From contig JBDSQB010000008.1 of the NCBI GenBank assembly GCA_039930045.1, positions 1 through 64,000 of the forward strand: DNA of 64,000 nt, written 5' to 3'. The first letter of the stretch is position 1, and every line of letters begins with the position of its first letter. Made by a program: the position numbers and the translations under genes. Under the pieces are notes generated by a model that ran no database searches, had not been told where the DNA came from, and saw only the letters and a list, made by a program, of their open reading frames with translations. Source of the DNA: Chthoniobacterales bacterium (lineage in GTDB: Bacteria; Verrucomicrobiota; Verrucomicrobiia; Chthoniobacterales; DASVRZ01). Positions 1 through 64,000 of this stretch are shown here, piece by piece.

Positions 1-1782
1 CTCAACGAGTTTGCGATGCTGTGGCTGCATGTTCCCAGAAAGTAGGGAGTATGGTGGATTGCCAACCACGACAGTGAATTGCTGTTTGCGCTTCACCTCA
101 TTCACTGCTTCCGCTTCATTCGCAAGTGCGTCCCCCCAATCGGCAATGGATAGCTGAATGCTGTCACTTGCGGGTTCAAGGGCATTGGTGAGGTAGACTC
201 TTACCCGCTCCTCTGTACTGAAATGGTAACCGGTCTCGGCGAGCTTGAGGCCGATCTTCATGTGGGAGATGGCGTAGGGGGCCATCATCAGCTCGAAGGC
301 GTGGAGGCGGGGGAGGAGGTGTTGCGGCACATACTCGTTCCACGCGGTGCGCTCTTGGGCATCGGTGAGGCGCTGCTGTTTCCACTTCGCCGCAAGGGTG
401 CGGTGGATGACGTCGATGACTTCGACGAGGAAGGTGGCGGTGCCGGTGGCGGGGTCGAGGATTTGGACGAAGGGTTCGTCCGGGGAGATGGTGCGCTTTT
501 CGCCCGGCTCGTCGGTGAGCGGCGGGAGTTTCAGACCGGGGTGCTTTTTCAGCATCTCGCCCCAGGTGGTGGTGTCGGCGAGTCCGTCGGCGAGTCCGAA
601 CTCGGTTTGCAGGAGTTCGTGGACGCTGCGGACGATGTAGGAGACGACGGGCTGCGGGGTGTAGAAGACGCCACGCTGGATTTTGAGTTTCTTATTATAG
701 GCGCTGAGGAAGTGCTCGTAGAAGTGGATGACGGGGTCTTCGCCGCGGGTCTTGTTGTTGAAATCGGCCAGAATAACCTCCATATGGGTATCCGGACTGG
801 TGAGGAGATCGGTGACATCGCTGACGCCGAGTTCGTCGAAGTCGATTTTGCCTTTTCGGCTTTTCAAGCCCAGGAAGATGCCGAGCATTTCCTTCAGAAA
901 TGGGCTGGTGAAGTAATGCGTCAGGTCTTCTTTGGCAAAAGCCGTTCCTTCACCCACCACGGTGCGACGCGCTGCTAGTGAGAAGAGTCCATAGGCGACC
1001 GTCTGGGCAAACATGTCGGCAAAACCTTCGTCGTCGAGATCGTGAATAAGGCCCGCCTGAAAAGCGATTTGTAGTTTGCGGATTTCGCCAAAGCCGTCCT
1101 CCACGCGCAGAATATCACGGATGCGAGTCCGTAGGTTTCTCGCCAGCTCGGCCAGCGCGATCGCGAGGTCGGAGGATGTCCGAATAACGTGGCGATGACG
1201 CAGAAGGAAAGCGGAACTCCACTCGGCGCGCCAGGATTCGGGGTCAGCTTCGTATTTGGCATGCCAGCGTAGTTTATTGCTGAGGGTCTGCGCGACATAA
1301 TCCATGTGCAGCGGCGTATCGTCCGCGTCCCAGCCGAGCACCCGCAACTCGGTGAGTGCGGAAGTCTCATTTTCCACAAAATGGGCAAAGGTGAGTTCGC
1401 GATTAGCGTCCTCTCCCGTGGCAGAGATGAAGAGAAGGTCCTTCGGCTGCCAAGCGGGTCGTTCGGCCGCATTAGCAGAGGCGCGCTTTTTGAAGACGAG
1501 ATGCCGCAAGATGCGGCGCAAAACAACGATGGGCAGACGTTTTCTGCCAAACTCGACAAAGAAAATGCCCCACGGCTGCGCCTGATGGAGTGGCCGAAGC
1601 TGATGGATGGCTTTGACTTTGACTTCTTCCTCGGCTTTCAACCCCATCTCGGCGGGTTCGTATTCGAAGGTTAGGTCCTCGAATTCAAAGTCTTCTGTCG
1701 GCCAGTCGAGATCGTCCCGGAGATAGTCGATGAGTTCCGGGAAACGGCGGATTTGTTGGAGCTTGTCTGAGGAGATGGACAT
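1..1782 (-). CDS. Type ISP-like N6-adenine DNA methyltransferase (3' end outside window)
   Basis: One uninterrupted reading frame of 594 codons runs leftward to base 1 with no stop, so the C-terminal part is missing. Residues 372-385 carry a GVFYTPQPVVSYIV segment typical of type ISP/IIG enzymes; residues 443-451 read DPATGTATF (AdoMet motif I) and residues 575-578 NPPY (catalytic motif IV), so N6-adenine methylation of DNA is the predicted reaction. The first ~370 residues (for example GIFFVEFGRKRLPIVV near 72-87) match nothing I can name. No helicase motifs are seen; the helicase is the separate gene just upstream, whose stop lies 9 bases before this ATG, so the two are probably co-transcribed. 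The missing C-terminus probably holds the target-recognition domain. Likely role: modification or sensing half of a restriction/defence system. Methyltransferase call strong; subtype and defence role are inference. Confidence 0.88.
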   Translation of the reverse strand, partial: MSISSDKLQQIRRFPELIDYLRDDLDWPTEDFEFEDLTFEYEPAEMGLKAEEEVKVKAIHQLRPLHQAQPWGIFFVEFGRKRLPIVVLRRILRHLVFKKRASANAAERPAWQPKDLLFISATGEDANRELTFAHFVENETSALTELRVLGWDADDTPLHMDYVAQTLSNKLRWHAKYEADPESWRAEWSSAFLLRHRHVIRTSSDLAIALAELARNLRTRIRDILRVEDGFGEIRKLQIAFQAGLIHDLDDEGFADMFAQTVAYGLFSLAARRTVVGEGTAFAKEDLTHYFTSPFLKEMLGIFLGLKSRKGKIDFDELGVSDVTDLLTSPDTHMEVILADFNNKTRGEDPVIHFYEHFLSAYNKKLKIQRGVFYTPQPVVSYIVRSVHELLQTEFGLADGLADTTTWGEMLKKHPGLKLPPLTDEPGEKRTISPDEPFVQILDPATGTATFLVEVIDVIHRTLAAKWKQQRLTDAQERTAWNEYVPQHLLPRLHAFELMMAPYAISHMKIGLKLAETGYHFSTEERVRVYLTNALEPASDSIQLSIADWGDALANEAEAVNEVKRKQQFTVVVGNPPYSLLSGNMQPQHRKLVE

Positions 1783-1791
1783 AGAGATCAG

Positions 1792-4700
1792 TTAATTCAA
1801 TTCCATCCAACACTTAAGCACCGGCGTGATTCCCGGTGGAGCTTGAAGGCTTCGAAGATGGCTCTTCACCAGCTCCTTCTCCACTTTCTTGCGCAGGGTA
1901 GCGAGAGATGTGCGGTCAATGGAGCAGTGGCGCGGAGTTTTTGGCAGACAGCGCACAAAGTCTGCGATGGCCGCCGGTTCGGAGAGCATCTGGTCCCCCG
2001 CCAGATCGCTGCAAACCCAAACAGTAAAACCAGCGGCGTCCGACCAGCGAAGCTCACCACTTTCTCCCGGCACCAAGTCCACATCTGGCCGCGGAATGCG
2101 AAAGCAGAAAAAAACGGCTCGCGTGCCGGTTGTGGGATGCTCTTTTCCTGAAAAAAGTTTGAGAGGTAGCTTGTCGAGAGTGGCGGCAAGCTCCGGGTAA
2201 TCTTTGACGAGTTGATTGTATTCAAGTCGAAGTTGTTCTGTTTCGGATTGGGTGCCGTCGAATTGCTTGTTGAGCTCTTTAGTCACCTCGAAATCGTCGT
2301 CACTTTTCAGCAGCTTGCCGTGTTCGATGCCGAGGGTTTTGGAAATGGTTAGCACCTTTCGGCTCACTCGCTCGTAGATGCCGAGCAGGTCGTTCAGTTC
2401 ATCGGGTGGGAGGAAGTTCCAATAGATGATGCGCCCGCGTTCGCCAGCCAATTCGGGATGAGCGGCATTGATGGCGTCTTCCGTCGCAGGATTCATGCGA
2501 CGATCCACGCGGCCGATCCGCTGCATGAGCCGAACCGGATTCCAGTGTAGATCGTAGTTAATCAACCGGGAAGCGTCCTGAAGGTTGAGGCCTTCTGCGA
2601 GAACGTCCGTGGCGATGAGGATTTGAATCTCCGACCCATCCATTTTACCCGCTGGCACATGGTTATAGAAGGGGGAGAAGCGGTGAATCACCGAACTGCG
2701 CTGGCGTTGCGAGCTACTGCCGTCGATGCGCTCAAGTTGGGTAATACCAGCGTTTTTCAGTTCATCTTCCAGATAACGGGCAGTATCAGCAAATTCAGAG
2801 AAGACCAATACCTTCTGACCAACTGCAGCTTTGTCCGTTTTAAGGAGCTTGATTAGAGCTTTGAGCTTGTCATCACGATCCGGCTTCACGGCGCGGACCA
2901 GTTCGAGGAACTCGGCTAGCTGGTCGAGATCGTCATAAGTATCGTCGATCATTTCATCGACTTTGTAGGTCTTGGGATCGAGCTTTTCGACAGCTTCGAT
3001 CTCTTCCTCACTGACAAAGTCCTCCGGCAACTCGTCTTCCGTCTCTCCGGGAAACAAATCGGGTTGGTGCGCGTGCACGTAATCGATGAGTTGATCGTTT
3101 CGGATTTTCCACTTCGCCAAGCGGTTCTTATCGTGAGCGGAAACCGTATGCGCTTCGATCCACGCCACCAATTTCTTCAACAATCGCCAGCAGGACATTT
3201 CAAAAGCCTTAGCAGAGCTTTCAAAGCGTTTGAGAAATTGAACTCGAATCAGCGCAACCACCTGAGCCTGGCGTCCCGTTTCCAAATTTTCCTCCGTCTC
3301 GGTGTGGAGGTAGCCGAGCGGATAATAGATGGCCAGCGCGAAGAGGGGCTTGGTTTTGCTGAAGGCTTTCTCGACGCTTTCCAGCAGGCGCCCGTAGGTG
3401 ATCTTTAATTTATAAGGTGCAACCCGCGGCGTCTCTCGATGGGGAAACATGATTTCTCCACCTTCTAGCAACCGTTGGCTTTCTTTGACGTAAGAGCGGC
3501 TGCGCTGAACGACAAGGTGCTCAAAGAGGGTCTCCTTCTGGAGTGCGGTCTCCACTGCGGCAATCTCTAACTGCGCTGAGGAATCGACGTTCTGTTGGTT
3601 AAAGAGCTTTTTCTCGAGTGCGACGAAATGGCCGCGGGTGCTGTGAATGCCGAGATTATGGCCATCCTGGGAGAAGTAATTATCGTTGGTCCCGGTCACA
3701 AGACCAAGGATGTGACGGAAATCGTGGACTGAGTTGTTAATCGGAGTGGCCGTAAGGAAATAAAGCTGCTTGGGCCGGCTGCCTGGCTGATGGAGCGCCT
3801 CCTGCAACATGCGGTACCGGGACGGGGCACGATCCCCTTCGCCGGCAATACCTGGATTTCGGAAGTGATGCGCCTCGTCAATGATGATGACATCGGCATC
3901 GCGCAGAATGCGGCGAAGATCACGCGGCCAATTTCCTTTCCGCTGGAGATCGGTGTGGTTACGAACGAGCAAACTAACGAATCCGCTGTTGAGATCGGGT
4001 AAAAGCTGCTCTATGACGGGCTCCCAAACATCTTGCCGAGCTGCCTTCGGCGCGAATAAGACCACGTTCTTTTTTTCTTTGCTAACGAACCGCTCGATCA
4101 GCATCAAGCCCACGTAAGTTTTGCCCAAGCCAACGCCATCGCAAAGAAAAGCACCTCCATAACGGCGAGCTATCTGCACGAGATTTTTATATGCATCCTG
4201 TTGGTATTTAGCGAGTCGTTGAAAGACGACCGACTCTTCGATGTCCCATTCGTCCGGCGTCAATTCGTGACCACTAAAAAATTCATGAAGCGATTTAAAC
4301 CACACTTCAAAGGGAGTATGCGGCGTTGTATGCCGTTCGATTGTGCGGAGAATGTCTGGAGTAATGTCCTCTGAAAGATCCCAATGACGTTCATACCACT
4401 CTTGGAGTAATCCAACTTCTGGCCCGCGTATCTGGACGTTGAGTTCAATATTATCCCACAAGCCCGGAAACGTGAAGTTAGAGGAACCCACTAATCCATA
4501 AGAACCAATTACCGCCGAGCGTCCATGCGTGAGGTAAGCCTTGGCGTGAAATTTTTCCTTCCGATAGACGCGGCATAGAATCTTGCCGGATTTAATAGCG
4601 GCGACGATGGCGGGCACACCTTCCAGAAAGTCATTTTGGATTTTTTCTTTTTCGATACTTTCATCCAACCGATGGCCAATTAGGGAGAGACCTTTCTCAA

Positions 4701-4932
4701 ACGCTCGTTTTGTTCGGTAGGACACCTCATCGCCCAAAAGAATTCGAAATTGCTCGACCAACTGCCACTTATCTTTAAGAGAAAGAAGCGATCCGATCTC
4801 AAAATAGCCCGTGGCAATGTCGATGGCCCTGGCAATTTCGCACCATTCGCTTAGGTAAGTGCCCACTTTCCACTCCGTGTCGCTGTTATCGACAATGAAC
4901 AGCTCGCTGGCAGATTTATTTGTTGCGCTCAT
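1792..4932 (-). CDS. SNF2-type helicase with N-terminal phospholipase D-like domain
   Basis: A 1046-residue protein. Residues ~20-190 form a PLD-like module, with FHAKAYL at 128-134 followed by GSSNF at 149-153, the half-motif used by PLD-type nucleases. A superfamily 2 helicase follows: Walker A GVGLGKT (266-272), Walker B DEAH (352-355), TATPINN (394-400), and QRIGRVDRR in the C-terminal lobe near residue 800. Expected activity is ATP-driven translocation or remodelling on double-stranded DNA, possibly coupled to nucleolytic attack. It lies immediately upstream of the methyltransferase and probably forms its operon. Related PLD, SNF2 and N6-methylase parts occur in DISARM and other defence systems, but the DISARM DrmB (DUF1998) gene is not seen in this window, and PLD and helicase are fused here. 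By eye the 3.9-5 kb stretch is AT-richer than the genes further right, which fits horizontal acquisition. Confidence 0.88.
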   Translation of the reverse strand: MSATNKSASELFIVDNSDTEWKVGTYLSEWCEIARAIDIATGYFEIGSLLSLKDKWQLVEQFRILLGDEVSYRTKRAFEKGLSLIGHRLDESIEKEKIQNDFLEGVPAIVAAIKSGKILCRVYRKEKFHAKAYLTHGRSAVIGSYGLVGSSNFTFPGLWDNIELNVQIRGPEVGLLQEWYERHWDLSEDITPDILRTIERHTTPHTPFEVWFKSLHEFFSGHELTPDEWDIEESVVFQRLAKYQQDAYKNLVQIARRYGGAFLCDGVGLGKTYVGLMLIERFVSKEKKNVVLFAPKAARQDVWEPVIEQLLPDLNSGFVSLLVRNHTDLQRKGNWPRDLRRILRDADVIIIDEAHHFRNPGIAGEGDRAPSRYRMLQEALHQPGSRPKQLYFLTATPINNSVHDFRHILGLVTGTNDNYFSQDGHNLGIHSTRGHFVALEKKLFNQQNVDSSAQLEIAAVETALQKETLFEHLVVQRSRSYVKESQRLLEGGEIMFPHRETPRVAPYKLKITYGRLLESVEKAFSKTKPLFALAIYYPLGYLHTETEENLETGRQAQVVALIRVQFLKRFESSAKAFEMSCWRLLKKLVAWIEAHTVSAHDKNRLAKWKIRNDQLIDYVHAHQPDLFPGETEDELPEDFVSEEEIEAVEKLDPKTYKVDEMIDDTYDDLDQLAEFLELVRAVKPDRDDKLKALIKLLKTDKAAVGQKVLVFSEFADTARYLEDELKNAGITQLERIDGSSSQRQRSSVIHRFSPFYNHVPAGKMDGSEIQILIATDVLAEGLNLQDASRLINYDLHWNPVRLMQRIGRVDRRMNPATEDAINAAHPELAGERGRIIYWNFLPPDELNDLLGIYERVSRKVLTISKTLGIEHGKLLKSDDDFEVTKELNKQFDGTQSETEQLRLEYNQLVKDYPELAATLDKLPLKLFSGKEHPTTGTRAVFFCFRIPRPDVDLVPGESGELRWSDAAGFTVWVCSDLAGDQMLSEPAAIADFVRCLPKTPRHCSIDRTSLATLRKKVEKELVKSHLRSLQAPPGITPVLKCWMELN

Positions 4933-5803
4933 AAACGGGGAAAATCTGACAATTTGATCAAGGTTGCAGCAAGCGCAGGAACGAAAAAATAGGGGTGCGC
5001 ACCATGACCGCGTACAGATTGCCGAATCCCACAGGAAAAGAGAAGAAAATCTAGCCGCTCTTTATGTTTCACCGCTTTTTAAAAAGTTTGTCTTGCATCA
5101 CGAGAAGTTCTCGCTGCCGAGCGTCTATCAATTGGAGCGTGTTCGCAGACTTCTTGACTCTCGGGTCAGGCTGTTGTTGCCGCTGGGCCGGCGGTCAATG
5201 CTGCTGGGTGAGGTGTTTCACTGGCTTGGACAGGGAAAGACGGCTTCCCCAATATTCTTCAAGTCGTTGCAACCATTTGCCGCCGATGGCCGCTCACGCT
5301 CCCACTCGCTCTAACAGCCGGAGCGGTGACGACTGGGGTCGTTGGAGGGATTCCAACGAATCGATCCCGCATTTTCGTCTGGAAAGAAGTCGTTGTGACA
5401 GGGGACGCAGACCCACTGGAGGGAGACAATGGCGCTGCGATTAGCAGCGAAGTCGTTTTGACGGTTGGCAAAGTCATTCCAACGGTCTGCAAAGTCGTTG
5501 CAACAGTCTCAGAAGTGATTTTAACAGTCAGCGATTTCACTTTTTTATTATCAATTATGATACTTGCGAAGCATATTTGAACAATCTAGTGCGGGCATCA
5601 GGCTAAAAACGACCCTTTTGCTCCCAATACTGGCACCAAAGACGTGGTTTTTGCGGTTTTGGAAGGTTTTTTGGGCTTTCTCCCACCGGCACTGCAAAAC
5701 GGGGCGCAGCGGCTGCTAGTTAGTTTCTTGTTGCGAACAATTACGCCAGCAATCGGGGTTAACTCATCCCTGTTCACCCAATGAGGTTAGAAAGAAAAAT
5801 ACC
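4933..5803. other. 871-bp intergenic region, no convincing gene
   Basis: This gap lies between the divergent helicase and FN3 genes. Short open frames exist on both strands, but none has a recognisable domain or start signal. It contains the 21-bp tandem repeats at 5449-5532, looser related pieces near 5251 and 5386, and an AT-rich patch at about 5520-5600 that includes a TATGAT hexamer and may hold promoter activity. The high AT content and repeats resemble a junction of accessory DNA. Confidence 0.5.
5449..5532. repeat. Four degenerate 21-bp tandem repeats
   Basis: Units lie at 5449-5469, 5470-5490, 5491-5511 and 5512-5532, with the shared pattern (G/A)AAGT(C/G)(G/A)TT..(A/G)AC(A/G)GT. A truncated unit lies at about 5386. 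As 21 is a multiple of three, the array stays open in several frames: the plus strand reads heptads of the type EVVLTVG/KVIPTVC/KVVATVS, and the minus strand reads TVATTLQ/TVGMTLP. It is not clear that either is translated. Confidence 0.7.
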
Positions 5804-6421
5804 ATGATAGTAAAACCAGCAATCGGATTCCTAACCAAGGATCCCAATGCCAAGCTCGGTGTTAGCATTGACACCATCACCACAGGCATGACTAACAATC
5901 CCGCGTATCCGGCGACGGATTCCGGCATTGCCGAGGTCATCACGCTGAACACGGAGTTTAAGCAAGCCACGATCGATGCCGTGGGGGGCGGGGTCGTTCT
6001 AACGGCGATCCGTAATACCAAGCGGGCCAACCTGATCAACCGCGTGCGTCTGCTCGCCCTCTATGTCGAGATGACGTGCCAGGGCGACATGGACATTCTG
6101 CTCTCGAGCGGATTCACGGCGCAAAAGACGGACCGCACACCCTCGGCGGTATTGCCTGCACCGCGCGTGCTGAGCATCAAACCCGGAGCGAACTCCGGCA
6201 CGGTGGCGCTCAAGCTCGAGCCACAAGAGGCGCTGATCTATAACTGGCGCTGCTACCTGGCCTCGGCGCCGGGCCAATACACCCTGCTGCCGCAAACCAG
6301 CTCGGCGAATGCGTTGTTTCCGGAATTGACGCCGGGGCTGATGTATTGCTTCCAAGGCAACTCGGTGAACAGCGCCGGAACGAGTGACTGGAGCGTGCCT
6401 TATTCGCAGATCGTGTTGTAA
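5804..6421 (+). CDS. Fibronectin type III domain protein, cytosolic type, function unknown
   Basis: A 205-residue protein without signal peptide or membrane segment. Residues ~1-105 form an alpha-rich N-terminal module containing RNTKRANLINRVRLLALYVE and DMDILLSSGF; residues ~112-205 look like one fibronectin type III fold (PAPRVLSIKPG at the start, YCFQGNSVNSAGTSDWS near the end). Proteins with this arrangement are, as I recall, recurrent in Verrucomicrobiota and Bacteroidota, but no function is established to my knowledge. The gene stands alone, is preceded by the repeat-rich gap and ends at a strong terminator 26 bases past the stop. Several GTTAG/CTAAC pentamers fall in and around it. The ATG has a GAGG about 17 bases upstream, too far for a standard ribosome site. 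Confidence 0.75.
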   Translation: MIVKPAIGFLTKDPNAKLGVSIDTITTGMTNNPAYPATDSGIAEVITLNTEFKQATIDAVGGGVVLTAIRNTKRANLINRVRLLALYVEMTCQGDMDILLSSGFTAQKTDRTPSAVLPAPRVLSIKPGANSGTVALKLEPQEALIYNWRCYLASAPGQYTLLPQTSSANALFPELTPGLMYCFQGNSVNSAGTSDWSVPYSQIVL

Positions 6422-6447
6422 ATGTTAGCAATCACTTCCTCGGAAAA

Positions 6448-6478
6448 GGCGTGTCGATAAAATCGGCACGCCTTTTTT
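6448..6478 (+). terminator. Rho-independent terminator after the FN3 gene
   Basis: An 11-bp stem (6448-6458 with 6462-6472, one G-U pair) closes an AAA loop and is followed directly by six T residues at 6473-6478. It lies 26 bases after the FN3 stop codon and is the best intrinsic terminator in the window. Confidence 0.88.
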
Positions 6479-6522
6479 GTTGGTGTTCTAACATTCCGAC
6501 CGTTCGGAAAGTTTGACAAAGG

Positions 6523-6587
6523 TAGGGACGAGCGGCCCGCTCGTCCGAGAAGCTGACCCAACGGACATGCGAGGCCGCATGTCCCTA
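6523..6587. repeat. Nested palindromes: two hairpins inside a TAGGGAC/GTCCCTA inverted repeat
   Basis: GGACGAGCGG (6526-6535) pairs with CCGCTCGTCC (6537-6546), and GGACATGCG (6563-6571) pairs with CGCATGTCC (6576-6584). Both hairpins are enclosed by TAGGGAC (6523-6529) and GTCCCTA (6581-6587), so the DNA could fold as two separate hairpins or as one larger structure. It resembles a REP/MITE-type element; no open reading frame uses it. Confidence 0.7.
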
Positions 6588-6617
6588 TCTGTCTCAGCGC
6601 ATTAGGATGGCTGTAGT

Positions 6618-6649
6618 CGGCACTGGCTCCATGGGAGCCTAATATGCCG
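6618..6649. repeat. Short inverted repeat in the palindrome island
   Basis: CGGCA (6618-6622) pairs with TGCCG (6645-6649) and, inside, GGCTCC (6625-6630) pairs with GGAGCC (6634-6639) around an ATG loop. This is the third palindrome of the same intergenic island. Confidence 0.5.
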
Positions 6650-6670
6650 CCAAGATAAAAGCGTTGAGCA

Positions 6671-6707
6671 CCGTAGGTGCGACATCGAGAACATGCCGGT
6701 CCTACGG
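6671..6707. repeat. Short inverted repeat CCGTAGG/CCTACGG
   Basis: CCGTAGG at 6671-6677 pairs with CCTACGG at 6701-6707 across a 23-base spacer. It is the fourth palindrome between the FN3 gene and pepF and has no T tract, so it is not an intrinsic terminator. Confidence 0.5.
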
Positions 6708-6798
6708 ACCTGATTTCACTAAACAATTGAATGGCTATAGATAGGTCGACCCGCTGGGTCTAGGGCCAAAATTGTGTCGCGGGTCGAGTAGACATCTC

Positions 6799-6943
6799 GC
6801 CCCTTGTTCCCAAGTTGCACTTGGGGACACACTTGTTTTGGCAGTTGCACTGCCTATGCGTTGGTTTCAAATACAGTAAAATGAGGAGGCAGTGCAACTG
6901 CCGGAACACTGGCATTCCCAAGTGCAACTTGGGAACGAGGGGC
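6799..6943. repeat. 145-bp imperfect hairpin element with 57-bp arms
   Basis: The arms at 6799-6855 and 6887-6943 are inverted copies, nearly identical at both ends and diverging only in the middle of the arms; a 31-base loop separates them. Each arm also contains a smaller palindrome built on CCCAAGTTGCACTTGGG and one on GGCAGTTGCACTGCC. The size, symmetry and intergenic position suit a non-autonomous MITE or a large REP-like element. No transposase, clear target-site duplication or coding capacity was found. Confidence 0.75.
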
Positions 6944-6989
6944 AATGTTAGTCTGCGCGCTCCACGATCTAGTCAGAAGATGTTAGAAG

Positions 6990-8810
6990 CTAGCTCAGCA
7001 GTTCGCGGAGTTCGGTGACTCTCCGTTGGAAGAGTTCGAGCGAGGCGCGGATGGGGACGGGGGTGGACATGTCCACGCCGGCGGCTTGCAGGGTTTCCAA
7101 GGGATACTTCGAGCCGCCGGATTTCAGGAAGCCTAGATAGGACTCTAACTCGGCTGCGCCGCCGGTGAGGACGCGGTCGGCGAGGGCGGTGGCGGCCGAA
7201 AGGCCGGTGGCGTATTTGTAAACGTAGAAGGCGTTGTAGAAATGCGGGATGCGGAGGCATTCGAGTTGCAATTCATTGTCGAGGACGACGCGGGGGCCGA
7301 AGTAGGCGGTGAGCAGTTCTTGATAGACGGCTTTGAAGGTGTCGAGGGTGAGGGCCTCGCCGCTTTCCTCCAAGGCATGGATGGTTTTTTCGAACTCGGC
7401 GAACATGGTCTGTCGAAAGAGGGTGCCGCGGAGGTCGTCGATCTGGCGGTTGATGAGGTAGGCGCGCATCTGGCGGTCGCTGGTGGTGGCGAGCAGATGG
7501 TGGGTGAGCAGGTTTTCGTTAAAGGTGGACGCGACTTCGGCGAGGAAGATGGGGTAGTTGTAATCCTGGTAGGGCTGGGTCTTTTGCGAGAACCAGGTGT
7601 GCATGGAGTGGCCGGCCTCGTGGGCGAGGGTGTAAACGTCGGAGAAGACGTCGGCCTTGTAGTTCATGAGGATGAAGGGCGGGTTGCCATAGCTGCTGGA
7701 GGAAAAAGCGCCGCTGCGTTTCCCCTGGCTTTCGTAGCGGTCGCACCAGCGCTGGCGCAGGCCGGTGGCGAGCGTGTCGCAATACTCGGAGCCGAGGGGC
7801 GCGAGGGCGGCGATGACTTGGTCGATGGCGGCGTCGAAGCTGACATTCGACTCAAACTCGGAGATGAGCGGGACGTAGGTGTCGTAGGCGTGCAGCTCGG
7901 CGAGACCGAGTTTCTCGCGGCGCAAGTCGTAGTAATCGTGCAGCGGGGCGAGGTATTCGCGGACGGTGGAAATGAGGTTGTCGTAAACGGCGACGGGGAT
8001 GGCGTCGTGGAAGAGGGAGGCTTCGAGGGCGGAGGGGTAGTTGCGGGCCTTGGCGTCGAAGACATCGCTGCGGACGGAAGACGCGAGGGTGGAGGCGACG
8101 GTGAATTGGTGGTCGGTAAACTCGGCGTAGAATTGGTGGAAGGCGGTCTTTCTAACCTGCGGATCGGGCGAGATGAGAAATGACGAAAAGCTGCTCTGGG
8201 TGAGCGGACGTTCGCCGCCCTTGGCGTCGCGCAGGGTGCCGAATTTCATATCGACGTTGGTCAGTTGGGAGAAGGTCTCGCTGTGGCCGTGGAGGGCGCT
8301 GCCGGCGAGAGCCATGAGGCGTTCCTCGGACGACGAGAGAGTGTGCGGCTTCATGCGCCGGATGCGCTCGAGGCGGCTGAGCCAGGGCGTGAGTTTTTCA
8401 GCAGAGAGGAATGCAACCCAGGTCTCGTCGGGGATGGCGACGAGCTCGGGGACGACGAAGGCGGCGGATTCGCCGATCTGGGTCCAGAGGTTTTGCAGGC
8501 GGGCGCGGCGGCTGAGGTTGACGTTGTCCGAGCTGTCCTCGCTGGCGCGGAGCATGGAGTAATGGCCGAGGCGCTCGATTTGCAGGTCGAGGGTTTTCTC
8601 AGTTTCGAGAAGGGCGAGGAGCGTTTCCGCCGATTCCCCGACGCGTCCGCGATAGGTCTCAATCGACTGGAACTCGGCCCGGAGTTTCTCAAAGGCGGCT
8701 TCCCAGTCGGAGTCGGTGGGGTAGAGCAGCGCGAGGTTCCAGGTGTCTTCCAAGGCGATGTCGCTGCGCAGCGGAGTGGAATGCGGTTCGTCTTTGTCGA
8801 AGAAAATCAT
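6990..8810 (-). CDS. pepF: Oligoendopeptidase F, M3 family zinc metallopeptidase
   Basis: A 606-residue cytosolic M3B peptidase that cleaves short oligopeptides. The zinc site HEAGH occupies 397-401 in the context TLAHEAGHSMHTWFS, and the third ligand is expected in the FLAEVASTFNE helix about 25 residues later. The long helical N-terminal half is typical of PepF (usual length about 600). There is no signal peptide. The gene is monocistronic as far as can be seen: the palindrome island lies downstream, and the divergent L,D-transpeptidase starts 81 bases from this ATG. The ATG in MIFFDKDEP has no Shine-Dalgarno. Family assignment is firm; substrate preference cannot be read from sequence. Confidence 0.93.
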   Translation of the reverse strand: MIFFDKDEPHSTPLRSDIALEDTWNLALLYPTDSDWEAAFEKLRAEFQSIETYRGRVGESAETLLALLETEKTLDLQIERLGHYSMLRASEDSSDNVNLSRRARLQNLWTQIGESAAFVVPELVAIPDETWVAFLSAEKLTPWLSRLERIRRMKPHTLSSSEERLMALAGSALHGHSETFSQLTNVDMKFGTLRDAKGGERPLTQSSFSSFLISPDPQVRKTAFHQFYAEFTDHQFTVASTLASSVRSDVFDAKARNYPSALEASLFHDAIPVAVYDNLISTVREYLAPLHDYYDLRREKLGLAELHAYDTYVPLISEFESNVSFDAAIDQVIAALAPLGSEYCDTLATGLRQRWCDRYESQGKRSGAFSSSSYGNPPFILMNYKADVFSDVYTLAHEAGHSMHTWFSQKTQPYQDYNYPIFLAEVASTFNENLLTHHLLATTSDRQMRAYLINRQIDDLRGTLFRQTMFAEFEKTIHALEESGEALTLDTFKAVYQELLTAYFGPRVVLDNELQLECLRIPHFYNAFYVYKYATGLSAATALADRVLTGGAAELESYLGFLKSGGSKYPLETLQAAGVDMSTPVPIRASLELFQRRVTELRELLS

Positions 8811-8891
8811 AGGCCACAGAGTACGCCATCGAGGGAACGGGGAAATAAAGAATTTCTGGCGTTTTCGGTTTTCCTCCGGTTAATTCACCGC

Positions 8892-9542
8892 GTGCGTCCC
8901 CAGTTTCTCCTCCTAGCCATTCCCCTTCTCCTCAGCTCGTGTGCCGTGACGGAGTCGATGCAAAAGAAGCGCGCTGAGAAGGTGGAAAATGCCCAGATTC
9001 AGAGTTTGAAAGATGCGAATACGGCCCAGCACACGGCGTTTCGCGCGACGAAGACTTGGAAGAGCAAAATCTTTCGCGATGAGGCCGTTCTCGCCCTGGC
9101 CAAGAAAGAAAACATGCGCGTGCAGATCGTCCTTGGTGAGCAGCGCGGCTATCTCTTTGTGAAGGATCTCATCGCCTACGACTTCCCGGTTTCGACGGGA
9201 CGCAAGGGGCATCTGACTCCGACGGGCGACTTCAAAATCATCGCCAAGGAACTCACCCACCACTCGAACTTGTATGGAAAAGTGGTGGATGCCGACGGCA
9301 ATGTGACCAATGAAAATGCCGACATGGGCAAGATCAAGATTGAGGCCGGCGACATTTTCCAAGGTGCGCCGATGCCGTTTTTCATGCGGCTGACGAACGA
9401 TGGCGTGGGGATGCACATTGGGCAGTTGCCCGGTTACGCCGCGTCGCACGGCTGCATCCGGCTGCCGAGACTGGTCGCGCCGAAGCTCTACGAGATGGCT
9501 CCGATGGGAACGCCGGTGAGCGTGACGGACAAACGGTCGTAG
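8892..9542 (+). CDS. L,D-transpeptidase (YkuD/ErfK family) lipoprotein
   Basis: A GTG start is chosen because the frame then opens with a lipoprotein signal, VRPQFLLLAIPLLLSSC, with lipobox LSSC and acylated Cys17. The YkuD domain fills residues ~65-216 and ends in GMHIGQ...SHGCIRLPR, where the Cys of SHGCIR is the catalytic nucleophile and the upstream His its partner. Expected role: formation of 3-3 peptidoglycan cross-links or attachment of proteins to peptidoglycan, in the periplasm and anchored to a membrane. The same frame is open upstream, overlapping the pepF antisense strand, but that part is not coding. Length is 216 residues, normal for small members. Confidence 0.88.
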   Translation: MRPQFLLLAIPLLLSSCAVTESMQKKRAEKVENAQIQSLKDANTAQHTAFRATKTWKSKIFRDEAVLALAKKENMRVQIVLGEQRGYLFVKDLIAYDFPVSTGRKGHLTPTGDFKIIAKELTHHSNLYGKVVDADGNVTNENADMGKIKIEAGDIFQGAPMPFFMRLTNDGVGMHIGQLPGYAASHGCIRLPRLVAPKLYEMAPMGTPVSVTDKRS

Positions 9543-9573
9543 CTCTCGGGCAGCATCCACATATCTCTGAGCC

Positions 9574-9602
9574 TCAGGGACTTCCCTGACGTAGATTTTT
9601 TA
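9574..9602 (+). terminator. Possible weak terminator after the L,D-transpeptidase gene
   Basis: TCAGGG (9574-9579) pairs with CCCTGA (9584-9589) around a four-base loop, followed after five bases by a T-rich run at 9595-9602. The stem is short and the spacer reduces its strength; position just past the stop favours a real role. Confidence 0.35.
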
Positions 9603-9646
9603 AAGAGGCTGGCTCCGTGGCCTGAGATTAGCTACTCACTCATGGC

Positions 9647-10600
9647 ATGTGCATTCAGCTTTTCCCCCGCCAGTGGCCAGTCGCCGCAGGGCTTTTCCTA
9701 TGTGTGAGCGGCAGTCTTTGCGCCCAGGAATTGGTGCGTCCTCAGTTTGAGACGGCCCAGCAGACGACCAATCTCGCCCCGGTCCAAGTTTCCAAGAAAC
9801 AGGAAACTGTCTCCGCCATGGACCAGGCGGTGCTCTCGAACAACACGGGCGATCTCGGCGAGCAATGGATCTATCAGTCGAAGGAAACGCCCAAGTCCTT
9901 CACCGCCGTCGCCGAGGTTTCAGCCTGGCACACGTCGAACGTCGCTTTGACCTCGCGCAATGCTCTCGATGACAACTACTTCGTCGGCCAGCTCGCCGTC
10001 ACCTGGCAGCATCCGCTGGCCAAGTCGGTCGTCTTCGACATCAGCCTGCAGCAGGCGTTCTTTCGCTATAATGAGTATTCCCAACTCAATTTTGATAGTC
10101 TGAACGCCGGTTTCGGCCTCACCGGCCAGACGACGTTCCTCGGCGGCACCTCGTGGTATGCCCGCTACAATTTCAACCGGCTGACCGCGGAAAACTACGG
10201 CAGCGAACTTTACACGAGCCATTCGCTGCTCGTCGGCGGCCAGAAAGTCTTCCAGCTTTCGCGGGCCGACTCGCTCTTTCTCGGGGGGTCGGCGCAGGTG
10301 AATTTCGCTGATCCGGCGGAATTGGAGCGCCGCGAGTATGCGCTTTATGGCGGCTACGCGCTGGCCGTCACGCGCTCCATTTCCTGCGACGCGATTTATC
10401 GGGCGGCGATCTACGATTACAATCAGACCGACCGCACCGATCTGAACCAGACGCTCTCGATCGGCGTGCACTGGCATCCGCTCGAAGTTCTCACCATCTC
10501 CGGCTCGGTCTCCGGCGCGCTCAATCGCTCGGACAAGGCCGTCTTCGATTACGATCTCCTCACCGCTGGCGCGACTCTCTCGGTCAATTACCAGTTTTAA
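9647..10600 (+). CDS. Outer-membrane beta-barrel protein
   Basis: A 317-residue protein with a signal peptide (hydrophobic core AAGLFLCVSGSLCAQ, predicted cleavage after CAQ). The mature part alternates aromatic/hydrophobic and polar residues in strand-length blocks (SWYARYNFNRLT, YALYGGYALAV) and ends in ...LSVNYQF, with the terminal Phe that is the BAM recognition signal of outer-membrane barrels. No porin, TonB or transport motif is seen, so the cargo is unknown. The stop lies 4 bases before the FecR-domain gene, so the two are almost certainly co-transcribed. Together with the FecR protein it could be an export or anchoring partner, which is inference from adjacency. Confidence 0.8.
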   Translation: MCIQLFPRQWPVAAGLFLCVSGSLCAQELVRPQFETAQQTTNLAPVQVSKKQETVSAMDQAVLSNNTGDLGEQWIYQSKETPKSFTAVAEVSAWHTSNVALTSRNALDDNYFVGQLAVTWQHPLAKSVVFDISLQQAFFRYNEYSQLNFDSLNAGFGLTGQTTFLGGTSWYARYNFNRLTAENYGSELYTSHSLLVGGQKVFQLSRADSLFLGGSAQVNFADPAELERREYALYGGYALAVTRSISCDAIYRAAIYDYNQTDRTDLNQTLSIGVHWHPLEVLTISGSVSGALNRSDKAVFDYDLLTAGATLSVNYQF

Positions 10601-10604
10601 GCTC

Positions 10605-13073
10605 ATGAAAAACCCCTCAGTTCTCACGGTTCTTCTCCTCGGTATTTCCTTGCCCGCCTTCAGCGCACCGCTGAGCGAGGCACGGATCAATCGCGTGCAG
10701 CACGATGTCAAAATCACCGAGGCCAGCGGCTCGGCCAAGGCCGCGAGTGAGGGCGAAATGGTCCACGGCACCCAGGGCATTCGCACCGGTGCGCAATCGG
10801 CGGCGGAGTTGCTTTTCCCCGATAACACTCTGGCCCGGCTCGGCTCGGACACGATGTTTACCTTCGAGACGGGCACGAGAAAGATGAATCTCGAGAACGG
10901 CACGCTGCTTTTCCAGATTCCCAAAGGCGTGGGCGGCGCGAGCATTCGCACGGGAGCGATCACGGCGGCGATCACCGGCACCACGGGTTTTATCGAGCGC
11001 GGGCCGACCCATTACAAACTGGTGCTCCTCGAGGGAACGATGCGCGTTTTCCTGAACGACCGGATGCGCGAGTCCATGCTCGTGAGCGGCGGTCAGATGC
11101 TGATCGGCCCAATCAAAAGCGGCTCGATCAAGGACTGGCAGACCGTCCCCATCGACACGGCGAAGCTGATGAACACCTCGAAGCTTCTCGACAAAAAGAA
11201 GTTTGCCCCGCTCTCTGGGGCGGCCAGCACGAAGATCGAGGAAGTCATCGAGCACCAGAGGACGCAGTTGCAAAAAGGCGGGCTGGCCGAGACGAACCTC
11301 GTGATCGACGGCTTCGGAACAACGCTGCTCGCGGTGCAAAACGCCGCCGAGGCGAAAGAGAAAAAGGGCAAGCTGGAGCAGTTTCAGCACGAGTCACATT
11401 CCAATCCAACTCCGACCCCCCGCCCGGCCGCGCTTCCGAATCCCGGTCCCTCCCCCACTCCGCGTCCGGCTGCGGTTGATGGCGATGAATTGGCCGATTA
11501 CCCCGGCGTGAACGACGGGGCGTTTGCGACTTCCACCTATCGCGGCGCGACGACGCACAACAAGCCGTTCACCCTCCAAATCTCCAAGGTGGACTCCCGC
11601 ACCATTTTCGATCTGCGCGGCAGCACGCCTATGATCAGCGGCAGTTCCTCGGGGAAAAAGGATGACAACAACGACAATGAAAATGATGGCGAACACAACC
11701 ATTCGTCCACCAGCGGCACGATCTACGGCGGCTGGGCGGCGGACGGTCCGGCCTCCTCATTTCTCTTTAAATCGACCAGCAACTTCGATGTCCAGACGTC
11801 GTTCGACGGGAAGTTTGGCTCGAACTACGACTTTGATTTCCCGCGTTCCGGCGTGGCGGTTTTCTCCTTTAAGAAACTGGAAATCAATGGCACTCCCCAC
11901 GTTTACGGTCTGAGCACGGCGCGCAATATCGCCCTCGTCAGCGCCGATGGAATCAAACTCGGCAAGGACTCCCTCTCGCTCAACGATTTCGCCAGCCTGA
12001 CTCTGGCCGCGACCAAGGGCGACATTCGTCTGGACAAGGATGGCGATGTTTCCAGCACCGCGTCGGCGTTCCATTTCCTGCACCTCTACAACCGCTCCGG
12101 CAAAGTGAAACTCGAGGGAACGATCAGCCTGCCGCAGGCGAATCTCTTCATCGATGCGGCGCGCGACATCGATATCACGGGTGACAGTCATTTGGTTTTC
12201 AATCGCGGCGCTTTCAATGCCTGGGGCGACATCACGCTCGACGCTCCGGTGGAGGCCGACTATTTCCAGCTCGACGCGGGCGGCGATCTTTCGCTGAACG
12301 GCGTCCTGCAAACGCACGAGCTTTTTGCCCTGGCCGACGGTCAGCTCAATGTCCAGCAGCCGATCTCCGCGACTCCAAAAGCGTCGCAGACGACCGGCGG
12401 CGTGGTCAGTCTGGAAGCGGCGGACACGGTGACGGTTTCGTCTACGGTCAACGCCACGAGCGCGCCTGATCCGACCGTCACCGGGGCTGGTTCGCGGATC
12501 AAGCTGGTCGGGAAACGTCTCACCGGCACCGCCATTTCCATCAGCAGCACCGGCCAGCTTAATGCCTTGCTCGACACGCTGGCGACGGGCCCCGGCGGAA
12601 AAGTGACCCTCGAATCTCGTGGCGGCGCGATCGTGGTCAACGGCACCATCACCGCACCCAAAGGCACGGTCGATATTCAAAACTCCGGGACGAATGGCGT
12701 CATCACTTTCAATGGCGCAACCATCGCGGCGGACGTCGTAAAAGTCGGCGCGATGGGCAACAACGGCACGCTGAACATCGGTGGCGGCAGCATTGCGGCG
12801 GATACGTTGCTCAAGCTCTACGCCGGCGGCAGCAACGGCACGGTCCACTTTCAGGACAATGTGACTCTCAATGGCAACAGCACGAAAATCATCGCTGCGA
12901 ACACCGTCCAGATCGACAACTCGAAAGTGGTCACGGTGAATGGACTCACACCCGCCCAAGTTTACACGAACAACGCCCACTACACCGGCAGCGGCGGTGA
13001 TAGCACCACGACTGGAACCTTCGGCGGTCAGGGCGCCACGACTCAGGCGCACTCGGCCCGGCCTTCCTTCTAA
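10605..13073 (+). CDS. FecR-domain protein with adhesin-like beta-helical C-terminus
   Basis: An 822-residue secreted protein. A signal peptide (MKNPSVLTVLLLGISLPAFS) precedes a FecR domain at ~30-155 (TGAQSAAELLFPDNTLARLG, then GTLLFQIPKGVGGASIRTG and ITGTTGF). A coiled region around 210-265 and a Pro/Thr-rich linker at ~268-290 lead to a very acidic patch (KKDDNNDNENDGEHNH). From ~430 to 800 the sequence repeats Gly/Asn/Asp-rich strands such as ITLDAPVEADYFQLDAGGDLSLNG and GGKVTLESRGGAIVVNG, as in filamentous-haemagglutinin-type beta-helices. There is no membrane segment for the usual sigma-regulator topology, so this is more likely a surface or periplasmic structural protein than an anti-sigma factor. 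It is 4 bases after the barrel gene and 3 bases before the kinase gene. Confidence 0.82.
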   Translation: MKNPSVLTVLLLGISLPAFSAPLSEARINRVQHDVKITEASGSAKAASEGEMVHGTQGIRTGAQSAAELLFPDNTLARLGSDTMFTFETGTRKMNLENGTLLFQIPKGVGGASIRTGAITAAITGTTGFIERGPTHYKLVLLEGTMRVFLNDRMRESMLVSGGQMLIGPIKSGSIKDWQTVPIDTAKLMNTSKLLDKKKFAPLSGAASTKIEEVIEHQRTQLQKGGLAETNLVIDGFGTTLLAVQNAAEAKEKKGKLEQFQHESHSNPTPTPRPAALPNPGPSPTPRPAAVDGDELADYPGVNDGAFATSTYRGATTHNKPFTLQISKVDSRTIFDLRGSTPMISGSSSGKKDDNNDNENDGEHNHSSTSGTIYGGWAADGPASSFLFKSTSNFDVQTSFDGKFGSNYDFDFPRSGVAVFSFKKLEINGTPHVYGLSTARNIALVSADGIKLGKDSLSLNDFASLTLAATKGDIRLDKDGDVSSTASAFHFLHLYNRSGKVKLEGTISLPQANLFIDAARDIDITGDSHLVFNRGAFNAWGDITLDAPVEADYFQLDAGGDLSLNGVLQTHELFALADGQLNVQQPISATPKASQTTGGVVSLEAADTVTVSSTVNATSAPDPTVTGAGSRIKLVGKRLTGTAISISSTGQLNALLDTLATGPGGKVTLESRGGAIVVNGTITAPKGTVDIQNSGTNGVITFNGATIAADVVKVGAMGNNGTLNIGGGSIAADTLLKLYAGGSNGTVHFQDNVTLNGNSTKIIAANTVQIDNSKVVTVNGLTPAQVYTNNAHYTGSGGDSTTTGTFGGQGATTQAHSARPSF

Positions 13074-13076
13074 CCT

Positions 13077-14252
13077 ATGCAACGACTCGCCAACACAGGC
13101 ATCATTTCATTCCCTGGTACGGCAACGAACGAGCCGCAGCACGTGAGCTTGGGCGAGTTGCGGGCTAATCGCCTGCTCTCGCGCGTGCCCGGCTCCGTCC
13201 TCGCCGAAATCGCCTCGCGCATCCCGCGGGTCACGGTCCCGGCGGAGAACATTATTTTCCAGGAGGACGATCACGGCGACTGCGCCTACCTCATTCTTCA
13301 GGGAACGGTCCGCATCTCCAAACGCGGGCGCGGCGGCCAGCAGGAGACGCTGACCTATCTGCAACCGGGCGATTATTTCGGCGAAATGGCGTTGCTCGAT
13401 TCCAAGGTGCGTTCCGCCCAGGCCTGCGCCGCCGATGGCGCGGTGGTCGGGCTCGTGGACCATTCGACTTGGGACCTGCTCCTGCAACTCGCGCCGCAGC
13501 AGGTAATGAGTAATTTCGCCTGGTCGCTGAACGAGCGGCTGCGCAACAACAATCAAAAATACATCGAGGAAATGGTGCGCACCGAGCGGCTTAGCCTTCT
13601 CGGGCAAACGCTTGGCTCGGTCGTCCACGATCTGCGCAGCCCGATCACCTGCATCCTGGGTGCGATGGAAATGTTGCAAATGCGCAACACCGATCCCGAG
13701 GCGGGCTGCTTCTTTGAAATGATCGGCCAAGCCGTCGAGCGAATGCAGGCGATGACCGAGGAAATCATGGATTTTTCCCGCGGCGTGACGCGTTTGAATG
13801 TGACTCGACTGCCCCTCAGCCGGCTGGTGACGGAGATTGCCAAAGAGGAGGCGCATCTCTTTTCGTCGCCGAATGTGAAACTCGTGACCGAGCTGGAGCA
13901 GGACGGCTCGATCGAGATCGACCGGGCGCGCATCCAGCGGGTGATTGTGAATTTATTGAAGAACGCCCGCGAGGCGATCAAGGCCAGCGGCACGGTCACG
14001 ATCACGGCGACGCGGAACGACGGTTACGCAGTGATCTCGGTGCGCGACACTGGTTGCGGGATCGAGCAGCAAAGATTGGCGTCGATCTTCGAGCCCTTTG
14101 TCACTCATGGAAAAGCGAACGGAACCGGGCTCGGCCTGGCGATTGCGAAGTCGGTGGTCGAGGCGCACAACGGCCGCATGATCGTCACCAGTGAAGTGGG
14201 AGTCGGATCTGTTTTTGAGGTTCAACTGCCGCTCTGCCTCGGGAGCAAGTAA
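13077..14252 (+). CDS. Histidine kinase with N-terminal cyclic-nucleotide-binding domain
   Basis: A 391-residue soluble protein. Residues ~30-145 are a cNMP-binding domain with the phosphate-binding cassette FGEMALLDSKVRSA (101-114), including the Arg112-Ser-Ala expected for cAMP binding. A helix (150-175) leads to the HisKA segment with the phospho-acceptor His184 in VVHDLRSPI, then a GHKL ATPase (N box VNLLKNAREAI, G boxes DTGCGI and NGTGLGLAI). No membrane segment and no receiver domain are present, and no response regulator is adjacent. It follows the FecR gene by 3 bases and converges on a CHASE2 adenylate cyclase. The simplest reading is a cAMP-gated kinase; its partner regulator is unknown. 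Confidence 0.88.
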   Translation: MQRLANTGIISFPGTATNEPQHVSLGELRANRLLSRVPGSVLAEIASRIPRVTVPAENIIFQEDDHGDCAYLILQGTVRISKRGRGGQQETLTYLQPGDYFGEMALLDSKVRSAQACAADGAVVGLVDHSTWDLLLQLAPQQVMSNFAWSLNERLRNNNQKYIEEMVRTERLSLLGQTLGSVVHDLRSPITCILGAMEMLQMRNTDPEAGCFFEMIGQAVERMQAMTEEIMDFSRGVTRLNVTRLPLSRLVTEIAKEEAHLFSSPNVKLVTELEQDGSIEIDRARIQRVIVNLLKNAREAIKASGTVTITATRNDGYAVISVRDTGCGIEQQRLASIFEPFVTHGKANGTGLGLAIAKSVVEAHNGRMIVTSEVGVGSVFEVQLPLCLGSK

Positions 14253-14257
14253 GTCCC

Positions 14258-14364
14258 CCGGGAGCGCACGCGTCTCGCGTGTTCCAGCGGGCGTCCCGCC
14301 CGGTGGCTTTACCATCTTCCCGGCGAGACGCCGGCAAGTGCACGCGAGACGCGTGCGCTCCCGG
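14258..14364. repeat. 107-bp element with perfect 24-bp terminal inverted repeats
   Basis: The arm 14258-14281 (beginning CCGGGAGCGCACGCGTCTCG) is the exact reverse complement of 14341-14364. The 59-base centre holds smaller G/C palindromes. The element fills the gap between the convergent kinase and cyclase genes, where it could act as a bidirectional transcription block although it has no T tract. A second, one-armed copy lies at 29071-29125, so this is a dispersed family rather than a local hairpin. Confidence 0.85.
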
Positions 14365-14369
14365 AAGAG

Positions 14370-16244
14370 TCACCTCGTCGCGACTGAGTGGACTTCGATC
14401 GCTTTCTCGAAGCCGCGGATCGTTTCCGTCGAGACCAATGGCAATGAAAATTCGCCCTCGACCAGCTTCGCCACGTCGCCGCTGATGAGGATTTCCTCCT
14501 GCCGCTCGCGGGTCAGCGACTGGAGCCGGGCCGCCAGATTGGCGGCGTCGCCGATGACGGTGAGATCCATTTTTCTCTCGGAACCGATGTTTCCAACGAC
14601 GCATTCGCCGTGGGCAATGCCGATGCCGAGCGCGAGTTGGGGTCGTCCCTGGGCGAGCCATTCGGCGTTCAAAGTTTTGAGCGACGATTGGATCGCCAAG
14701 GCCGCGCGAACGGCGTTCACCGCGTCCTCTTTCACGCCGTCGCTCCGCAGATTTCCCCAGACGGCCATCATGCCATCGCCCATGATTTTATCGAGCGTGC
14801 CGCCGTGATGGAAAACGTCCTCGATCACGCGGGCGTAATATTCGTTGAGCTGGGCCACGAGTTCCTGAGCGTTCAGCATATTGACCATCGCCGTGAAATT
14901 CCGCAGGTCGGCAAAGAGCACGGTGACTTCTTTGCGAACGCCGACGAGCGACGTGAGGTAACTCTGCGGGCTATCCAGAATTTCCTTGGCGACATGACCC
15001 GAGACGTAGCGTTCCAGCGTGGCCCGAACCCGCTGCCGCTCGAAACGTTCGCGGGAAAGGTCGAACAAAATGCCGCCGAAGACGGTGAGCGACAGCACGA
15101 CGATGGGCGCGGCCAGCGGGACGAGGAACCCGGCGTTATTAAACAGCCACTGCGCGACCATCCAGTAAACGATCACGAGCAGGAGAAACGCGCCGAAGCG
15201 AATACCCGACGTGCCGGACAGGCCGTTCAGCAACGCCCCGATGGCGGCCGCGAGGGCGATAATTCCCGCCGCGAGCCACGGGCCCGGCAGATGGATAAAT
15301 TCCCCTGCCCGCGCCGCCGCCAGCGCGTGGAGATGGACCTCTGGACCCGACATCAGACCGCGCGTGCCGAAGATGGAGGTGAACGGAGTTGGATGCTCAT
15401 CATGGCTCCAATGGCCCTCGGGGCCGACGACGACGATCTTGTTTTTGAAGAAGGCGCCGTCCTGAAAATTGCTGTGCCAGAAGCTCGGCAGGAAGACCTG
15501 ATAGACGGAAAAATGCGGATACGTCCCCGGCTCTCCGCTGAAACGAAACGGCGTGCTGCCTGTGTCGGGAAGCTTCAGTTTGGGGTCGGTCAGGTGCAGA
15601 ATGCTGGCCGCGAGCGAGTTAAAGACGATCGTGCCGTCGGTGCGTTTGCGACCCACGAAATCCTCGGGAGCGGCGCGAAAAATGGCCGAGCGCACGATGC
15701 CGTCGTCGTCGGGAACGAAGTTCGCAAAGCCGATCTGCGCGTCCTGTTTTCCCTGCGTGAGGAGGGTGTCGCTTGGCACGCTGAAACTCGGCACCGGCGT
15801 GTCCACCCCGGTGAAAGTGCCGCCGATAATGGCCTGATCGGAGTAACGCTGGAGTATGCTGGAAAAGTCCGCGTCGCCGCGGCCCGGTCCCGGAAACAAA
15901 AGATCGAAAGCGACGACTCGCGCGCCGGCTTTCATGAGTTTCTCCAGCAGCGCGGCATGAACCGAGCGCGGCCAGGGCCAGCCTTCCTGCATGAGTGCAA
16001 ACTCGGGAATGGTGTGGATCTCGTCGTCCAGCAGTCCGTCGAGCCGAATCGAGGCCTGGTCGATGGTGAGGAGAACGATGTCGGCGGCGACGGGTGTTTT
16101 GCGGCCAAAGACGGCGCGCAAGTCCTTGGTGTAATTCTCCAGGCGCAGCAGCGGGAGGAAGATGAAATTCATCAAGATCCCGGCCAGTCCGACCACGGCG
16201 GAGATGGCGAGAAGGAAGACGAATCGTTTCGGGGGACGCTGCAT
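14370..16244 (-). CDS. CHASE2-domain class III adenylate/guanylate cyclase
   Basis: A 624-residue membrane protein. One N-terminal helix (9-30) precedes a periplasmic CHASE2 sensor (~40-310, with EGWPWPRSVHAALLEKL and GARVVAFDLLF), three membrane helices (~323-395) and a catalytic domain (~435-624). The metal-binding Asp446 (LFADLRNF) and Asp490 (MGDGMMAVWG), substrate Lys487, and the DLTVIGDAANLAARL transition-state segment are all present, so it should be active; the Lys suggests ATP over GTP. I start at MQRPPKR: the frame extends upstream only because it reads through the tRNA gene. It converges on the cNMP-binding kinase across the inverted-repeat element. FecR with CHASE2-cyclase is a known genomic association, so the 9.6-16.2 kb genes may form one signalling unit. 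Confidence 0.9.
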   Translation of the reverse strand: MQRPPKRFVFLLAISAVVGLAGILMNFIFLPLLRLENYTKDLRAVFGRKTPVAADIVLLTIDQASIRLDGLLDDEIHTIPEFALMQEGWPWPRSVHAALLEKLMKAGARVVAFDLLFPGPGRGDADFSSILQRYSDQAIIGGTFTGVDTPVPSFSVPSDTLLTQGKQDAQIGFANFVPDDDGIVRSAIFRAAPEDFVGRKRTDGTIVFNSLAASILHLTDPKLKLPDTGSTPFRFSGEPGTYPHFSVYQVFLPSFWHSNFQDGAFFKNKIVVVGPEGHWSHDEHPTPFTSIFGTRGLMSGPEVHLHALAAARAGEFIHLPGPWLAAGIIALAAAIGALLNGLSGTSGIRFGAFLLLVIVYWMVAQWLFNNAGFLVPLAAPIVVLSLTVFGGILFDLSRERFERQRVRATLERYVSGHVAKEILDSPQSYLTSLVGVRKEVTVLFADLRNFTAMVNMLNAQELVAQLNEYYARVIEDVFHHGGTLDKIMGDGMMAVWGNLRSDGVKEDAVNAVRAALAIQSSLKTLNAEWLAQGRPQLALGIGIAHGECVVGNIGSERKMDLTVIGDAANLAARLQSLTRERQEEILISGDVAKLVEGEFSLPLVSTETIRGFEKAIEVHSVATR

Positions 16245-16315
16245 CCCTCGTTCAAAGCAGGAACCGCTCCTCGCCCGACTTTGATTGAGTGCCACCCAAA
16301 AAACACGGGTTTCTC

Positions 16316-16390
16316 TGGAGCCGACGACGGGATTCGAACCTGCGACCTGCTGTTTACGAAACAGCTGCTCTACCACTGAGCTACGTCGGC
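16316..16390 (-). tRNA. tRNA-Thr (anticodon CGT)
   Basis: On the minus strand a complete cloverleaf can be folded: acceptor stem GCCGACG/CGTCGGC, D arm AGCTCAGTGGTAGAGC, anticodon stem GCTGT/ACAGC around the loop TTCGTAA (anticodon CGT, reading ACG Thr codons), T arm GGTTCGAATCCC. The CCA end is encoded. It lies 71 bases upstream of the cyclase start on the same strand. Confidence 0.96.
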
Positions 16391-16464
16391 TTTAATTGGA
16401 GAGCCGGTTATTTCGCACAAATTGGCGACGGCGGCAAATTGATTCGCCAGTTGACGATTGAAAC

Positions 16465-17064
16465 CTAACTCGACTCAGGCTTGTCTTCGACTTCGGCCAG
16501 TTTTTCCTCGATCCGTCGGTCCGGGATGAACCAAAGAGCGGCGACTCCAATGTAGAGTGCGATGGAGATCCAGACGTTGAAGAAGGCGAAAATGAGGCCC
16601 GCGAAATAGAGAACCGGGGAGAGTTTTCCCTTCCAGTCGTGGCCCACGGCGTCGGCTAACAGCGAGTGGCGGCCCTGCTCGCGGATGATGAGCCGTTGCA
16701 GGATGTTGTAGGCGACGGCGGCCATGAGGAGGACGAAGCCATAGACGGAGACGGGGGTGGGAGCGAGGTGGTTTTCGCCCATCCAACCGGTGGAAAAGGG
16801 GAAAAGCGAGAGCCAGAAAAGGAGGTGGAGGTTGGCCCAAAGGATGGGCCCGGTGACTTTCTCGGTGGATTGGAAGAGGTGGTGGTGGTTGTTCCAGTAG
16901 ATGCCGACGTAGATGAAGCTGAGGAGGTAGCTCAGGAAGACGGGCAGAAGCGGCTCCAACTCGGGCAGCGTGGTGACGTGGGGAATTTTCAGTTCCAGCA
17001 CCATGATGGTGATGATGATGGCGAGAACGCCGTCGCTGAAGGCTTCGAGCCGGTGGCTGGTCAT
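16465..17064 (-). CDS. TMEM175-family (DUF1211) potassium channel-like membrane protein
   Basis: A 199-residue protein from the ATG of MTSHRLEAFSDGV. The RLEAFSDGV motif in the first helix is the signature of bacterial TMEM175 channels, in which this helix lines the pore; six hydrophobic segments follow (for example LAIIITIMVLEL, PVFLSYLLSFIYVGIYW, LYFAGLIFAFFNVWI), as expected for the single-repeat bacterial form that acts as a tetramer. The conserved NHHH in the first half is also typical. An ATG 12 codons upstream is in frame but less likely, since family members start shortly before RLEAF. It stands alone between the tRNA and the aspartate aminotransferase terminator. Confidence 0.87.
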   Translation of the reverse strand: MTSHRLEAFSDGVLAIIITIMVLELKIPHVTTLPELEPLLPVFLSYLLSFIYVGIYWNNHHHLFQSTEKVTGPILWANLHLLFWLSLFPFSTGWMGENHLAPTPVSVYGFVLLMAAVAYNILQRLIIREQGRHSLLADAVGHDWKGKLSPVLYFAGLIFAFFNVWISIALYIGVAALWFIPDRRIEEKLAEVEDKPESS

Positions 17065-17114
17065 GGGGGCGACGTTAGCCGCAGGGGAGTCGGGGCGCAA
17101 TCGTGGCCGGGCAC

Positions 17115-17140
17115 AAAAAAGCCAGTCTTCGCAGACTGGC
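17115..17140 (-). terminator. Rho-independent terminator after the aspartate aminotransferase gene
   Basis: Read on the minus strand, GCCAGTCT pairs with AGACTGGC around a GCGA loop and is followed by six T residues. It lies 37 bases past the aminotransferase stop at 17178. Confidence 0.88.
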
Positions 17141-17177
17141 TTGATTGCACTGAAACTCGACTGAAAGCGCTTTCGGC

Positions 17178-18341
17178 TTAGAGCGTGGAGCAGAATTCCT
17201 CGAACCGGTCCAGGCCCTTTTTGATGATGTCGAGGCTGGTGGCGTAGCTGAGGCGGATGGTGCGGTCGTCGCCAAATGCGAGACCAGGAACGACGGCGAC
17301 GCTCTTTTTGCTGAGGAGGCGGTCGGAGAAATTCTGGGAGCTGAGGCCAAGCTTGCTGATGTTGGCGAGCACGTAGAAAGCGCCCAGTGGCTTGACGGCG
17401 GTGACGCGGTTAATCGCGCTGATGCGGCTGTACATGTAGTTGCGGCGGATGTCGAACTCGTCGCGCATGTCGATGAGCGATTGCTGGTCGCCCTTGAGTG
17501 CGGCGAGCGCGCCTTTCTGGGCGAACGAGCATGGGTTGGAAGTGCTGTGACTTTGAATTGAATCGATAGCCTTCGCGATGGCCTCAGGAGCAGCGAGGTA
17601 GCCAAGTCTCCAGCCGGTCATGGAGTAGGCCTTGGAGAAACCGTTGATGGTGATGGTAAGGTCTTTCGCCTCAGGAGTGACGCTCGCGGTGCTGACAAAT
17701 TCGGTGTCGTCATAGACGAGCTTCTCGTAGATCTCGTCGGAGAGGATGAAGATGTCTTCCTCGGCAGCGACTTCGATGATGCCTTTGAGTTCCTCGCGGG
17801 TGTAGATGGAACCGGTGGGGTTGCCGGGGCTGTTGATGATGACCATCTTCGTGCGCGGGGTCATCGCATTTTCAAATTCCTCGGCAGTCATTTTCCAGCC
17901 GTTTTCTTCACGCGTTTGAACGAAGACGGGCTCGGCTCCGGCGAGGCGGACCATTTCGGGATAGGAAAGCCAGTAGGGCGATGGAATGATGACTTCGTCG
18001 CCGGGCTGGCAGGTGGCGAGAATGGCGTTGTAGCAGCTATGTTTCGCACCGTTGCTGACGATGATCTGGCTCGGCTTGTATTCGAGCTTGTTGTCGGCGA
18101 GGAACTTGTCGGCGATGGCCTGACGCAGTTCGGGAGTGCCCGAGCTCGGGGTGTATTTGGTGAAACCGGATTGCAGGGCTTCGATGGCGGCGGCCTTGAT
18201 GTGGTCGGGGGTGTCGAAGTCGGGTTCACCAGCGGCGAAACCGCAAACGTCGATGCCCTCGGCGCGCATGGCCTTGGCTTTGCTGTCGATGGAGAGCGTG
18301 ATGGAAGGGCTGAGGCTGGTGGCGCGGGTGGCTAGTTGCAT
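17178..18341 (-). CDS. aspC: Aspartate aminotransferase (class I, PLP)
   Basis: A 387-residue cytosolic fold-type I aminotransferase that interconverts aspartate/2-oxoglutarate and oxaloacetate/glutamate. The PLP-binding lysine is Lys237 in SKAYSMTGWRLGY; NSPGNPTG (170-177) and SDEIYE (201-206) supply the pyridine- and phosphate-contacting residues; an Arg near the C-terminus binds the substrate carboxylate (IRLSYATS). Its length and motifs fit the Ib subgroup, some members of which also act on prephenate, so a broader range is possible. It ends at a strong terminator. The next gene upstream (nucleoside diphosphate kinase) is 52 bases away on the same strand; weak linkage is possible. Confidence 0.9.
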   Translation of the reverse strand: MQLATRATSLSPSITLSIDSKAKAMRAEGIDVCGFAAGEPDFDTPDHIKAAAIEALQSGFTKYTPSSGTPELRQAIADKFLADNKLEYKPSQIIVSNGAKHSCYNAILATCQPGDEVIIPSPYWLSYPEMVRLAGAEPVFVQTREENGWKMTAEEFENAMTPRTKMVIINSPGNPTGSIYTREELKGIIEVAAEEDIFILSDEIYEKLVYDDTEFVSTASVTPEAKDLTITINGFSKAYSMTGWRLGYLAAPEAIAKAIDSIQSHSTSNPCSFAQKGALAALKGDQQSLIDMRDEFDIRRNYMYSRISAINRVTAVKPLGAFYVLANISKLGLSSQNFSDRLLSKKSVAVVPGLAFGDDRTIRLSYATSLDIIKKGLDRFEEFCSTL

Positions 18342-18393
18342 AAAAGTCTAAGTGGAATGGGTTTTTGCAGGGTGAAAATCGGGGACCGGATAT

Positions 18394-19563
18394 TTACAGA
18401 CTCCCGTAATGGTTTTCAACCAATGGTTTCAGATTATTTTCCGTCACGCGGACGATGGCCATCTCGCGCTTGGCGTTGTCGGGCGAGTCGGAGGCGTGCG
18501 CGGCGTTGACCATGATGCTCTCGCCAAACTCGCGGCGAATGGAGCCAGTGGGCGCCTTCGACGGGTCGGTCGGCCCGAGGATGTCGCGGATTTTCCGCAC
18601 GGCATCGATGCCTTGATAAACCACGGCGACGCATTTCTCGCTGCCGGGTTGAATTTTCTCCGACTCACTGCATTCGCTGGGCCGGCGACCGGACATGAAT
18701 TTGACCAGGCTCTCCCAATGAATGCGGCCGGAGATCGGGCCGAGGAGGTTGCCGAGGGTGGCTTTGACTTCCGATGGAATGGAGAATCCCAGTTCCTGTT
18801 CGAGGGCGAGCACGGAGCGGTTGGCGACGGGCAGGCGGCTGATTTCCTGCAAAATATCGAGGACCGGCTCGTAGAAACGCTCGGCCTGATCGACGCTCAT
18901 GCGGTGGACTTTGAACGCAATGATGGACAATCCCGATCGCGAAAATAGATCGATCACGCCGCCAGGTCGGGCGTTGGGGAACCGGAAATTATCCGGCTTG
19001 ATGAGAACGAGCGTCTTCTGGACGTTGCTGCCCGGCGGATAGGAAATCGCCTTCTCCAGAACACCGCCATCGGAGTCGGAATACTTGGCCCAGAGCTTCA
19101 AGTTTCGCTCAGCGGAAATAGCATCGGGCGGAGCCAAGGCGGCGGGCTCGAAGTAGGCGACGTGGCCATCGGGATCGAGGACGTAATCGCCGTAAGTGTC
19201 TCGGATCGTCTCGCCGCGAGTGCGCTCGTTGGCGATGTGACCGACGACGTTGCGAATCTTGGAGACGGCATTTTCCCCACGGAAAACCAGCAGCATGACG
19301 CGAGCCGGAACGCCATGGGAGTCGGGTGAAAAATTCTTCTCCACATACGCCCGGATCAAGCCCTGAGTCTCGGCGTGGCGCGGGTCGGGATCGGTGATGA
19401 TGGTCGAGGCGTAGGCTTCGACGAGCTCCTTCGATGGGGCGAACATCCGGCCTCCCACGAGATCGAGTCCGCTTCGGGAAATGGCCCGGGAAATGATGCC
19501 GCCCGTGCGCGATTTGCGGATCGAATGCGGCGTGATGAGGATGTAGGAAAGTTCGTCGGACAT
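18394..19563 (-). CDS. Tandem nucleoside diphosphate kinase with one degenerate domain
   Basis: A 389-residue protein, more than twice the usual ~140-150. Two NDPK-like halves can be aligned: 1-175 (ILITPHSIR, GGIISRAISRSGLDLVGGRM, VMLLVFRGENAVSKIRNVVG, GETIRDTYGDYV) and 182-389 (TLVLIKPDN, GGVIDLFSRSGLSIIAFKV, CVAVVYQGIDAVRKIRDILG). The second half has the catalytic motif NAAHASDS with His356; the first lacks the His and the SDS signature. The active half should transfer gamma-phosphate between nucleoside triphosphates and diphosphates; the first half is probably structural or regulatory. It lies 23 bases downstream of lptB at the end of a long leftward run of genes. Confidence 0.86.
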   Translation of the reverse strand: MSDELSYILITPHSIRKSRTGGIISRAISRSGLDLVGGRMFAPSKELVEAYASTIITDPDPRHAETQGLIRAYVEKNFSPDSHGVPARVMLLVFRGENAVSKIRNVVGHIANERTRGETIRDTYGDYVLDPDGHVAYFEPAALAPPDAISAERNLKLWAKYSDSDGGVLEKAISYPPGSNVQKTLVLIKPDNFRFPNARPGGVIDLFSRSGLSIIAFKVHRMSVDQAERFYEPVLDILQEISRLPVANRSVLALEQELGFSIPSEVKATLGNLLGPISGRIHWESLVKFMSGRRPSECSESEKIQPGSEKCVAVVYQGIDAVRKIRDILGPTDPSKAPTGSIRREFGESIMVNAAHASDSPDNAKREMAIVRVTENNLKPLVENHYGSL

Positions 19564-19586
19564 TGAAAAGAGAAACCTGAAACGTG

Positions 19587-20315
19587 TTACATCTGGAAAC
19601 CTTCGCCCAGATAGAGCTTGCGGCTGACCGGGTCGTTGATGAGGAAGTCCTTGTCCCCTTCCCTGACGACTTTGCCTTCGAAGAGCAGGTAGGCGCGGTC
19701 CACGATGCCGAGGGTTTCACGGACGTTGTGGTCGGTGATGAGAATGCCCAGGCCGCTCGTGCGCAGGCTGGCGATGATCTGCTGCACCTCGGAAACCGCG
19801 ATCGGATCGACGCCGCTGAACGGCTCGTCGAGCATGAGCAGCTTCGGACTCGTCACCAGCGAACGCGCAATGGTCAGTCGGCGTTTTTCACCGCCGGAAA
19901 GGGTGAGCGCGGTGTTTTTCGCGATGTGCTCGATGCCAAATTGCGAAAGCAATTCCTCGCAGCGGGCCTTGCGTTGTTTGCGGCTGAGATCGGTCGTTTC
20001 GAGAATGGCGACGATGTTTTCCTCCACCGTCATTTTGCGAAAAATGGATTCCTCCTGCGGCAGATACCCCATGCCCATGCGCGCGCGGCGATGCATCGGG
20101 AGTTTGGTCACATTCTCGCCCTCGAAAATGACTTGGCCGCCGTCGGGTTTCACAAGACCGACGATCATGTAGAAACTGGTGGTTTTTCCCGCTCCATTTG
20201 GGCCGAGCAGTCCGACGACTTCGCCGGCGCGAACATTCACATCGACCCCATTGACGACGGATCGGCCGCCGTAGATTTTCAGAAGTTTGTCGGTTTGCAG
20301 GAGTGGCGCTGACAT
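19587..20315 (-). CDS. lptB: LPS export ABC transporter ATPase LptB
   Basis: A 242-residue ABC ATPase with Walker A GPNGAGKTT, Q loop YLPQEESIF, signature LSGGEKRRL, Walker B LLMLDEPFSGVDP and switch His in ITDHN. The text MGMGYLPQEESIFRKMTVEENI is characteristic of LptB, which powers lipopolysaccharide extraction from the inner membrane as part of LptB2FG. The start at MSAPLLQTD is preferred; the frame is open for 49 more codons upstream but that sequence is low-complexity. It follows lptA by 73 bases. LptF/G are not in the window. Confidence 0.93.
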   Translation of the reverse strand: MSAPLLQTDKLLKIYGGRSVVNGVDVNVRAGEVVGLLGPNGAGKTTSFYMIVGLVKPDGGQVIFEGENVTKLPMHRRARMGMGYLPQEESIFRKMTVEENIVAILETTDLSRKQRKARCEELLSQFGIEHIAKNTALTLSGGEKRRLTIARSLVTSPKLLMLDEPFSGVDPIAVSEVQQIIASLRTSGLGILITDHNVRETLGIVDRAYLLFEGKVVREGDKDFLINDPVSRKLYLGEGFQM

Positions 20316-20388
20316 CGGGAGAGTCTTTTTCTCCGATGCGCCCGCCTTGGGCAAGGTAAAATCCGGAAAAGAGAAAAAAGCGGGCGTT

Positions 20389-20928
20389 TTACTTCGGCTT
20401 TTTGTCGTCGTCGGACGGCATGATCGTGGTCCGGCTCGGCCCGTCGGTCTGCAGGCGGCCATCCTTGAAAATCGTCATCTTCGTCCGTGGATCGGTGGAA
20501 ATGTGTGTGTTGCCGCCCTGCTGAATCTGCGGGCTGCCGGTGAGAACGATGCGACCGTCGATGGTGGTGTAAATGGCGTGCTCGCCTTTGCCGGTGGATT
20601 TTTGATCCGGACCTCCATTCTTATCTTTCTGGATGGAAACGATGTTGACGTTGCCGTCGGCGTTGGCCTGCTTCATGCCGCCTTCCTCCTTGTTGAGCTG
20701 CACCGTGAGCTTGTCGCAGGTCATGCTGAACTGCGGGTCCTGCACCTGAACATTGCCGACAAAGACGGCCACGTGGTTCTGGTTGTCGAACGTGGCCTCA
20801 GTCGAGGCGGTAACGATGGTCGGGCCCTTGGCCTTGTCATCACCGAAGAGATTCAGGGATTTGTCCTGTGCGGGCAGGTGGCAGGCGGCGGTGCAAAAAA
20901 GAGTGAGGAAAAGGAATTTACGGACCAT
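20389..20928 (-). CDS. lptA: LptA-like periplasmic LPS transport protein (OstA-type)
   Basis: A 179-residue secreted protein with signal peptide MVRKFLFLTLFCTAACHLPAQ. The mature part is a run of beta strands of the OstA type (VTASTEATFDNQNHVAVFVGNVQVQDPQFSMTCDKLTV and AIYTTIDGRIVLTGSPQIQQGG), which in LptA forms the jellyroll bridge that carries LPS across the periplasm. Position between lptC and lptB supports the name. Its ATG lies inside the end of lptC (11-base overlap), implying translational coupling. Confidence 0.82.
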   Translation of the reverse strand: MVRKFLFLTLFCTAACHLPAQDKSLNLFGDDKAKGPTIVTASTEATFDNQNHVAVFVGNVQVQDPQFSMTCDKLTVQLNKEEGGMKQANADGNVNIVSIQKDKNGGPDQKSTGKGEHAIYTTIDGRIVLTGSPQIQQGGNTHISTDPRTKMTIFKDGRLQTDGPSRTTIMPSDDDKKPK

Positions 20929-21487
20929 TGGGTGTGGGTGTGGGTGAAGGCTCCGAAGTCTCGGCTGATCGATTGAAAATTTCCATGCGGATCTTGCTCA
21001 AAACGCGGCCAGCGCGTTTTTTGCTGTCAAACTCCATGCCGACGCCAGTCAGCACGAAATCGTTGCGGCGGACTTCCACGCTGTCGTCGGATTTGATCAC
21101 GCTGCTGGACAGGTCGTAAGTCGCCGTCGGGAAATGCACCAGCATGTCGCGCTGGCCCTTGTCGTCGAAGGTCTCGACTTTCAATGCTTTCATCTCGACC
21201 ACATTGTCCGTGGTGCGATTGGCCGTCTCGGCGTCAAACTGCATCTTCAGCCGTCCCATAAAATCGTAGAACGGCAGGTGCAGACCCTTCACTGGCTGGT
21301 TCAGCGGCACTGCGATATTGATCTTGCCCGCCTGGTTGTCGAGTTGCGCAGCCTTGTCGGCTTTATCGGCTTTATCGGATTTTTCGGATTTGGCCGGCTT
21401 GGGTGAGGTCGCCGGAGTTTCCGCAGGGGCGAGTTGCATCGTAATCAGGCCGAGCGCCAGAACGCCAAACTTAAGACAGCGCCGCAT
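20918..21487 (-). CDS. lptC: LptC-like LPS transport protein
   Basis: A 189-residue protein starting at MRRCLKFGVLALGLITM, whose hydrophobic N-terminus is a signal or membrane anchor. A Lys/Asp/Ala-rich low-complexity linker (PKPAKSEKSDKADKADKAAQ) leads to beta-strand segments (VVEMKALKVETFDDKGQRDMLVHFPTA, DDSVEVRRNDFVLTGVGMEFD) of the LptC/OstA fold. The tail is Pro/Thr-rich. It overlaps kdsA by 17 bases upstream and lptA by 11 downstream, the usual kdsA/lptC/lptA/lptB cluster order. Sequence identity to named LptC is low; the name rests on fold-like pattern and gene order. Confidence 0.75.
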   Translation of the reverse strand: MRRCLKFGVLALGLITMQLAPAETPATSPKPAKSEKSDKADKADKAAQLDNQAGKINIAVPLNQPVKGLHLPFYDFMGRLKMQFDAETANRTTDNVVEMKALKVETFDDKGQRDMLVHFPTATYDLSSSVIKSDDSVEVRRNDFVLTGVGMEFDSKKRAGRVLSKIRMEIFNRSAETSEPSPTPTPNGP

Positions 21488-22283
21488 GGATTTTGAGCAG
21501 GGTGCGAAGGACGCCCGAGAGATCGGCCAGCGGCACTTGATTGGGTCCGTCGGAGAGCGCTTGCGCCGGGTTTTCGTGCGTCTCCATGAAAATGCCATCG
21601 CAGCCAGCGGCCATTGCGGCGCGAGCCAGAACCGGAGCCAGAATGCCGTCGCCGCTGGTTTTGTCGCCACCACCACCGGGACGCTGCACGCTGTGAGTGG
21701 CATCGAAGACGACTGGGTAACCTTGTTCGCGAATCCAGTAAAGCGCACGCATGTCGGCGACGAGATTGTTGTAGCCAAAGGTCGTGCCGCGCTCGGTGAA
21801 GAAGAACTCCGTGCACTCATGCGCCTGCAACTTGTCGCCGATATTCCGAACATCCCACGGAGCGAGAAACTGGCCTTTTTTCACATTCACGGCGCGTCCG
21901 GTTTGCGCAGCGGCCACGATCAAATCGGTCTGGCGGCAGAGAAACGCCGGAATCTGCAGCAGGTCGATAAATTCCGCTGCGATCTCCGCCTCCTCGGGCG
22001 AGTGAATGTCGGTCGTCACTGGCACGCCGTATTCACGGCCGAGGTCGGCGAGCAGGCTGCAACCCTCTTGAATGTCGATCCCGCGATACGAGGAGCCGGA
22101 GGTGCGGTTGGCCTTGTCGTAGCTCGCCTTCAGAATGTAACTCGCGCCCAGTTCGCCGCAGATTTCGGCGATTTGACGAGCCATGCGCCGAAGAAAAACC
22201 TCCGACTCGATGACGCACGGTCCGAGGATGAAAAGCGGAGTGGAGTCGCCGAGGGTGAGTGAACCGATTTGGCAGGGACGCAT
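21471..22283 (-). CDS. kdsA: 3-deoxy-8-phosphooctulonate synthase (KDO-8-P synthase)
   Basis: A 270-residue cytosolic enzyme condensing phosphoenolpyruvate with arabinose 5-phosphate to KDO-8-phosphate for lipid A core assembly. Visible signatures: LGPCVIES at the N-terminus, KASYDKANRTSGSSYRG, PVTTDIHSP, LCRQTDLI, NVKKGQFLAPWD, VFDATHSVQRPGGGGDKTSGD and FMETHENP. The Cys in LGPC and the His/Glu/Asp set suggest the metal-dependent form (Cys within LGPCV), an inference. It is the head of the kdsA-lptC-lptA part, 43 bases after the DUF1844 gene. Confidence 0.95.
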   Translation of the reverse strand: MRPCQIGSLTLGDSTPLFILGPCVIESEVFLRRMARQIAEICGELGASYILKASYDKANRTSGSSYRGIDIQEGCSLLADLGREYGVPVTTDIHSPEEAEIAAEFIDLLQIPAFLCRQTDLIVAAAQTGRAVNVKKGQFLAPWDVRNIGDKLQAHECTEFFFTERGTTFGYNNLVADMRALYWIREQGYPVVFDATHSVQRPGGGGDKTSGDGILAPVLARAAMAAGCDGIFMETHENPAQALSDGPNQVPLADLSGVLRTLLKIHAALS

Positions 22284-22293
22284 GGAGAGGGGA

Positions 22294-22323
22294 AATGACT
22301 AAATCCTAAATCCTAATGACTAA
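22294..22323. repeat. Short repetitive spacer between DUF1844 gene and kdsA
   Basis: The 43-base gap contains TGACTAA, two ATCCTAA units and a second TGACTAA, a small direct-repeat arrangement with spacing of seven bases. No stem or promoter is evident. Confidence 0.4.
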
Positions 22324-22326
22324 GAA

Positions 22327-22731
22327 TTACGAGCCGTAGCTTTTGCTGAAGCGCTTTTTGTCATTGGAGGAAATAGTCGTATCGGTGCTGATGACTGGCG
22401 TCGATTCGATTTTTGGCTCCTCGGCAATTTCCTCTTCACCCTGACCGAACCCGCCGCGCGAGACTTCGAGAAAGGCGAGTTGCAGATTGCTCAGAGCGTT
22501 GTTGATGATCTTTTCTTCGTCCGAAGTCAGGTTTCCACGGGTTTTTTCGCGAACCATTTCCAGCTGGTCGATGAACATCCTGGCGGCTTCGAGGTTCACG
22601 GTCGCCTCGCCCGTTTGCGGATTCGGGATTTGCCCGAGAAACAACGCCGCGTGCTGCGACTGCATCATGACAAATTCGATGAAGCGCTGGGTCATTTCGC
22701 CCATGTTGGAGGATTTTTGGATTTCGGCCAT
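22327..22731 (-). CDS. DUF1844 domain protein
   Basis: A 134-residue, probably soluble protein. Residues ~14-90 match the DUF1844 pattern (FIEFVMMQSQHAALFLGQIPNPQTGEATVNLEAARMFIDQLEMV, then RGNLTSDEEKIINNALSNLQLAFLEV), a helical family of unknown function found in Verrucomicrobiota, Planctomycetota and Deltaproteobacteria. The last 40 residues are acidic and Ser/Thr-rich, probably disordered. It lies 11 bases after the M16 peptidase gene on the same strand and 43 before kdsA, so it belongs to the envelope-related run. Confidence 0.85.
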   Translation of the reverse strand: MAEIQKSSNMGEMTQRFIEFVMMQSQHAALFLGQIPNPQTGEATVNLEAARMFIDQLEMVREKTRGNLTSDEEKIINNALSNLQLAFLEVSRGGFGQGEEEIAEEPKIESTPVISTDTTISSNDKKRFSKSYGS

Positions 22732-22742
22732 AGGTTTGGAGG

Positions 22743-25343
22743 TTAGTTTTTAGGTTGCACGGTGGCAATGACGCGGGGTTTGCCCAGGAAATATTTTTGC
22801 GCGACGCGCTTGGTGTCGTCCAAAGTCACGGCGTTGATGCGTGCCTCAGTGCCGAGGTAATAGTCGTAGCCGAGGTTGTAGAGTTCGTTCAAGGCGCAAC
22901 TGTAGGCGAGCGAATCGTTGCTCTGATTCTGGATTTCCTGCTGCCCGAGCAATTTCTTTTTTGCGCGGTTGAGCTCCGTTTCAGTGAGGCCGTCGTTCGC
23001 CAGTTTGCCGATCTCTTCCAGCATCGCGGTTCGCACTTTTTCCACCTTCAGCGGATCGGTGCCGAGATAGAAGGTAAACACCCCAGGGGCGAGGCCGGTG
23101 AGCTGGCTGGTGCCCACGGAATAGGCGAGACCGAGGTTGTCGCGGATGGTCACAAAAAAACGTGAGCCGAGATCGCTGCTGGCCTCGTCGATGAGGTCGA
23201 GCACCGGTTTGTCAGGGCTGTAAAGATCGACCGACGGATAGCCGATCATGAGAATGGCCTGAGCGCGTTTTTCGTTCTTCTCGACCGACGTTTCGGCGGC
23301 CAGCGGCGCGGGTTTGGGTGGATTCACCAGCGCTGGTTCGCCCTTCGGCAACGAGGCGAGTTGCATTTCAATTAGGCGGCGCACTTCCTCCGCTTTTACG
23401 TCGCCGAAGATGGCGATGACTCCATTTTCTCCGACGCAATACTGGTCGTGATAATCCAACAGGCTCTTTCGATTTTCCGCCGTGACGCTTTCCGGGGTGC
23501 CGCTCGCGGGAATGCCGTAGGGGTGGCTCGGAAACAACGTCGAGCGCAGCAGGTCGCGGGCGACGGCGTTGATTTGCTCCTTCTCCGCTTTTTGCGCGGC
23601 GAGCAGCGATTCTTTTTCACGCGAGATGATCGGCTCCGGGAACGACGGGTTCTTCAACACGTCGGAAAGCAAATCGACGATCAAGGTCAGATCGGCCTTC
23701 GTCGCCTCGACATTGACGGCGAAGGAATTATTCCCCGCATCGCTGGAAATGCTGCCGCCGACAGACTCGATTTCGTTGGCGATTTGCTCGGCGGTGCGGT
23801 TCGTCGTGCCCTTGGTCAGCACGCTGGCAAAAAGTCGGCTAAGTCCTGCGGTTTGCGGTGTTTCGACTAACAATCCGGCCTTGAAAACTGCCGTCGCTGA
23901 TACCAATGGAAGTCGGCTGTCCTCGCGAACGAGCAGTCGCAATCCATTGGAGAGCGTGAACTTCTGGATCGGCTTCGCTTTCGGCGCGGTATCGACGGTG
24001 CTCGCGACCGCCAGACTCCCCGGCGGATTGAGCGAGACGACGGTTTCATTCGTTTCGGTGAGATATTTCTGGGCGACGGCGCGCACTTGATCGGCAGTGA
24101 CGCGATTGATCGCCTCGACGTATTGACGGGAGAAATCCAGATTTCTCGCCACGAGCCAGCTCGAACCCAAATCACTGGCCCGGCCCTTGGTCGTGGTCAG
24201 CCCCCCGATCGTGCTGGCGAGGAATATTTTCTTGGCGCGGTCGAGCTCGACCTGGGTGATGCCGTTTTTCGCAACCTCGGCGAACATCGCCTCGACAGCC
24301 TTCGTTGCCTCGACGCGTTTGCCCGGTTCCGTCGCGGCGGATGCGATCAGCAAACCCGGATACGCTGGCGAATAGACCGAACTGGAAATGGAGAAGACGA
24401 GCCCTTTTTTCTCGCGCAATTCCCGGTAAAGCCGCGCGGTGCGTCCGTCGCCCATGATCGTCGCAAGCACGTCGAGCGCAGGAATGTCGGGATGATCCAA
24501 ACCGGGCACGTGCCAGGCGAGCATGACCCGGCTGAGTTCGGTCGGAAACTCTTGGTGAACCTCACGTTTGCCGAGTTGCGGCGGCTCGGCGGGAATGTAA
24601 ACCGGCGGCAGCGCTGCGCGTGGATAGTCGGCGTAAAACGACTCGAGTTGCGTGTGTATCTGACTCGCATCGACATCGCCGACGACGACGAAAGTCAGAT
24701 TATTCGGCACGTAGCGAGCCTTGTAATAACGCATCACGTCCTCGCGAGTGAGCGTGTTATAGACGCTCATGTGGCCGATCACGGGATAGGCGTAGGGATG
24801 CACCTGATACGCCGTGTCGAAGAGCAGCAGGCTCGTCATCCGATCCGGATTGTCGTAGCCCATGGCAAATTCCCGGCGGATCACCTCCTGCTCCTTGGTG
24901 TATTCCGCCTCGGGCAAGGTCGCATTCACCGAGACATCGGCCAAAATATCGAGCGCCTTCGTCACGCCCGCCTTCGGAACTTCGATCCAATACACCGTGC
25001 GGTCGAACGACGTGTAGGCATTAATGTAACCGCCCTCGTCCTGGACTTCGTTGGCGATTTTACCCGGCGGACGCGTCTTCGTTCCCTTAAAAAGCATGTG
25101 CTCCAAAATGTGCGACATGCCCGCACCGAGCAGTTTGTCCTCGTGAATGCTCCCGGTGTTGCACCAGGCCTGCACGCTGGCCACGGGCGAACTGTGATCC
25201 TCCTCGACGATGATGGTGAGGCCGTTTTGCAGGACCCATTTTTGGACGTTGCGCCCCGGGATGGTGAGCGGTGCGGCGGGACTGACGGTGGACATTTCGG
25301 AGATGGAAAACATGAGCGCGAAGAAAAGGAGAAGGTTTTTCAT
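22743..25343 (-). CDS. M16-family zinc peptidase, two-domain (pitrilysin-like), exported
   Basis: An 866-residue protein with an N-terminal signal peptide. The inverted zinc motif HxxEH is at 78-82 (MSHILEHMLFKGTKTRPPG), with the third ligand expected in the KEQEVIRREF helix about 75 residues later. A second M16-type half (from ~455, KFTLSNGLRLLVREDSRLPLVSATAVFKAG) lacks HxxEH and should be the inactive clamshell partner. Single-chain two-domain forms of this size are commonly periplasmic. Its ATG overlaps the stop of the Minf_1886 gene as ATGA, indicating translational coupling. Confidence 0.92.
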   Translation of the reverse strand: MKNLLLFFALMFSISEMSTVSPAAPLTIPGRNVQKWVLQNGLTIIVEEDHSSPVASVQAWCNTGSIHEDKLLGAGMSHILEHMLFKGTKTRPPGKIANEVQDEGGYINAYTSFDRTVYWIEVPKAGVTKALDILADVSVNATLPEAEYTKEQEVIRREFAMGYDNPDRMTSLLLFDTAYQVHPYAYPVIGHMSVYNTLTREDVMRYYKARYVPNNLTFVVVGDVDASQIHTQLESFYADYPRAALPPVYIPAEPPQLGKREVHQEFPTELSRVMLAWHVPGLDHPDIPALDVLATIMGDGRTARLYRELREKKGLVFSISSSVYSPAYPGLLIASAATEPGKRVEATKAVEAMFAEVAKNGITQVELDRAKKIFLASTIGGLTTTKGRASDLGSSWLVARNLDFSRQYVEAINRVTADQVRAVAQKYLTETNETVVSLNPPGSLAVASTVDTAPKAKPIQKFTLSNGLRLLVREDSRLPLVSATAVFKAGLLVETPQTAGLSRLFASVLTKGTTNRTAEQIANEIESVGGSISSDAGNNSFAVNVEATKADLTLIVDLLSDVLKNPSFPEPIISREKESLLAAQKAEKEQINAVARDLLRSTLFPSHPYGIPASGTPESVTAENRKSLLDYHDQYCVGENGVIAIFGDVKAEEVRRLIEMQLASLPKGEPALVNPPKPAPLAAETSVEKNEKRAQAILMIGYPSVDLYSPDKPVLDLIDEASSDLGSRFFVTIRDNLGLAYSVGTSQLTGLAPGVFTFYLGTDPLKVEKVRTAMLEEIGKLANDGLTETELNRAKKKLLGQQEIQNQSNDSLAYSCALNELYNLGYDYYLGTEARINAVTLDDTKRVAQKYFLGKPRVIATVQPKN

Positions 25344-25768
25344 GCGACGGGACGATCCGGGCTGGCCGATTCCGAGGAGCGTTTCGCCGATGGCAAAAAC
25401 GGCTCAACGAAAGCCACATGGAAGTCGAATCCGTTTTGGAAATCCTCGATCGAGTCCGTCGCATTTTTTCCGAAAACGCCGGCGTGGATGAGGTTGAAAA
25501 CCATCTCGCCCACATCCCCGCAAGTTTTGATGCCCCAATACTCCAGCACGGTCGGCACCATCGGGCCAAACTCGCGCAACGCATAGAGCCGAACGCCGTC
25601 GATCAGCTCGGCGGGAGTCACATGCGAGACCGCGTTGGTGCGGGCCTTGCGCTTTTGTTTCACCGTAAATTCGAGTGCTTCCTTCAGGAAAACATAAGCT
25701 TCGCGGTCGTAGCGGGAGTCGTGTTCGAGGAGTTCGTCGAGAGCTTGGAAGAGTCCGTTTTTAGGCAT
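25340..25768 (-). CDS. Minf_1886 family protein, function unknown
   Basis: A 142-residue protein starting at MPKNGLFQALDELLEHDSRYDREAYVFLKEALEFT. The conserved core HVTPAELIDGVRLYALREFGPMVPTVLEYWGI and DVGEMVFNLI identify the Minf_1886 family, named from Methylacidiphilum and, as I recall, common in the Planctomycetota/Verrucomicrobiota group. No catalytic motif is evident, and it is predicted cytosolic. It lies 10 bases after a tiny membrane-protein gene and shares an ATGA overlap with the M16 peptidase. Use of a more upstream ATG (10 codons) is possible but not supported by the family's start. Confidence 0.85.
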   Translation of the reverse strand: MPKNGLFQALDELLEHDSRYDREAYVFLKEALEFTVKQKRKARTNAVSHVTPAELIDGVRLYALREFGPMVPTVLEYWGIKTCGDVGEMVFNLIHAGVFGKNATDSIEDFQNGFDFHVAFVEPFLPSAKRSSESASPDRPVA

Positions 25769-25778
25769 GGAATGAGGT

Positions 25779-25946
25779 TTAAGGTGCGGCAGAATCATCG
25801 GCCAGTCCGGCGGTTTTTTGCGGCTTCACCAGACTCGCCACCACGTCCGTGGACCGTGTGCGCAAGTGATGAATCACGGCCCCGCTCGCCACGGCCAGCA
25901 GCACGGCGGCGATTAAGATTTGCTCCCGGATTGTCAGTGAAAACAT
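25779..25946 (-). CDS. Small single-pass membrane protein, unknown
   Basis: A 55-residue frame starting MFSLTIREQILIAAVLLAVASGAVIHHLR: a short cytosolic lead, one membrane helix (~10-26) and a soluble tail of about 29 residues. It begins 43 bases from the divergent TPR gene and ends 10 bases before the Minf_1886 start, so it looks like the first gene of the leftward run. Small proteins with this REQILIAAVLL type of N-terminus are, to my recollection, seen in verrucomicrobial genomes, but the family has no name I know. Its small size makes the call moderate. Confidence 0.6.
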   Translation of the reverse strand: MFSLTIREQILIAAVLLAVASGAVIHHLRTRSTDVVASLVKPQKTAGLADDSAAP

Positions 25947-25988
25947 TCGCGTGCGCAAGATACACGGGTGACGGATATTCGCAATCTC

Positions 25989-26834
25989 ATGAACCTGACG
26001 CGCTTCAGCCTGGCCGCCGTGCTGCTGTTTGCCACCGGCGAAGGACCGCTGCATTCGACTGAAACTCCCGCGCCGACTCCGGGTCAAACGGCCGATCCAC
26101 GGCAGCAGATGAACCAGGAAATCGCCACGCTGCGGACGGCTTTGAGTCTGATGCAACTCAGCCGCGCCAAACAAACCGACGAGCAGATCGCCACCACGCG
26201 GAAGCTCTACGACGACTTGATCGAACATTTTCCAAACGAGCCGGAGCCTCATGCGGCGTTTGGCGAATATCTCTTGCTGATCGGACGCAACGAGGAAGCC
26301 TTCCAGCAATGGTCCATTGGACTGCAACTCGACCCGCAGCGGGCGGACATTCTCGCGGCGCAATCCGACTTGCTGCTGCAAACCGGACAGATCGTGGCTG
26401 CGGCAGACGCGATGGAAAAGGCCGCCCAACTGGAGCCGAAAAACGCCTCGCATCTTTACGGGCTGGCCCACATTTACACGCTGTTCCGCCGCGATCTCAT
26501 GGCTTCGCGCCACCTCAGCGAGGACGAGATGATCACTCGTGGCACGGAGTATTTCCGCCAAGCCGCCGAGCTGGCTCCAGAAAATCTGATCTACGCCAAG
26601 GCTTACGCAGAGACCTTTTACACCCAGCCCCGGCCCGATTGGAAGCTGGCCCGCACGGCTTGGGAATCGCTCCTCGCCCGCTCCAGCGAGAAAGATTTCA
26701 TTCATACCCAACTCGTCCGGATCAATCTCCAACTCCGCGACAAGGCCGCAGCCAATGCGCATCTCGCCGCGCTCACCGATCCTGCGTTTGCTTCGGTAAA
26801 AGCCAAGCTCCAGAGGCAGGTGGACCAGCTTTAG
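25989..26834 (+). CDS. TPR-repeat protein, exported
   Basis: A 281-residue protein beginning with a hydrophobic signal (MNLTRFSLAAVLLFATG). Four or five tetratricopeptide repeats are visible between ~60 and 220 (EPHAAFGEYLLLIGRNEEAFQQWSIGLQLDP, ADILAAQSDLLLQTGQIVAAADAMEKAAQLEP, ASHLYGLAHIYTLF, EYFRQAAELAPENLIYAKAYAE), suggesting a protein-protein scaffold in the periplasm. The ATG at 25989 is favoured over the GTG seven codons upstream because it gives a normal signal peptide. uppS starts 68 bases downstream on the same strand. Partner unknown. Confidence 0.82.
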   Translation: MNLTRFSLAAVLLFATGEGPLHSTETPAPTPGQTADPRQQMNQEIATLRTALSLMQLSRAKQTDEQIATTRKLYDDLIEHFPNEPEPHAAFGEYLLLIGRNEEAFQQWSIGLQLDPQRADILAAQSDLLLQTGQIVAAADAMEKAAQLEPKNASHLYGLAHIYTLFRRDLMASRHLSEDEMITRGTEYFRQAAELAPENLIYAKAYAETFYTQPRPDWKLARTAWESLLARSSEKDFIHTQLVRINLQLRDKAAANAHLAALTDPAFASVKAKLQRQVDQL

Positions 26835-26902
26835 TTCCCTGCAACTTCACGAAATTTTCACTGGAGACGGAGCGGCGCTCGTTTCAGGATGGACGCTTTC
26901 CG

Positions 26903-27601
26903 ATGAGCCTGCCAAACCCACGCATTCCCCGTCACGTCGCCGTCATCATGGACGGCAACGGCCGCTGGGCCAAGGAACGCGGGTTGCCGCGAGTCGAAGG
27001 TCATCGCAAGGGTGCGGAGACCGTCCAGCGCGTGATCGACGGCTGCATTGAGACCGGAGTCGAATTCCTCACGCTCTACGCTTTTTCCATCGAAAACTGG
27101 AAGCGTCCCCAACTCGAAGTCAGCGCGCTGATGCGGCTCCTGATCGAGTTTCTCCGCTCGCGGCACCAGGAAATGCTCGATAAAAACATCCGTCTCCGCG
27201 TGATTGGCCGACTCTCCGATTTGCCATTGAAGACGTTTGCCCAAGTCGAGAAATCCATCAACGCCACCGCGCAGAACACCGGGCTCACGCTCATTCTTGC
27301 CCTCAGCTACGGCTCGCGCACCGAGATCCTCGAGGCGGTGAACAAACTCATCGCGCAGGCTCCGAAAGCACCTGTCACCGAGGAGCAATTCAGCCGCGCG
27401 CTTTACACCGCCGACTACCCGGACCCCGACCTGCTCATACGGACTTCGGGTGAAATGCGGCTCTCCAATTTCCTCCTTTGGCAAATGAGTTACGCCGAGA
27501 TTTACGTCACGAAAAAGCTCTGGCCCGAATTTTCTCGTGAAGATTTTCTCGACGCCATGCGGGATTTTGCGCAAAGAGAGAGGCGCTATGGTGGAATTTA
27601 G
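26903..27601 (+). CDS. uppS: Undecaprenyl diphosphate synthase
   Basis: A 232-residue cis-prenyltransferase that elongates farnesyl diphosphate with isopentenyl diphosphate to undecaprenyl diphosphate, the lipid carrier for peptidoglycan and O-antigen. The active-site Asp17 lies in IMDGNGRWAK; GHRKGAETV, LTLYAFSIENWKRP, and the C-terminal DLLIRTSGEMRLSNFLLWQ and LWPEF motifs are all present. The length matches the family (230-260). A gap of 21 bases separates it from the sigma-54 regulator downstream, so they may be co-transcribed. Confidence 0.95.
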   Translation: MSLPNPRIPRHVAVIMDGNGRWAKERGLPRVEGHRKGAETVQRVIDGCIETGVEFLTLYAFSIENWKRPQLEVSALMRLLIEFLRSRHQEMLDKNIRLRVIGRLSDLPLKTFAQVEKSINATAQNTGLTLILALSYGSRTEILEAVNKLIAQAPKAPVTEEQFSRALYTADYPDPDLLIRTSGEMRLSNFLLWQMSYAEIYVTKKLWPEFSREDFLDAMRDFAQRERRYGGI

Positions 27602-27622
27602 CCATATCGTCCGATCTCTCAC

Positions 27623-29065
27623 ATGCAAACCATCCTCATCGTTGATCCAGAAACTGACTTTCTCGAGTGGGCTCAGCACCAGCTCACTACTCCTGCCACC
27701 TCGGTTCTGACCGCCACCACTGCCGACGAAGCCATCCGCCTTTTCGCCAAGGAAGAGCCGGACTTGGTCATTACCGAGACCCATCTGATGCCCTTCAGTG
27801 GTATGGAACTCCTCGCCCGCATCCGCCAGCGCGATCCGAATGCGATGGTCATCCTGATCAGCGCGTTTGGCACGACTCAGAGCGTGATCGAGTCGATGAA
27901 GCTGGGAGCCTTTGACTTCATCCGCAAGGAAGCGCTCCCATTTAATCTCAAGCCGGTCGTCGATGCCGCGCTCACCTCGCAGGCGGAAATGCGCGCCGCG
28001 ACTGCTTTCAAACCCCAGCTCACCGTCGAGCAGCACAACGAAAGCATCGTCGGCCAGTCGCCCGCCATGCAGCAGGTCTTCAAAATGATCGGACGCGTCG
28101 CCCACAGCGAAGCCCCAGTCATGATCACGGGTGAGTCCGGCTCCGGCAAGGAGCTCGTCGCCCGCGCCATTCACCATTACAGCAACCGCAGCGAGGCCAG
28201 CTATCTGGCGATCAACTGCGCCGCCATTCCCGAAAATCTCCTCGAGAGCGAACTCTTCGGTCACGAGAAAGGCGCGTTCACCGGAGCCATCGCCCAGCGC
28301 GTCGGACGCTTCGAGCAATGCAACGACGGCACTCTTTTCCTCGACGAAATCGGCGACATGCCACTTCCAGTCCAATCGAAAATCCTCCGCGTCCTCCAGG
28401 AGGGCGAATTCTCGCGCGTTGGCGGCAACGTCACCCTGAAGACCGACGTCCGCATCATCGCCGCCACCAATAAAACCCTCGAACAGGAAGTCGCCGCCAA
28501 GCATTTCCGCGAGGACTTGTTCTATCGGCTCAACGTCGTCCGCATTCATCTGCCGCCGCTCCGCCAGCGCAAGGAAGACATCCGGCTTCTGGCCGAGTAT
28601 TTCCTGCAAAAAGTCTCCGTCACCCGGCATGTCCCGCGCATCCGCATCTCCGAGGAAGCCGTCCGCGTTTTGGAAGCCTACCCGTGGCCGGGCAACGTCC
28701 GCGAACTGGAAAACACCATCCAGCGCGCTTCCGTTCTCGCCACCAGCGAGGTCCTCATGCCCAAGGACATCCCGCTCGGCATGGCCGCTCCGATCAACGA
28801 CGACGCCAGCGCTACCGGTGCTGGCGGCGGAACGTCTGGTGGCCTCGCCACCGTCGAGAGTGCGATCGAACTCCTCCTCAGCAAGGCACTCGCCGACAGC
28901 AGCATCCAACTCCTCCCCTGGCTCGAGCGCGAATTCACCCTCTACGCCATGCAAACCACCCGTGGCAACCAAGTGAAATCCGCCAAGCTCCTCGGCATCA
29001 CCCGCGCCACTCTCCGCAAACGCATCGAGCGCTACGGCATCACCAAGGAACTCACCATCCAGTAG
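27623..29065 (+). CDS. NtrC-type sigma-54 activator with Glu at the phospho-acceptor site
   Basis: A 480-residue receiver-AAA+-Fis protein. The receiver (1-120) retains the switch Ser and Lys (ISAFGTT, FIRKE) but carries Glu52 (VITETHLMP) where NtrC-like proteins have the phosphorylated Asp, and the acidic pair reads VDPE rather than VDDD. Glu at this site often mimics phosphorylation, so activity independent of a kinase is plausible. The central AAA+ domain has Walker A GESGSGKE, GHEKGAFTGA (sigma-54 contact), Walker B TLFLDEIGDM and the R finger region; the C-terminus ends with a Fis HTH (SAKLLGITRATLRKRIERYGI). It should activate sigma-54 promoters; the targets are unknown. Confidence 0.92.
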   Translation: MQTILIVDPETDFLEWAQHQLTTPATSVLTATTADEAIRLFAKEEPDLVITETHLMPFSGMELLARIRQRDPNAMVILISAFGTTQSVIESMKLGAFDFIRKEALPFNLKPVVDAALTSQAEMRAATAFKPQLTVEQHNESIVGQSPAMQQVFKMIGRVAHSEAPVMITGESGSGKELVARAIHHYSNRSEASYLAINCAAIPENLLESELFGHEKGAFTGAIAQRVGRFEQCNDGTLFLDEIGDMPLPVQSKILRVLQEGEFSRVGGNVTLKTDVRIIAATNKTLEQEVAAKHFREDLFYRLNVVRIHLPPLRQRKEDIRLLAEYFLQKVSVTRHVPRIRISEEAVRVLEAYPWPGNVRELENTIQRASVLATSEVLMPKDIPLGMAAPINDDASATGAGGGTSGGLATVESAIELLLSKALADSSIQLLPWLEREFTLYAMQTTRGNQVKSAKLLGITRATLRKRIERYGITKELTIQ

Positions 29066-29070
29066 CAGAG

Positions 29071-29125
29071 CCCCCGGGAGCGCACGCGTCTCGCGTGTCT
29101 CCAGCGGACGTCTCGTCCGATGGCT
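29071..29125. repeat. One-armed copy of the 14258-14364 repeat element
   Basis: Bases 29074-29097 are identical to the 24-base left arm at 14258-14281, and the next ~28 bases match with a few substitutions. The right arm is absent. It occupies the gap between the sigma-54 regulator stop and the aminotransferase start. Confidence 0.8.
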
Positions 29126-29151
29126 GGACGGGAGAGTGCCCCACCAACCCC

Positions 29152-29934
29152 ATGTCCTCCCACAGCTACCAATGGCACTCCGGCTCCTGGCAGCCCTTCT
29201 CCGGCATCCCGCTCACCGACCGTGCCTTCCGCCACGGCATGTCGGCCTTTGCCACAATCCGCATTTATCGGGGGAAATACATCAGTCTCCCTGAGCACCT
29301 GGCCAAACTCCGCCTCACCTGCGCCCAGCTCGGACTCCGACTCCCTCCGGACGACAGCGCCAGCCTCCCTCCTGGCATTGAGCATGGACTCGCCCGCATC
29401 ACTGTCACCGCAGGCGACGGTTCTTTTCTCGATCCTTTAAACGACGGACGCCTCTTCCTCGTTCTCACGCCCACCCCTGCCGAGCCTCCCCGGCCCCGCA
29501 GCCTCGCCCTCCTCGATACGACTCATACTCCGCTCTTCGCCGGATTGAAGATCGGCAACTACTGGCCCCAGATCGACGCCCGACGCCGCGCAGCCGTCCT
29601 CCATTGCGATGAAGCCGTCCTCGTCAACGCCAGCCACCACGTCATCTCCGCCAGCCTGGCCAACCTCTTCGCCTGCATCGACGGCCTCCTCCTCACCCCG
29701 CGAGTGAACAGCGGCGCGCGGGCCGGAGTCACCCGCGACTGGGTTCTCAGCCGCGAAGACATCATCGTCGGCGACTTCCACCCCGAGCAACTCCGCGAGG
29801 CGAGTGATATCTTCCTCACCAGCAGTGCCTACGGCATCGCCCCCATTGCCTGTCTCGACGGAAAACCCCTCCCCTGCCAATCCATTGGAACTCGCCTCCA
29901 AGCCGATTACCTGCACTGGCTCGCCGCCCAGTAG
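29152..29934 (+). CDS. Class IV PLP aminotransferase (aminodeoxychorismate lyase / branched-chain type)
   Basis: A 260-residue enzyme of the fold-type IV family. [22 protein letters not shown] at the N-terminus, the PLP lysine in [40 protein letters not shown] and the [18 protein letters not shown] segment are family signatures. These do not distinguish 4-amino-4-deoxychorismate lyase (pabC) from branched-chain or D-amino-acid aminotransferases; the size favours pabC. The ATG at 29152 lies just after the repeat copy. No pabA/B homologue is in the window. Confidence 0.82.
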
Positions 29935-30064
29935 CCTGCCCTGTCCGCTGGAAAACTTCGACAGCCGACCTCCGCTGTGCGCTGTTTATTCGGGTGGACT
30001 TGTGAGCAAAAAGGACCACTATGACTCTCGTAAACTGGTAAATCCATCCCGGCAGTCTGTTGTT

Positions 30065-32356
30065 ATGCAAGATGTCCCCCCCGCCTCTTCGGACTCGAAG
30101 GAACTCCGTGACTTAAAATCAGCGCTCGATGAGCACGCCATTGTGGCAGTGACCGATCCGCAGGGCCGCATCCTGGAGGCAAATGACCGGTTTTGCGCGA
30201 TCTCGCAGTATTCGCGGGAGGAGCTGATCGGGCAGGATCATCGGCTGATCAACTCGGGGCACCATTCCAAGGAGTTCATGCGCACTCTTTGGAGCACGAT
30301 TAGCCAGGGCAAGGTGTGGAAGGGGGAGATCAGGAACCGGGCGAAGGACGGCACTCACTACTGGGTGGATTCAACCATAGTGCCATCCCTCGATGAAGCT
30401 GGGAAACCCCGCCAGTATCTGGCGATCCGCCAAGACATCACTGCGCGCAAGCAGGCCGAGGAGGCCAGCCGGTGGCTGGCAGCGATCGTGAATTCCTCGG
30501 AGGACACCATTATCGGCAAGACTCTGGAAGGCATCGTCACGAGTTGGAATCCGGGTGCGGAGCGGATGTTTGGCTATCGGGCGGAGGAAATGATCGGACG
30601 ATCGATCCTGCACCTGTTTCCCCCGGAGCTGGAGCACGAGGAGAGCGAATTGATCAATCGGATTGCCCGTGGAGAGTGCGTGAGGCATTTCGACACCAAG
30701 CGAAAGTGCAAGGATGGCTCCGTGTTGAATGTATCCGTCACCCTGTCGCCGATCATGGACGAGGAGGGCCGGATCGTCGGGGTGTCGAAGATTGCCCGCG
30801 ACATTACGGAGCGGAAAAAGGTGGAGGAAAACCTGCGGGCGACCCATGAGCAGTTGCATCAATTACTGGAACATAGTCCGGCGATTATCTACGCCGGCAA
30901 GTGGGTGGATGGAGAGGCCGTCCCGTATTTCGCCAGTGCCAACATTGTCCAGATTCTAGGATATCTGCCCGAGGAAGCCCTGCGACCCGAGTGGTGGACG
31001 GAGCAGTTGCACCCCGAGGACGAGGAGCGTGTGCTGGCCAGCCTGCAGGAGACCTTCAACCACGGCACGAGCCGCACAGAATTTCGCCTACGCCACAAGG
31101 ACGGCACCTATCGCTGGATGGACGACAATCGCCGCCTCGTCCGCACGCCCGAGGGCGATCCGGAAGAGATCATCGGCGTCTGGAACGACGTGACCGAGCG
31201 CCGGAAGCTGGAGGAGCAATACCGCCAGGCGCAAAAGATGGAGGGCATCGGCCAGCTCGCCGGGGGCGTGGCGCACGACTTCAATAACATTCTCGCCATT
31301 ATCCAGATGCAGGCCGAGCTGATGGCGATCAGCGGCGGCCTCTCCGATGTGCAGAAGGAGTTTGCGGACGAGATCAACATCACGGTCCAGCGCGCTGCGG
31401 CGCTCACCCGCCAACTCCTCCTCTTCAGCCGGCGCGAGGTCTTCCAGCCCCGCGACCTGGACCTGAACGACTCCATTACCAGCACCACCAAGATGCTCAA
31501 CCGCATCCTCGGCGAAAACGTGCAGATGCAGCTCAAACTCGCCTCGATGCCCATGTTCATCCATGCCGACGCAGGCATGATGGATCAGATCCTCATGAAT
31601 CTGGCCGTCAACGCCCGCGACTCTATGCCCGAGGGCGGTCACATCATCATCGAGACCGAGGGCGTGCATTTCGACGAGTTGGCTGCCACCCAGGCCACCC
31701 AGGCACGGGTCGGCTCGTTCGTGCGGCTCAGCGTCAGCGACAGCGGCTGCGGCATTCCCCCGGAGCTGCTCGCGAAGATCTTTGAGCCCTTCTTCACCAC
31801 CAAGGAAGTGGGCAAGGGCACCGGGCTCGGTCTCGCCACCGTTTTCGGCATCGTCCAGCAGCACCAAGGCTGGGTGAATGTTTATAGCGAGATCAACCAC
31901 GGCACCACCTTTCGCATTTACCTGCCGCGTCTGGTTCGGAATGAATCGAAGCTCACCGCCGCTTCGCCCGAAGCCATGCCCATGGGCACCGAAACCATCC
32001 TGATCGCGGAGGACGATCCCGCTCTGAGGCTCTCCGTTCGCACCGCCCTCAGCTACCTCGGCTACCGCATCCTCGAAGCCCCTACCGGAGTCAAGGCGGT
32101 GGACGTCTGGAATCAGAACCGGGAGGAAATCAGTCTCCTGCTCACCGATCTCGTCATGCCCGACGGCATGTCTGGCAAAGCCCTCGCTGAACGGCTGATC
32201 GGCGAGAACCCCCAGCTCAAGGTGATCTTCATGAGCGGCTACAGCGCCGAGATCGTGGGCAAGGATTTCCCCCTCAAGGAAGGGGTGAACTTCCTCACCA
32301 AGCCCTTTGCCGCCGCCAAGCTCGCCCACGCCGTGCGAAACGTCCTCGACGGTTGA
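30065..32356 (+). CDS. Hybrid histidine kinase with three PAS domains and C-terminal receiver
   Basis: A 763-residue cytosolic protein: PAS/PAC domains at ~17-130, 131-255 and 260-385 ([16 protein letters not shown] and similar), HisKA with His404 in [13 protein letters not shown], a GHKL ATPase ([35 protein letters not shown]), and a receiver (~640-763) with the acceptor Asp in [14 protein letters not shown]. The VAHDFNN form is common in hybrid kinases of soil bacteria. No membrane segment is seen, so the PAS domains sense an internal or diffusible cue. A GTG in frame at 30002 could extend it by 21 residues. Ends 54 bases before mfd. Confidence 0.9.
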
Positions 32357-32409
32357 CTTCATCCGGCGGCGGGGGAAGTTCGGGGTCCGATGAGGGGACT
32401 TTCAGTGTT

Positions 32410-35400
32410 ATGACGGGATTGTTGCAGGCCGTGGGAGCGTTGCCGGCGCTGCGCAAGCGGCTGGAGGCGATCCGGAAAAAAAGAAATGCCGTGGAGTTCA
32501 GCCATGTGGCGGAGGCGGCGCAGGCGTTCGTAGTGGCTTGGCTGGCCTCGGAGTTGGACTGCGCTCTGTGGGTGGTGTGCGAGAATCTGCGGGAGCAGGA
32601 GCGGGTGCATAATGAGTTGCTCACCTGGCACCCGGACGGGGCGTTGTTTCTTCCAGAGATCGAGGCGTCCATCGTGGAGAATGCGATTCCCGACCCGGAG
32701 ATCGCGGCGGAACGGCTGGAGGTGCTGCAACGGCTGGCCAAACCGGGGCGCAAGGTGGTCGTGCTCACGCGTCAATCGCTGGAAGGCGCTGTGCCAGCGG
32801 CGTCGGCCATGCAGAAGCAAAGCGCGCGGCTGGCGCGGGGTCAGCGGCTGGACCGGGAGGAATTGGTCGGGAAACTGGTGGCGGCGGGTTACGAGGGTGT
32901 GCCGCAAGTGGCGTTGAGGGGGCAATTTTCCGTGCGAGGGGGCATCCTGGATGTCTTCTCCTGGCAGCACACGCAGCCGGTGCGGCTGGAGTTCTTTGAT
33001 GATGAGATCGAGTCGATTCGCAGCTTCGATCTGGATGAGCAGACGTCGGTGGAGGTGCTGGATGTGTGCCAGGTGTTGCTGGGCGACCTCGAGCAGAAGC
33101 TGGTGCCGTTGCGGAGTTACCTGGAGAAAACGGCGGTAACAGTCGAGTTAGGGAGCACTCTGGAGGAGGCGCAGGTGCGGATCCTGGAGGGCGCGGCGGA
33201 GGGCGGCGACTCGGTGGAAGACTACGCGGGGGCATTCTTTCCGCAGAACTTCGGGGAGTTGGAGGCGGGCGATCTGATCGTGGAGGAGGCCAAGCGCGAG
33301 GCGCTCTTCCGTCAACTCCGGGAGTGGGATCGTGATGGGTGGCGGATGGTGCTTTTCTGCAACAACGAGGGAGAAACGGAGCGGTTTCAGGATTTGCTGA
33401 AGGATCACGAGGTGGAGTTGGCGCGGCTGACGTTTGCCGAGGGGAGTCTGGCCCGTGGTTTTACCTGTCCCGAGGCGCGTCTGGCGGTGCTGACGGATGG
33501 GGAAATCTTTGGGCGGTATCAGAATAACCGGAGCCGCCGGCTGGCCCTCCGTCGGGCTCGGGTGCAGGCGCAGCGGAGTCAGATCGATTTCAGCGAGCTC
33601 ACGGAAGGAGATTTCGTGGTGCATCTGGAGCACGGCATTGGGCGGTTTCTGGCGCTGGAGACGTTTGAGCGCGATGGCAATGAGCAGGAGGTGCTGGTGC
33701 TGGAGTTTAAGGACGATGCGAAGCTCTACGTGCCGCTGGAGCAGGCGTTCCTGGTGTCGAGATACGTTGGAGTCGGCAAGCGGACGCCGGATCTGAGCGC
33801 GCTGGGCGACGCGAAATGGGCGAAGGCAAAGAAGGCGGCGGAGAAGGCGGTGTTCGATTACGCGGCGCGGCTGCTTTCGATCCAGGCGGAGCGGGAAACG
33901 ACGCAGGGCTATGCGTTTCCACCCGATGGAAAGTGGCAGCACGAGTTTGAGAGCGCCTTCGTTTACAAGGAGACCCCGGATCAATTGACAGCCATCGCGT
34001 CGTCGAAGGAGGACATGGAATCGACCCGCCCGATGGACCGGCTGATCTGCGGCGACGTGGGCTTTGGCAAGACGGAGGTGGCGATCCGCACGGCCTTCAA
34101 GGCAGTGATGGGTGGCAAGCAGGTGGCGATCCTCGTGCCGACGACGGTGCTGGCGCAGCAGCATTACCAGAATTTCCGGGAGCGGATGTCGGATTACCCC
34201 GTGACAATTGAAATGATGAGCCGTTTCCGGACGGCGGCGGAGCAGCGGAAGACGGCCCAGGGTTTAACCGATGGCACGGTGGACATTGTGGTCGGCACGC
34301 ACCGGCTGATCTCGAAGGACATCCAATTCAAGGACTTGGGTTTGGTCGTGGTGGACGAGGAGCAGCGATTCGGGGTGTTGCATAAGGAGAAATTCAAGGA
34401 GCTTTTTAAGAAGGTGGACGTGCTGACGTTGTCCGCAACGCCGATCCCGCGAACGCTCTATTTGTCGTTGATGGGGGCTAGGGATATGTCGGTGATCGAG
34501 ACGCCGCCGCAGAACCGACTGCCCGTGGAGACGGTCGTCTGCGGCTACGATGAGCGGATCATTCGCGACGCGATTAACCGGGAATTGGGGCGTCAGGGGC
34601 AGGTCTATTTCCTGCATAACCGCGTGATGACGATCGAGAAAGTGGCCAGTCGAGTTAGGGAACTATGTCCGCAGGCGCGCATCGGGATCGGGCACGGCCA
34701 GATGGATGAGCACGAGCTGGAAGACGTCATGAGGGCGTTCATCGACGGCGAATTCGACGTGCTTATTTCCACGACGATCATCGAGAGCGGGATCGACATT
34801 CCGAACGCGAACACGATCATCATCGACCGCGCGGATCGTTTCGGGCTGGCGGATTTGTATCAGCTCCGGGGTCGCGTCGGCCGGGCGCAGCACAAGGCTT
34901 ACGCGTATCTCATGCTGCCGCGCGACCTGATGACTGTCGGTGCCGCGCGGAAACGAGTGAACGCGATCAAGCAGTATTCGAGTCTCGGCGCGGGCTTCAA
35001 AATCGCCATGCGCGACCTGGAGATTCGCGGCGCGGGAAACGTCCTCGGCACAGCCCAGAGCGGGCATATTATCAACGTCGGGTTCGACCTTTATTGCCAG
35101 TTGCTGCGGCAGGCGGTGTCGAAGATGAAGGGCGAAAAAGTAAAGCCGCGCATCGAGATTTATATCGGACTCGACTTCGTTTCCCTCAACGAAGCCGAAT
35201 GGCTGCGCGAGCCGCAACTGGCTCCGGCGTTTCTCCCGGCGAGCTACATTTCCGAGCCGAAAGTCCGCATCGCCGCCTACCGCGCTCATGCGGAGGTGAA
35301 CAATCCCGGTCAACTCGCCAAGCTCCGCAAAACCTGGCGCGACCGCTTCGGCCCCCTCCCCGACGCCGTGGAAAATCTCCTGCGCCTGTCCGATCTCAAG

Positions 35401-35568
35401 CTAGCCGCCGCCGCTTCCAAGATCACTCGCGTGGAGGTGCGCGAAAGCAAGGTCATGCTCACGCGCGGCGGCGATTACATCCTCCTCGGCGGTAAGTTTC
35501 CCCGCTTGACTTCAAATTCGCCGGAAATAGCTTTGGCGGACCTTTTGACCCTGCTGAAGAAGTTCTAA
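32410..35568 (+). CDS. mfd: Transcription-repair coupling factor Mfd
   Basis: A 1052-residue DNA translocase that displaces stalled RNA polymerase and recruits UvrA to lesions. Visible: the UvrB-like N-terminal part (RGQFSVRGGILDVFSWQHTQPVRLEFFDDEIESIR), the RNA polymerase-interacting domain (FVVHLEHGIGRFLALE), RecG-type translocation motor with Walker A GDVGFGKTE (near residue 550) and DEEQRFGV (near 649), LSATPIPRTLYL, and the C-terminal TRCF domain. It is ~95 residues shorter than the E. coli protein (1148) but complete in plan. The ATG of MTGLLQAVGALP is used rather than an upstream TTG in the same frame. The next gene (surA-like) starts 10 bases later. Confidence 0.94.
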   Translation: MTGLLQAVGALPALRKRLEAIRKKRNAVEFSHVAEAAQAFVVAWLASELDCALWVVCENLREQERVHNELLTWHPDGALFLPEIEASIVENAIPDPEIAAERLEVLQRLAKPGRKVVVLTRQSLEGAVPAASAMQKQSARLARGQRLDREELVGKLVAAGYEGVPQVALRGQFSVRGGILDVFSWQHTQPVRLEFFDDEIESIRSFDLDEQTSVEVLDVCQVLLGDLEQKLVPLRSYLEKTAVTVELGSTLEEAQVRILEGAAEGGDSVEDYAGAFFPQNFGELEAGDLIVEEAKREALFRQLREWDRDGWRMVLFCNNEGETERFQDLLKDHEVELARLTFAEGSLARGFTCPEARLAVLTDGEIFGRYQNNRSRRLALRRARVQAQRSQIDFSELTEGDFVVHLEHGIGRFLALETFERDGNEQEVLVLEFKDDAKLYVPLEQAFLVSRYVGVGKRTPDLSALGDAKWAKAKKAAEKAVFDYAARLLSIQAERETTQGYAFPPDGKWQHEFESAFVYKETPDQLTAIASSKEDMESTRPMDRLICGDVGFGKTEVAIRTAFKAVMGGKQVAILVPTTVLAQQHYQNFRERMSDYPVTIEMMSRFRTAAEQRKTAQGLTDGTVDIVVGTHRLISKDIQFKDLGLVVVDEEQRFGVLHKEKFKELFKKVDVLTLSATPIPRTLYLSLMGARDMSVIETPPQNRLPVETVVCGYDERIIRDAINRELGRQGQVYFLHNRVMTIEKVASRVRELCPQARIGIGHGQMDEHELEDVMRAFIDGEFDVLISTTIIESGIDIPNANTIIIDRADRFGLADLYQLRGRVGRAQHKAYAYLMLPRDLMTVGAARKRVNAIKQYSSLGAGFKIAMRDLEIRGAGNVLGTAQSGHIINVGFDLYCQLLRQAVSKMKGEKVKPRIEIYIGLDFVSLNEAEWLREPQLAPAFLPASYISEPKVRIAAYRAHAEVNNPGQLAKLRKTWRDRFGPLPDAVENLLRLSDLKLAAAASKITRVEVRESKVMLTRGGDYILLGGKFPRLTSNSPEIALADLLTLLKKF

Positions 35569-35577
35569 CTCGAATCC

Positions 35578-36555
35578 ATGTTTATCAATCGCCTGCTCCG
35601 CACCGCCTGTGTGCTGTCCGTTTTCACCTCATTTGCGGGCCAGCTCGTGGCCGAACCCGAGGTTCTCGACGGCATCGCGGCCGTGGTCAACAAGGAGGTC
35701 GTCACCTTCTCCCAAGTCCGCGAAATGGTCGCCCCGCGCGAGCGCGCCCTGCGCCAGGCCTACTCGGGAGCCGATCTGGAGGCCAAGGTCAAGTTGCTGC
35801 GCGAGAACGCCTTGCAGGAATTGATCGACCGCCAGCTCATTCTCCAGGACTTCAAGAAGAACGATTTCAAACTCCCTCCCTACGTCATCGAGGAGCACAT
35901 TAAAACAATCATCCGCGAGGAGTTTGGCGGCGATCGCGGAGCCTTCATTCGCACCCTCCAGGCGCAGGGTTACACGCTCAGCAAGTTCAAGGAAATGGAG
36001 ATGAACAAGATCATCGTCCAGGCCATGCGCGGCCAGAAAGTGAAGAGCAATCTCGCCATTCCGCCGACGAAAGTGCGCGACTATTACGACAGCCACCGGC
36101 AGGAATTTGCCGCCAACGAATCCGTGCAACTCCGCATGATCGTCATTCCCAAGCAGTCGCCGGACGGCGGCAGCGCCACGGCCCAGAAGGAACTCGTCAG
36201 TGAAATCCGGGCCAAGATCAAAAACGGCGCGGACTTTGCCAAGATGGCCCAGCTTTATTCCCAGGATAGCTCGGCTGATGTCGGCGGCGAATGGGGCTGG
36301 ATCGACAAAAAGACGCTCAACCCAGCGCTCACGGAGGCTGCGTTCGCCTTAAAGCCGGGTGAGGTCGGCCCGGTTTTTGAGCAGGCCAGCAACTATTACC
36401 TGATGAAAGTCGAGGCCCGCAAAGAGCCGACTTACGCTCCATTCGATACGGTGAAAAAGGACATTGAGGCCAAACTCCTCGGCGAGGAACGCCAGAAGGC
36501 GTCCGAAAAGTGGCTGATCGAGTTGCGCAACAAAGCCTACATCAAACGCTTCTAG
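35578..36555 (+). CDS. SurA-like periplasmic peptidyl-prolyl cis-trans isomerase/chaperone
   Basis: A 325-residue secreted protein with a signal peptide (LRTACVLSVFTSFAGQLVAE). The SurA N-terminal domain (VLDGIAAVVNKEVVTFSQV...ELIDRQLILQDFKKN) is followed at ~180-285 by a parvulin domain (LRMIVIPKQSPDGG...GADFAKMAQLYSQDSSADVGGEWGWIDKKTLNPALTEAAFALKPGEVG). It probably assists folding of outer-membrane proteins. With one parvulin domain it is smaller than E. coli SurA (two), as is usual outside Proteobacteria. It follows mfd by 10 bases and precedes pdxA by 44. Confidence 0.9.
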   Translation: MFINRLLRTACVLSVFTSFAGQLVAEPEVLDGIAAVVNKEVVTFSQVREMVAPRERALRQAYSGADLEAKVKLLRENALQELIDRQLILQDFKKNDFKLPPYVIEEHIKTIIREEFGGDRGAFIRTLQAQGYTLSKFKEMEMNKIIVQAMRGQKVKSNLAIPPTKVRDYYDSHRQEFAANESVQLRMIVIPKQSPDGGSATAQKELVSEIRAKIKNGADFAKMAQLYSQDSSADVGGEWGWIDKKTLNPALTEAAFALKPGEVGPVFEQASNYYLMKVEARKEPTYAPFDTVKKDIEAKLLGEERQKASEKWLIELRNKAYIKRF

Positions 36556-36599
36556 CCCCGAAGTGAGCCGCAGGTCAGCGGATTCATTTCACCAATAAC

Positions 36600-37448
36600 A
36601 TGCGACTCGCCATCACTTTGGGAGACCCCGCGGGCATCGGACCTGAAGTCGTCGATGCCGCCCTCGATCACCTGCCGAAAGGGGTGAAAGTCACCCTGCT
36701 CGGACGCGCTCGAAACCCCGGCGAGCCTGATCTCGCTGGAGCCCAGGCCGCCTGGGACGCCCTGGAGGAGGCCGCCCATCTCGCCATTAAAGGCAAGATC
36801 GACGCCATCGTCACCGGCCCCGTCAGCAAGCATCAGCTCCACCAGATCGGCTACCCGTTTCCGGGCCAGACCGAGTTCTTTGCAGTGCGCTCCAAGACGC
36901 CGAACTACGCCATGTGCCTCACCGGCGGCAACCTCACCGTCGCCCTCGTCACCGCCCACATCCCGTTGCGACACGTCACGCTGACCACGCCGGAAATCAT
37001 CCGGGTTTCCCGCCTGCTCGCCAGCCATCTACGAAGACGCGGCATCGTCAAACCCGCCATCGCCATCGCTGGATTCAACCCCCACGCGGGGGAAAATGGC
37101 GACCTCGGCACCGAGGAAATCGACATCATTGCGCCCGCCGTCGCCGCGTTGCAGAAGGAGAAACACGCCAGCTTCGCCGGTCCATTTCCGCCCGACACGA
37201 TTTTTCATCAGGCCGCCATCCTGCACAAATGGGACGGCGTCGTTTGCATGTATCACGATCAGGGCCTGATTCCGCTCAAACTCCACGCGTTTGACGAAGG
37301 GGTGAACGTCACGCTCGGGCTCCCCTTCGTCCGCACCAGCCCCGACCACGGCACCGCCTTCGACATCGCCGGCAAAGGCATCGCCTCGCCAAAAAGCATG
37401 ATCGCCGCGCTGCACCTCGCCATCGCCCTCGCCACTTCCCAGCACTAA
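36600..37448 (+). CDS. pdxA: 4-hydroxythreonine-4-phosphate dehydrogenase PdxA
   Basis: A 282-residue enzyme of the DXP-dependent vitamin B6 pathway that oxidises 4-hydroxythreonine 4-phosphate. Motifs: GDPAGIGPEVV, IVTGPVSKHQL, FPGQTEFFA, VALVTAHIPLRHV with a metal-binding His, GFNPHAGENG with a second metal His, and VCMYHDQGLIPLK. It is about 40-50 residues shorter than the standard ~330 because the segment between GPEVV and VTGPVSK is compressed; catalytic motifs remain. The gap to the ABC-2 permease is 6 bases. pdxA is often paired with surA, as here. Confidence 0.94.
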   Translation: MRLAITLGDPAGIGPEVVDAALDHLPKGVKVTLLGRARNPGEPDLAGAQAAWDALEEAAHLAIKGKIDAIVTGPVSKHQLHQIGYPFPGQTEFFAVRSKTPNYAMCLTGGNLTVALVTAHIPLRHVTLTTPEIIRVSRLLASHLRRRGIVKPAIAIAGFNPHAGENGDLGTEEIDIIAPAVAALQKEKHASFAGPFPPDTIFHQAAILHKWDGVVCMYHDQGLIPLKLHAFDEGVNVTLGLPFVRTSPDHGTAFDIAGKGIASPKSMIAALHLAIALATSQH

Positions 37449-37454
37449 CTTCGC

Positions 37455-38255
37455 ATGACGAAATACCTCAAAGTCTTCGACATCGCGCTGCAAAACACCT
37501 TCGTTTATCGCTGGAATTTCCTCTTGCGCTCCCTCTTCGGACTCGTCCCGCTCGCGGGTACCATTTATATCTGGGGCGCGATCTTTCACGAGCGGCAGGC
37601 TGCCATCGGCGTTTACGATTACTCCAGCATGATCTTTTATTTCATGCTCATCATCGTCGCGGAAAGCCTTATCACCCCCACCGAGGACGAATGGCAAATC
37701 GCCGCCGACATTCGCGATGGCCAGCTCAATTCCTTCCTCACCAAACCGATCGATTACCTCGTTTATCGCCTCAGCCTCTTCGCCGGTTATCGCCTGCTTT
37801 ACACCGTCGTCACCCTGCCCTTCATCCTCCTCATTTTCTGGATGCTGCGCGAACACATCACCCTTCCGGCGCACGGTATCACCTGGCTTTACACCGTCAT
37901 TTCACTGGGACTCGCCGCCATTTTGCAATTTCTCATCGCCTACTCGCTGGCCATGTTTGCCTTCTGGATTTTGGAAATCTCCACCATCGTCTTCATCCTC
38001 TACAGCTTTGAATACTTCCTCAGCGGCCAGCTTTTCCCGCTCGACATCATGCCCGCATGGTTCCAGCGCTTCCTCGATTTTCTTCCCTTCAAATACGAGC
38101 TCTACTTCCCCATCGCCGTCTTTCTGGAAAAAATGAAGCCCGCCTTGCTCCTGCAAGGCTTCCTCTTCCAAATCGCCTGGGTCGCGATCCTCTACGGCAT
38201 CGCCCGCCTGCTCTGGCGCCGGGGCCTCCGCAAATACTCCGCCGTCGGCGGGTGA
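37455..38255 (+). CDS. ABC-2 type transporter permease
   Basis: A 266-residue integral membrane protein with six predicted helices (for example FLLRSLFGLVPLAGTIYIWG, LLYTVVTLPFILLIFWML, WLYTVISLGLAAILQFLIAYSLAMFAFWILEISTIVFILYSFEYFLSG). The phrase SGQLFPLDIMPAWFQRFLDFLPFKYELYFPI is a typical ABC-2 permease signature. No ATP-binding subunit is encoded nearby, so its partner lies elsewhere. Substrate is unknown. It converges with secA with no intergenic base: its stop ends at 38255 and the secA stop begins at 38256. Confidence 0.82.
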   Translation: MTKYLKVFDIALQNTFVYRWNFLLRSLFGLVPLAGTIYIWGAIFHERQAAIGVYDYSSMIFYFMLIIVAESLITPTEDEWQIAADIRDGQLNSFLTKPIDYLVYRLSLFAGYRLLYTVVTLPFILLIFWMLREHITLPAHGITWLYTVISLGLAAILQFLIAYSLAMFAFWILEISTIVFILYSFEYFLSGQLFPLDIMPAWFQRFLDFLPFKYELYFPIAVFLEKMKPALLLQGFLFQIAWVAILYGIARLLWRRGLRKYSAVGG

Positions 38256-41204
38256 TCAGGCCGTCCGTCCGCAGCAGGCTTTGAATTTTTTGCCGCTGCC
38301 GCAGGGACAAGGATCGTTTCGGCCAACGCTGGGAGCAGCCGCACGTTTGGGCAGGTCGAGCGTCAGAGTTTGCGCTCCGCCATCGCCGCCGGTGCTGGCG
38401 TCGGGTGCCTGTTGGTGAACCATCAACGTCGGAAGATTGGCGAGGAATTTCTCAAAAGCCATCAGGTTGGTCGTGCTGCGGAAGAGATTGTTGAGGATCT
38501 CACCCCGGATGTTGCCCATCAGCTCGACGAACATGGCGTAGGCCTCGTTTTTGTATTCCACGAGCGCATCTTTCTGGCCGTATTGGCGGAGGTAGATGCC
38601 TTCGCGGAGGGCGTCCATGCCGTAAAGATGCTCCTGCCAGAGGCGGTCGATGGCGTTGAGGAGGATGTAACGCTCAAGGCTTTGCAGGGCGAGATCGTCC
38701 TCGTGCTCGGCTTTGCTGGTGTAGGCTTTTTTGAGGCGCTCAACGAGAAAGGCGGAGTTGCCGGCGGTGTCGCGGGTCTCAAATTGGGCGTTCTCGGCGG
38801 TGAGCCCGAGCGGGAACGTCGTGTTGCACCAATGCAGGAGCGCGCCGTAGTTCGGCTCCTCGCCGTTCGGCTTGTCGAGAAACTCAGAGACTTTGACCGG
38901 GATGGCCTCGTCGATGGTTTCAAAAATGAGTTTGCGCGGTTCCTCGCCGTCGATGGCGTCGTTTCGGAAGCCGTAAACGACTTCGCGCTGTTTGTTCATC
39001 ACGTCGTCGAAGTCGAGCGTGCGTTTGCGCATGAGGTAATCGCGTTGCTCGACGCGCTTTTGGGCGGTCTCGACGCTGCGATTGAGCCACGGATGCTCCA
39101 ATTCCTCACCATCGGCGAGGCCGAAGCGCTCCATGATGCGGGTCATGCGGTCGGCGGCGCCGAAGTTGCGCATAAGGTCATCCTCGAAGCTGACGTAGAA
39201 TCGACTGGAACCCGGATCACCCTGGCGCGCGCAACGTCCGCGCAACTGGCGGTCCACGCGGCGCGATTGGTGGCGCTCGGTGCCGACGACATGGAGCCCG
39301 CCGACTTCGGTGACGCCCGGCCCGAGTTTGATGTCGGTGCCGCGTCCGGCCATGTTTGTGGAAATGGTGACGCTTCCGGCGATGCCGGCGCGAGAGACGA
39401 TCTCGGCTTCTTGCAGGTGGTATTTCGCGTTGAGAATAGTGTGAGGAATTTTCTCACGCTTCAACATTCGGCTGATCAATTCACTAGCCTCGACGCTGAC
39501 CGTGCCGACGAGAACGGGCTGGTTGCGAGCGTGCGCCTCTTTGATTTCGGCGATGACGGCGTTGTATTTTTCGCGACGGGTTTTGTAGATTTTGTCGTTG
39601 CCGTCGATGCGTTTGATCGGGCGGTTCGTCGGGATGACGATCACGTCTAATTTGTAAATGTCGTGCAACTCGGTTGCCTCAGTTTCGGCGGTGCCGGTCA
39701 TACCGCCGAGTTTTTCGTAAAGGCGGAAATAATTCTGAATCGTGATCGTTGCGAGCGTCTGCGTTTCGCGATCAATCTGCACGCCTTCCTTGGCTTCGAC
39801 GGCTTGGTGCAACCCATCGCTCCAACGGCGTCCGGGCATTTTGCGGCCGGTGTTTTCATCGACGATGATGACTTTGTTTTCCTCGACGACGTATTCGACG
39901 TCCTTCTCGAAGAGGCAGTAGGCCTTCAAAAGTTGCGAGATGTTGTGGATGCGCTCGCTTTGAAAATCGAACTGCTTCTGGCGCTCCTGCTTGAGAGCTT
40001 CGCGTTGCTCGGCGGGCGTCTCTTTGTTCATGTCGATCTCGGAAAACTCCGTGATCAAATCGGGCAAAACGAACGCTTCCGGCTCGTCAGGATTCAAAAA
40101 ATCGCGCCCCATATCAGAGAGATCGGCCTCGTGAGCTTTCTCGTCGATGGTGAAGAAAAGCTCCTCTTTTAGCGCAAACAATTCGTCCTTTTTCGTGTCG
40201 CCGTAGAAGGAAAGCTCGGCCTTATCCATGGCCTTGCGCTTTTCGTGATCTTCCATCATGCGGAAGAGCGCCTTGTTGCGCGGCTGGCCGAGTTTGCACT
40301 TGAACATGAGCACGCCCGCAGTCACGGAGTCGCCGCGCTGAAACGCCAGATCGGCGTCCGAAATGAGTCGCGTGCAAAGCTGCGTTTGCTTGCGCACGAG
40401 CTGATCGACGAGCGGGCGGAACTTGTCGTATTGATGCGTGCTGACCGTGGCCGGACCGGAAATAATCAGCGGCGTGCGAGCCTCGTCGATCAGGATCGAA
40501 TCGACCTCATCGACAATCGCATAATAGTAGCCGCGCTGGACTTGCTGCTCCTTCGTCGTCGCCATGCCGTTGTCGCGCAGGTAATCGAAGCCAAACTCGG
40601 AATTCGTCCCATACGTGATGTCGGCGGCGTATTTTTCCCGACGCTGCGACGGCTGGTCGTCGTGCTGCGTGGCGGTGCAAGTCAGACCGAGAAATGTGTA
40701 AAGCTGGCCCATCCATTCGGCGTCGCGGCGGGCGAGATAATCATTGACCGTGACGACGTGAACGCCGCGTCCGGTGAGCGCGTTCAGGTAAACGGGGCAG
40801 GTCGCGACGAGCGTTTTGCCCTCACCCGTGGCCATTTCGGAAACGCGTCCGTTGTGCAGGACCATGCCGCCGATGAGCTGCACGTCGAAGTGGACCATGT
40901 TCCAAGTTTCCAGGTGATCGCAGACGAGCGCCTGATGCTTGCGCTCGGCGAGCCGGCGGGCGGCGTTTTTGACGACGGCAAATGCCTCGGGAAGGATTTC
41001 ATCCAAGCGACGGGCGAGAAGATCGTAGTCCTCAATCGCATGTAACTCCGCTTGCCACGCTTTCGTCTTGGCGCGCAAATCGTCGTCGGAAAGTGAGTGG
41101 AGTTTCAGTTCAATCTCGTTGATTTTGGCAACGGTCGGCCCGAGGCGTTTGATTTCGCGCTGGTTCTTGGAGCCAACGATTTTTTTGAGAAGCCAGTTAA
41201 TCAT
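38256..41204 (-). CDS. secA: Protein translocase ATPase SecA
   Basis: A 982-residue motor that drives unfolded preproteins through SecYEG. Visible: MATGEGKTL Walker A, YGTNSEFGFDYLRDN, DEVDSILIDEARTPLIISG, the central cross-linking region, MAGRGTDIKLGPGV and the C-terminal zinc motif CPCGSGKKFKACC that binds SecB or ribosome. It is longer than E. coli SecA (901), with insertions typical of Verrucomicrobiota/Chlamydiota forms. It lies 9 bases after pyrE, so ridA-pyrE-secA are probably one transcript. No Shine-Dalgarno precedes the ATG. Confidence 0.97.
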   Translation of the reverse strand: MINWLLKKIVGSKNQREIKRLGPTVAKINEIELKLHSLSDDDLRAKTKAWQAELHAIEDYDLLARRLDEILPEAFAVVKNAARRLAERKHQALVCDHLETWNMVHFDVQLIGGMVLHNGRVSEMATGEGKTLVATCPVYLNALTGRGVHVVTVNDYLARRDAEWMGQLYTFLGLTCTATQHDDQPSQRREKYAADITYGTNSEFGFDYLRDNGMATTKEQQVQRGYYYAIVDEVDSILIDEARTPLIISGPATVSTHQYDKFRPLVDQLVRKQTQLCTRLISDADLAFQRGDSVTAGVLMFKCKLGQPRNKALFRMMEDHEKRKAMDKAELSFYGDTKKDELFALKEELFFTIDEKAHEADLSDMGRDFLNPDEPEAFVLPDLITEFSEIDMNKETPAEQREALKQERQKQFDFQSERIHNISQLLKAYCLFEKDVEYVVEENKVIIVDENTGRKMPGRRWSDGLHQAVEAKEGVQIDRETQTLATITIQNYFRLYEKLGGMTGTAETEATELHDIYKLDVIVIPTNRPIKRIDGNDKIYKTRREKYNAVIAEIKEAHARNQPVLVGTVSVEASELISRMLKREKIPHTILNAKYHLQEAEIVSRAGIAGSVTISTNMAGRGTDIKLGPGVTEVGGLHVVGTERHQSRRVDRQLRGRCARQGDPGSSRFYVSFEDDLMRNFGAADRMTRIMERFGLADGEELEHPWLNRSVETAQKRVEQRDYLMRKRTLDFDDVMNKQREVVYGFRNDAIDGEEPRKLIFETIDEAIPVKVSEFLDKPNGEEPNYGALLHWCNTTFPLGLTAENAQFETRDTAGNSAFLVERLKKAYTSKAEHEDDLALQSLERYILLNAIDRLWQEHLYGMDALREGIYLRQYGQKDALVEYKNEAYAMFVELMGNIRGEILNNLFRSTTNLMAFEKFLANLPTLMVHQQAPDASTGGDGGAQTLTLDLPKRAAAPSVGRNDPCPCGSGKKFKACCGRTA

Positions 41205-41213
41205 ACAGGGAAA

Positions 41214-41780
41214 TTATTTGGAGCCGGGACGCGTCAGGGGAATCGCAGCCAGATCAGGCGGAAGCTGATCGGCGGCCCAGGTCTCGACATGGAGTTTGAG
41301 CAGACTGAGAAAAGGGCAGCCGAAGTCTGGCGTCTGGTCGCCGCTGCGATCCACGAGCGTGCCGACAGCGGCGACGATTCCGCCGTATTGCTGGACAATG
41401 GCGATGGTCTCGGCGACGCGGCCGCCTTTGGTGACGACATCCTCCAGCACGAGAAAACGCTCGCCGGGTGTGATCGTGAAGCCTCGGCGCAGCACGAGCG
41501 CGTTATTTTCCTTCTCGGCGAAGATATGTTTCTTACTCAACTGGCGGCCAATTTCGTGTCCCACAAACAGCCCGCCAATCGCTGGGGAGATGACCGTGTC
41601 CGCGTCGATGTGACACATTTTTTCCGCTAGCTGACCGCAGACTTGCGCCGCGATCACGGGATATTGCAGGAGCAGCGCACACTGGAAAAATTGCCGGCTG
41701 TGCAGACCCGAGCGCAACACGAAATGCCCCTCGAGAAGCGCATTCGTCTGGCGAAACAGGTCTAGGATTTCCTCGGACAT
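41214..41780 (-). CDS. pyrE: Orotate phosphoribosyltransferase
   Basis: A 188-residue enzyme converting orotate and PRPP to orotidine 5'-phosphate in de novo pyrimidine synthesis. The PRPP loop VLEDVVTKGGRV (111-122), with Glu113 and Asp114, and the N-terminal GHFVLRSGLHSRQFFQC motif identify the family. The pyrD gene for the preceding step is at 47.3 kb. It lies 6 bases after ridA. Confidence 0.93.
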   Translation of the reverse strand: MSEEILDLFRQTNALLEGHFVLRSGLHSRQFFQCALLLQYPVIAAQVCGQLAEKMCHIDADTVISPAIGGLFVGHEIGRQLSKKHIFAEKENNALVLRRGFTITPGERFLVLEDVVTKGGRVAETIAIVQQYGGIVAAVGTLVDRSGDQTPDFGCPFLSLLKLHVETWAADQLPPDLAAIPLTRPGSK

Positions 41781-41786
41781 CGAATT

Positions 41787-42164
41787 TTAAGGAGCAGCGA
41801 TGACTTCGATCTCGACCCGCGAGCCTTTTGGCAAACCGGCGACCTGAATCGTGGACCGGGCCGGATAAGGCTCGGTGAAATACTTCGCGTAAACGGCGTT
41901 CATCTCGCCGAACTCCGCGAGATCCATCAGGAAGACGGTCGTTTTCACCACGTTCGCAAATGTGAAACCCTTCGCCGCCAGCACCCCGCGAATATTTTCG
42001 CAAACCTGAGTGGCTTGCTCAGTCACCGTCGTGCCGACCAGCTCGCCCGTGGTCGGATCGAGTGGAATCTGACCCGCGCAGAGAAGGAGCGACCCCGTCC
42101 AGACGGCTTGCGAGTAAGGGCCGACTGCGGCGGGAGCTTCGGTGGTGCTGATAATTTCTTTCAT
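41787..42164 (-). CDS. ridA: RidA family reactive-intermediate deaminase
   Basis: A 125-residue YjgF/YER057c/UK114 protein. AVGPYSQAVWTGSLLLCAGQIPLDPTTGEL and the AVYAKYFTEPYPARSTIQVAGLPKGSRVEIEVIA ending are strong family signatures; the Arg in YPARST binds substrate carboxylate, and RidA hydrolyses 2-aminoacrylate and related imines made by PLP enzymes. It forms trimers. First gene of the ridA-pyrE-secA run, divergent from the receiver-kinase gene across 160 bases that contain no clear site. Confidence 0.94.
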   Translation of the reverse strand: MKEIISTTEAPAAVGPYSQAVWTGSLLLCAGQIPLDPTTGELVGTTVTEQATQVCENIRGVLAAKGFTFANVVKTTVFLMDLAEFGEMNAVYAKYFTEPYPARSTIQVAGLPKGSRVEIEVIAAP

Positions 42165-42324
42165 TACGGGTCAATTTTAGGGCAGACAAACTATCATTCG
42201 GGCCGGGGGTGTCAATCCGTGGTATGGCTCTGCCACCAGAAGAAAGTCCGGCGCATGAACCGTCGAAATACACTGCGACTCATTTATGCATCTGCCCCGG
42301 ACTTGTTCCACGATACACAACGAC

Positions 42325-44232
42325 ATGAATGTTCTCATAGTCGAAGACGACCGCACCACGCGACAGGTGATGAATCATCTGATCTCGGTGCGAGGACATC
42401 AAATCACAGCCTGCTCCAGCGCGGAGGAAGCCGAGACGGCCTTGGAGACGAATAACTTCGAAGTCGTCATTCTCGACTGGATGCTCCCGGGAAAGACGGG
42501 CCCGGAATTTTGCCGCTGGCTGCGCGGCCGGCCCGGTGGCGACGATATTTATGTGCTCCTCATCACAGCCCGCGCAACACCTGCCGACCTCGATGAGGCG
42601 CTCGATGCCGGTGCCAACGATTACTTGGTAAAACCATGGGAGATCGAAATTTTCCGATCCCGTCTGCGCATCGCCGAGCGGCAGGTCGTGGACATCGCCG
42701 AACGCCGCAAAAGCCGCATCGCTCTCAATGATTCCAACCAGCGCCTCGAACGCCTCGCCCTCGTGGCCCGCCAGACGCAAAACGGCGTGGTGATTCTCAA
42801 TGCCAAAGGCGAGGTCGAATGGGCCAACGCCGCCTTTGGAAACATGATCCGGCTGAACTCGAAGTCGATCGTGGCCAATGATTTCACCCAGATGCTCGCC
42901 GGCGTCGAGTCGGCCCAGCGTCTGGAAATGGAAGAAGCTATCGCCATGGGCCGCGCGAGTGAGGGTGAATTGGCGCTTCTCGGCAACGACGGCGCGAAGC
43001 ACTGGCTGCATTATTCCCTAACTCCGCTGGAGTCGGACAAGGGCGTTTCGCGTGGCCAGGTCTGCCTTTTCTCGGATATCACAATGGTCAAAAAAGCGGA
43101 CGAGGAACGCTTCAAGACCAGCAAGATCGAGTCGCTCGGCGTGCTCGCAGGCGGCATCGCACACGACTTGAATAACATTCTCACCGTCATCAGCGGCAAT
43201 ATCTCCCTGGCCCGCCTCTGCATGGACGGCACCCGCGACAAAGCGCTCGAGCACCTCGACACAGCGGACAAGGCCTCCTTCCGTGCGGCCGATTTGTCGA
43301 AGCAACTCCTCACGTTTGCCAAGGGCGGCGACCCGCTCAAGCAGGTCATCGACATCAAGGAACTCGTGGAAAAAGCCACCAAGTTTGCCCTCTACGGTTC
43401 GAATCTGACTTGTCTCTTCGCCATTCCGAGGCTCCAGAAAGTGCAGGCCGATCCGTATCAAATCGAGCAGGCGGTCAACAATATCGTCATCAACGCCCGC
43501 GAAGCCATGCCCCATGGCGGCAAGCTCCAGGTCCGTGGCCACAACGAAACCCTCGCCGAATCCAATCCCTACGATCTCGTTCCGGGCGAATACATTCGCA
43601 TCTCATTCGCCGACAATGGACCCGGCATCGAGCCGGGCGTTTGGCCGCAGATTTTCGATCCCTATTTCACGACCAAACCCACCGGCAGCGGCCTGGGTTT
43701 GACGATTGCCTTCTCGATCATCACGAAACACGGCGGACGCATCCTCGCGGAGCCGGTGCCGAGTGGCGGGGCGGTTTTCAACGTCTTTTTGCCTGTGGCC
43801 AACATCAGCACCGGAGAAGAAACCACCGAGCTGGAGACGAGCGACGGCCAGCGCACGGTGCTTTGCATGGACGATGAACCGACCATCCGCGAACTCACCT
43901 CTGCCATGCTCACGATGTCCGGCTATCAGGTCGTCACCACCCGCGACGGCACGGAGACGCTCGCCGCCTACACCGAGCAAATGCGGAAGGGGAAAAAATT
44001 CGACGCCGTCATCCTCGACGCCACCATTCCCGGCGGCATGGGCGGCGTCGAAACGATCAAGGCCCTCATCCACATCGACCCCGAAGTGCGGGCCATCATT
44101 TGCAGCGGCTACTCCGACGAATCGGCTCTGGCTGCCATGGAAAGTTTCGGCTTCAAAGCCTCCCTGCCCAAGCCCTTCACCAGCAAGCAACTTGAGGCCC
44201 TCATCGACAAAGTCATCCGCCAGGCTGCGTAG
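42325..44232 (+). CDS. Receiver-PAS-histidine kinase-receiver hybrid protein
   Basis: A 635-residue cytosolic protein. N-terminal receiver 1-118 (MNVLIVEDDR, acceptor Asp51 in VILDWMLPG, switch Thr LLITARA, Lys in LVKPW), PAS ~140-255, HisKA with His280 in AGGIAHDLNNILTV, GHKL ATPase (DNGPGIEPGVWPQIFDPYFTTKPTGSGLGLTIAF), and a second receiver (~515-635) with the acceptor in VILDATIPGGMGG. Output through the second receiver is not coupled to a DNA-binding domain, so a separate regulator or phosphotransfer protein is expected. The start at MNVLIVED is chosen because receivers begin there; an upstream ATG would add 13 residues. It stands alone, divergent from ridA. Confidence 0.9.
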   Translation: MNVLIVEDDRTTRQVMNHLISVRGHQITACSSAEEAETALETNNFEVVILDWMLPGKTGPEFCRWLRGRPGGDDIYVLLITARATPADLDEALDAGANDYLVKPWEIEIFRSRLRIAERQVVDIAERRKSRIALNDSNQRLERLALVARQTQNGVVILNAKGEVEWANAAFGNMIRLNSKSIVANDFTQMLAGVESAQRLEMEEAIAMGRASEGELALLGNDGAKHWLHYSLTPLESDKGVSRGQVCLFSDITMVKKADEERFKTSKIESLGVLAGGIAHDLNNILTVISGNISLARLCMDGTRDKALEHLDTADKASFRAADLSKQLLTFAKGGDPLKQVIDIKELVEKATKFALYGSNLTCLFAIPRLQKVQADPYQIEQAVNNIVINAREAMPHGGKLQVRGHNETLAESNPYDLVPGEYIRISFADNGPGIEPGVWPQIFDPYFTTKPTGSGLGLTIAFSIITKHGGRILAEPVPSGGAVFNVFLPVANISTGEETTELETSDGQRTVLCMDDEPTIRELTSAMLTMSGYQVVTTRDGTETLAAYTEQMRKGKKFDAVILDATIPGGMGGVETIKALIHIDPEVRAIICSGYSDESALAAMESFGFKASLPKPFTSKQLEALIDKVIRQAA

Positions 44233-44263
44233 CTGGGCAGTCGGGAAATCGCCTGCTTTTTTC

Positions 44264-44291
44264 CTTCGTCTCTTCGCGCCTTCGTGGTTCA
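44264..44291. repeat. CTTCG period-8 repeat in the spacer before the 3D lipoprotein gene
   Basis: CTTCG occurs at 44264, 44272 and 44280, exactly eight bases apart, in a C/T-rich leader ending at GGTTCATC. Similar CTTCGTG-type runs are, to my recollection, found between genes in many environmental bacterial genomes. Confidence 0.5.
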
Positions 44292-44301
44292 TCTTTGCCA
44301 C

Positions 44302-44799
44302 ATGAAACTGCGTTGCCTCGCGCTGCCCCTCGTCCTCATCGTTGCATTGTCCCTCTCCGGCTGCGGCCCGTCCCTGCCCACTTGGGAACCGCCCCTGCGC
44401 CGGGCGGAGTTTCAGAAAGTTCGCACCACCGCCTACACCCATAGCGAGTCCGATCATATTCGCTACGGAGTCAAAAACGCCCTCGGCACTCCCCTCCTCT
44501 ACGGCACGGTAAAGAGCGCCGCCGCCGACTGGGGCCGCTGGCCTGCGGGCACCGTCTTCAAAATCTTGGCCACCGGCGAAGTCTATGAAGTCGATGATTA
44601 CGGCTGGGCCCTCGCCGGACGCAACACCATCGACCTCTACAAACCGACCCGCAGCGAAATGAACCGCTGGGGCGTCCAGCGCGTCACCATCCAAATCCTC
44701 GAATGGGGCGACCTCCGCAAAAGCCGCCGCGTCCTCGCCCCGCGCAAAAAATACAAACACGTCAAACGCATGTTGGCCGAGATCGACGACCAGCTTTAA
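44302..44799 (+). CDS. 3D-domain lipoprotein
   Basis: A 165-residue lipoprotein. The signal peptide ends in lipobox LSGC with acylated Cys21. Residues ~42-115 follow the 3D-domain pattern: TAYTHSESDH..., then DWGRWPAGT (Asp76), YEVDDYG (Asp98/99) and IDLY (Asp111), the three conserved Asp residues that give the name and form the MltA-like active-site barrel. Likely a cell-wall glycan-active protein on the periplasmic side. A basic C-terminal tail (RKSRRVLAPRKKYKHVKRM) could contact nucleic acid or the membrane. The ATG six codons downstream of an upstream alternative is chosen from the signal peptide. Confidence 0.8.
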   Translation: MKLRCLALPLVLIVALSLSGCGPSLPTWEPPLRRAEFQKVRTTAYTHSESDHIRYGVKNALGTPLLYGTVKSAAADWGRWPAGTVFKILATGEVYEVDDYGWALAGRNTIDLYKPTRSEMNRWGVQRVTIQILEWGDLRKSRRVLAPRKKYKHVKRMLAEIDDQL

Positions 44800-44846
44800 T
44801 CCAAGAACTGCTGGCCTTTGCATTCGAGTAACATCACATTCCGCCA

Positions 44847-45941
44847 ATGACCATCTGGGACTACGCCAACCCTCAACTCCGCGACCTCGTGGCCTACATT
44901 CCGGGCAAACCCATCGAGGATGTCGCCCGCGAACTCGGGCTCGAACCCGCGCAAATCATCAAGCTCGCCTCCAACGAAAATCCGCTCGGCCCCTCGCCGC
45001 TCGCCAAGCAGGCCATGATCGAGGCTCTCGACCGCGCCCACTTCTATCCCGATGGCGGCGGCTACTATCTGCGCGAGGCCATTGCCAAAAAAACAGGGTT
45101 GAGTCTCAATCAAATCATCCTCGGCAACGGCTCGAACGAGATCATCGAATTTCTCGGCCACGCCTTTCTCCAGCCGGGTGATAACATCATCGTCGCAGAG
45201 CACGCCTTCGTCGTTTACAAGATCATGGCCAAGCTCGCCGGTGCTAGTACCATCGAAGTCGCCGACCCCGGGTTTAAGCACGATCTGCCTGCGATGTTAG
45301 CAGCCATCACGCCGCGCACGAAACTCATCTTCGTGGCGAATCCTAACAATCCTACCGGCACACTGGTCGGCCAGGCCGAGATCGATGCGTTTGTTAGTCA
45401 GGTGCCGCCCAACGTCATCGTGGTTTTCGACGAGGCTTACTACGAATTTCTGCGCACTCCGGTGGACACGTTGAAGTTTCTAACCTCGCACGACAACGTC
45501 ATCGTTCTCCGCACGTTTTCCAAAATTCAGGGGCTCGCCAGTCTGCGCATCGGCTATGGACTCGCCAGCGAGGCGCTTATTTCCGTGCTGCAAAAAACGC
45601 GGCAACCTTTCAATGCCAACGCCATCGCCCAGGCGGGCGCGCTGGCAGGTTTGCTCGACGAAAACCATCAGGAAACCACGCGTCAGATCACTTTCGAGGG
45701 ACGCGATTACTTGGAAACTCAGTTCGCCATCCTTGGGCTCGAATACGTCCCGAGCGAGGCGAATTTCGTTCTCGTGAAAGTTGGCGACGGCGCGAAAGTC
45801 TTTCAGGCGATGTTAGAAAAGGGCGTCATCATCCGCGCGATGGGCGAATACAAATTGCCCGAGTGGATTCGCGTCTCCGTCGGCACCATGGAGCAAAACC
45901 GGCGCTTCATCGAGGAGTTGCGCTCCTATCTCGCGTCCTAG
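44847..45941 (+). CDS. hisC: Histidinol-phosphate aminotransferase
   Basis: A 364-residue class II PLP aminotransferase in histidine biosynthesis. PLP lysine Lys226 (RTFSKIQGLASLRIGYG), NPNNPTGT (165-172), FDEAYYEF (194-201) and the N-terminal LASNENPLGPSP loop fit HisC. HisC and related aromatic-acid aminotransferases share this fold, so a wider substrate range is possible. mnmE starts 3 bases after the stop. The second half of the gene (from about 45.3 kb) contains clustered GTTAG/CTAAC pentamers, unlike the first half. Confidence 0.93.
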   Translation: MTIWDYANPQLRDLVAYIPGKPIEDVARELGLEPAQIIKLASNENPLGPSPLAKQAMIEALDRAHFYPDGGGYYLREAIAKKTGLSLNQIILGNGSNEIIEFLGHAFLQPGDNIIVAEHAFVVYKIMAKLAGASTIEVADPGFKHDLPAMLAAITPRTKLIFVANPNNPTGTLVGQAEIDAFVSQVPPNVIVVFDEAYYEFLRTPVDTLKFLTSHDNVIVLRTFSKIQGLASLRIGYGLASEALISVLQKTRQPFNANAIAQAGALAGLLDENHQETTRQITFEGRDYLETQFAILGLEYVPSEANFVLVKVGDGAKVFQAMLEKGVIIRAMGEYKLPEWIRVSVGTMEQNRRFIEELRSYLAS

Positions 45942-45944
45942 CTA

Positions 45945-47258
45945 ATGACCGACACGATCTCGGCCATTTCCTCTCCGTTTGGCGAAGGCGCCATCGGGGT
46001 TTTGCGTCTGAGCGGACCACAAAGCCATTCGATTCTAACTCGACTCTTCTCCGGCAAACTAGCTAAGGCGCGTGAGTTGAGTCACGGTCGATTGGAGAAG
46101 GACGGCACCATGTTAGACGACGTGCTCGCCACGAAGTTCGACGCGCCACGCAGCTACACCGGTGAGGACATGGCGGAGATTTTCTGCCACGGCGGATTGC
46201 TTGTCACACGGCGAATTCTTGATGCTTTGTTAGAAGAAGGCGCGCGCCTCGCCGAGCCGGGCGAGTTTTCCTTCCGCGCCTTTTCCAATGGCAAAATGGA
46301 TCTCACCCAGGCCGAGGCAGTGATGGATGTGATCCACGCCCAGACCGACCTCGCCCTGCGCGCCTCGCAGCAGCAACTCGCCGGACGCCTCGGACACGCA
46401 ATGGACGCCCTGCGCACGTCGCTTCTGCAAATCCTCGCGCACCTGGAGGCTTACATTGATTTTCCAGACGAAGACATCGATCCCGATACCGGCCAATCGT
46501 TTCTAACTCGCATCGAAACTGTTAGCACCGAAATCGCCAAACTCCTCGCCACGGCGGACCGCGGACGCATTCTTCGCGAGGGTGTTAGAACCGTCATCTA
46601 CGGCGAGCCGAACGTCGGCAAAAGCTCCCTGCTCAACGCGCTCTCCGGCTTTGACCGCGCGATTGTTAGTCCGACACCCGGCACGACTCGCGATGTGATC
46701 GAGGAAAGTGTGAACATCGGCGGCATCCGATTGATTCTGATGGACACAGCGGGCATTCGCGACACGAGCGACGAAATCGAAAAACAAGGCGTCGCCCGCA
46801 GCCAGAAGGCGCACGACGAGGCGGATCTCATCATCGAAGTCCACGCGGCGAATCTGCCATTGCCATCTAACTCGAATGTTAGCAAAAACACCTTGTTAGT
46901 CGCCAACAAAGCCGACCTCGGCGTGCATCCGAGCTGGACGGATCACGCGGTGCTGGTGAGTTGTCTCCAGGAAACGGGCTTCGACGATCTGGAGGCGGCC
47001 ATTCTCCAGAAAGTCTTTGGAGGCGGCGCACAGCTCGACAACGCTTCCGCCGCGATTAATGCGCGCCACAAAAACTGCCTGCAACGCGCCCAATCCGGTT
47101 GCATCGCCGCGATGACCGGCCTCCGCGAAAACCTCGCCATCGAGCTGATTTCCATCGAACTCCACTCGGCGCTCGACGCCATCGGCGAGGTGATGGGCAA
47201 GGTCGAGAGCGACGACATTCTCGGCGAAATCTTCAGCACTTTTTGCATCGGAAAATGA
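45945..47258 (+). CDS. mnmE: tRNA modification GTPase MnmE
   Basis: A 437-residue GTPase that with MnmG makes the 5-carboxymethylaminomethyl group on U34 of certain tRNAs. N-terminal tetrahydrofolate-binding domain (1-115), helical domain, inserted G domain with Walker A GEPNVGKSS, G2/G3 regions GTTRDVIEE and DTAGIRDT, NKAD, and the C-terminal FCIGK that carries the catalytic Cys. All are intact. mnmG is not in the window. The gene has unusually many TTA, CTA, AGA and AGT codons created by GTTAG/CTAAC pentamers (ten by eye). The stop overlaps the pyrD start as ATGA. Confidence 0.96.
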   Translation: MTDTISAISSPFGEGAIGVLRLSGPQSHSILTRLFSGKLAKARELSHGRLEKDGTMLDDVLATKFDAPRSYTGEDMAEIFCHGGLLVTRRILDALLEEGARLAEPGEFSFRAFSNGKMDLTQAEAVMDVIHAQTDLALRASQQQLAGRLGHAMDALRTSLLQILAHLEAYIDFPDEDIDPDTGQSFLTRIETVSTEIAKLLATADRGRILREGVRTVIYGEPNVGKSSLLNALSGFDRAIVSPTPGTTRDVIEESVNIGGIRLILMDTAGIRDTSDEIEKQGVARSQKAHDEADLIIEVHAANLPLPSNSNVSKNTLLVANKADLGVHPSWTDHAVLVSCLQETGFDDLEAAILQKVFGGGAQLDNASAAINARHKNCLQRAQSGCIAAMTGLRENLAIELISIELHSALDAIGEVMGKVESDDILGEIFSTFCIGK

Positions 47259-48286
47259 GATCACTCCTTCACTTCGGCTACGAAAAAATCGTCCGGCCCG
47301 CCTTCTTCTCGCTCGACGCCGAAAAGGCGCATCACGCCGCCATGAGTTCGCTTGCCCGGCTCTCGCGGCATCCGGCTTTGCTCACGATTTTGAGCAAATT
47401 GCTCACGGAAAAAAAGCCGGTCGAACTCTTCGGCCTGCACTTCCCAAATCCCGTCGGACTCGCGGCCGGGTTTGATAAAAATGCCGTCGCCCTGCCCGCG
47501 TGGGAGGCGCTCGGATTTGGCTTCGCCGAATTGGGCACGATCACCGCGCAGGGGCAGCCGGGGAATCCGCTCCCTCGCATTTTTCGTTACCCGCAGAAGC
47601 AGGCTCTGATCAATCGTATGGGCTTCAACAACGAGGGCGCAAACGAAGTCGCCGAGCGGCTCGCCCGCTGGAAACGCTCCGGTCTCTGGCCGAAATTTCC
47701 GGTCGGCATCAACATCGGAAAATCGAAGGTGACCGCGCTGGAGCATGCGCTCGCCGACTACCAATTTTCTTTTGGCCGGCTCGCGCCGTTTGCCGATTAC
47801 GTGGCGTTGAATGTGAGCTCGCCGAACACGCCGGGCCTCCGCGAATTGCAGGAGCGCGACGCGTTGAATGAGCTGATCGGCGGCATTCAAAAGAGCAACC
47901 GCCAACTGATGCGTCCCGTACCGGTGCTGGTAAAAATCGCGCCGGACATGGGTTGGGGCCAAATCGGGGAAATCATCGAGATCGCCACGGACCACGGGCT
48001 GGCCGGAATTATTGCTACGAATACGACGCTGGATCATACGTCGGTGCTGGAATTGGGCGATCAAACGGGAGGTTTGAGTGGCGTTCCGCTGGAGGCACGT
48101 GCGACGGAAATCATCCGGTTTATCTGCGAGAAAACGAAGCTGCCCGTGATCGGCGTCGGCGGCATCACGGACGCGGACTCGGCACAACGCAAACTCGACG
48201 CCGGGGCGAGTCTGATTCAACTCTACACAGGCTACATTTACGGCGGGCCGGCGCTCGTTCCAGAGATCGTGAGCCGACTTCGGTAG
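47255..48286 (+). CDS. pyrD: Dihydroorotate dehydrogenase, class 2 (quinone)
   Basis: A 343-residue flavoenzyme oxidising dihydroorotate to orotate with membrane quinone as acceptor. The N-terminal amphipathic helix (LHFGYEKIVRPAFFSLDAEKAHHAAM) is the class 2 membrane-binding segment; GLAAGFDKNA, ALNVSSPNTPGLRELQ with the catalytic Ser, IATNTTLDH, GVGGITD and LYTGYIYGGPALV bind FMN and substrate. It follows mnmE with an ATGA overlap, so translation is probably coupled. Pentamer clustering stops at the mnmE/pyrD boundary. Confidence 0.95.
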   Translation: MRSLLHFGYEKIVRPAFFSLDAEKAHHAAMSSLARLSRHPALLTILSKLLTEKKPVELFGLHFPNPVGLAAGFDKNAVALPAWEALGFGFAELGTITAQGQPGNPLPRIFRYPQKQALINRMGFNNEGANEVAERLARWKRSGLWPKFPVGINIGKSKVTALEHALADYQFSFGRLAPFADYVALNVSSPNTPGLRELQERDALNELIGGIQKSNRQLMRPVPVLVKIAPDMGWGQIGEIIEIATDHGLAGIIATNTTLDHTSVLELGDQTGGLSGVPLEARATEIIRFICEKTKLPVIGVGGITDADSAQRKLDAGASLIQLYTGYIYGGPALVPEIVSRLR

Positions 48287-48339
48287 CGGCCATTTTTTTT
48301 GAATCCACCCGCAGCCGGAAACTAGTATATCTCACCAGA

Positions 48340-49323
48340 ATGAATCAGCGTCCCTTTAACCACACTGGCAGACTCACCTCGGACATCGGCCTCGGCTGCT
48401 GGCAGCTCGGCGGCGCGGATTGGGGCGCGGTGGACGACGACAGCGCCTCGGAAATCCTCTCGACGGCGGTGGCAGCGGGTGTGAATTTTTTCGACACGGC
48501 CGATGTCTATGGCGGCGGCCGGAGTGAGAGTCTGATCGGCAAATTTCTCAAGGACACGAAGGAGGAAATCTTCGTCGCCACGAAGCTGGGCCGCACCAGC
48601 GCGCTCTATCCCGATGGCTACACCGAGGCCAACATCCGCGCGGCGACCGAGGCGTCGCTGAGCCGGCTCGGAGTCGAATCGCTCGACCTCACGCAGTTGC
48701 ATTGCATTCCTCCGGCGGAGCTGAAAAAGGGCGACGTTTTCGACGTTCTCCGGGCGTTGCAGACGGAGGGAAAAATCCGGCAATTCGGAGCCAGCGTCGA
48801 ATCCATGGATGAGGCTCTCGTTTGCCTGGAGCAGGACGGGCTCGCGTCGCTGCAAATCATCTTCAACATTTTCCGCCAGAAGCCGATCACGACGCTCTTT
48901 GAAAAAACGAAAGCGAAAGGCGTCGCGCTAATCATTCGGCTCCCTCTCGCCAGCGGTTTGCTCAGTGGAAAAATGACCGTCAACACGCAATTCGACGCCA
49001 AGGATCACCGTTCCTACAACCGCGACGGAGCCGCCTTCAACGTCGGGGAAACCTTTGCCGGTCTGCCCTACGAACTCGGGGTCGAGCTTGCCGAGGAGAT
49101 CAAGCCGCTTGTGCCCGAAGGCATGACGATGGCCCAGATGGCGCAGCGCTGGATTCTGGATTTTGACGCCGTGTCGGTGGTCATCACCGGAGCCAGCCGT
49201 CCGGATCAAGTCGTCGCCAACGCCACCAGCTCCACGCTCCCGCCGCTGGGCCGCCTGCTGCACGACAAGCTCAGTCGTTTCTACGAGGAGAAAGTGGCGG
49301 CGCACATTCGCGGGCCGTACTGA
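48340..49323 (+). CDS. Aldo/keto reductase
   Basis: A 327-residue NADPH-dependent oxidoreductase of the AKR fold. The catalytic tetrad is recognisable: Asp and Tyr in FFDTADVYGGGRSE, Lys in VATKLGR, His in LTQLHC. The C-terminal VVITGASRPDQVVANA segment binds the NADP phosphate. Substrate cannot be assigned. It starts 53 bases after pyrD and is probably a separate or loosely linked transcript. Confidence 0.9.
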   Translation: MNQRPFNHTGRLTSDIGLGCWQLGGADWGAVDDDSASEILSTAVAAGVNFFDTADVYGGGRSESLIGKFLKDTKEEIFVATKLGRTSALYPDGYTEANIRAATEASLSRLGVESLDLTQLHCIPPAELKKGDVFDVLRALQTEGKIRQFGASVESMDEALVCLEQDGLASLQIIFNIFRQKPITTLFEKTKAKGVALIIRLPLASGLLSGKMTVNTQFDAKDHRSYNRDGAAFNVGETFAGLPYELGVELAEEIKPLVPEGMTMAQMAQRWILDFDAVSVVITGASRPDQVVANATSSTLPPLGRLLHDKLSRFYEEKVAAHIRGPY

Positions 49324-49382
49324 GCGGAGTTCCATTCTTTTCTTGGTGACTGCGGCGGACGGTGCTTAATTTCGGACCCCGA

Positions 49383-50162
49383 ATGGACCGCCTCCGCCAG
49401 ATTTTAGCCACCAAAGAAGAAGAAGTTCGCAAGCTCCTGCACCGTCAGGAGCATTTGCGCGCGGCTGCGCTGGCGCGAAACGATTTCCGTCCGTTTGCGG
49501 CCGCCGTTCACCAAGGAGAACACGCGCTCAGCCTCATCGCCGAGGTCAAAAAGGCGTCCCCGTCCGTTGGCGTCATCGCGGAAAACTTCGACCCCGTCCT
49601 CATCGCCAAAGCCTACGAAAGCGCCGGGGCCCACGCGCTCTCCGTGCTCACCGACGAGACGTATTTCCAAGGTCATCTGCGCTACCTCATGCAGATCCGG
49701 CAGGCGACTTCCATTCCGGTCTTGCGCAAGGATTTCATCATTCACCAAGTCCAGATTTACGAGGCGGCGGTGGCTGGAGCCGATGCGATTCTTTTGATCG
49801 TCGCCGCGCTGACACAGGACGATCTCTTGCATCTCCTCCAGGTCGCTGAAACCTGCCAACTCGACGTTTTGGTCGAGGTCCACGACGAGGAGGAAATGGA
49901 GCGCGCCCTCGACACTCCGGCGACTCTCATTGGCATCAACAACCGCAATCTCCGCACGTTCGAGATCGATCTCGCCACCACGGAACGCCTCAGCGAGGAG
50001 GTGCCCGAGCACATCACGCTCGTCAGCGAGAGCGGCATCAAGACCAACGCCGACGCGCGCCGCGTCTTCGAGGCGGGCGTGAATGGCTTGCTCGTCGGCG
50101 AGACGCTGATGCGCGCCGACGATGTTCACGCGGCAGTGGCCGGATTGCTCGATCTCGATTAA
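49383..50162 (+). CDS. trpC: Indole-3-glycerol phosphate synthase
   Basis: A 259-residue (beta/alpha)8 enzyme of tryptophan synthesis forming indole-3-glycerol phosphate from CdRP. LIAEVKKASPSVGVIAENFDPVLIAKAYESAGAHALSVLTDETYFQG carries the catalytic Lys; IPVLRKDFIIHQVQIYEA, IGINNRNLRTFEID and LVSESGIKT are signatures. The ATG of MDRLRQIL is chosen over one seven codons upstream. No other trp gene is in the window, so the pathway genes are scattered, as in many Verrucomicrobiota. Confidence 0.95.
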   Translation: MDRLRQILATKEEEVRKLLHRQEHLRAAALARNDFRPFAAAVHQGEHALSLIAEVKKASPSVGVIAENFDPVLIAKAYESAGAHALSVLTDETYFQGHLRYLMQIRQATSIPVLRKDFIIHQVQIYEAAVAGADAILLIVAALTQDDLLHLLQVAETCQLDVLVEVHDEEEMERALDTPATLIGINNRNLRTFEIDLATTERLSEEVPEHITLVSESGIKTNADARRVFEAGVNGLLVGETLMRADDVHAAVAGLLDLD

Positions 50163-50195
50163 CCCGAGCCCAAGCGCATTTTAAGTTAGGTTCAA

Positions 50196-51434
50196 ATGGT
50201 CCAGACCCCTCCCAACAGCGGCGATTTCACCGGCGGCGTGCAGCGCGGTCCGCGTTTCGTGCCGGGCAGCATTAAGAACGACGCCCCGGTCGCCGCCTCT
50301 TATTGCGTGACGTTTTTGAAGCCGGAAATGCAGCACATTTACCGGCAGATCACCGCGCTGCGCCGCTATCGCCCGGTCGTTCTCACCCAGCGCCGTGAGA
50401 ACGAACTCACCTTCCCATTTCCCGATGTGCGATTGTTAGGAAAACCCTGGACGCACCAGCTTCGCCGCTTCTGGTCGCGCAGCGTGCGCGGCGTGCCGAT
50501 CACCGCCTACGGCCACGAGGCTTCGCGCGTTCTCAGCGAGCTAAACAAGATGAACGCGCAAGTGCTGCACATCTACTTCGGCAACATGGGAATCTATCTC
50601 CTGCCCTTGCTGCGGCGGCGGCAGATTCCGGTGATTGTTAGTTTTCACGGTGCCGATGCTACTGTGAACGCCACCGACACTGTCGTCCGCAGATACTACG
50701 AGGAAATGTTCGCCCTCGCCGACCTCGTCGTGGCTCGCAGCGAGTCATTGCTGGGAGCGCTGGAGAAGTTAGGTTGTCCTCCGGAAAAGCTCCGGCTCCA
50801 TCGCACCGGCGTGTCGCTTACGATGAGCGTGCCAATTGTTAGAACCACGCCCGTCGATGGCGACTTTCGTTTCGTTCAAGCTAGTCGTCTCATCGAGAAA
50901 AAAGGGCTCGATGTCGCCATCAAGGCGTTTGCCAATTTCGCGCGCGAGTTTCCGCAGTCGGAGTTCATCATTGCCGGCGAGGGTCCGTTGAAGAAACGCC
51001 TCCAGGCGCTCGCCGTCGAGCAGGGCGTCCAGTTTCAGGTGCATTTCGCCGGGTTTCTCCCGCAGAAAACACTGCACGAACTCTACGAGCGCAGTCACGT
51101 CTTCGTTCATCCGAGTCAGACCGGACTCAATGGCGACCAGGAAGGCGTGCCCAATGCGATGCTGGAAGCCATGGTCACCGGCATGCCCGTCATCGCCACG
51201 CGCCACGGCGGCATTCCCGAGGCGGTCGAGCACGGCGTGAGTGGATTGTTAGTCGAGGAAAAAAATGTCGCCGCGCTCACCGAGGCTTTCCTCGCAGTCG
51301 GACGCGACGGCACGTTGCTGCAAGACCTCAGCATCGCGGCTTCCGAGCGAGTGAGAACGCACTTCGACCGGCAAAAGCAGGCGCGCTTGCTGGAAGATTA
51401 TTACGACGAAGCCATCCGCCGCCATCGGAGTTAG
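50196..51434 (+). CDS. GT4-family glycosyltransferase
   Basis: A 412-residue GT-B enzyme. The donor-binding C-terminal half has the EX7E signature in GVPNAMLEAMVTGMPVIATRHGGIPEAVEHG, RLIEKKGLDVAIKAF and IIAGEGPLKKRLQ. The N-terminal half (YCVTFLKPEMQHIYRQITAL) is of the colanic-acid or O-antigen type, so an exopolysaccharide or LPS role is likely; acceptor unknown. Six or more GTTAG pentamers occur in this gene. The Lhr-like helicase gene follows 6 bases after the stop. Confidence 0.88.
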   Translation: MVQTPPNSGDFTGGVQRGPRFVPGSIKNDAPVAASYCVTFLKPEMQHIYRQITALRRYRPVVLTQRRENELTFPFPDVRLLGKPWTHQLRRFWSRSVRGVPITAYGHEASRVLSELNKMNAQVLHIYFGNMGIYLLPLLRRRQIPVIVSFHGADATVNATDTVVRRYYEEMFALADLVVARSESLLGALEKLGCPPEKLRLHRTGVSLTMSVPIVRTTPVDGDFRFVQASRLIEKKGLDVAIKAFANFAREFPQSEFIIAGEGPLKKRLQALAVEQGVQFQVHFAGFLPQKTLHELYERSHVFVHPSQTGLNGDQEGVPNAMLEAMVTGMPVIATRHGGIPEAVEHGVSGLLVEEKNVAALTEAFLAVGRDGTLLQDLSIAASERVRTHFDRQKQARLLEDYYDEAIRRHRS

Positions 51435-51440
51435 ATCGTT

Positions 51441-54011
51441 ATGTTAACATCCGCCCCCGACGGCCTCGATGTTTACGGCATTCTTAGTCCACAAGTCGGC
51501 GATTGGTTCCGTGCGAAATACGGCGAATTCACCCACGCGCAGACGCTCTGCATCCCGGCGATTCACGAGGGAAAATCCATCCTGCTCTCCTCGCCCACTG
51601 GCAGCGGAAAAACCCTCGCGGGATTTCTCGGCATCATCGACCGGCTGCTAACATTGCCGCCCAGGGAGCGCGACCTAGGCATCCACGCGATCTACATTTC
51701 TCCGCTGCGCGCGCTGGCTTACGACATCCAGAAAAACCTCACCGAGCCGCTGCGCGAGATGGAACTGGAAGACGACATTCGAGTCGCACTCCGCTCTGGC
51801 GACACCAGATCGACCGAGCGCGCGAGGCAGCGCCGCAAGCCGCCGCACATCCTTCTTACCACGCCGGAAAGCCTCGCGATTCTCCTCTGCGCCGAATGGT
51901 TTCGCGAGGCTTTGCGGGCGTGCCGCTACGTCATCATCGACGAAGTCCACGCCATCGCTGAAAACAAGCGCGGCACCCATCTCAGCGTCTCGCTGGAGCG
52001 CGTGGAGCGTTTGGTTAGCACGCCACTCTGCCGCATCGGACTTTCCGCCACCGTCGCACCGCTGGAATTGGTCGCGCAATTTCTCGTCGGCATGGATCGT
52101 CCCTGTCTCATCGCCGAGGCGAAGGCCGTGCGCCGCATCGAAGTGGAAGTCTTTTCACCGCTCCGCAAGCAACCCTATCCACCCGCTGGCTGGACTGCGG
52201 GCCGGCTGCAAAAGGAACTCGCTGAATTGGTTAGAAGCCGCCGTTCCGTGCTCATCTTTACCAACACGAGATCCGGCGCGGAGAGCGTGGGCATTCGCCT
52301 GAAACAATCCCTCCCCGAGCTGGCGGATCAAATCGAAACGCACCATTCCTCCATCGACCGCGAGATGCGATTGGAAGTCGAGGACCGTCTGAAAAATGGC
52401 GAACTGCGCGCCGTGGTTTGCTCGACCAGTCTGGAAATGGGCATCGACATCGGCGCCATCGATCTCGTGATCATGATTTCCACTCCCAAGGGAATCTCGC
52501 GCACGCTGCAACGCATAGGACGCTCCGGGCACAGCATCCACGACGTGAGTCGCGGCGTGCTCGTGGCGACTAACATCAACGATCTCGTCGAATGCGTCGT
52601 CACCTCCGATCTCGTCAAACAGCGCCGGCTCGACCCCGTGCGCATTCCGGAAAATTCCTACGACGTTCTTGCGCAACACATCGTCGGCATCGCCATGACG
52701 GCTCCCATTTCCATCGAAGACCTCCTAACACTCGTGCGCCGCGCGTGGCCTTACCGCCATTTGACTAACGAAGAAATGGAATCCGTTCTCATCTATCTTT
52801 CCGGCGGGGGACGTTCCCTGCAAAAACAATACGAGGACACCTTCGGCAAGATCCGCGTGATCGACGGAATGGTGCACGCGTTGAACACCAAAAAAGCCGA
52901 GCGCGAATACCTCGTTAACGTCGGCACCATCGCTGCCGACGGGAGTATCAGCGTGATGTTAGGACGCAAACGACTCGGCACCGTCGATGAGTATTTCATT
53001 AAACACCTGCGTCTCGGCGACATCTTCGTGTTAGGAGGCCGCATGGTGCGCCTGATCGAAACCGGCATTCAGGAGGCCAAGGTCGAGGCCGCCGATCACG
53101 AGTTGCCCACCGTCCCGCGCTGGAATCAAAACAAGATGCCCCTCACCTCCGGCATTGCACGGGAAGTCACACGACTCCGCACGGAGCTCAACTCCCAGCT
53201 TGAAAACACTCTGGTTTCAAGTTTCGAGTCTCAGGTTTCCTCCTCCGCCAACTGGCTGGTCGAACGCTACGAACTCTCGCTCTCCAACGCACAGGCCGTG
53301 GTGAATCACTTTCTGGCGCAACGCCATTTCTCTGCCATCCCGGTCGAGCGCCTGATGTTAGTCGAACTCCACCGCGAGGAGAAACTCTCGCATTACATCT
53401 TCCATTCGCTGATCGGACGCAGCGCCAACGACGCCCTCTCGCGATTGTTAGTCAAACGCGTCAACCAGCTCGTCGGCGGCAACGCGCTTGTCACCATCGA
53501 CGACTACGGATTCCTTCTAACCATGCTGCGTTTCCAGGAACTAACCATTGAGCAATGGCACTCGCTTTTCACCCGCGCCAACGCCGAGGTGGAGTTACAG
53601 GAGGCCCTAAAAGATTCCGAGCTAGTGAAATGGCAGTTCCGCGGCGTCGCGCAAACCGGGCTGATGGTTCCGCGCAATCATCCCGGACAGGAGCGCCGAC
53701 TCAAACAACTGCGCTGGAGCAGCGAAATTCTTTTCCGCGTCCTGCAAGAACACGAGCCGGATCATCCACTGCTCGCCGAAACCTATCGCCAGGCCGAGCA
53801 AGTCTTCCTCGACGCCCCCGCCGCATTTGCCTTTCTGGAGGAGGTGCAGGACTACGAATGGCGCCTCGTGGAAACGCCCAAAATCAGCCCATTCGCCTTC
53901 GGCATCTACGTTAGCAAAATCAAGGAAAGCATGCTCATGGAAGACCCCAACATCGCCATCGAACGCCTCTTCAACGAGATGTATGGAGACCAGGCGGCAG
54001 CGGGTCTATAA
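51441..54011 (+). CDS. Lhr-core-type DEAD/DEAH ATP-dependent helicase
   Basis: An 856-residue superfamily 2 helicase. Q motif region FTHAQTLCIPAI, motif I SSPTGSGKT, Ia ISPLRALAYD, II IDEVH, III LSATV, VI QRIGRSGHS, then a winged-helix and a conserved C-terminal Lhr domain (LPTVPRWNQNKMPLTSGIAREV). Lhr-core proteins unwind DNA or DNA:RNA hybrids 3' to 5' and act in DNA repair. Full-length Lhr is ~1500 residues; this is the core-only form. It is dense in GTTAG/CTAAC pentamers. Length and motif order make the call secure; cellular role is inference. Confidence 0.9.
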   Translation: MLTSAPDGLDVYGILSPQVGDWFRAKYGEFTHAQTLCIPAIHEGKSILLSSPTGSGKTLAGFLGIIDRLLTLPPRERDLGIHAIYISPLRALAYDIQKNLTEPLREMELEDDIRVALRSGDTRSTERARQRRKPPHILLTTPESLAILLCAEWFREALRACRYVIIDEVHAIAENKRGTHLSVSLERVERLVSTPLCRIGLSATVAPLELVAQFLVGMDRPCLIAEAKAVRRIEVEVFSPLRKQPYPPAGWTAGRLQKELAELVRSRRSVLIFTNTRSGAESVGIRLKQSLPELADQIETHHSSIDREMRLEVEDRLKNGELRAVVCSTSLEMGIDIGAIDLVIMISTPKGISRTLQRIGRSGHSIHDVSRGVLVATNINDLVECVVTSDLVKQRRLDPVRIPENSYDVLAQHIVGIAMTAPISIEDLLTLVRRAWPYRHLTNEEMESVLIYLSGGGRSLQKQYEDTFGKIRVIDGMVHALNTKKAEREYLVNVGTIAADGSISVMLGRKRLGTVDEYFIKHLRLGDIFVLGGRMVRLIETGIQEAKVEAADHELPTVPRWNQNKMPLTSGIAREVTRLRTELNSQLENTLVSSFESQVSSSANWLVERYELSLSNAQAVVNHFLAQRHFSAIPVERLMLVELHREEKLSHYIFHSLIGRSANDALSRLLVKRVNQLVGGNALVTIDDYGFLLTMLRFQELTIEQWHSLFTRANAEVELQEALKDSELVKWQFRGVAQTGLMVPRNHPGQERRLKQLRWSSEILFRVLQEHEPDHPLLAETYRQAEQVFLDAPAAFAFLEEVQDYEWRLVETPKISPFAFGIYVSKIKESMLMEDPNIAIERLFNEMYGDQAAAGL

Positions 54012-54132
54012 CATGACAAACAATCGCTTGAACGCGAGATGGAGAAACTGGAGGCTGCGCGCCACCTATGGAGAGTCAACCCTCTCTAGCTGACTCGACA
54101 GGCTGCGCGAAAACGTCTTTATTGAGGGTGCC

Positions 54133-55482
54133 ATGCTGCCCGAGATCACGACTTCCATTCCCGGGCCGCGCTCGGTGGCGCTGGCGGCGCGTCTGCGGAA
54201 ATCGGAGAGTCGCAATGTGACCTATGTGAGCGACGAATTTCCTGTCTTCTGGGAGCGCGCCGCGGGGACGAATGTCTGGGACGTGGATGGCAACCGGCAC
54301 CTCGATCTCACCTCGGGGTTTGCCGTGGCCGGGCTGGGCTACGGTCAGCCGGAGATCGTCGCCGCGATGCGTGAGCAGGCCGGGCAGCTCTACCACGCGA
54401 TGGGCGACGTGCATCCCACGGAATTGAAAGTGCGGCTTTGCGAGGAACTGAGTCGGGTGACGTTTGAACGCTGGGGCTTGGGCAATGGAAAAACCATTCT
54501 CGCCAATTCGGGTTCGGAGGCTGTCGAGGCGGCGTTGAAGACGGCCTTTATCGCGACGGGAAAACGCGGAGTGATCGCCTTCGAGGGCGCGTATCACGGG
54601 CTGGGTTACGGTGCATTGGAGGCGGGCGGGCTGCCGTTTTTTCGCGATCCCTTTCGGCGTCAGTTGGGAGATTTCGCGCATCTGGTTCCTTTCCCGGAAA
54701 GCGGGGCGATGACATCGCCCGACGCGCCCTTTCCAGAGTGCGATGGAACTCCAATGGCGGCCATTGCGGCCCAGATCGAGCGGCTTCTAACCAATGAGGA
54801 AATCGGCTGCATATTGGTCGAGCCGTGTCAGGGCCGCGCCGGGGACATTGTGCCGCCGCGCGAGTTTTTGCCGTTGCTAAGAACGCTCTGCGACCGGCAT
54901 GGCGTGCTGCTGGTTTTAGACGAGATTTACACCGGCTTCAACCGCACCGGGGAGCTTTTTGCCTGCGATCATTCGACGGCGAAACCGGACTTGATCTGTC
55001 TCGGCAAAGGTCTCACCTCAGGCTTCCCGCTTTCGGCCTGTGTCGGGCGCACCGCCGTGATGGATGCCTGGCCCGAGTCGGCGGGAGAGGCGTTGCACAC
55101 GAGCACGTTTCTGGGCAACCCGCTCGGCTGCCGCATGGCGCTGGAATCGCTGCGTTTGCAGGTTGCTCCTAACATTGCGATGCAAGTCCGCTCAACGGGC
55201 GAGAAACTCTGGCGCGCGCTCGCCGCCATCGCACATCCGAGGTGCGGTCGCGTGCGCGGCATTGGGCTGATGTTAGGACTCGAAATTCTCGATAACGATG
55301 GAACTCCCGATCCGGCGCTGATGGGGCAAATCATCACCCGCGGTCTGCGCGATGGTTTGATCCTGCTCGGCGGCGGGAAGACGGGGAATGTCCTTTCCTT
55401 TACGCCGCCGTTCGCGCTGTCCGATGATGAGATTCATTACACTCAAACTCGCCTGCAAACTTACTTCGATGAAAGCGTCTAA
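54133..55482 (+). CDS. Class III PLP aminotransferase
   Basis: A 449-residue aminotransferase of the ornithine/GABA/acetylornithine/glutamate-semialdehyde group. NSGSEAVEAALKTA, ILVEPCQGRAG, LLVLDEIYTGFNRTGELFA and the PLP-lysine region DLICLGKGLTSGFPLSA identify the class. Within the class, ArgD, LysJ, GabT and BioA cannot be separated by eye. It is 121 bases after the helicase and its last 14 bases overlap the prepilin gene start. Its ATG is preceded by GAGGG within eight bases, one of the few plausible ribosome sites here. Confidence 0.9.
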   Translation: MLPEITTSIPGPRSVALAARLRKSESRNVTYVSDEFPVFWERAAGTNVWDVDGNRHLDLTSGFAVAGLGYGQPEIVAAMREQAGQLYHAMGDVHPTELKVRLCEELSRVTFERWGLGNGKTILANSGSEAVEAALKTAFIATGKRGVIAFEGAYHGLGYGALEAGGLPFFRDPFRRQLGDFAHLVPFPESGAMTSPDAPFPECDGTPMAAIAAQIERLLTNEEIGCILVEPCQGRAGDIVPPREFLPLLRTLCDRHGVLLVLDEIYTGFNRTGELFACDHSTAKPDLICLGKGLTSGFPLSACVGRTAVMDAWPESAGEALHTSTFLGNPLGCRMALESLRLQVAPNIAMQVRSTGEKLWRALAAIAHPRCGRVRGIGLMLGLEILDNDGTPDPALMGQIITRGLRDGLILLGGGKTGNVLSFTPPFALSDDEIHYTQTRLQTYFDESV

Positions 55483-56230
55483 CATTGACGCCTTTACCCT
55501 GATCGAATTGTTAGTTGTCATCGGCATCATCGCCGTGCTCGCGGGAATTATTTTACCTGTGATGTCGAGCAGCCAGGCCACGGCGCAGGCGGCCAAGTGC
55601 CAGGCGAATCTGCGTCAGATCGGGATCGGACTCACCTTGTATGCGAACGACAACAATAACATTCTCTCGAACTCCGCCTATGGCAGCACGACTCTGGCGA
55701 CTAACAACAGCACGACTTACAAATGGATGGACGCGATCTATCCGTATGCGTCGAGCGAGAAGATTTTTCTCTGCCCGTCGGACACTGGTGCGAAGTATCG
55801 CGCTTCGCAAAATCTGAAGAGCGGTGAGACGAGCACCGACTACGGAAGTTATGGGTTGAACGGCGCGTATTCCGCTGCGGGCGATGGCCAGACTCCGCCG
55901 CGTTCATCTGCACTCTATCAGGTGAATCGACTGCAACTCGAGGACCCGGTGAACACGGTCTGGGTGACCGATACTAACAATCGGGGAGGCAACGGCTCCT
56001 TCGGATTTACCTGGACGAATGCGGGCGCGAATCCGTCGCTTACCAGCACGTCACCGCGGCAGTTGGACAAAATTATCGAGCGTCATCACAACGGAACGAA
56101 CGTCCTCTTTTGTGATGGTCACGCCGAACTGCGCAAACTGGAAACGCTCACCCCGACGCATTCCGTGACCGATCCAGTGGACGGCGCAACCAAGAACGTG
56201 ATGTATCTTTTTTCAGTCGAGTCCGATTGA
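55469..56230 (+). CDS. Type IV pilin-like prepilin (H-X9-DG family)
   Basis: A 253-residue protein with a type III signal, MKASNIDAFTLIELLVV: cleavage before Phe9 with Glu at +5, but Ala instead of Gly at -1. A hydrophobic helix is followed by a globular domain with CPSDTGAKYRAS and a final HHNGTNVLFCDGHAE, the H-X9-DG motif of planctomycete/verrucomicrobial pseudopilins. These are often many per genome and thought to serve in type II-like export or fibres. The start lies inside the upstream aminotransferase gene, implying read-through transcription. Converges with the cytochrome gene 3 bases later. Confidence 0.88.
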   Translation: MKASNIDAFTLIELLVVIGIIAVLAGIILPVMSSSQATAQAAKCQANLRQIGIGLTLYANDNNNILSNSAYGSTTLATNNSTTYKWMDAIYPYASSEKIFLCPSDTGAKYRASQNLKSGETSTDYGSYGLNGAYSAAGDGQTPPRSSALYQVNRLQLEDPVNTVWVTDTNNRGGNGSFGFTWTNAGANPSLTSTSPRQLDKIIERHHNGTNVLFCDGHAELRKLETLTPTHSVTDPVDGATKNVMYLFSVESD

Positions 56231-56233
56231 AAT

Positions 56234-56653
56234 CTAAGACTTCTTTGCGCGCTGGGCGGCGACTGCTTCGACAGTGATCGCCGGAGCGTCGTGGCCGTAA
56301 GTTTTCCGAATGTGCGTGAGCACGGCGGCGACTTCGGCGTCGGTGAGTTGGGCAAATGGCGGCATGGTGTTTGAGTAGCTGTCGCGCGCGGGATCGAGGA
56401 CTAGCGCCGGGCCTTCGAGGAGGACGCGAATGAGTCGGACTGGATCGCCGGCAACGACCGGGCTGTCGGCCAGCGGCGGTTGCATCATGGGCACTCCGCT
56501 GCCGTCCTCCATGTGGCAGACGGCGCAGTTTTTAGAATACAATGTGGCTCCACTCATGATCGGCACCGGAGTTGGAGTCGGATGGCTGGCTGGCTCCTCG
56601 GGTTTGCAGCCGACGAGACAAAGGCCGACCGCGAGGAGAATGGGAAATTTCAC
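56234..56653 (-). CDS. Cytochrome c lipoprotein
   Basis: A 139-residue protein starting with GTG (VKFPILLAVGLCLVGC), a lipoprotein signal with acylated Cys16. A Pro/Thr linker leads to a class I cytochrome c: haem-binding CAVCH (Cys43, Cys46, His47) and the distal Met97 in NTMPPF. It probably accepts electrons from the upstream dehydrogenase on the periplasmic side. The GTG overlaps the dehydrogenase stop as GTGA, so the two are translationally coupled. The first 50 bases beyond the GTG in the same frame are not used. Confidence 0.86.
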   Translation of the reverse strand: MKFPILLAVGLCLVGCKPEEPASHPTPTPVPIMSGATLYSKNCAVCHMEDGSGVPMMQPPLADSPVVAGDPVRLIRVLLEGPALVLDPARDSYSNTMPPFAQLTDAEVAAVLTHIRKTYGHDAPAITVEAVAAQRAKKS

Positions 56654-57918
56654 GGTTTCGCCCCGGTATAAATGATCCGGTAAACGCGTCCGTGCGCGTC
56701 GTCGCCGACATAGAGCGAGCCGTCGGGACCCATCGCGAGACCGCAGGGACGATGCTTCGCCTGGCCGGGCGATTGCACCTCGTCGAGGCCGGAAAATCCG
56801 TCGGCGAAGATTTCGTAACTGCCGAGTGGCAGGCCTTTGGCGTCGAACGGCACGAAGCTCACATTGTAGCCGCGCTGCGGTTTGGGCGCGCGATTCCAAG
56901 AGCCGTGAAAGGCGACGAACGCGCCATTGCGATATTTCTCGGGGAATTGCGTGCCGGTGTAGATGACGGTTTGCAGAGGCGCCCAGTGTCCGGGAAAGGC
57001 GACCAGCGGCGGCTCGTATTTGTCCGCACCCTCGGCCTTTTTCTTGCCATCGCCGCCGTACTCGGGAGCGGCCATGTAGGATTTCTGCTGCCAGTCATAA
57101 TAGGCAAACGGCCAGCCGTAGTTGCCGCCTTCCTTGAGTCGATACATCACTTCCGACGGCTGCTCGGCGCTCATTTCGGCGTCGTAGAATTGCGGGGCGA
57201 CGGTGCTGAGCTGGTCGCGGCCCATTTGCATCACGAAAAACGACTTCGACACCGGATGCCACGCGATGCCCAGCATGTGGCGGTGACCGGTGGAAAAGTG
57301 GGTGCCGTCCTTTTGCTCCTGATTCAATTTGTCGGCGGAGAAACGCCACCAGCCGCCGTGGGTTTTCAGAAATTCCGTGGGATCGCCGCCCTTCGCACCG
57401 AGGGCGCGATCGGGAGTGCCAAAGGAATTCGAGGGCGAGCCGACCTCGACGAAGAGGTTGCCCTCGGGGTCGAAGGCGAAGGATTTGGCGTTGTGCTGGC
57501 CCTTGTTGGGCAGGCCTTTGACGATGGTTTCTTTCTCGCCGCTGGGAACGAGTTCGCCGGGCTTCAGCGCCTGCCGGAAAACCGCGTCGTCGCTGGAGTA
57601 ATAGACATAGCCATTGTGCAACGCCACGCCGGTGCCGCCGCCATCGCCGAAGGTCTGCACCGACTCGGCGCGTCCATCGCCATCCGCATCGTGCAGCACG
57701 ACGAGGCCGTCTTTTTTCTTCCGCAGATAGATGTCGCCAGCGGGCGAGATCGTCATGAAACGAATCGGCCCCAGATTGTCGGCCACGACGAGGGCCTGGA
57801 AGCCGGGCGGGAGTTTCAGCTCGGCATTGTCGGGATCGGGCGCGGGATTGGCGGCGCTGGCTGGAAAGACGCTGGCCATCAACGACAGCAGCAGGACTCC
57901 GAGGGGAAGGATTCGCAT
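56650..57918 (-). CDS. PQQ-dependent sugar dehydrogenase-like protein (sorbosone/glucose type)
   Basis: A 422-residue exported protein with signal peptide (LGVLLLSLMASVFPASA). It is a beta-propeller of the glucose/sorbosone dehydrogenase family: LKLPPGFQALVVADNLGPIRFMTISPAGDIYL, GQHNAKSFAFDPEGNLFVEVGSPSN, TGHRHMLGIAWHP, NYGWPFAYYDW and FHGSWNRAPKPQRGYNVSFVPF. Such enzymes oxidise an aldose or alcohol with PQQ as cofactor and pass electrons to a cytochrome c, which matches the coupled downstream gene. The exact sugar cannot be read; PQQ synthesis genes are not in the window. Confidence 0.9.
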   Translation of the reverse strand: MRILPLGVLLLSLMASVFPASAANPAPDPDNAELKLPPGFQALVVADNLGPIRFMTISPAGDIYLRKKKDGLVVLHDADGDGRAESVQTFGDGGGTGVALHNGYVYYSSDDAVFRQALKPGELVPSGEKETIVKGLPNKGQHNAKSFAFDPEGNLFVEVGSPSNSFGTPDRALGAKGGDPTEFLKTHGGWWRFSADKLNQEQKDGTHFSTGHRHMLGIAWHPVSKSFFVMQMGRDQLSTVAPQFYDAEMSAEQPSEVMYRLKEGGNYGWPFAYYDWQQKSYMAAPEYGGDGKKKAEGADKYEPPLVAFPGHWAPLQTVIYTGTQFPEKYRNGAFVAFHGSWNRAPKPQRGYNVSFVPFDAKGLPLGSYEIFADGFSGLDEVQSPGQAKHRPCGLAMGPDGSLYVGDDAHGRVYRIIYTGAKP

Positions 57919-57965
57919 AGTTCGCGGAGGTTAGCAGCCGCCGCACATCTGGCAAGTCCGCGTGA

Positions 57966-58298
57966 TTAGACTGGAACTGGAATCGCCTCGCAGACCTCGC
58001 GCCAACCGGGAAAATTCCATGTGTTCGGAAACCCGGCGCATTGCGTGGGCTTTACCGGCTGCACCCGGCAATCGCGGCCATCGAGGAAGATGCATTCACC
58101 CTCATTTCCATCGCCTTTGTTGAGCAGCGCGAGGCCCTGACGATCCGGGCGCAGGCGCGTCCACATATCGATGAAACTCCGCTCATCCTGGCCAAGATAT
58201 TCGGCGATCCGCGTGATGTCGGCGTCCGTGAGCTTCACCTGGCCGGGCCATTTGCAGCAGTTCGTGCAGCGCTGGCATTGATAGTAAACGGAGGACAC
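57966..58298 (-). CDS. YkgJ-type cysteine-cluster protein
   Basis: A 110-residue protein with the Fe-S/Zn cluster pattern CxxCxxCC (Cys8, 11, 14, 15), then Cys69, Cys77, Cys87 and Cys103 in GECIFLDGRDCRVQPVKPTQCAGFP. The family (CxxCxxCC, DUF3109-like) is small, widespread and of unclear function, often linked to cell-wall or iron-sulfur biology. It is divergent from rmlB (88 bases). A second, different cysteine-cluster gene flanks rmlD on the other side. Confidence 0.87.
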   Translation of the reverse strand: MSSVYYQCQRCTNCCKWPGQVKLTDADITRIAEYLGQDERSFIDMWTRLRPDRQGLALLNKGDGNEGECIFLDGRDCRVQPVKPTQCAGFPNTWNFPGWREVCEAIPVPV

Positions 58299-58385
58299 GC
58301 TGCATCGTGCCCTAACTCGGATGCGACTGCAAACCGCCTGTTTTTAAGTTGCTCCGGGGCTCGGGTTTGGTTTGAGTGGACTTCC

Positions 58386-59366
58386 ATGCAAATTCTCGTC
58401 ACTGGCGGCTGCGGCTTCATCGGCAGTAATTTCCTGCGGCTGCTCCTCGCCGAATACCCCGAAACCCGGCTCACCAACCTCGATCTGCTAACCTACGCGG
58501 GCAACAGCGCCACAGTCGCCGATCTGGCGGAAGCGTTCCCGTTTCGCTACAGTTTTATTCAGGCCGACATCGCGGACGAACCGGCCATCGACGCCATTCT
58601 TTCGGGGAAAAAATATGACGCCATCGTCAATTTCGCCGCAGAGAGCCACGTGGATCGCTCCATCACCGGCCCGCACGAATTTGTCCGCACGAACGTCCTC
58701 GGCACGAGCATTCTCCTGCATTCCGCCCGCAAACACGGCGTGAAACGTTTCGTTCAGATCTCGACGGACGAGGTCTACGGATCGCTCGGGCCGACGGGGA
58801 AATTCACCGAAACGACGCCTCTCGACCCGAGCTCGCCTTATTCCGCGAGCAAGACCGGGGGCGATTTGCTCGCGCTCGCCTGCCATCACACCTACGGCCA
58901 GGAAGTGCTCGTGACCCGCTGCTCGAACAACTACGGCCCGTATCAGTTTCCTGAAAAATTGATCCCGCTGATGATCATCAACGCGTCGCAGGACAAGAAA
59001 TTGCCGGTCTATGGCGATGGTCTGAATGTGCGCGACTGGATTCACGTCGAGGACCATTGCGAGGCGGTGGCGAAGGTGCTTTTCGAGGGAAAACTGGGCG
59101 AGGTTTACAACATCGGCGGCGACGGCGAGCTGCTCAATATCGAGGTCGTGAAGATGATCCTCGACCGGCTCGGAAAGTCGCACAATTTGATTTCCTACGT
59201 CACAGACAGGCTCGGACATGACCGGCGTTACGCGATCGATTCGTCGAAGATTCAAATGCAACTCGGATGGCGTCCAAAGCATCGGCCCGAGACGAGCATT
59301 CCGGCGACGGTGGATTGGTATCTGGCGAATCGCGCCTGGTGGGAACCGCTTTTAGGCCGGAAATAA
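58386..59366 (+). CDS. rmlB: dTDP-glucose 4,6-dehydratase
   Basis: A 326-residue extended short-chain dehydrogenase. NAD-binding GGCGFIGSN (7-15), the STDEVYG (126-132) motif carrying Asp128 and Glu129, and YSASK with Tyr152 and Lys156 give the dTDP-glucose 4,6-dehydratase signature; product is dTDP-4-keto-6-deoxyglucose. RLGHDRRYAID and the C-terminal LGWRPKHRPETSI are also diagnostic. Its TAA overlaps the rmlD ATG by one base (TAATG). rmlA and rmlC are not here. Confidence 0.95.
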   Translation: MQILVTGGCGFIGSNFLRLLLAEYPETRLTNLDLLTYAGNSATVADLAEAFPFRYSFIQADIADEPAIDAILSGKKYDAIVNFAAESHVDRSITGPHEFVRTNVLGTSILLHSARKHGVKRFVQISTDEVYGSLGPTGKFTETTPLDPSSPYSASKTGGDLLALACHHTYGQEVLVTRCSNNYGPYQFPEKLIPLMIINASQDKKLPVYGDGLNVRDWIHVEDHCEAVAKVLFEGKLGEVYNIGGDGELLNIEVVKMILDRLGKSHNLISYVTDRLGHDRRYAIDSSKIQMQLGWRPKHRPETSIPATVDWYLANRAWWEPLLGRK

Positions 59367-60247
59367 TGGCTCGCGTCCTCATTCTCGGCAGTGGCGGACG
59401 ACTCGGAGCCGCCCTCGTGGAAAACTACGCCAGCCGGCACGAGGTCATCGGCCTGAGTCGTATGGAACTCGACCTCGGCCACACCCGGCAATTGCGCGAA
59501 AAGCTGTCCGGGCTGGACTTCGATGTGGCGGTGAATTGCGCCGCGCTGACGAATGTCGATTACTGCGAAACGCATCGCGAGGAATCCTTTGCGATCAATC
59601 AGGACGCCGTCCGCATCATCGCCGAGGAGTGCCAGAAAAAGTCGGCGCGCCTGATCCACATCAGCACGGATTACGTTTTCTCCGGCGAACAAACCACGCC
59701 CCACTCCGAGACCGATCCGGTGGAGCCGATCAGCGTTTATGGCGAATCGAAACGCGGCGGCGAACTGGCCGCGCTCGACGTCTCGCCCGAAAATCTCGCC
59801 GTGCGCGTCTCGTGGGTTTTCGGCCCGCATCGTCCGAGTTTCATCGACGCCATGCTGCGCCGGGCGAAGACGGAGCCGGAGATTTCGGCGGTGGACGATA
59901 AATTTTCCACGCCGACTTACACGCTCGATCTGGCCGAAATGCTGGAGCCTTATCTCACCGAAATCAGCGCCGGAGGCATCCTGCATTTGTGCAACGGCGG
60001 CTCCTGCAGCTGGCGCGAATATGCCCAGCACGCCCTCGATGTCGCCCACGCCAGCGGCCTCCCGCTGCTCGCGACCACGGTGAGTCGAATCGAACTCGAC
60101 TCACTCACCGCTTTCGTCGCGAAACGTCCCCGGCACACGCTGCTTTCCACCGACCGCTACACTCGCGAAACGGGTCGAATGCCCCGCCCGTGGCAGGACG
60201 CCGTCGCCGAATACGTGCGCGATTTCGGCGCGCAGATTCTTAGCTGA
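59366..60247 (+). CDS. rmlD: dTDP-4-dehydrorhamnose reductase-like protein
   Basis: A 293-residue short-chain reductase. LILGSGGRLG binds NADPH; the active triad includes Thr101 (HISTDYVFSG) and Tyr125-x3-Lys129 (SVYGESKRGGE); RVSWVFGPHRPSFI and VDDKFSTPTYTLDLAEML fit the RmlD family, which reduces dTDP-4-keto-rhamnose to dTDP-rhamnose. It overlaps rmlB by one base and, at its end, the convergent cysteine-cluster gene by 8 bases. Confidence 0.9.
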   Translation: MARVLILGSGGRLGAALVENYASRHEVIGLSRMELDLGHTRQLREKLSGLDFDVAVNCAALTNVDYCETHREESFAINQDAVRIIAEECQKKSARLIHISTDYVFSGEQTTPHSETDPVEPISVYGESKRGGELAALDVSPENLAVRVSWVFGPHRPSFIDAMLRRAKTEPEISAVDDKFSTPTYTLDLAEMLEPYLTEISAGGILHLCNGGSCSWREYAQHALDVAHASGLPLLATTVSRIELDSLTAFVAKRPRHTLLSTDRYTRETGRMPRPWQDAVAEYVRDFGAQILS

Positions 60248-60686
60248 GTTCCGACGCTTCCCGAAGTGCGCTCTCGATCGGCTTCGAGCCGTCGCCGCCC
60301 GTTTGCGCGTCGATCGTTTCCAAGCGCCGGATCAGATCGATCACTTCGTTTCGCGCCTGCGGACCGCCCGCTGCCTGGCAAAAATGCGTCCGGCAGCCAA
60401 AGGGCCGGCCCGCGTAAATCAGGCAGCGCAGCGTCTTCGGATTCAACAGCGGACACGCGCCATCGATGGATTCCGGGAGCGTTTTTCGTCCGCTCGCCTT
60501 CACCGCCGCCCAGGCCGTGATCGCCTCTCCGCGCGTCAGGTGCGGCGTTTTTCCGGTCAGTCGAAACTGGCAGCATTGCGCGATACCAGTGCAACTCCGC
60601 TCTGCCGGACGACGCGCGAGTTCGGCATAGATCGCCTGCGTTTCCGCGATCACGCCGCGCACCTGCTCTTTGAAAAACGTGCTCAC
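60240..60686 (-). CDS. YkgJ family cysteine-cluster protein
   Basis: A 148-residue protein with Cys32, Cys38, Cys39, Cys78, Cys88, Cys98 and Cys103 in SCTGIAQCC...CPLLNPKTLRCLIYAGRPFGCRTHFC, the pattern of the YkgJ/Fe-S oxidoreductase-like family. It has no signal peptide or membrane segment. It differs clearly from the 57.97 kb protein apart from the shared cysteine logic, so the pair is not a recent duplication. Function unknown; converges with rmlD. Confidence 0.87.
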   Translation of the reverse strand: MSTFFKEQVRGVIAETQAIYAELARRPAERSCTGIAQCCQFRLTGKTPHLTRGEAITAWAAVKASGRKTLPESIDGACPLLNPKTLRCLIYAGRPFGCRTHFCQAAGGPQARNEVIDLIRRLETIDAQTGGDGSKPIESALREASELS

Positions 60687-60748
60687 GTCGTCAACCTAAC
60701 AAAATCCCGCAAATCCCCCAACTCTTCATTTGAGAACTCCATTTCCCT

Positions 60749-61102
60749 GTGGGATCGTGCCTCGTGGAGCCATTCACGAGCAACGACACCTACGCTTGCC
60801 CCGACTGTGGATCAGAAGTCAAAGTCGGCGCTCGGAGCTGTCCCGGCTGCGGCCCATTTCGCCCGATCGAATGGGGGGAAATTGACCCCGCGCTCTCCCT
60901 CGAACCGCACAGCCCGTTCCATTCCATGACGACTTACACGGACACGCGCGAGGTCCTCGAACGCTCCCGCTGCCCGATCATCGAATCGCTGCCGGTGGAG
61001 GAAAACAATACCCGCTTCGTGCGCATTTTTCTCATCATTTTGGTGACGCTGACCGTGCTTTCCGGCATCACCGCCAGTCTGAAAGTTTTCTTTTTGCGCT
61101 AG
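60749..61102 (+). CDS. Small membrane protein with N-terminal zinc ribbon
   Basis: A 117-residue frame with GTG start, or an alternative GTG at 60764 (112 residues). CPDC (17-20) and CPGC (31-34) form a zinc-ribbon knuckle; a hydrophobic segment at ~92-113 (IFLIILVTLTVLSGITASL) is a single membrane helix near the C-terminus. Tail-anchored zinc-ribbon proteins are common and unassigned. No ribosome site is visible at either GTG. Confidence 0.7.
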   Translation: MGSCLVEPFTSNDTYACPDCGSEVKVGARSCPGCGPFRPIEWGEIDPALSLEPHSPFHSMTTYTDTREVLERSRCPIIESLPVEENNTRFVRIFLIILVTLTVLSGITASLKVFFLR

Positions 61103-61479
61103 CACTTGGCGTGCATTCAATGATGTCACTTCCTTAGCCGGTTATTTCATCTCTAATAATAAACCAATGTTGTCACACTTAGGTGTTGAGCTTGGGAATG
61201 CAACCGATGGATTCCGCTCCTGAAGTGACGGGGCCATTATCATCCCATGGCTGATCTTAATGCATCTCTTAAAATGATTCATTGCATTGAGCCCGTTTCT
61301 GGCAACTGCCCTCCCAAGTCGTCGGCGGCAAAGCAACTACTCGAACCTGAGGGCGACGCGGGGGCAGGCTCTTTGATGGGATTGCCCACTCTTACCGCGC
61401 TGGAACAGATGCCTATCTACGCGCCGCCAATCCGCACGCGCCAAACTCAGTAGGTCCGACGCAGCTTTTCTCAACATAA
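61103..61479. other. 377-bp gap between the zinc-ribbon and CE12 genes
   Basis: The region is AT-richer than its left flank and holds one doubtful 68-codon frame at 61247-61453. I see no stem-loop with T tract and no clear promoter, though the AT-rich stretch at about 61140-61180 could contain one for the polysaccharide genes. Confidence 0.4.
61247..61453 (+). CDS. Doubtful small hypothetical ORF
   Basis: A 68-residue frame starting MADLNASLKMIHCIEP with no recognisable domain, no membrane segment and no ribosome site. The sequence reads as a plausible soluble peptide but is unsupported by any motif or neighbour relation; it may be noise in the gap upstream of the polysaccharide genes. Confidence 0.25.
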   Translation: MADLNASLKMIHCIEPVSGNCPPKSSAAKQLLEPEGDAGAGSLMGLPTLTALEQMPIYAPPIRTRQTQ

Positions 61480-62238
61480 ATGAATCTACGCTTTGTTCTA
61501 GCCACTCTCTCTTGGGTCATGGTCATACTCCCCTCGCTGGCCTACAGCGCCGCAGAGGAGGCGTCCATGCCAATACGACCCTTACTCCTTGTAATCATCG
61601 GCGACTCCACGGTCTGCAACTATCCCGCAGACCGTCCGGACCGCGGCTGGGGCCAATTTATCGAAGAACGCTTCAAGGACGACACAGTTAAAGTGATTAA
61701 TCTCGCGGCCCCAGGACGCAGCACTAAAACCTTCATCCAGGAAGGCCGCTGGCAGACGGCACTCGAGGAAAAGCCCGACTATGTGCTGATTCAGTTTGGC
61801 CACAACGACTCCCACGCTCCGGGTAAACCAGAGGCCACCGACGCAGCCAAAGATTACCAAGATTATCTCCGTCGCTATATTGATGAGTCGCGCGCGATGG
61901 GAGCGACGCCCATCCTCGTAACTCCCATGGTACGCAGAACGTTTGATGATGGGGGTAAGATTACGGAAAACCAACCTCCACCCAATCGAAGCCTTCTCTC
62001 CTACGTGAACGCCATGAAAGAAGTCGGCAGCGAAAGGAAAGTGGCGGTGATTGACCTGCATACCTCCAGCCAAGTTCTGGTGGAAAAGCTCGGCCCGGAG
62101 GCCAGCAATCAGTTTGCCAACAAATCCGGTGACAACACTCACTTTAACGAAAAAGGCGCACGAGCTATGGCCGATCTCGTCGTGAAAGAGCTTCCCATCG
62201 CCGAAACGAGGCTTAAGAGCTTGCTAAAAACCCACTAA
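61480..62238 (+). CDS. CE12 rhamnogalacturonan acetylesterase (SGNH hydrolase)
   Basis: A 252-residue exported esterase. Signal peptide (MNLRFVLATLSWVMVILPSLAYSA), then the GDSL block IIGDSTVCNY with nucleophile Ser43, GHND (107-110), and the final DNTH block with Asp218 and His221. The order and the RGWGQF segment are those of rhamnogalacturonan acetylesterase, which removes acetyl groups from pectin side chains. It precedes a GH115 gene by 27 bases and may belong to its operon. Confidence 0.87.
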   Translation: MNLRFVLATLSWVMVILPSLAYSAAEEASMPIRPLLLVIIGDSTVCNYPADRPDRGWGQFIEERFKDDTVKVINLAAPGRSTKTFIQEGRWQTALEEKPDYVLIQFGHNDSHAPGKPEATDAAKDYQDYLRRYIDESRAMGATPILVTPMVRRTFDDGGKITENQPPPNRSLLSYVNAMKEVGSERKVAVIDLHTSSQVLVEKLGPEASNQFANKSGDNTHFNEKGARAMADLVVKELPIAETRLKSLLKTH

Positions 62239-62265
62239 ATCTCTTTTCGCAAAGTTCATTAACCT

Positions 62266-64000
62266 ATGTTCCTCACATTAGGGCGTTTCCTCCTTCTTGC
62301 AGTCCTCCCGGCAATCGCCTCTGCCGGTGAGCTCGCCCTCAAGGACGCGATTGGCGGACTTACCGACTTTCCTGTGGCCGTCGATGGACGCGCCGCGGAG
62401 ATCGTAACGGACAAAGCCGAAGCGGACGTCGTGCACATTGCCGCCGATTTACTGGCTTCGGATGTCGAGCGAGTGAGCGGAGTTAAACCAAGGGTTGCGG
62501 TTGCAATAGCCGGCCAGACTACGCCGGTCATCGTCATCGGCACTTTGGGCAAAAGCGCGTTGATCACAGATCTTGTGAAACGCGGCAAACTGGACGACAA
62601 AGGACTCGAAGGTCAGTGGGAGTCCTTTGTCATCACCACCGTCGTCGCTCCCTATCCCGGTATCAATACTGCGCTCGTGATCGTGGGCAGCGACCATCGC
62701 GGCACAGCCTTTGGCGCGCTTTCGCTCTCGGAAGCCATTGGCGTTTCTCCGTGGGAATGGTGGGCCGACGTTCCTCCGCTACCGCGTAAAACGCTGGTCG
62801 TTTCTGCGGAAACACACACGCAGGGGCCACCCTCTGTGAAGTATCGCGGCATTTTCATCAACGATGAGGACTGGGGCATCCGTCCGTGGGCGGCAAAAAC
62901 CTTTGAACCGGAAGCCCAAAACCTCGGTCCGAAGACTTACGCGAAAATCTGTGAGTTGCTCCTCCGATTGAAGGCCAACTCGCTTTGGCCAGCGATGCAT
63001 CCGGGAACGAAGGCATTCAACTCCTTCCCGGAAAACAAGCTCGTCGCCAACCGCTATGGAATCGTAATGGGCTCCTCGCATTGCGAACCGCTCCTGCGCA
63101 ACAACGTCGGTGAATGGGACGGCAAAACACGCGGCGAGTGGAACTACCAGACAAACCGCGCCGGTGTGCTGAATTATTGGGAGGAGCGGGTGGAGGAAAA
63201 CGGACTTTTTGAAAACAACTTCACGTTGGGAATGCGTGGTGTTCACGACGGAGAGATGCCCTTCAAAGGGTCGATGCCGGAGCGTGTGGCATTGATGCAG
63301 CAGATCATCAGAGATCAGCGCGGTTTGCTCACGAAATACGTGAACCCGAAAATCGAGCAGGTGCCGCAGATTTTCATTCCCTACAAGGAGGTGCTCACAA
63401 CCTATCAAAATGGACTCCAAGTGCCCGAGGATGTCACGCTCGTCTGGCCGGACGACAATCACGGCTACATTCGCCGCCTCTCAACGCCGGAGGAGCAGAA
63501 ACGCAGCGGAGGCTCGGGTGTTTACTATCATCTTTCCTATTGGGGCGCACCCGAGGATTACCTCTGGCTTTGCACCACTCCGCCTGCATTGATCTGGGAG
63601 GAAATGCGCAAGGCCTACGATCATGGAGCGCGCAGGCTATGGATTGCGAACGTCGGCGACCTCAAGCCGGCTGAGATCGACTTGGAATTCTTTCTCCGAA
63701 TGGCTTGGGATGTCTCGCAGTGGGACGAAAAAGCGCAGCCGACTTTCCTGGCGCAATGGGCACAGCGAACCTTCGGCAAAACCTCATCCACAGACATAGC
63801 GGCGGTCTTGGATGAGTATTATCGGCTGAACTATCCAGCCAAGCCCGAGCATTTGCTCAAGGCGCAGTTCACGACAAATTACAACGAAATCGGGCAGCGG
63901 CTGCAGCGTTTTACGGCGCTGGTGGAAAAAACCAACGCCATTTACGAAAAGCTCCCGCCTGCGCTACGCGACGCGTTTTACGAACTGGTAGCTTACCCGG
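62266..64000 (+). CDS. GH115 alpha-glucuronidase-like protein (3' end outside window)
   Basis: An open frame of 578 codons running off the window edge. A signal peptide (LGRFLLLAVLPAIASAG) is followed by the GH115 N-terminal and catalytic parts: YRGIFINDEDWGIRPWAAK, LKANSLWPAMHPGTKAFN, YGIVMGSSHCEPLLRNN, NFTLGMRGVHDGEMP, WPDDNHGYIRRL and RRLWIANVGDLKP, all strongly conserved in GH115. These enzymes remove 4-O-methyl-glucuronic acid from xylan side chains, usually in the periplasm or outside the cell. Typical length is 800-1000, so 200-400 residues are missing. The upstream esterase is probably a functional partner. Confidence 0.9.
   Translation, partial: MFLTLGRFLLLAVLPAIASAGELALKDAIGGLTDFPVAVDGRAAEIVTDKAEADVVHIAADLLASDVERVSGVKPRVAVAIAGQTTPVIVIGTLGKSALITDLVKRGKLDDKGLEGQWESFVITTVVAPYPGINTALVIVGSDHRGTAFGALSLSEAIGVSPWEWWADVPPLPRKTLVVSAETHTQGPPSVKYRGIFINDEDWGIRPWAAKTFEPEAQNLGPKTYAKICELLLRLKANSLWPAMHPGTKAFNSFPENKLVANRYGIVMGSSHCEPLLRNNVGEWDGKTRGEWNYQTNRAGVLNYWEERVEENGLFENNFTLGMRGVHDGEMPFKGSMPERVALMQQIIRDQRGLLTKYVNPKIEQVPQIFIPYKEVLTTYQNGLQVPEDVTLVWPDDNHGYIRRLSTPEEQKRSGGSGVYYHLSYWGAPEDYLWLCTTPPALIWEEMRKAYDHGARRLWIANVGDLKPAEIDLEFFLRMAWDVSQWDEKAQPTFLAQWAQRTFGKTSSTDIAAVLDEYYRLNYPAKPEHLLKAQFTTNYNEIGQRLQRFTALVEKTNAIYEKLPPALRDAFYELVAYP

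Follow-up and report, generated by a model that had tools for sequence, protein, structure and literature searches.

A possible cAMP route from an envelope sensor to a cyclic nucleotide-binding histidine kinase in Chthoniobacterales

The best-known cAMP signalling of bacteria ends in transcription factors of the Crp type. The locus described here encodes a soluble histidine kinase with a cNMP-binding (CNB) domain, and on the opposite strand lies the gene of a CHASE2 adenylate cyclase. Does this kinase read the cAMP that its neighbour would make, and do the two, together with a putative outer-membrane barrel and a FecR-domain protein, form one signalling route? An earlier note had proposed such a loop, which would run from an envelope signal via cyclase and cAMP to the kinase and an unknown regulator. 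The stretch analysed, here called the window, comprises 64,000 nt of a Chthoniobacterales bacterium (assembly GCA_039930045.1, contig JBDSQB010000008.1, positions 1-64,000, forward strand). Its relevant features are the following.

9647..10600, + strand: barrel, putative outer-membrane beta-barrel protein, 317 aa, signal-like N-terminus, last residue Phe
10605..13073, + strand: FecR-domain protein, predicted to be secreted, 822 aa, signal peptide, FecR domain, low-complexity linker and repeats
10779-11039, + strand: FecR domain of this protein (Pfam, E 2e-11)
~11922-12974, + strand: repetitive beta-rich C-terminal part of the FecR protein
13077..14252, + strand: cNMP-binding histidine kinase, soluble, 391 aa (Pfam, motifs and model)
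13230-13481, + strand: CNB domain of the kinase
13377-13424, + strand: phosphate-binding cassette of the kinase
13602-13781, + strand: HisKA of the kinase, His184 at 13626
13920-14234, + strand: HATPase_c of the kinase
14260..14362, no strand: REPIN-like dispersed palindrome between the stops of kinase and cyclase
14370..16244, - strand: CHASE2 class III adenylate cyclase, 624 aa, ATG start at 16244
16175-15237, - strand: CHASE2 domain of the cyclase; transmembrane segments also present
14933-14394, - strand: catalytic domain of the cyclase
16316..16390, - strand: tRNA-Thr(CGT), just upstream of the cyclase, block boundary

According to the ORF positions, the gap between barrel and FecR gene is 4 bp and that between FecR gene and kinase 3 bp, and the cyclase gene converges on this trio, as had been described before. 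Barrel, FecR protein and kinase very probably constitute one operon. The four genes together do not, because the cyclase is convergent here; in relatives it is usually found divergently upstream. Among the block-bearing loci compared, the convergent layout is peculiar to the genome of the window. The block is flanked by a putative L,D-transpeptidase, so named from its sequence, by the tRNA-Thr and by a gene for a TMEM175-like potassium channel family protein (16465-17064, - strand). At 1-4932 (- strand), cut by the start of the window, lies a candidate defence island with an Eco57I/type IIG-like methylase and an HKD/PLD + Snf2 helicase (PADLOC, DrmD-like).

Between kinase and cyclase a short element had been noted. 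It measures 103 bp and contains a pair of 22-bp repeats, copies of GGGAGCGCACGCGTCTCGCGTG in opposite orientation; its folding far exceeds that of shuffled sequences (z -11). It is, however, a REPIN-like dispersed repeat and not a block-specific part. With ≤2 mismatches allowed, 87 half-sites were counted in the genome versus 0 for a reversed-pattern control, and they are often paired in inverted orientation, roughly 80-110 bp apart. A further one is seen in the window at 29076-29097. The palindrome may act as a terminator for both converging transcripts, and local rearrangement may have been facilitated by it.

The kinase unites cNMP_binding, HisKA and HATPase_c (Pfam) in one protein that has neither a transmembrane segment nor a DNA-binding domain. 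This is the composition of the CNB-HisK family, which was named in a census of CNB domains in 2007 without genomic context or function (PMC2246266). Its phosphate-binding cassette, FGEMALLDSKVRSAQA, is intact, with E103 and R112, the latter presumably the cAMP-contacting arginine that had already been attributed to it. The kinase boxes are intact as well: H184, N292, the G1 box DTGCGI and the G2 box GTGLGL. An AlphaFold model with a mean pLDDT of 86 displays the CNB domain, a long helix, the DHp and the CA (ATPase) domain; a fold search with this model yielded only histidine-kinase cores among the matches listed.

The cyclase is built as expected for a CHASE2 class III enzyme: an N-terminal transmembrane segment is followed by CHASE2, transmembrane segments and the catalytic domain, and Pfam recognises CHASE2 and Guanylate_cyc. 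When aligned with solved adenylate cyclases, its six catalytic positions read D/K/D/T/N/R, the residues being carried by the motifs LFAD, LDKIMGD, LTVIGD and AANLAAR. The two metal Asp, the adenine-specifying Lys plus Thr/Asp and the transition-state Asn and Arg are all in place, which bears out the earlier claim of a complete catalytic set. In five of the eight block cyclases (L045, L174, L176, L180, L185) Lys takes the place of the transition-state Arg, and these enzymes may have a lower activity; the window cyclase keeps the Arg. The genome of the window encodes four class III cyclases and seven CNB proteins. Therefore, cAMP need not be private to the block.

The barrel has no match in Pfam and a weak one to the C-terminus of EpsL. 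Nearly all of its homologs end in Phe, and this residue together with the signal-like N-terminus supports an outer-membrane barrel, as far as sequence features can tell. Homologous barrels adjoin FecR and CHASE2 genes in relatives. The AlphaFold model of the FecR protein is confident solely for the repeating beta strands, about residues 440-790, and of low confidence in the N-terminal part. With this model Foldseek ranked PupR/FecR-type anti-sigma regulators first, but with E > 0.001; beta-helix adhesins were not significant, and the beta-helix-like C-terminus had no significant match in the PDB. Like the FecR of FecI-FecR-FecA signalling, the protein has a presumably periplasmic FecR domain, yet it lacks the anti-sigma N-terminus, shows a signal peptide instead, and no sigma gene adjoins it in the block. 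This topology had been taken for a departure from the rule. Beside CHASE2 genes of this order, however, signal peptide, FecR domain and variable tail are standard, the tails ranging from short and proline-rich to very long, so that a FecR protein without anti-sigma topology is the rule here. Some long FecR proteins (L059:7029-9635, L060:7661-10225, L174, L176, L185) share a C-terminal motif, ~YTGSGGN..TSGTFGG.GATT.P. Two paralogs of the window FecR protein are found elsewhere in the same genome, one of them beside a barrel of its own.

Is the block conserved? Of 213 genomes of the order, 54 contain a full-length ortholog of the kinase. The genes around these orthologs were called by a simple script, which makes starts and small genes approximate, and their domains were labelled with HMMs grown from the proteins of window and relatives. 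Linkage of the four genes in relatives, which the earlier note had suggested to look for, was indeed found: kinase, barrel, FecR protein and CHASE2 cyclase occur together at eight loci in seven genomes of the families f1, f5 and f8 (the window, G036, G141, G149 with two loci, G124, G083 and G077). At six of the seven other block loci the cyclase lies divergently upstream of barrel, FecR, in part REC, and kinase. At the G077 locus it is the kinase that points away from cyclase, barrel and FecR gene, and the cyclase consists of two separate ORFs. G145, with a FecR fragment, a REC gene and the kinase and with no cyclase at this locus, looks like a case of erosion. Barrel, FecR and CHASE2 cyclase are also common in the order as a three-gene unit that lacks the kinase, and the block of G036 and G141 adjoins the same suf genes as are found in the block-less G027, G138 and G007. 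A wider search detected the kinase in other Verrucomicrobiota, in Cloacimonadota and in Spirochaetes; at the loci clearly outside Verrucomicrobiota no block was seen.

A tree of 25 cyclase sequences unites the eight kinase-linked CHASE2 cyclases in one clade (support 93/90), apart from 17 unlinked ones, and a single change of state accounts for the linkage. On the kinase tree, nine changes of cyclase linkage are counted. The window kinase belongs to a clade of eight members (support 100/99; window, G077, G149a, G044, G124, G018, G120, G142), of which four have the CHASE2 block, one an FHA-cyclase-like gene, one a TPR-cyclase and one no cyclase, while one is cut by a contig end. The kinase of the other G149 locus, G149b, branches off first among the REC-linked kinases, and its locus carries the full block. 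This history is most simply explained by an association that arose once in an ancestor and was then partly lost several times.

CHASE2 cyclases are not the only cyclases beside this kinase. FHA-cyclases are near it in three genomes of one genus (G003, G030, G096), an FHA-cyclase-like gene, without a Pfam cyclase match, lies 10 bp from it in G018, a gene with the two domains in the opposite order, cyclase-FHA, is near it at L130, and a TPR-cyclase is its neighbour in G142. In 12 of 39 genomes the kinase has a cyclase at a distance of ≤5 kb, versus 0.75 expected from cyclase density, a calculation that ignores kinship. In about 40 of the 54 kinase-bearing genomes, some of them with the kinase on short contigs, no cyclase is among the nearest genes. 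Different cyclase types thus recur beside one kinase family, and of the indirect evidence this speaks most strongly for a CNB domain that reads a cyclic nucleotide. In G018 we also observed a CHASE2-histidine kinase fusion (L072:9143-11134) that adjoins barrel and FecR gene and replaces the cyclase; there the sensory front end would be joined to another output.

In many relatives a REC gene directly precedes the kinase gene, a few bases apart; in G124 it is located on the far side of the cyclase. The linked protein has 230-265 aa, a C-terminal receiver domain (Pfam) and no recognised DNA-binding domain. Its N-terminal half, as read from the alignment, resembles a dimerisation domain without recognisable His (SELNNLLQIISG). 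The regulator that had been left unknown thus has a candidate in many relatives; in the window genome itself, comparison of closest matches detected neither a linked receiver nor an ortholog of the REC protein. The best match there, C9:99897-100601 beside pilT-like genes, was rejected as an ortholog because relatives carry both genes separately and because matches to the closer REC query in G000, G077 and G083 reach 34-36% versus 48-60% for true orthologs.

How could these parts work together? Barrel and FecR protein, the one in the outer membrane, the other in the periplasm or at the surface, would sense an envelope or surface condition. By analogy with known FecR/barrel/CHASE2 systems they would control the periplasmic CHASE2 domain of the inner-membrane cyclase, which, judged by its catalytic residues, should make cAMP. 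The nucleotide would bind to the CNB domain of the soluble kinase and alter its autophosphorylation, as intact cassette and conserved linkage suggest. The phosphate would then be passed to a receiver, in many relatives presumably to the stand-alone REC protein encoded right before the kinase, in the window genome to some unlinked regulator. As a net effect, cAMP would stand as an intermediate between CHASE2 sensor and histidine kinase. We consider it rather probable that the block is one signalling route of this kind, from envelope sensor via cAMP and CNB kinase to receiver. The more specific proposal, a histidine kinase gated by cAMP from a dedicated, linked, envelope-sensing CHASE2 cyclase, where Proteobacteria fuse CHASE2 to the kinase, has in our judgement an even chance. 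As to the loop of the earlier note, the recurrence of the block and the repeated placement of the kinase beside cyclases speak for it; the Lys for Arg in several sister-block cyclases does not. Further points against such a route are the many kinase orthologs that have no cyclase nearby, the lack of a linked receiver in the window genome and the location of cyclase and kinase on opposite strands there.

The linkage could be real and the CNB domain nevertheless structural, redundant or devoted to another ligand; the kinase would then be controlled otherwise, and cAMP would act through other CNB proteins, of which the window genome, with seven in all, has a choice. Among 61 kinases, 14 carry a degenerate cassette, most of them being REC-linked and without a neighbouring cyclase, and their kinase boxes are for the most part retained. 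The genomes of such kinases can hold many cyclases, e.g., 18 and 23, and the kinase family can therefore work without canonical cAMP contacts. On the other hand, the cassette is intact in the window kinase and in all 14 cyclase-linked kinases; its Arg is kept in all of these and absent from 14 of the 47 others, none of the kinases with a non-Arg at this position being cyclase-linked. This correlation has a nominal p of 0.015 but loses significance when independent pairs of the tree are compared, and is therefore suggestive only. Given the intact cassettes and the recurrence of the kinase beside different cyclase types, we regard a CNB domain that does not read cAMP as unlikely. Several orthologs (L051:9449-10588, L205, L206, L208, L209, L193, L195) have a decayed cassette, H-box or G2 box; from their sequences they are possible pseudokinases, and a REC gene still precedes most of them.

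Alternatively, the genes might be neighbours without a shared pathway, the barrel-FecR-CHASE2 cyclase unit acting on global cAMP and the kinase being an inherited passenger. The three-gene unit is common without the kinase, the kinase often occurs without the unit, and one ancestral association would account for the single cyclase clade. Yet the kinase gene follows the FecR gene after 3 bp, other cyclase types adjoin the same kinase family, and the block has been retained in three families despite rearrangement, be the cyclase convergent or divergent or the kinase divergent. A mere passenger thus appears quite improbable to us. The kinase might also be a negative-feedback arm, in which cAMP lowers its output and kinase and receiver tune the expression of barrel and FecR protein rather than carry the main signal. 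It is co-encoded with the sensor proteins and not with the cyclase, and the linked receiver lacks a recognised DNA-binding domain; activation by cAMP, however, is equally compatible with these facts, and we give the feedback arm very little credence.

The route from envelope sensor to CNB kinase has relatives in the literature. A cluster of CHASE2-adenylate cyclase, FecR-domain outer-membrane protein, phosphodiesterase and TPR protein, proposed to form one pathway, was described for Campylobacterota (PMC9239204), and FecR proteins and CHASE2 cyclases are known neighbours, as had been stated. The window block shares with it the linkage of a putatively secreted FecR-domain protein to a CHASE2 cyclase; it contains, instead of phosphodiesterase and TPR protein, which are absent from block and immediate flanks, the barrel and the cNMP-binding histidine kinase. 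In Sinorhizobium meliloti the barrel receptor NsrA feeds the CHASE2 cyclases CyaD1, CyaD2 and CyaK, and Clr reads the cAMP (PMC7529298, PMC13001267). Outer-membrane beta-barrel, CHASE2 adenylate cyclases and a CNB protein as reader are common to both, NsrA being likened by description alone. There, however, the reader is a Crp-type transcription factor, whereas the linked CNB protein of the window is a histidine kinase, and FecR protein and barrel are here separate proteins of one operon. The BiofilmReg operon of Burkholderia and relatives combines a FecR-domain protein, a CHASE2 receptor and a two-component output (PMC5192318). In that operon CHASE2 is fused to the histidine kinase; in the window it resides on the cyclase, and cAMP would connect the two. 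FecR/CHASE2 cyclase clusters, CHASE2-FecR-kinase operons and CNB-kinases are thus each already known. In the literature searched, which included few subscription journals, we found no study on the function of a CNB-histidine kinase and no description of the FecR/barrel/CHASE2-cyclase combination with such a kinase.

The conservation of the block favours a connection between two signalling systems that have mostly been treated in separate studies. The linkage supplies candidates for input, messenger and reader and, in many relatives, for the acceptor; therefore, control of a two-component system by cAMP becomes directly testable. If true, FecR protein, barrel and CHASE2 would be a portable sensory front end that can be connected to a cyclase plus Crp, to a fused kinase or to a cyclase plus CNB-kinase.
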